From Candidatus Gerdarchaeota archaeon (GTDB lineage Archaea; Asgardarchaeota; Heimdallarchaeia; JABLTI01): DNA of 16,667 nucleotides. This document shows positions 1-16,667 of the stretch, piece after piece. Within the stretch, counting starts at the first letter, position 1, and each line of letters starts with the position of its first letter. A program made the translations under genes and the position numbers. Location: the NCBI GenBank assembly GCA_016839405.1, contig JAEOUJ010000055.1, positions 1 through 16,667 of the forward strand. Direction: 5' to 3'. Below the pieces are notes generated by a model. It was not told the DNA's origin, made no database searches, and worked only from the letters and a program-made list of their open reading frames with translations.

Positions 1-1
1 T

Positions 2-868
2 AATGCATATATAGCTTGGAATGTACAATTCAAAGTTGGAATAGTTGTTTTAACAAATGTTTACCCATCACAAATTGCTAAAAAAATTGGTGATAAAGCT
101 TTAATGTTACTATTGAAATATAAAGGAGCTGAAATTCTTGTGCCTAAAGTTATTACTCCCACAACATTTATTACAAAACCAAGAATTGATGTTGATTCAA
201 AAGTTTTGGAGAAACTAGAAGGATTATATACAATCTCAGGTGGGAAATTTGAATTTAAAATAACTAATAATAAACCATTAGCTGTTTATTCTGGAAAATC
301 CATTCCTTTGTATTCTCATAGTGAAATAGAATTTACAGCAGATATTCCTATTGCAATGAAATTCTTAGTAAATAATGAAAAACCTATAGCTGTAGATGTT
401 TTAACTCCTGAAGGAATTGTACATAGATTCAATTATCAAGGGAAAATAGAAGAAGAAGTTTTTGGACCTAATAAAGAAAATTGGAAAAAATTTGAAGGAT
501 TATATTATACAACTTATTTAGGCGATCCATTGTATTTAGCTGTTAAATTAGAAAATGGTCACCTTAAGATATTTATGAATAACAAAGGTGAGATTTTAAA
601 AGAATATAAGGAAAATATTTTCTTTACAAATGATGAACGAGCAGTAATTTTTCAAGATGGATTATTTTACTATGACAATATTAAACTAATCCTTTTGGAT
701 CAACCAATTAAAATGATAAATGAAATCTTTCAAAAGAATTCAACACATCGTTTTCTTTCAGTAGCAAAACTAAAAGAAATTTACTTTAACCTCAAATATC
801 TTGGAAGAAATAAAGAGATGGAAAGAATAGAAGAAATATTTGGTTCACTATATCCGAATGAAAAATAA
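2..868 (+). CDS. Serine hydrolase (beta-lactamase/PBP family), C-terminal part, 5' truncated by window edge
   Basis: The reading frame is open to the left edge, so the gene starts outside the window; the ATG at 104 is internal. The first visible residues (AWNVQFKVGIVVLTN, then YPSQIAKKIGDKAL) resemble the last strand and helix of class C beta-lactamase/D-aminopeptidase-type hydrolases, where a GVVVLTN strand is typical. The catalytic SxxK and YxN motifs would lie upstream and cannot be seen. After the hydrolase end come two similar beta-rich modules, each opening with an LEGLY or FEGLY motif. These resemble the small beta-barrel domains (DUF3471/lipocalin-like) often attached to this family. 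The last 60 or so residues are helical. The substrate is unknown; candidates are esters, amides or peptides. Family assignment rests on the short visible end of the catalytic domain, so it is moderately secure. Confidence 0.62.
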   Translation, partial: NAYIAWNVQFKVGIVVLTNVYPSQIAKKIGDKALMLLLKYKGAEILVPKVITPTTFITKPRIDVDSKVLEKLEGLYTISGGKFEFKITNNKPLAVYSGKSIPLYSHSEIEFTADIPIAMKFLVNNEKPIAVDVLTPEGIVHRFNYQGKIEEEVFGPNKENWKKFEGLYYTTYLGDPLYLAVKLENGHLKIFMNNKGEILKEYKENIFFTNDERAVIFQDGLFYYDNIKLILLDQPIKMINEIFQKNSTHRFLSVAKLKEIYFNLKYLGRNKEMERIEEIFGSLYPNEK

Positions 869-885
869 TTGAATATAAAAACAAA

Positions 886-911
886 GTAAGTAAAGGTAAT
901 CCTTTACTTAC
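886..911. terminator. Perfect inverted repeat between convergent genes, likely bidirectional terminator
   Basis: GTAAGTAAAGG (886-896), loop TAAT, CCTTTACTTAC (901-911): eleven uninterrupted base pairs with a four-base loop. It lies in the 54-base gap between the stop codons of two convergent genes. Both strands continue into T-rich sequence (ATTTTATG on plus, TTTGTTTTTAT on minus). The symmetry and placement suggest an RNA hairpin that ends or processes both transcripts. Archaeal termination depends mainly on U-tracts, so the hairpin may instead protect 3' ends. Confidence 0.6.
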
Positions 912-922
912 ATTTTATGAAC

Positions 923-3442
923 TTATTTTCTCTTACGAGCTAAAACAATTACTACACACAAAGAAACAATTCCACTTAAGGTGATATAGAAAGTAAATCC
1001 GGGGAATAGACCAGCTCTTGTACTTGTCCAAACAGAAGTTGCATTCAAGTCTACCATAAGAGTTACAGAAGCACTACATGTGATATAGCCCGTACCAGCA
1101 TAGTAAGCATTTATTGCATATATACCAGTTTTACCACTAACCTCTAATTGGAAATCTCCATAAGGATCAGTTACAACATTAGCATCTGTTCTTTCTCCTG
1201 TGATTGTTTCTTTTATAATAAGAAATACTGTTCGATCTCCTTCTGCTTGTGGCATATATTGTTGTGGTACATCTTCTAAATAGCTAAGTTCTCCTATGAT
1301 TGTGAAGAAATTCTCATCTCTTATTGTTGCATCAATATTCAAACTACTTCGATACATTATAGTCGCTGTTAATGTTACTCCTCCAAATGGTGTAAGATGC
1401 ATATCACCAACAAAAGTGTTATCGTCTGAATCATAAATAACATTCGTTGATGCTACAAGATCTGCTTGTATAGTATCTGTTGGTCGAGCATTAGGTCCTG
1501 GTGTGATTTCAATATTGAATGCTTTTGCTTCATTTGGTCCAAAAGTGTGGAATTCACCGATACCATTCCCTGTTACATTCCATCCTTCAGTTACACCTAA
1601 AATGTTGATATGGATTTCTTTTGTTTCTTTCCATGGATTCACGACTGTGAACTCTTTACTTACAGGTCCATAAACTGCTTCTGGATTAAATAATATTGGA
1701 ACTGGTGCACCACCTGCAGTCACTTCAAAGAAGTCAATGTTTTCCTGTGCGTCATTATTTCCAGTATTATCTTCTAAAATATGATTCGTTATTACAACTT
1801 TCACGCAAGAATGCATGTCCATTATTCCTGTATCGGTTGGTTCAACATCATATTCTGGAGTCCAATCAACATAAACTTCTTGAGTTGTTCCTTTAACAAT
1901 AGTAAGACCAGTAACAGTATCGATTAAAGACCAAGTGCCACTTGCTCCTGCACCTATTGGTGTGTTTTCATAGAATTTTACTTCAACACCACTTGCATCA
2001 GCATCACCGATATTACTTATCTTTGCATAAAGTCTATTTTCATAATTTAATAATGGATCGTCACCATTGCCTACTGGATTGTGTCCATCACCATCATTGT
2101 GTCTAAACCATCCCCAACCATTAATTGGACTATCGACATAGATATCAATTGATTCCCATGGACCTGGATAACCTGGCGGATCACCCCATTCATTAATCAT
2201 TAAATCTGGTGTTCCTCCAGCGGAATTTGTTACAGTTATATCATAACCATCAAATGAGAAATCATCAATGGAAATTGTTATTCCATTTCCAGCATCAGTA
2301 AATGTTTGACCTACATCATATAAACAATCTTGTAAATCAACTACTGCGTTTGCATCTGATCCAGGGGTGCTATCCATATCTGAACATTCATCATTATCAT
2401 TAGCACCTTCATCGACAAGATAAATTAGCACACCTTCATCAGGCAACCAAGCATCTTCAGATTTTTGTTCACAGACTTCAACACGATAATATTTAGTTGA
2501 TGAAATTTCAACTTTCAATGCTAGTATATCACCACCAACTGCATCTAAGTGCCTCGGTCTAACATGATAGCTTCCACCACCTCCACCTGCAATAACTACT
2601 TGATTAATTGCTTGATCAAACCAACCAGCATAATCATCAATTACCTGAGTATAAACACTGCAAGCAGATGGATATGCTCGAGCCATTAAGCTATAATAAC
2701 TTGCATAATTTTTCTGTGTAGTACCACCAGAACCATGAGTGTGTCTTAAGAGGAAGCAATGACCCATTTCATGGCATACTCGACCCCAGACTTCTTCTAT
2801 ATCTTCTGGATCTCTTTCAGAAACCAATGTTGCTTCTCTATTGAATGAACCTTCATCTGTATCAATAGCAACTTTTGTACCAAGAGTACTGACTCCACGC
2901 CACCAAACAGTACTTAGCATGATTATTATATTGTCATAAGCTGCGAAATTAACATCTGGATCAGCAAGTGCTACAGCATCATCAACAATATCATGCCAAT
3001 TAACATCTAGATCAAGTGCACCATCATCAAGATGAGCATAGTGTGCTAGATTATTTCCTAAATCATACCATCCTTCAACAGCCCAATCAATGGACATTAA
3101 ACCACGAGTAGCATTAACCCAATAATCATCAATTGTTTGCATAATATCTTCATGTTCAGCTTTAGTCCATCTAGGTGTTGCATAATCAGAAAAGTAGCAA
3201 AGAAGTACGATGTAACTTTGAGGACCGGTTCTTGCACTTTGTGTTTCAAAGTCCTTTTCAATTGGAGTAACTTTGAAATCAGAAATAAGCATGTCATTCT
3301 GAACAATTTTATTAGGACTGCTAAAACTTATCTCTTGTATCGAATTATTATAGGATATGGTATTATTCACAGTATTAAACATTAAAAAACTACTAAAAAT
3401 TAGTGTTAAAACCATTATAATTTTTGGCAAAGACTTTTTCAT
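923..3442 (-). CDS. Secreted, membrane-anchored zinc metalloprotease (M6/metzincin-like)
   Basis: Predicted extracellular protease of 839 residues. Residue numbers here count from the TTG one codon upstream (3445). A basic N-terminus and hydrophobic stretch (residues 3-28) form a signal peptide. The zinc site is HEMGHCFLLRH (H225, E226, H229, H235), followed about 20 residues later by SLMARAY, which fits a Met-turn. The catalytic region covers roughly residues 75-285. Residues 410-575 resemble an M6 tail plus a CARDB-like adhesion module, and further beta-rich modules follow to about 800. The end (LFPGF, one hydrophobic helix at about 816-835, then RKRK) is a surface anchor of the PGF/Asgard CTERM style. 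Shine-Dalgarno GGAGGG (3454-3449) lies six bases before the ATG at 3442, which is favoured over the TTG at 3445. Classic M6 enzymes differ around the third zinc ligand, so the exact family is less sure than the protease call. The substrate is unknown. Confidence 0.78.
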   Translation of the reverse strand: MKKSLPKIIMVLTLIFSSFLMFNTVNNTISYNNSIQEISFSSPNKIVQNDMLISDFKVTPIEKDFETQSARTGPQSYIVLLCYFSDYATPRWTKAEHEDIMQTIDDYWVNATRGLMSIDWAVEGWYDLGNNLAHYAHLDDGALDLDVNWHDIVDDAVALADPDVNFAAYDNIIIMLSTVWWRGVSTLGTKVAIDTDEGSFNREATLVSERDPEDIEEVWGRVCHEMGHCFLLRHTHGSGGTTQKNYASYYSLMARAYPSACSVYTQVIDDYAGWFDQAINQVVIAGGGGGSYHVRPRHLDAVGGDILALKVEISSTKYYRVEVCEQKSEDAWLPDEGVLIYLVDEGANDNDECSDMDSTPGSDANAVVDLQDCLYDVGQTFTDAGNGITISIDDFSFDGYDITVTNSAGGTPDLMINEWGDPPGYPGPWESIDIYVDSPINGWGWFRHNDGDGHNPVGNGDDPLLNYENRLYAKISNIGDADASGVEVKFYENTPIGAGASGTWSLIDTVTGLTIVKGTTQEVYVDWTPEYDVEPTDTGIMDMHSCVKVVITNHILEDNTGNNDAQENIDFFEVTAGGAPVPILFNPEAVYGPVSKEFTVVNPWKETKEIHINILGVTEGWNVTGNGIGEFHTFGPNEAKAFNIEITPGPNARPTDTIQADLVASTNVIYDSDDNTFVGDMHLTPFGGVTLTATIMYRSSLNIDATIRDENFFTIIGELSYLEDVPQQYMPQAEGDRTVFLIIKETITGERTDANVVTDPYGDFQLEVSGKTGIYAINAYYAGTGYITCSASVTLMVDLNATSVWTSTRAGLFPGFTFYITLSGIVSLCVVIVLARKRK

Positions 3443-3620
3443 CAATTGCCCTCCAATTTAACATTTTATTCTTAAAGAAAACCTCTATTTCTTAATAAAG
3501 ATTCTTAACTTGACATATGTGGAAAAAAAATTTTTTGCACACATTATTTGTTTTATTGATAGAATACAATCATTAAATTCTTATAGCTGTTGTATACCAA
3601 CCTTTTCAGAGGAAAAAAAA

Positions 3621-3875
3621 TTGAGCGTCAATACAAAGGAAACATTACGAGCCTATATATTAATGAACATAAAATTAGGTTCAACCAATAATGTATTAGC
3701 TAAATTAAAACAAATTCCAGGAATTACCTCAATAGCAGTAATTACTGGTGAATATGATGTAATTGTTCGTTTAGAAACAAATTCCTTTGAGGAAATGTTT
3801 GATAGAACTCAAGATATTCACCTTATTGATGGGATTGAAGAAACAACTACTTCGATTATTCAAAAAGAATTCTAA
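3621..3875 (+). CDS. Stand-alone Lrp/AsnC-type ligand-binding (RAM) domain protein
   Basis: Small protein of 84 residues consisting almost entirely of one Lrp/AsnC ligand-binding domain without the usual DNA-binding helix-turn-helix. The beta-alpha-beta-beta-alpha-beta pattern is clear: RAYILMNIKLG, a helix ending in KQIPGI, SIAVITGEYDVIVRL, a second helix, then EETTTSIIQKEF. Stand-alone RAM proteins are known to bind amino acids and to assemble into ring oligomers or onto full-length Lrp proteins. The frame is open upstream to an ATG at 3510, but the extra 37 residues are Cys- and Phe-rich and unlike the family. The TTG at 3621 follows AGAGG (3608-3612) by eight bases, so I chose it. It ends 32 bases before the RAM-tailed transporter and shares its ITGEYD core, so the two probably form an operon and may interact. 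The ligand is unknown. Confidence 0.8.
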   Translation: MSVNTKETLRAYILMNIKLGSTNNVLAKLKQIPGITSIAVITGEYDVIVRLETNSFEEMFDRTQDIHLIDGIEETTTSIIQKEF

Positions 3876-3907
3876 TATAAAAATCAAAAGATTTCAGAGG
3901 GATTAAT

Positions 3908-5296
3908 ATGACCGATAGAGGTAGCAGACCTTTCCGAAAAATTAGGAGAAGATATTCTTTCATTATTTTAGCAATTCTCTCTGGAATTATTGGAGCAATT
4001 TGGATTGCTATTGATACCTATACAGGTTCTGCCATCATTGTTAATAGTCTTGGTGAAACCAATGAATATGTTTTTGCAATTCAATCAATGCTTATTGGTG
4101 TTATTATTAGCGTCATTTTTGCTCTTATTTTATGGATTCCAATTAGTAAAAAACCGATTAATGAATTCATTCAAGCACTTAAAGATCGTAGACAAAATAA
4201 AGCAAATCACATCAAAAAACCATTAGTTAGTAAAGATGAAAAACGTCAATTCTCTTATCTTGGGCAATACATTGATCCTCAATATCATGGCATTCGTTTA
4301 CCAAATAAGAAAATGTTACTTTGGTTATTTTTATCTGGGTTGCTTTCAGGAATTAACACCCTAGTTTATTTCATAATAATTAAAGATATGGATCTTTCAA
4401 TTTTCTTACCGACTTCTCAATTTGTTGTTGTTTATTTAATTCTTGGTGATTTAATTGTAGATAAATCTCGCCCAGGTGCTATTGAAATTCAATCTATAAT
4501 TATGATTTTCTTGGGTGTTATCTTAGCAGCTATTGATTTTACCACTAGTAGTGGTTCATTTAATTGGGTAAATCTCATATTGGTTTTCTTGGTCTTAAAT
4601 ACAACTGCTGCTGTTTATGTTGTTTTCCAAAAGAAAACTGTTGAAACTAAATTTGATACTGGGGAAAATTTAGACTCAACAAATATACGTCTATGGACCT
4701 TATTTTTCATGGCATTTTTCACAATTATCTTCTCATTACCTTTTATGAATGCAGAAGGATTTTCTGTTTTCAGGACTACCTTTATCCCTGCTCTCTTGCC
4801 CATATCAATTTCTATGTTGCTAGTTTTTATTGCTCGTATTCTTTATGTGAGAGCACTTTCGATGGGGAAAATGTCGATAGTTAATTCATTATCATCCATC
4901 TCAGTAATTGCTGGCATACCAATAACATTGATTTTTAATCTTATCTGGCCTATTCACTTCCCACTTCCAAGTGGAAATTACGCATGGGTGGTTTGGTTAT
5001 TAAGAGGAATTGGTTCATTACTTGTGTTTAGCGGCATAATAGGCTTAGCAATGAGCGAAGTAAAAATAATGATTTTAGCGAAAGTAAAAGCAGGAATGGC
5101 TTGTGATTATGAGAAAATAAAAGCTATTTCAGGTATAGAGAAGGTTTCAGTTATTACCGGAGAGTATGATTTAATGATTATTTTACGAACACGTACTATA
5201 GGTAGAGGATATCAATCCATAGTAGAAAAACTCGAGTTATTGCCTTGTTTATACGAAATTGTATCCAATCCTGTTTTGAAAGAATGGAATTCTTAA
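3908..5296 (+). CDS. Ten-helix DMT/EamA-type transporter with C-terminal Lrp/AsnC sensor (RAM) domain
   Basis: Membrane protein of 462 residues. Ten hydrophobic segments lie at about 17-36, 55-79, 135-157, 164-184, 193-211, 219-240, 262-280, 293-316, 323-348 and 358-382. They are split into two halves by a polar loop (80-133), the arrangement of drug/metabolite (EamA/RhaT) transporters. The positive N-terminus (RPFRKIRRR) predicts a cytoplasmic start. Residues 385-460 form a complete RAM domain: EVKIMILAKVKAG, KAISGIEKVSVITGEYDLMIILRTRT, a helix, then CLYEIVSNPVLKEW. With an even helix count this domain is cytoplasmic, where it could sense a solute and gate transport. The start ATG has GAGGG seven bases upstream. 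It follows the stand-alone RAM gene by 32 bases. Family relatives export amino acids or move nucleotide-sugars; the substrate here is not evident. The DMT call comes from topology, while the RAM call is clear. Confidence 0.78.
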   Translation: MTDRGSRPFRKIRRRYSFIILAILSGIIGAIWIAIDTYTGSAIIVNSLGETNEYVFAIQSMLIGVIISVIFALILWIPISKKPINEFIQALKDRRQNKANHIKKPLVSKDEKRQFSYLGQYIDPQYHGIRLPNKKMLLWLFLSGLLSGINTLVYFIIIKDMDLSIFLPTSQFVVVYLILGDLIVDKSRPGAIEIQSIIMIFLGVILAAIDFTTSSGSFNWVNLILVFLVLNTTAAVYVVFQKKTVETKFDTGENLDSTNIRLWTLFFMAFFTIIFSLPFMNAEGFSVFRTTFIPALLPISISMLLVFIARILYVRALSMGKMSIVNSLSSISVIAGIPITLIFNLIWPIHFPLPSGNYAWVVWLLRGIGSLLVFSGIIGLAMSEVKIMILAKVKAGMACDYEKIKAISGIEKVSVITGEYDLMIILRTRTIGRGYQSIVEKLELLPCLYEIVSNPVLKEWNS

Positions 5297-5355
5297 TTTA
5301 GTCTTTTTTTACTCAAAATTTAAATAAATTAGGTATTTTAGTCTCGGGACAAAAA

Positions 5356-5365
5356 TTATAAATAA
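5356..5365 (+). promoter_or_regulatory. Candidate TATA box for the LVIVD propeller gene
   Basis: TTATAAATAA preceded by an A-rich BRE-like stretch. Initiation about 25 bases downstream would leave a leader of roughly 40 bases before the ATG at 5428, which itself follows GGATGGTG. Judged by motif and distance only. Confidence 0.4.
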
Positions 5366-5427
5366 CTTAACACATAATCATTTTTATCCAAATAATTTTA
5401 GAGAAATTCATTTGGGATGGTGAAAAA

Positions 5428-6684
5428 ATGAAGAAAAAAATAATATTATTTTCCAGCTTTATTATTGCTTGTTTTTTCTTGTCAATATATTTACCTGTAT
5501 CAGCTACTGGAACCTATATAATAGAAGAAGAAGGACAGTTCTATGATGATAGTGGAGAAGCTATTGGTCTTTTTGTAAGTGGGAATTACGTTTATGTAGC
5601 TGATGGAATAGATGGATTAGAAATTATTGATATAACTGATCCTAGCAATCCAACAGAAGTAGGTAACTATTACAATGATAGCGGAGAAGCTTTAGAAGTT
5701 TTTGTAAGTGGGAACTATGCTTTTGTTGCTGATAAAGAAGATGGTCTAGAGATTATTGACATTAGCACTCCCAGTAGTCCAACAAAAATTGGAGCATATT
5801 CTGATGGTGAAGATGTTTTATGTGTTGCTGTGAGTGGAAATTATGCTTATATCGGTGATACAGAAGGTGTGAAAGTCATCGATGTTAGCACTCCTAGCTC
5901 ACCAACAAAGGTAGATGAGGATATAGTACCACCATTTCCAGTAATAGATGTTTTAGTTGTTGGTGACATTCTCTATACAATTGGCGGAAATTACTTTACA
6001 TATGACATTAGTACTCCAAGCGCTTTAATCGGTTTAGGTGCTTATTTAGAATGGGCCTTTCAATTAAAAGTTGCTGTAGGTGGAGATCTCGCATACATTG
6101 CAAGGTCAAATGGTGGTTTCTATATTGTTGATGTTTCAGATCCTTCTGATCCATTTGTGGTTGGTGGTTGGCAATATGGCACATTAACTCAAACTAAGGA
6201 TGTAGCAGCAGATGGTACCCTTGTTTTTAGTGCTTATGGTCCTTATGGTATATATGTTGTTAATGTCACTTACTATCCATTAGTTATTGATCCAGAAAAA
6301 ACTGACATAGATTTACAAGGGCAATATTTTGATGATAGTGGAGTGGCAAAAGGCATTCTTATTGATGAAAATTTTATCTACATAGCAGATGGTACAGATG
6401 GTCTTGAGATACTTGAATATGCTTGGGATTCAGACGAAGATGGTCTTAGTGATGATGAAGAAACAACTTTAGGTGACGATGGTTACATCACGGATCCTGA
6501 TGATCCCGACTCCGACGACGATGGTTACACTGATAAAGAAGAATTTGACGCTGGTACTAATCCTAATGATCCAGAAGATTATCCTGTAACTGAAACCGCT
6601 GGTCTCACTACTGGCATTCTTTTAATCATTAGTTTTCTCAGTCTATTCAGTTTAGTATTTATTTCCACTAAACGTAAAAAGTGA
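5428..6684 (+). CDS. Surface LVIVD-repeat beta-propeller with acidic Ca-binding-type repeats and C-terminal membrane anchor
   Basis: Predicted surface protein of 418 residues. A signal peptide (1-26) probably ends at LPVSA. Seven LVIVD-type repeats of about 40 residues run from 36 to 331, opening at GQFYDD, GNYYND, GAYSDG, DEDIVP, GAYLEW, GGWQYG and GQYFDD. Each mostly carries a strand like GNYAYVAD followed by GLEIIDIS.PS.P. Seven units fit one closed seven-bladed propeller, and the last blade resembles the first. Residues 333-386 are Asp-rich (DSDEDGLSDDEE, DSDDDGYTDKEE, GTNPNDPED), the pattern of thrombospondin type 3/dockerin-like calcium-binding repeats. A final helix (392-412) and KRKK anchor it to the membrane. 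The function is probably adhesion or protein binding; no catalytic motif is seen. The start follows GGATGGTG by five bases. A terminator-like hairpin overlaps the stop codon. Confidence 0.85.
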   Translation: MKKKIILFSSFIIACFFLSIYLPVSATGTYIIEEEGQFYDDSGEAIGLFVSGNYVYVADGIDGLEIIDITDPSNPTEVGNYYNDSGEALEVFVSGNYAFVADKEDGLEIIDISTPSSPTKIGAYSDGEDVLCVAVSGNYAYIGDTEGVKVIDVSTPSSPTKVDEDIVPPFPVIDVLVVGDILYTIGGNYFTYDISTPSALIGLGAYLEWAFQLKVAVGGDLAYIARSNGGFYIVDVSDPSDPFVVGGWQYGTLTQTKDVAADGTLVFSAYGPYGIYVVNVTYYPLVIDPEKTDIDLQGQYFDDSGVAKGILIDENFIYIADGTDGLEILEYAWDSDEDGLSDDEETTLGDDGYITDPDDPDSDDDGYTDKEEFDAGTNPNDPEDYPVTETAGLTTGILLIISFLSLFSLVFISTKRKK

Positions 6685-6710
6685 GCTTCTTAGCTCCTTT
6701 TGTTTTTTTC
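6683..6710 (+). terminator. Hairpin plus T-tract terminator
   Basis: GAGCT, loop TCTT, AGCTC (6683-6696) followed by CTTTTGTTTTTTTC and more T-rich sequence to about 6720. The hairpin begins at the second base of the stop codon of the propeller gene. The T-tract alone would suit archaeal termination, and the hairpin makes the call stronger. Confidence 0.65.
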
Positions 6711-6786
6711 TTTTTTTCTTATATTTTCTAATAATTTCTAACTAATTTTTATTAAAGCAAAATTTTTTTGAGTTTAAAGTTATAAG

Positions 6787-6794
6787 TTTATATA
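6787..6794 (+). promoter_or_regulatory. TATA box for the small TPR-like gene
   Basis: TTTATATA, a near-consensus archaeal TATA element. Initiation about 25 bases downstream would place the transcript start near 6813-6818, immediately before AGGTGG and the ATG at 6829. Confidence 0.5.
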
Positions 6795-6828
6795 GAATTA
6801 TGTTACATTAAATAGCTAGGTGGTTTCA

Positions 6829-7104
6829 ATGTCTCGTTTCACAATTAGCTATGATATTCTCAAAAAATTAATCGAACCTTTTACTGCTAAATGGGAAAAT
6901 CCATTTGATATTTTAGGCTATTTTGTCAAATATACTAGATTCCACCCTGATAGACCAGAGGGTTGGTTTGAATTAGCTAGAATTAAATCTTTTATTGGTT
7001 TGATTCGATCTGCTGAGAAAAATCTGATGAAGTGTTTTGATTTATCTATAGAATATCAATTGCTTGCAGAACAGGATAAATTACTAAAACCTCTTCTAAA
7101 GTGA
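6829..7104 (+). CDS. Small helical protein with one TPR-like repeat, function unknown
   Basis: Protein of 91 residues. Residues 40-74 (from PDRPEGWFELARI to AEKNLMKCF) have the spacing of a single tetratricopeptide-type helical hairpin, with W46, L49, A50 and A62 in consensus positions. The N-terminal 38 residues are also helical (YDILKKLIEPF, FDILGYFVKY). TPR units usually bind proteins, and one repeat with capping helices could act in a complex or as a dimer. The start is the ATG at 6829, five bases after AGGTGG (6818-6823). A GTG at 6820 is in frame but lies inside that Shine-Dalgarno motif and is rejected. It has its own TATA-like promoter and no evident partner, since the next gene is convergent. 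I do not recognise a named family. Confidence 0.7.
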   Translation: MSRFTISYDILKKLIEPFTAKWENPFDILGYFVKYTRFHPDRPEGWFELARIKSFIGLIRSAEKNLMKCFDLSIEYQLLAEQDKLLKPLLK

Positions 7105-7250
7105 ATTCATCTAACTAAATATTCTAATTAGTTCAACATGCATATTTAATTTTATAGACTTTAAATTAACAAATCATAATCTAATATCAATAAATATTCA
7201 ATCCATTCTTCAATTAATTCAAAATCTGAAATGATCTTACATTTGAATTA

Positions 7251-8078
7251 TTAAGGTTCATTCGTTGGATCCCATGTTACATGCATATTTCTGTTGAATG
7301 AATCTAGTTTTTTCATATCTTCTTCAGTGATTTTAAATTCAAAAACATCAGCATTCTCCATAATTCTACTTACATTAATTGATTTAGGTAGAGTAATGGT
7401 ATTTTTTTGTAAACCCCATCGTATGAGTATTTGTGCAGTTGATTTATCATACTTCCTAGAAATTTCAACTAATGGTGGATCATCCAACATTCTTCCTTTT
7501 GTTAATGGACTATATGATTCTAACCAGATGTTTTTTGATATACAGTAATCCAATAATTCTTTTTGATATAAGTAAGGATGAAATTCAACTTGATTTACAG
7601 CAGGCACAACTTTCGCTTCTTTAAGCAATTCTTCTAAATGACGTATAGTATAATTACTAACACCTATTGCTTTACATTTACCATCTTTATATAATTGTTC
7701 TAAAGCTCTCCATGATTCCATTCGTAATCCAGATACTGGCCAATGTATCAAATACAAATCAATATAATCTAATCTTAATTTCTCATAACTTGTTTCAAAA
7801 GCTTCTAATGCTTGTTTATAGCCATGATTCGAATTCCATAATTTTGTTGTAACAAAAATTTCTTCTCTAGGAACATCATCATCCTCTAATGCCAACCCGA
7901 TTTCTTTTTCATTATTATACATTGCAGCAGTATCAATATGTCTATAGCCAATTTTTAATGCATGGCGAATTGCTTGGTAACCTATATCTCCGGTTGCCAT
8001 ATATGTTCCTAATCCAAGTATAGGTATTTCAATTCCATTGTTTAATTTAACAGTTGAATCTAAATTTAAGTTATTCAT
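7251..8078 (-). CDS. Aldo/keto reductase (AKR superfamily)
   Basis: NAD(P)H-dependent carbonyl reductase of 275 residues, the usual size for the short prokaryotic 2,5-diketo-gluconate reductase-like group. The fold is a soluble cytoplasmic TIM barrel. The catalytic tetrad is visible: D49 and Y54 in HIDTAAMY, K79 in TTKLW, H112 in LIHWP. Other family marks are GLGTY (22-26), the strand region around GVSNY, QVEFHPY, and the cofactor-binding IPKS-like segment, here LPKSINVSRI. The start ATG follows GAGGT by eight bases. It is transcribed away from the CitG-family gene, with a 106-base promoter region between them. Substrate range in this family is broad and cannot be read from the sequence; detoxification of small aldehydes is typical. 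Confidence 0.92.
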   Translation of the reverse strand: MNNLNLDSTVKLNNGIEIPILGLGTYMATGDIGYQAIRHALKIGYRHIDTAAMYNNEKEIGLALEDDDVPREEIFVTTKLWNSNHGYKQALEAFETSYEKLRLDYIDLYLIHWPVSGLRMESWRALEQLYKDGKCKAIGVSNYTIRHLEELLKEAKVVPAVNQVEFHPYLYQKELLDYCISKNIWLESYSPLTKGRMLDDPPLVEISRKYDKSTAQILIRWGLQKNTITLPKSINVSRIMENADVFEFKITEEDMKKLDSFNRNMHVTWDPTNEP

Positions 8079-8184
8079 TTTTCTTTACCTCTTTTTTATA
8101 TTAATAGATTATATGTTATAAATTAGCTTTGCCTTTTTTATTCGAAATTCTTTTGAACAAGTAATATAGAAAGCTAATTGTAAG
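8079..8184. promoter_or_regulatory. Divergent promoter region between aldo/keto reductase and CitG-family genes
   Basis: The gap holds TTATAAATTA (8116-8125). On plus it is placed to start the CitG-family transcript about 40 bases before its ATG. On minus it reads TTTATAAC, placed to start the reductase transcript roughly 20 bases before its ATG. No clear operator palindrome was seen. Confidence 0.4.
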
Positions 8185-9171
8185 ATGATTGAAAAAGAAA
8201 GAAATTCTCTAAACCTAACAAATTACATCAGAATGTGTGGAGAATTAGCATGTCTCTTAGAAGTTTCAGCTACTCCAAAACCCGGTAATGTACATCGATT
8301 TAGAGATTTTCATGATTTGCGATATGAAGATTTTCTTGCTTCAAGTGTAACATTAGGTTATTGGATAGAAGAACTAGCACTTAAAGGGAGTCAAATTAGA
8401 ATTAATCCAACCAAATGGCTGGATTTACATCTAGGTGAATCAATAAAAAAAGCAATAGAACAAAGCAATTTCTTTCATAATAGCGGAAATACCAATTTAG
8501 GGATAATTCTATTATTTGCCCCCCTTAGTGTTGCTGCTGGTATTACTTTTGATTCAAAGAGATTTATTTGTGATAGTAGTGATTTAAAACTGGCTGTAGT
8601 TGATGTTATAAAACATACAACTGTAGAAGATGCTATAGCTGTTTCAGAAGGCATAAAAATTGCTAATCCAGGAGGGCTCGGTGATGTAGCTAAATATGAT
8701 GTAAAAAGCGATTCAATTCAAGAAGAATTAATTCAAGATAATATAAATTTGGAGCTTTTAATGCTCAATTGTAAAAATCGTGATAATATCTGTTATGAAA
8801 TATCACAAGGATATCTAATAACTTTTCATACAGGTTTACCAACATTACAAAGAACTCTTAGTAGATGTAATGATATCAACATAGCTACTATTAATACTTA
8901 TTTAGCAATTCTTGCTGCTTATCCAGATACACTCGTGAAAAGGAAATTTGGTCAAGAAATGGCTACAACAATTTCAGATAAGGCAAAGAAAATCTTAGAT
9001 CTTGGAGGAGCATTGACAATTGACGGAAGACGAGAGCTTGAAGAGCTAGATATCGAATTAGGTGAAGAAATAGAAAAAATTAATCCTGGAACAACAGCTG
9101 ATTTAGTTGCTGCAACACTTTTTGCTTATCTTTTATCAGGAGGTAAACTTTGGGCTGTGAGAGAAAAATAA
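8185..9171 (+). CDS. Triphosphoribosyl-dephospho-CoA synthase family protein (CitG/MdcB-like, COG1767)
   Basis: Protein of 328 residues. Bacterial relatives make 2'-(5''-triphosphoribosyl)-3'-dephospho-CoA from ATP and dephospho-CoA, the prosthetic-group precursor for citrate lyase or malonate decarboxylase. Family marks seen: ATPKPGNVHR (29-38), a glycine/asparagine core NSGNTNLGIILLFAPL (99-114; CitG has NTHKG here), VEDAIAVSEG, NPGGLGDVAKYDV (161-173), and a C-terminal helical part ending NPGTTADLVAATLFAYLLSGG. The NTNLG and NPGGLG forms are those of the archaeal branch, whose reaction is not firmly known to me. No citrate lyase or malonate decarboxylase gene is in the window. The start ATG has only a weak Shine-Dalgarno (GTAAG). 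The protein is soluble and cytoplasmic. Family membership is sure, the exact reaction is not. Confidence 0.85.
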   Translation: MIEKERNSLNLTNYIRMCGELACLLEVSATPKPGNVHRFRDFHDLRYEDFLASSVTLGYWIEELALKGSQIRINPTKWLDLHLGESIKKAIEQSNFFHNSGNTNLGIILLFAPLSVAAGITFDSKRFICDSSDLKLAVVDVIKHTTVEDAIAVSEGIKIANPGGLGDVAKYDVKSDSIQEELIQDNINLELLMLNCKNRDNICYEISQGYLITFHTGLPTLQRTLSRCNDINIATINTYLAILAAYPDTLVKRKFGQEMATTISDKAKKILDLGGALTIDGRRELEELDIELGEEIEKINPGTTADLVAATLFAYLLSGGKLWAVREK

Positions 9172-9309
9172 GTTTAAATTTAGTTTTAATCCTAAAAGTT
9201 TAATATTATTTAATTATAGTCATATCGAAAGTATTATTTTAGACTAATAGCACTAAAAAAATAGAGAAAAAAACTAATTTACACCTTTTATTGATAAAAA
9301 GGATTTAAG

Positions 9310-10230
9310 ATGCAAATGAGCGAAGAAGAAAAATCTCAAGAAGATATAATGAAAGAATTAGCATTCTATAGAAATCAAACTAAGGTTCTCCGAGAAAAGA
9401 ATCGTGATTTAAGGAATGCTTTATTACTAGCTGAATCACAAGAAGGGATAGTAGAGAAAAAAGAAACTACAGAAGATTCATTATCTGATATTAGGAAAAT
9501 AATTGCTGACTCTAAAAAACAAATAACGGAGAAATTGAGTCAATTTAAAGAAGATATTGAAGAAGAAAAATCAAAAAGTGATGAAGCTGCTCCAACACCT
9601 GGTAAATATGAAATGACAATAGAAACATCAGATCAACCAACAGCCCAAGTTTCTGGAGATGTTGATGTTCTTAATAAACAATGCGAGTATTTGAAAGAAG
9701 AAGTGGAGAGATTAGAAAACTTCTTAGAACAATCTGAAATGGTAAATAGTCGCTTGCAGGAATTATTAACAAAACATAATATTGATGTTTCAGAAATAAC
9801 ACACGCAATTAATGAAGTTTCAAAAACGACTATTTCAAAGAAAGCAATTCCAATAAGTGATTCGCAACAAGAACCTGTAATACCTGAACCAGTAATCAAA
9901 CAACCAGTGAAATCAGTTGAAAGTGAACCAGTGAAAGAAATACAAGATAAAAAACCAGAACCAAAGCCAGAACCTATAAAGAAGGAATTGGATCCTGAAG
10001 TAGCTAAACTATTCAATGAATTGCGCGCTAAACTTTCAACTAATATTAGCGACGATGATATAAAGATGGAAATTCTAACATTTCGAGAAAAATTAATGGA
10101 TTTGATTCCTCATTCTCGAGTATTTTATGAAATGCAAGTTGAATATCGTCGTTGGAAGCGTGGTACAAGTTCAATAAATCAATTAAAAGATGTAATGAAA
10201 GAATGGGAAAAGACAATTGCATCAATGTAA
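9310..10230 (+). CDS. Coiled-coil protein with Pro/Glu/Lys linker and conserved-looking C-terminal helical domain
   Basis: Protein of 306 residues with no signal peptide or membrane helix. Charged coiled-coil stretches lie at about 14-44, 55-90 and 118-155, with heptads such as LNKQCEYLKEEVERLENFLE. A low-complexity linker (186-226) repeats EPV, KPEPKPEP and similar. The last 80 residues (228-306) form a compact helical domain around LFNELRAKLS, EILTFREKLMDLIPHSRVFYEM and EYRRWKRG, which looks like the functional end. The overall plan suggests a rod-like scaffold or adaptor. I do not recognise the family. The start ATG follows AAAAGGA by six bases; an ATG two codons later is less well spaced. 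A folded-RNA region lies downstream. Its acidic/proline linker resembles the one in the gelsolin-like protein at 12125-12940. Confidence 0.8.
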   Translation: MQMSEEEKSQEDIMKELAFYRNQTKVLREKNRDLRNALLLAESQEGIVEKKETTEDSLSDIRKIIADSKKQITEKLSQFKEDIEEEKSKSDEAAPTPGKYEMTIETSDQPTAQVSGDVDVLNKQCEYLKEEVERLENFLEQSEMVNSRLQELLTKHNIDVSEITHAINEVSKTTISKKAIPISDSQQEPVIPEPVIKQPVKSVESEPVKEIQDKKPEPKPEPIKKELDPEVAKLFNELRAKLSTNISDDDIKMEILTFREKLMDLIPHSRVFYEMQVEYRRWKRGTSSINQLKDVMKEWEKTIASM

Positions 10231-10302
10231 TAATTCTTGATTTTTCCCAATTTTTTATTATTTCACTTATTTCTAAAGTTAAAATGTAAAGAAATGATAA
10301 GA
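10231..10302 (+). promoter_or_regulatory. A+T-rich leader with a possible promoter for the folded RNA
   Basis: Begins with TTTTTCCCAATTTTTTATTATTT after the coiled-coil gene stop, T-rich enough to end that transcript. TAAAGTTAAAATG (10274-10286) is a weak TATA-like element about 25 bases before the G-rich stretch. This is motif-based and weak. Confidence 0.25.
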
Positions 10303-10510
10303 GATGGGAGGGAGAAAGAAGAGAATCATTCCCTCCCTTGGATGTAGTGGAGGACTGGTCCCAATATAGGGAACAGTTATCGAGGTGAGAGAGGTGAGGT
10401 TGAGTACACTAGTTCTTTATAGGTTATAAAACTCTATAATACCCCTATACTCGCACAAGATAGCTTCTAAATAGTTGTCAATATTACTGTCCTATTACAG
10501 ATATTTGATA
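10303..10510 (+). ncRNA. Probable structured non-coding RNA of unknown family (four hairpins)
   Basis: This stretch is about half G+C at its 5' part, in a genome that is otherwise about one third G+C, and it lacks a sensible reading frame. Four hairpins can be drawn. H1: GGGAGGGA (10306-10313) pairs with TCCCTCCC (10330-10337). H2: ACTG-G-TCCC (10354-10362), loop AATATA, GGGA-A-CAGT (10369-10377), eight pairs around one G/A mismatch. H3: TATAGG plus TTATA (10418-10428), loop AAACTC, TATAA plus CCTATA, with GAGTA (10402) and TACTC (10448) able to compete as an outer stem. H4: CTGT (10487-10490) with ACAG (10497-10500), flanked by TCAATAT and ATATTTGA. A purine-rich single strand (10381-10403) joins H2 and H3. 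Strand is assumed from the flanking genes, since hairpins fit both strands. I find no match to tRNA, 5S, SRP or RNase P consensus. It could alternatively be a long 5' leader of the TrmB gene. Confidence 0.5.
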
Positions 10511-10636
10511 TTAATTTCCTTTAGTATAAGCAGAAAAAAGTCTCTTTTTATCTAATATAACTATATTTGCAGTAATAAATTTAAACGAAAAGTCTTTTAT
10601 GGGGAAGTTTCCATATACTACTACGGTGGTAATACA
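10511..10636 (+). promoter_or_regulatory. Promoter and possible operator of the TrmB-like gene
   Basis: AATAAATTTAAAC (10574-10586) is a fair archaeal TATA element about 50 bases before the TTG start. GGAAGTTTCC (10603-10612) is a short near-palindrome close to the expected transcript start, a position where TrmB-type regulators can act on their own genes. GGTGGT (10625-10630) is the ribosome-binding site. A T-rich run CTCTTTTTATC (10541-10551) could end the upstream RNA. The operator reading is speculative. Confidence 0.3.
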
Positions 10637-11413
10637 TTGAGCTACACCGAAGAAATAATCGAAGAGCTAAAAAAGCATGGTTTTAATGATTACCAAGCTA
10701 GAATATATACTGCTCTTGTTACTCTTGGTGTGGCTACTGCTTCGGAAATTTCCAAAGTTAGTAAAGTTCCCTCTAATAAAGTTTATTCTGTTTTAAAAGA
10801 GCTTATTGAAGATAAAGGAATTGTTTTTGCTCAAGAAAGTGATACAAGCACCAATCGCTATAGACCCCGCCCTCCAGATTCAGTTATGAAAGATTTAAGA
10901 GATAATCTAAAGAAAACCGAGGATAAGCTTTTCGCTCTTTATGAACGAACTAAGAAATCTTTTGTTCCAGAAATGTGGATTCTTCGCGGTTCTCAAGCTG
11001 TTTTTGGTAAAATTCGCGATATGATTAAAGACGCCAACAAGACTATTAATATTGGTATTGATAGTCCATTTGATTTCCAAATCCATGGTATTGATCAAGT
11101 ATTAAAAGAAGCTAGTGGTCACCTTGATACTATTCGAATAATTACTGGCAAAGATGGAATAGATAATCCTCAAGAAGTAAATGTACTTCGATTACTAAGT
11201 GAATTCTCTGAGGTAAGAGTATCAGAGAATTTTCAAGCAATTTGGGTTATAATTGATTCTCGAGAAATATTACAAGGAACTTATGCACAATTAGAAGGTG
11301 GCATTGAACTAGGTATAATGGCCACATGGTCTGATAATCAAAGCTTTTCTCAATTATGGCAAAGATTTATTGATTCTTTATGGGAAAGTGCTGTACCTTT
11401 AGATAATAAGTAA
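10637..11413 (+). CDS. TrmB-family transcriptional regulator
   Basis: Protein of 258 residues with an N-terminal winged helix and a C-terminal effector domain. The DNA-binding part (about 8-80) shows LKKHGFNDYQARIYTAL, GVATASEISKVSKVPSNKVYSVLKEL and a wing ending NRYRPRPP, which is the TrmB pattern. A short coil (82-103) follows. The rest (about 108-250: WILRGSQAVFGKIRDMI, TINIGIDSPFDF, IRIITGKDG, AIWVIIDSREIL) matches the C-terminal PLD-like/TrmB effector region that in characterised members binds sugars. Its target and inducer are unknown. The start is TTG, six bases after GGTGGT; no nearby ATG fits. It converges on the small GTPase gene with six bases between stop codons. An unusually long, structured upstream region precedes it. 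Confidence 0.87.
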   Translation: MSYTEEIIEELKKHGFNDYQARIYTALVTLGVATASEISKVSKVPSNKVYSVLKELIEDKGIVFAQESDTSTNRYRPRPPDSVMKDLRDNLKKTEDKLFALYERTKKSFVPEMWILRGSQAVFGKIRDMIKDANKTINIGIDSPFDFQIHGIDQVLKEASGHLDTIRIITGKDGIDNPQEVNVLRLLSEFSEVRVSENFQAIWVIIDSREILQGTYAQLEGGIELGIMATWSDNQSFSQLWQRFIDSLWESAVPLDNK

Positions 11414-11419
11414 GAATAA

Positions 11420-12028
11420 TTAATCTTGTTGTTGCCAGAAACTAAAATCCTCTTCTTCTTCTTCATCGTCTTTTTTCTTGGCATCTTTTGGTCTCTTTAT
11501 TTCTTTTTGGTAAATGACTTCAACCAAACCTTTGAATAAATCTGGAACACTAACACCTGTTTTAGCAGAAGTTTCTAAATACATGAGATTTTTCTCAGTG
11601 GCAAATTTCTGAGCCTCTTCTGTTGAAACTTTTCGTTGAGAAGCAATATCTATTTTATTTCCTGCTAGAACAACTGGAATATTACCTGCATTTTGTCTGA
11701 TTTGCTTTAACCAATAATCAAGAGCATTAAATGAATTTCTATTAGTAATATCATAAACTAAAACTCCTCCAGCTGCTCCTGAAAAATAAAATGGTAAAAG
11801 AGACATAACAAATTCTTGTCCACCTGTGTCCCACAATTGTAATTTAATTTTCGCATTATTTATGTTTAGGTTCTTGGTTAGAAAATCTACTCCTAATGTT
11901 GGTAAATAAGATTCGCGAAATCGATCTTCTGCAAATCTTATAGTTAAACTTGTCTTACCTACTTTTCCTGCTCCGACTATAATTACTTTGAATAAATGTT
12001 TGTATTGTGGTATCCTCGTTTTGGACAT
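11420..12028 (-). CDS. Ras/Rab-like small GTPase
   Basis: GTP-binding switch protein of 202 residues with all five G motifs: P-loop GAGKVGKT (19-26), switch I T44 in SYLPTLGVDF, DTGGQE (67-72) for switch II, NKID (124-127) and TSAK (153-156). Rab-like character shows in LPTLGVDF and KLQLWDTGGQE. Rab has DTAGQE; the second Gly here is closer to Arf/G-alpha DxGGQ. The extension 178-202 is a Lys patch followed by a run of Asp/Glu and FSFWQQQD, with no C-terminal cysteine. Prenylation is therefore not expected, as for most Asgard small GTPases. Such proteins are thought to act in membrane or cytoskeletal control with roadblock/longin partners. The start ATG follows GAGGG by seven bases. It lies 96 bases downstream of the gelsolin-like gene on the same strand. 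Confidence 0.95.
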   Translation of the reverse strand: MSKTRIPQYKHLFKVIIVGAGKVGKTSLTIRFAEDRFRESYLPTLGVDFLTKNLNINNAKIKLQLWDTGGQEFVMSLLPFYFSGAAGGVLVYDITNRNSFNALDYWLKQIRQNAGNIPVVLAGNKIDIASQRKVSTEEAQKFATEKNLMYLETSAKTGVSVPDLFKGLVEVIYQKEIKRPKDAKKKDDEEEEEDFSFWQQQD

Positions 12029-12124
12029 CCATTAACCCTCATATAGTAAATACCTTTCTAATTTTCTTATTCTTGATGTTATTTAATTTATTTGTTTATG
12101 GAAAATCTCTTCAAAATAATTTTA

Positions 12125-12940
12125 TTATCGTTTAGCCCAAAGTTCTACTCCTAGAACTTTTTGTTTTGAAATTAAAATTCTCGGATAGTAATTTTCCACA
12201 GGAAAAACACCTTCTGGTAAAGTCGGTACTTCTTCTAATTGAAATGCGCACTTTCGAAGGTCTGATTTATTCTCTCCTACTACCATGTATAGTTTTGTTC
12301 CAGCAATTACATAATCACAACTAGAATTTGCTGGTGGTTCTAATGTAATCATTGTTTTTATAACTTGTACTGTTCTTGGCGGATGATTTGCTGTTATCTC
12401 AATTAAAGGATCTTTTTCTACTGTTGTTGTTTTCTTTGTTTTAGTCTCTTTTATTGTAACAATTGTTTTTTCAGGTTGAACGATTTTTTTAGGAATTGAT
12501 GGTTCAGGTTTTATTACTTCTGGTTTTTCAACTTCTTTAACTGGTTGAGTTTTTTCAATTGGCTGTTCAACATTTCCTTCAACAATTCCTCCAAGATGTG
12601 TTAATATTGGTTTGAATTCCTCATCAATTCCTTCTGCTTCTTCTACATGTCTAATTTTATAACCATGTTGTAAACGCATTGCAGAAGCTCTTCTAGCAGA
12701 AGCAAATTTCTGAACAATAGTTACTTTTGTTCCCTTGAAAACATATATACAGCGATGTGTATGAGACATAATTATTGCTAATGTTTCATGAGTAAGTTTC
12801 ATATCATCTGGCTCGATTTTAGTTTCTTCTCCTTCAATGTCTATCAAAAAGCACTCTAATAACATAGTAGCCACTTTCATTTTATTTTTATGAGATATCA
12901 ATACTTTCCTTAAAAAAAGAGTTTCGTTAGTTACATACAT
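12125..12940 (-). CDS. Probable gelsolin-like two-domain protein with Pro/Glu/Lys linker
   Basis: Protein of 271 residues. The first domain (about 23-112) has the gelsolin-repeat order: a strand LAIIMSHTHRCIYVFKGTKV in place of the usual YILD..IYVWVGK, a helix with KFASARRASAMRLQ, then YKIRHVEEAEGIDEEF, matching the family's V..V.EG.EP.EF. A linker (120-178) is rich in Pro, Glu, Lys and Thr. The C-terminal domain (180-271) has a similar strand-helix run (CDYVIAGTKLYMVVGENKSDLRKCAFQLEE) and may be a second, diverged repeat. Gelsolin-type proteins of Asgard archaea bind and sever actin; whether this one does is inferred. ATG 12940 lacks a Shine-Dalgarno. The TTG at 12901 follows AAGGA by five bases and would give 258 residues. 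It lies upstream of the small GTPase gene, probably co-transcribed. Another beta-rich fold is possible. Confidence 0.6.
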   Translation of the reverse strand: MYVTNETLFLRKVLISHKNKMKVATMLLECFLIDIEGEETKIEPDDMKLTHETLAIIMSHTHRCIYVFKGTKVTIVQKFASARRASAMRLQHGYKIRHVEEAEGIDEEFKPILTHLGGIVEGNVEQPIEKTQPVKEVEKPEVIKPEPSIPKKIVQPEKTIVTIKETKTKKTTTVEKDPLIEITANHPPRTVQVIKTMITLEPPANSSCDYVIAGTKLYMVVGENKSDLRKCAFQLEEVPTLPEGVFPVENYYPRILISKQKVLGVELWAKR

Positions 12941-12966
12941 TTGACTTTTTTTATTATTTTAATAAA

Positions 12967-12974
12967 TTTATAAA
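12967..12974. promoter_or_regulatory. Palindromic TATA box serving two divergent genes
   Basis: TTTATAAA reads the same on both strands. On plus it would start a transcript near 12995, about 40 bases before the HD-domain gene. On minus it would start near 12945, giving an almost leaderless message from the ATG at 12940 or a 40-base leader to the TTG at 12901. Placement suits both genes; use in both directions is inferred. Confidence 0.45.
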
Positions 12975-13034
12975 AAGATTTTATCACAAAGTATTTCTAT
13001 CGTATACTATCAGAAATTCTCTTGGGTGAATAAT

Positions 13035-13862
13035 TTGCAGATAGTTGACAGACATAAAGTAATTGAAGAGGTAGATAAACTAATTCATGAGCAAGGTTTC
13101 AAGAAAGCAAAAGAAATGTGGAAATTTCTTGTAAATGACCCTGAGGTTAATGGTTCCATTAAAGCTTCAAATAGATTAGCTGTAAAATATCTTAATTATA
13201 CAGATCATGGTTTAGATCATGTTACCATTGTCTGTCGAAACGTTCTACAAATTATTGAAGTTGTTAAAAATGACATTACCCCTGCATTAATTCAACAAGA
13301 AATTGGTGATTTAGATGATGTTGCATTGGTTTGTCTTGCTGCTTGTTACCTTCATGACGTTGGTCATATAATTCATCGTGATTTTCATGAATTATCATCT
13401 TCATTAATGGCCAAAGATTTACTTTATCCAAAATTAAAAGTATTATATCCAAATGCTGACAAACGTATTGAAATTCTTTCTCATATACAACATGCAATTC
13501 TAAGCCATGATGATGAAATAAAATGCCTTACACCTGAGGCAGGATTTGTAGCTATAGCTGATGGATTAGATATGACTCAAGGTAGAAGCAGGAAGCCATA
13601 TGATCTAGGTAAGGTTGATATTCATTCAATCTCTGCTTTAAGTATAATTAATGTTGAAATTCAGAAAGGATCTAAGAAAAAACCATTACAACTCAATATA
13701 ATGATGATATCAGAAGCAGGTGTTTTTCAAGTTGAGGAAGTATTTTTACCAAAGCTTAGAAGTTCAGGTTTAGATGATAAAATTGAAATTAACACTTTAG
13801 TTAATGGCAAACCCATTGCTCTCTCTCAAGTATTAAAAATGAACAAGAAATTTACAGATTGA
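13035..13862 (+). CDS. HD-domain metal-dependent phosphohydrolase
   Basis: Soluble protein of 275 residues. The HD metal site is seen as H in DHGLDHV (about residue 62), the HD pair in YLHDVGH (107-108), a further HAILSHDDE, and D in AIADGLDM (176). This order of H, HD and D is that of HD phosphohydrolases acting on nucleotides or other phosphoesters. The HD core covers about 50-185. The remaining 90 residues (NVEIQKGSKKKPLQLNIMMI, then VEEVFLPKLRSSGL) are a beta-rich tail of unknown role. The start is taken as the TTG at 13035, five bases after GGTGA (13025-13029). A GTG at 13026 is in frame but lies within that Shine-Dalgarno. It is divergent from the gelsolin-like gene across a palindromic TATA box and convergent with the deacetylase gene. 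The substrate cannot be named. Confidence 0.85.
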   Translation: MQIVDRHKVIEEVDKLIHEQGFKKAKEMWKFLVNDPEVNGSIKASNRLAVKYLNYTDHGLDHVTIVCRNVLQIIEVVKNDITPALIQQEIGDLDDVALVCLAACYLHDVGHIIHRDFHELSSSLMAKDLLYPKLKVLYPNADKRIEILSHIQHAILSHDDEIKCLTPEAGFVAIADGLDMTQGRSRKPYDLGKVDIHSISALSIINVEIQKGSKKKPLQLNIMMISEAGVFQVEEVFLPKLRSSGLDDKIEINTLVNGKPIALSQVLKMNKKFTD

Positions 13863-13887
13863 ATTTTGTTTAATTAATATACATTCT

Positions 13888-14946
13888 CTAATCTATTCGC
13901 CAGTAAGGTTTCATTATTTTTTTCAAGTCATTTAATGTTACTTTTAGCAAATTTTTACTTCCACCAGAATTAAGTTTTTTACTTGGTTCTTTTTCAAAAG
14001 TATAATCCTTAATTAATGGTGAAATACTTGCAAGAAATGCTTGCCCTAGCTCTTCGAATTTATACCCACCTTCTAATGTAAGAAGCATTTTACCATCACA
14101 AAACTCATTTGCTAGATCTTTTATTTGCTTTATAATTATTTGAAAACAATAAATGGACAATCCCAAGTAACCGTAAGGATCATCTTTTAATCCATCATAA
14201 CCTGTTGCTACTAAAATAATTTCAGGTTTATATTCTCTAATTATTGGAGGTACAATTGTTTCAAAAGCATGAATATACTCTTGATCTCCTGTTAATGCTG
14301 GTAAAGGCAAACAAATATTATATCCTTCACCATCCTTCTCTCCTAATTCTGAAATACGTCCTTGAAATGGGAAACTAATTCTTGGATCTGCATGTAGTGA
14401 AATAGTTAGTACATTACTTTTATCATAGAATAAATCTGCCGATCCATTACCATAATGATTATCTATATCAATAATCGCTACTTTTCTTAACTTCTTTTTT
14501 GTTGTGAGATAATTTGCTGCAAAAGCAATGTTATTGAAAAAACAGAACCCCATAGCATTTCTTTTGGTTGCATGATGACCAGGTGGTCGTGCGAGGGTAT
14601 AAACAACTTTGGCTTCATTTTTTAATAGTAGATCTGCTGCTAATTTTACTCCGCCTATTCCTCTTAAAGCTGCTTGAAAAGTAAATTCATTTGTAATTGT
14701 ATCACCAGTAATTGCTGTTACACCAAGCATACTACCATGTTTTACTGTTTCAATTAATTGATCTGAATGAATTGTTTTTAATTCCTCTTCATTAGCTAAT
14801 TCTGGACTTTCTCTTGATACATAAGGAAAATCAAAAATTCCCGCTTCTTCTAAAGCACTAATTATAATCTTCAGTCTTCTTGGACTTTCCAGTATGTGTG
14901 GCATTTTATGTTTATAATAATCTTCATGTTCAATGAAAGTCAACAA
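13888..14946 (-). CDS. Histone deacetylase-family (HDAC/AcuC/acetylpolyamine amidohydrolase) zinc hydrolase
   Basis: Zinc-dependent deacetylase of 352 residues in the arginase/deacetylase fold. Key residues are present: the His dyad H124-H125 in PPGHHATKRNAMGFCFFNN, zinc ligands D162 and H164 in DIDNHYGNG, the third ligand D251 in ATGYDGLKDDPYG, and catalytic Y295 in LEGGY. The usual DxDxHHGNG has Tyr (Y165) in place of the second His here, next to the zinc ligand. Possible substrates are acetylated proteins, acetylpolyamines or, as in AcuC, acetyl-lysine of metabolic enzymes; sequence alone does not decide. The protein is cytoplasmic, with no signal peptide. The start is TTG, eight bases after GAGGG; a second TTG follows at once. 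It lies 118 bases downstream of purB on the same strand and may be co-transcribed with it. Confidence 0.9.
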   Translation of the reverse strand: MLTFIEHEDYYKHKMPHILESPRRLKIIISALEEAGIFDFPYVSRESPELANEEELKTIHSDQLIETVKHGSMLGVTAITGDTITNEFTFQAALRGIGGVKLAADLLLKNEAKVVYTLARPPGHHATKRNAMGFCFFNNIAFAANYLTTKKKLRKVAIIDIDNHYGNGSADLFYDKSNVLTISLHADPRISFPFQGRISELGEKDGEGYNICLPLPALTGDQEYIHAFETIVPPIIREYKPEIILVATGYDGLKDDPYGYLGLSIYCFQIIIKQIKDLANEFCDGKMLLTLEGGYKFEELGQAFLASISPLIKDYTFEKEPSKKLNSGGSKNLLKVTLNDLKKIMKPYWRID

Positions 14947-15064
14947 ACTAATAGCCCTCTCGATTTACTAATTATCAAGATTTTTTCAGTATACACTTTA
15001 GAATAAATAATCCTATTTTATTTTTATGTAAATTTAATAATCTTAATAGTGAATTTAGTTCTTT

Positions 15065-16438
15065 TTATTTACTTATTGCATTCTTAGCTAACAATAAAAC
15101 TACTTCAATCTGTTCTTTGGCTGTTCCCAAATAATTTTCTGGTCGATCAAATATTTCTTTTATTGCTTTATCAGATAAATATTCAATAATCTCCCTATCT
15201 TTTATTAGAACCTCTTGAAGATGTTTGTTTTCTTTATAAGCAGTCATGGAATTTTTCCTAAGAATTTCATGAGCTTTTTGCCTATCCATACCATTCTTAA
15301 CTAATTCAGTCATCACAGCTTCAGCCATTACTAATCCTTTTGATAGATTCAAATTCCTTTTCATTTGTTCTTTGTTAATGTGTAAACCTGAAGTAACAAA
15401 ATCGAAATCTAAGAGCATTTGATCAACTGTTAAAAAAATCTCGGGATATATGTATCGCTCATTAGCACTATTTGCTAAATCTCTTTCATGCCATGTGACA
15501 ATATTTTCTAAAACAGGTGTAGCATAACCTCTCATTAGTCTTGCTAATGAGCTAATGCGTTCACTCTTTTCAGGATCTCTTTTATGACTCATAGTGCTTG
15601 ATCCTACTTGTTTGTCAGATTTAAATGGCTCTCTAACTTCGCCTATTTCTGTTCGAGAGAGATTTCTTATCTCTGTTGCAAATTTATCCAAAGAGCAAGC
15701 TAGTAAAATTAATTCCAGAAGAACTTCTGCTATTAATTCCCTAGATAATAATTGATGCGTTATTACTGCTGGTTTTATACCAAGTTTATCCATCGTTATT
15801 TGTACTATACGATCGGCATGTATTCCATAAGCTGCTCGAGTTCCCACAGCACCTGAAAGCTTCCCAAAAATTTTGTTTTGTATCAAATGTCGGATATTTT
15901 CCAAATGTCTAACCATTTCTTCTAACCATATAGCTATTTTATGTCCAAATGAGTAAGGCACAGCTTGTGATCCATGGGTTCTACCGATGCAAACTGTTTC
16001 CTTATGATCTTGAACAATCTTCATCAAATTTTCAATCGTCTTTATAAGACGTTTTTCTATTAATTGTAATCCTTCTTTTGTTCGCACTGCTTCTGTTGTA
16101 TCGATAATGTCATTACTAGTTGCTCCAACATGTATAAATCTGCCATATTCACCAGATTGTTCTGCAAACGCTCGGACAACAGATGCTATATCATGCACTA
16201 TCTCACGTTCAATTTCATCTACTCTAGCTAATGTAACAAATTCCAATGATGCTTTCTTTTCAATCTCTTGAGCAGCTTTTTTTGGAATATTTCCAACCAT
16301 TGAATGTCCATATGCAATTGCAGCTTCAACTTTTAGCATAATTTCTAAACGTTTTTCTCTTGAAAAGAGATAACGCATTTCTTCGGATCCATATCGCCAA
16401 TCAATTGGATGCAAGCAACTAGATTTCTTCTTACTCAT
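15065..16438 (-). CDS. purB: Adenylosuccinate lyase
   Basis: Enzyme of 457 residues that splits SAICAR to AICAR and adenylosuccinate to AMP, each with release of fumarate, in purine synthesis. Family marks: HPIDWRYGSEEM near the N-terminus, HVGATSNDIIDT (103-114), RTHGSQAVPYSFGHK (153-167) with the catalytic His155, SGAVGT (195-200), the flexible signature loop GSSTMSHKRDP (279-289) with the catalytic Ser, and WHERDLANSANERY. The usual loop reads GSSxMPxKxNP; Pro is Ser and Asn is Asp here, an uncommon variant whose catalytic serine is kept. Length and order are normal for a homotetramer of the fumarase/aspartase superfamily. The start ATG follows AAGGGG closely. The HDAC-family gene is 118 bases downstream; no other purine gene is in the window. 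Confidence 0.95.
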   Translation of the reverse strand: MSKKKSSCLHPIDWRYGSEEMRYLFSREKRLEIMLKVEAAIAYGHSMVGNIPKKAAQEIEKKASLEFVTLARVDEIEREIVHDIASVVRAFAEQSGEYGRFIHVGATSNDIIDTTEAVRTKEGLQLIEKRLIKTIENLMKIVQDHKETVCIGRTHGSQAVPYSFGHKIAIWLEEMVRHLENIRHLIQNKIFGKLSGAVGTRAAYGIHADRIVQITMDKLGIKPAVITHQLLSRELIAEVLLELILLACSLDKFATEIRNLSRTEIGEVREPFKSDKQVGSSTMSHKRDPEKSERISSLARLMRGYATPVLENIVTWHERDLANSANERYIYPEIFLTVDQMLLDFDFVTSGLHINKEQMKRNLNLSKGLVMAEAVMTELVKNGMDRQKAHEILRKNSMTAYKENKHLQEVLIKDREIIEYLSDKAIKEIFDRPENYLGTAKEQIEVVLLLAKNAISK

Positions 16439-16454
16439 AATTTCCCCTTCTTAT

Positions 16455-16500
16455 TTTAATTATAAGGGATGTGTGTACATACTCTCATGCTTTTAAAAAT
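16455..16500 (-). promoter_or_regulatory. Possible promoter elements of purB
   Basis: On minus, TTTTTAAAAGC (about 16500-16490) is correctly placed for a transcript start near 16468 and a 30-base leader carrying AAGGGG. A second box, TTATAATTAAAA (16466-16455), is closer and would give an almost leaderless start. Neither is a strong consensus, and read-through from the upstream gene is possible. Confidence 0.25.
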
Positions 16501-16511
16501 GTCTCTTATAT

Positions 16512-16667
16512 TTAATTAATAATAATTTGATTTCTTGACAAATTATTTTTCTCGATAATCTTTTTTGAAAAAATTCTTACTAATGAAATTACTCCTATTA
16601 CCATACAAGCTAAAAATAAAATTGATGGTGTATAAAGTCTATCTATAGTTAAATGCCATAAACTAAA
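16512..16667 (-). CDS. C-terminal end of a membrane protein, cut by the right window edge
   Basis: The minus strand is open from the right edge to a TAA at 16514-16512, giving 51 residues. Residues 11-30 (LYTPSILFLACMVIGVISLV) are a hydrophobic helix, followed by the basic, polar end RIFSKKIIEKNNLSRNQ. This is either the last helix of a multi-pass protein or a C-terminal anchor like those of the metalloprotease and the propeller protein in this window. No family can be named from so little. It ends 73 bases upstream of the purB start on the same strand. Confidence 0.55.
   Translation of the reverse strand, partial: FSLWHLTIDRLYTPSILFLACMVIGVISLVRIFSKKIIEKNNLSRNQIIIN

Follow-up and report, generated by a model that had tools for sequence, protein, structure and literature searches.

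The locus and its two proteins

The window, by which we mean the whole stretch of 16,667 nucleotides that was analysed, carries on its forward strand a short gene for a stand-alone RAM protein, followed by a gene for a membrane carrier that itself ends in a RAM domain. The RAM domain is chiefly familiar as the sensory half of the Lrp/AsnC transcription regulators. The features of the pair are the following:

3621..3875, forward strand: stand-alone RAM protein of 84 aa with a TTG start, the predicted soluble sensor half
3843..3851, forward strand: codons of Thr75-Thr76-Thr77, which form the Thr-x-Thr signature of the stand-alone protein, from residue counts and the joint alignment
3908..5296, forward strand: DMT-fold carrier with a C-terminal RAM fusion, 462 aa
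3947..5050, forward strand: membrane part of the carrier, residues 14-381, with ten membrane helices read from the secondary structure of the model
5060..5278, forward strand: fused RAM domain, carrier residues 385-457
5192..5206, forward strand: codons of Arg429 to Arg433, the basic positions of the fused RAM, from residue counts in 87 fused RAMs

The structure model of the carrier has the DMT fold with its ten helices. The EamA score of this protein is 21.7 bits, which is below the curated Pfam cut-off of 28.2, and two relatives (P0036 and P0163) have a precomputed PF00892 label; the family is therefore at the edge of the Pfam EamA model. The top structural match is the choline importer LicB, and the DMT matches do not fix the substrate. 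Both termini are predicted from positive charges to be inside in all 19 aligned carriers, with at least 20 Lys plus Arg residues inside and at most three outside (30 to 1 in the window carrier). The RAM domain is accordingly predicted to be on the cytosolic side of the membrane.

The C-terminal part of the carrier is modelled as a RAM domain, with a pLDDT below 50 at residues 430-433, and the fused RAM is present in 163 of the 164 carrier homologues that were fetched. No RAM-less carrier was found among the close relatives of the window carrier. The 84-aa protein scores above the cut-off of PF01037 (AsnC_trans_reg) and has the RAM fold; its other Pfam matches are weak ones to NapD and ThiI_fer, and the PII family is not among its matches up to E 1. 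No helix-turn-helix family appears among the Pfam matches of either protein up to E 1. The NCBIfam regulator models match the RAM part alone, far below cut-off. The N-terminal helix-turn-helix of an Lrp/AsnC transcription regulator was thus found in neither protein. These results bear out an earlier note on this DNA, which had described a transporter ending in a RAM domain, with no helix-turn-helix in the pair, and they remove its worry that the fusion could be an assembly artefact missing from close relatives or that the C-terminal part would not fold as a RAM domain.

Many such membrane carriers have public names like DNA-binding Lrp family or Lrp/AsnC transcriptional regulators; an example is the carrier at 5998-7236 of locus L025 and its relatives. 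This is likely to be a systematic misannotation.

The window contains neither a tRNA nor an Rfam match at the gathering score. The locus comparison found no conservation of the window's own gene neighbours, which are uninformative for the pair. Genes noticed elsewhere in the window include a small Ras-family GTPase (11420-12028, reverse strand; PF00071, E 1e-53), which fits an Asgard archaeon, and an LVIVD-repeat protein (5428-6684, forward strand; PF08309, E 4.8e-52) that by eye has a signal-like start, a C-terminal hydrophobic stretch and a KRKK end and is probably on the cell surface. An 840-aa secreted-looking protein (923-3445, reverse strand) has a CARDB match, a weak metallopeptidase match and an HExxH-like stretch seen by eye. 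Finally, a CitG-like protein (8185-9171, forward strand; PF01874, E 1e-70) is far below the NCBIfam cut-offs for triphosphoribosyl-dephospho-CoA synthases, and so it is a divergent member.

The carrier and its neighbour across the archaea

With the window carrier as query, 46 homologues were found at E 0.001 in the protein collection, and a Thermoplasmatales relative as query found 712. Among the matches listed (names and labels for 120 of the 712 in the second search), the sources are named as Heimdallarchaeota, Asgard group archaeon, Promethearchaeota, Thermoplasmatales and Thermoplasmatota. A scan of species-genome contigs with two short patterns gave at least 63 carrier loci, titled Heimdall-, Baldr-, Odin- and Njordarchaeota, Thermoplasmata/Thermoplasmatota, Thermoplasmatales and Euryarchaeota, together with one uncultured archaeon and one Thermoproteota; the genome search places the last of these (genome G006) in the same phylum as a Heimdallarchaeota genome, G001. 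The carrier is present at E <1e-50 in 85 of the 227 genomes of this Asgard phylum and in 69 of the 292 sampled genomes of the phylum of a Thermoplasmatales chromosome (G005), counts that were made by hand from the search tables and include some fragments at contig ends. The range is a lower bound, as the genome-by-genome search covered two phyla and the pattern scan missed at least the clade with the RAM gene downstream.

The loci were collected via the carrier and not via the RAM gene. They contain 130 carrier ORFs, or 90 distinct loci once duplicates are removed, and in 82 of the 90 a stand-alone RAM ORF adjoins the carrier on the same strand. The RAM gene is upstream of it in 65 loci and downstream in the other 17. 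The two genes are -4 to 42 bases apart in 80 loci; in the remaining two (L016 and L061), which were counted as they stand, the carrier frame is interrupted by a stop or split into several frames. Seven of the eight unpaired loci are cut by contig ends. In four of these (L008, L051, L062 and L063) the contig breaks off at the 5' side of the carrier itself. Three (L078, L092 and L093), which belong to the clade with a downstream RAM, have 169, 7 and 120 bases left downstream. The eighth, L089 in genome G216, is a true absence, and hence the pair is present in 82 of the 83 loci that can be assessed. RAM places do occur in other parts of the G216 genome, and the tblastn identity of the four that were fetched to the downstream-type RAMs does not exceed 40%; the latter are at least about 58% identical to each other in the pairs listed. 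Thus, the adjacency that the earlier note had seen in a single stretch of DNA is a conserved property of the family. When only the upstream side was counted, 65 of 84 loci were paired and the partner seemed to be missing from 18 loci of one Asgard clade; looking on both sides placed it downstream in that clade.

The number of PF01037 matches is 4 to 21 per genome in the seven genomes searched. RAM genes are therefore few, and a chance neighbourhood was rejected in view of the 80 loci of 90 that have one within 42 bases. The highest number, 21 RAM-domain places, is that of genome G003 (the source of L012, titled Baldrarchaeota), and the six others have 4 to 8.

The other neighbours differ with the type of locus. 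Of the 65 loci with an upstream RAM, 20 have an M29 aminopeptidase gene (PF02073, at E 5.2e-100 in the one gene tested) that starts -37 to +61 bases from the end of the carrier gene, and in a 21st it starts 719 bases downstream. The purF gene (TIGR01134 above cut-off for the one gene tested) is within 4 kb downstream of the carrier in 26 of the 65, and the M29 gene often stands before it. Both are neighbours at Thermoplasmatales-type loci, and neither was found beside the Asgard loci examined. The M29 neighbour suggests amino-acid handling; the proximity of purF may reflect a shared transcription unit alone. In the six loci of the reversed-order clade that were inspected, a DUF7121-type protein is upstream and an ABC-type ATPase follows the RAM gene.

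Two RAM lineages with different pocket residues

A tree of 189 RAM domains was built from 63 upstream, 17 downstream and 87 fused RAMs, to which 22 further RAM ORFs of these or related genomes were added; L060 and L061 were left out. In it, the 80 stand-alone RAMs that are paired group together relative to the 22 further ORFs (support 0.83), and a second clade (support 0.947) contains all 87 fused RAMs, with a single other ORF, OTH_L156_1, inside it. An interim IQ-TREE maximum-likelihood tree without support values gave an identical grouping. Stand-alone and fused RAMs are thus two old, separate lineages.

The loci with the reversed gene order group as a single clade whether the tree is built from the carrier, the fused RAM or the stand-alone RAM (supports of 1.0, 1.0 and 0.99); these trees were compared for 78 of the 82 paired loci. 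As the reversed-order RAMs are in the same lineage and the three trees are concordant, the partner was kept with its carrier through the change in gene order. Over the 78 loci, the three trees have distance correlations of 0.92 to 0.93, values that still include the shared species history.

The two lineages also differ at positions of the effector pocket. Thr75 is present in 79 of the 80 paired stand-alone proteins and Thr77 in all 80. The equivalent positions have Thr in 15 and 16 of the 22 other RAM ORFs, and in none and 28 of the 87 fused RAMs, respectively. By way of the fused profile and then the joint alignment, the two positions align with Thr132 and Thr134 of ST1022, a glutamine-binding regulator. 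We take these two residues to contact or hold the effector of ST1022; the PDB contains structures titled as its T132A and T134A mutants. The residues that contact the amino-acid backbone are well conserved in RAM proteins, in which the pocket lies between dimers (PMC2995911). Since the signature is stricter in the stand-alone partners than in the other RAM ORFs, it points to a retained ligand.

The earlier note had pictured two RAM sensors of the same kind. This would hold for the stand-alone protein, which keeps the Thr-x-Thr signature, and does not suit the fused domain, which has lost the first Thr in every case; a reading in which both are equal sensors was rejected for this reason. With the first pocket Thr gone and the second kept in a minority, the fused RAM looks like a docking or relay half. 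Ligand binding by the fused RAM itself is possible, because 28 of the 87 keep the second Thr and the Gly and Asp of the core are retained. All 87 have Arg429 and a Lys or Arg at 433. The column of residue 432 is acidic in 54 of the 63 upstream and all 17 downstream stand-alone RAMs (9 of the 22 other RAMs). A basic fused domain and an acidic stand-alone column would suit an interface between the two, at a loop, 430-433, that is poorly modelled.

A putative transport switch and its alternatives

A RAM domain on a DMT-fold carrier, the absence of a helix-turn-helix in both proteins and a dedicated RAM neighbour favour direct control of transport by a metabolite-binding RAM, which is the most economical reading. 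We propose a two-part, post-translational switch that consists of the carrier with its cytosolic RAM and the dedicated stand-alone partner, and we would give this proposal an even chance of being correct. The stand-alone RAM, made from the neighboring gene, would pair with the RAM domain of the carrier and, with its pocket signature, would sense an amino acid or some metabolite related to it. The fused RAM, in which the first pocket Thr is missing and an invariant Arg and a basic residue have been acquired, would be the docking and relay half. Ligand binding would then alter the association or the shape of the mixed RAM assembly, and the carrier would be either opened or blocked. The carrier would most likely be an exporter that relieves amino-acid excess in archaea that use peptides or amino acids.

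Several parts of this scheme have precedents. The FL11-DM1 hetero-octamer is a mixed RAM assembly formed in vitro, and amino-acid effectors are known for RAM proteins (PMC2995911). Amino-acid exporters of the EamA family have been characterized (PMC11005379), and by analogy the transport mode is probably amino-acid efflux. However, LicB, the top structural match, is an importer, and so the direction is one that we infer. The EamA, YddG and AexA exporters differ in that they have no RAM domain and are controlled by transcription factors. Direct control of a transporter is described for the C2 domain of MetNI and for the GlnK-AmtB and SbtB-SbtA pairs (PMC10710835). In MetNI a cytosolic C-terminal domain halts transport when it binds the amino acid that is carried (PMC10710835), and the carrier would work in a like manner if our proposal holds, its RAM being predicted by charge to be on the same side of the membrane. 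MetNI is, however, an ABC importer without a separate soluble partner, and the likeness would be one of working. GlnK and SbtB resemble the stand-alone RAM as small soluble sensors that dock on a transporter, GlnK also in being encoded beside it (PMC10710835), but they are PII proteins and their carriers have no copy of the sensor domain. A genetic parallel is PA2577/PA2576 of Pseudomonas, where a RAM-type protein is coupled to an EamA-type carrier (PMC8707732). There, PA2577 acts through DNA as a repressor of the carrier gene, whereas here no helix-turn-helix was found and a RAM is also part of the carrier.

A search for RAM stretches in other large ORFs gave six places and no second type of RAM-bearing transporter among them. 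Two look like artefact frames that surround a usual RAM or HTH-RAM gene where the DNA is rich in GC. The other four (L128 1792-3201, L129 1-1086, L130 2356-3813 and L131 2064-3479), from four Asgard-phylum genomes, encode 2-isopropylmalate/homocitrate-synthase-like enzymes that end in a RAM domain, with NCBIfam run on L128. The RAM on these enzymes perhaps provides feedback control of an amino-acid pathway.

Other explanations of the pair have to be weighed against the switch. The same two-part switch could serve a cargo or ligand that is not an amino acid, such as a purine precursor, a choline-like compound or 2-oxoglutarate. We think this unlikely but worth keeping in mind: purF is within 4 kb in 26 of 65 loci, the choline carrier LicB is the top structural match and DM1 is reported to respond to 2-oxoglutarate (PMC2995911), but the structural matches leave the substrate unfixed and the M29 gene, directly after the carrier in 20 of the 65, often comes before purF. 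The pair could instead be a membrane trap, in which both RAMs bind Lrp proteins that have a helix-turn-helix, so that the state of the carrier is reported to transcription and transport is uncontrolled. Other RAM proteins do exist in the same genomes, as the 4 to 21 matches in each of the seven indicate, and a stand-alone RAM can form a hetero-assembly in vitro with a complete Lrp protein (PMC2995911). Yet the constant neighbor is a RAM protein without a helix-turn-helix, an HTH-RAM protein is no constant neighbour, and a further RAM ORF is nearby in L020 alone (142 aa, 1219 bases downstream), all of which makes the trap improbable.

We would grant an equally small probability to a purely structural role, in which the fused RAM is an oligomerization or stability domain, the stand-alone protein is an assembly subunit and there is no ligand control. 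The missing first Thr in 87 of 87 fused RAMs would agree with this, as would the RAM-type domains of AhbA/AhbB sirohaem decarboxylase, which do not sense (PMC4145669), although that is a soluble enzyme whose HTH-like N-terminal domains are kept; the pocket signature of the stand-alone partners, 79 and 80 of 80 against 15 and 16 of 22 in other RAM ORFs, argues the other way. An assembly artefact, a chance fusion or a chance neighbourhood, for which nothing speaks except the sub-threshold Pfam scores of a single window sequence, is scarcely conceivable with the fusion in all but one of the fetched homologues and the neighbour in all but one of the assessable loci. The switch thus continues to be our preferred reading. 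Somewhat more tentatively, we suggest that it may represent an ancient class of archaeal transporters under allosteric gating. In this obligate two-gene switch, a soluble RAM that binds an amino acid would form mixed rings or dimers with the degenerate RAM of a DMT exporter and so open or close it.

We found no description of a RAM-tailed carrier with a stand-alone RAM partner in the open-access papers that were searched, which agrees with the earlier note's remark that it knew of no such system. Nothing on a RAM-tailed carrier appears in the sections drawn on here of a survey of Asgard transporters (PMC7997004) and of one of conserved archaeal membrane proteins (PMC5898192). The stand-alone RAM proteins DM1, STS042 and TTHA0845 are described, in the cited part of a 2010 review, alone or together with Lrp regulators, while the partner here is a carrier; the same review called the physiological role of archaeal stand-alone RAM proteins without a helix-turn-helix unclear (PMC2995911). 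Control of a transporter directly by a small-molecule domain is already known; it is RAM as the module that would be new. To our knowledge, there is no prior case of a RAM module in the direct control of a transporter.

In conclusion, a defined lineage of stand-alone RAM proteins goes together with a single transporter in both Asgard and Thermoplasmatales-type archaea, and the comparison exposes a naming error, as many membrane carriers are labelled Lrp transcriptional regulators in public data. If the proposed switch is true, it would be the first known case of direct transporter control by a RAM module and would join a short list of such controls that includes the MetNI C2 domain, CorB-type proteins and PII. 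It would also provide a physiological role, with a testable partner, for at least one class of stand-alone RAM proteins, and it would bear on the amino-acid economy of Asgard archaea.
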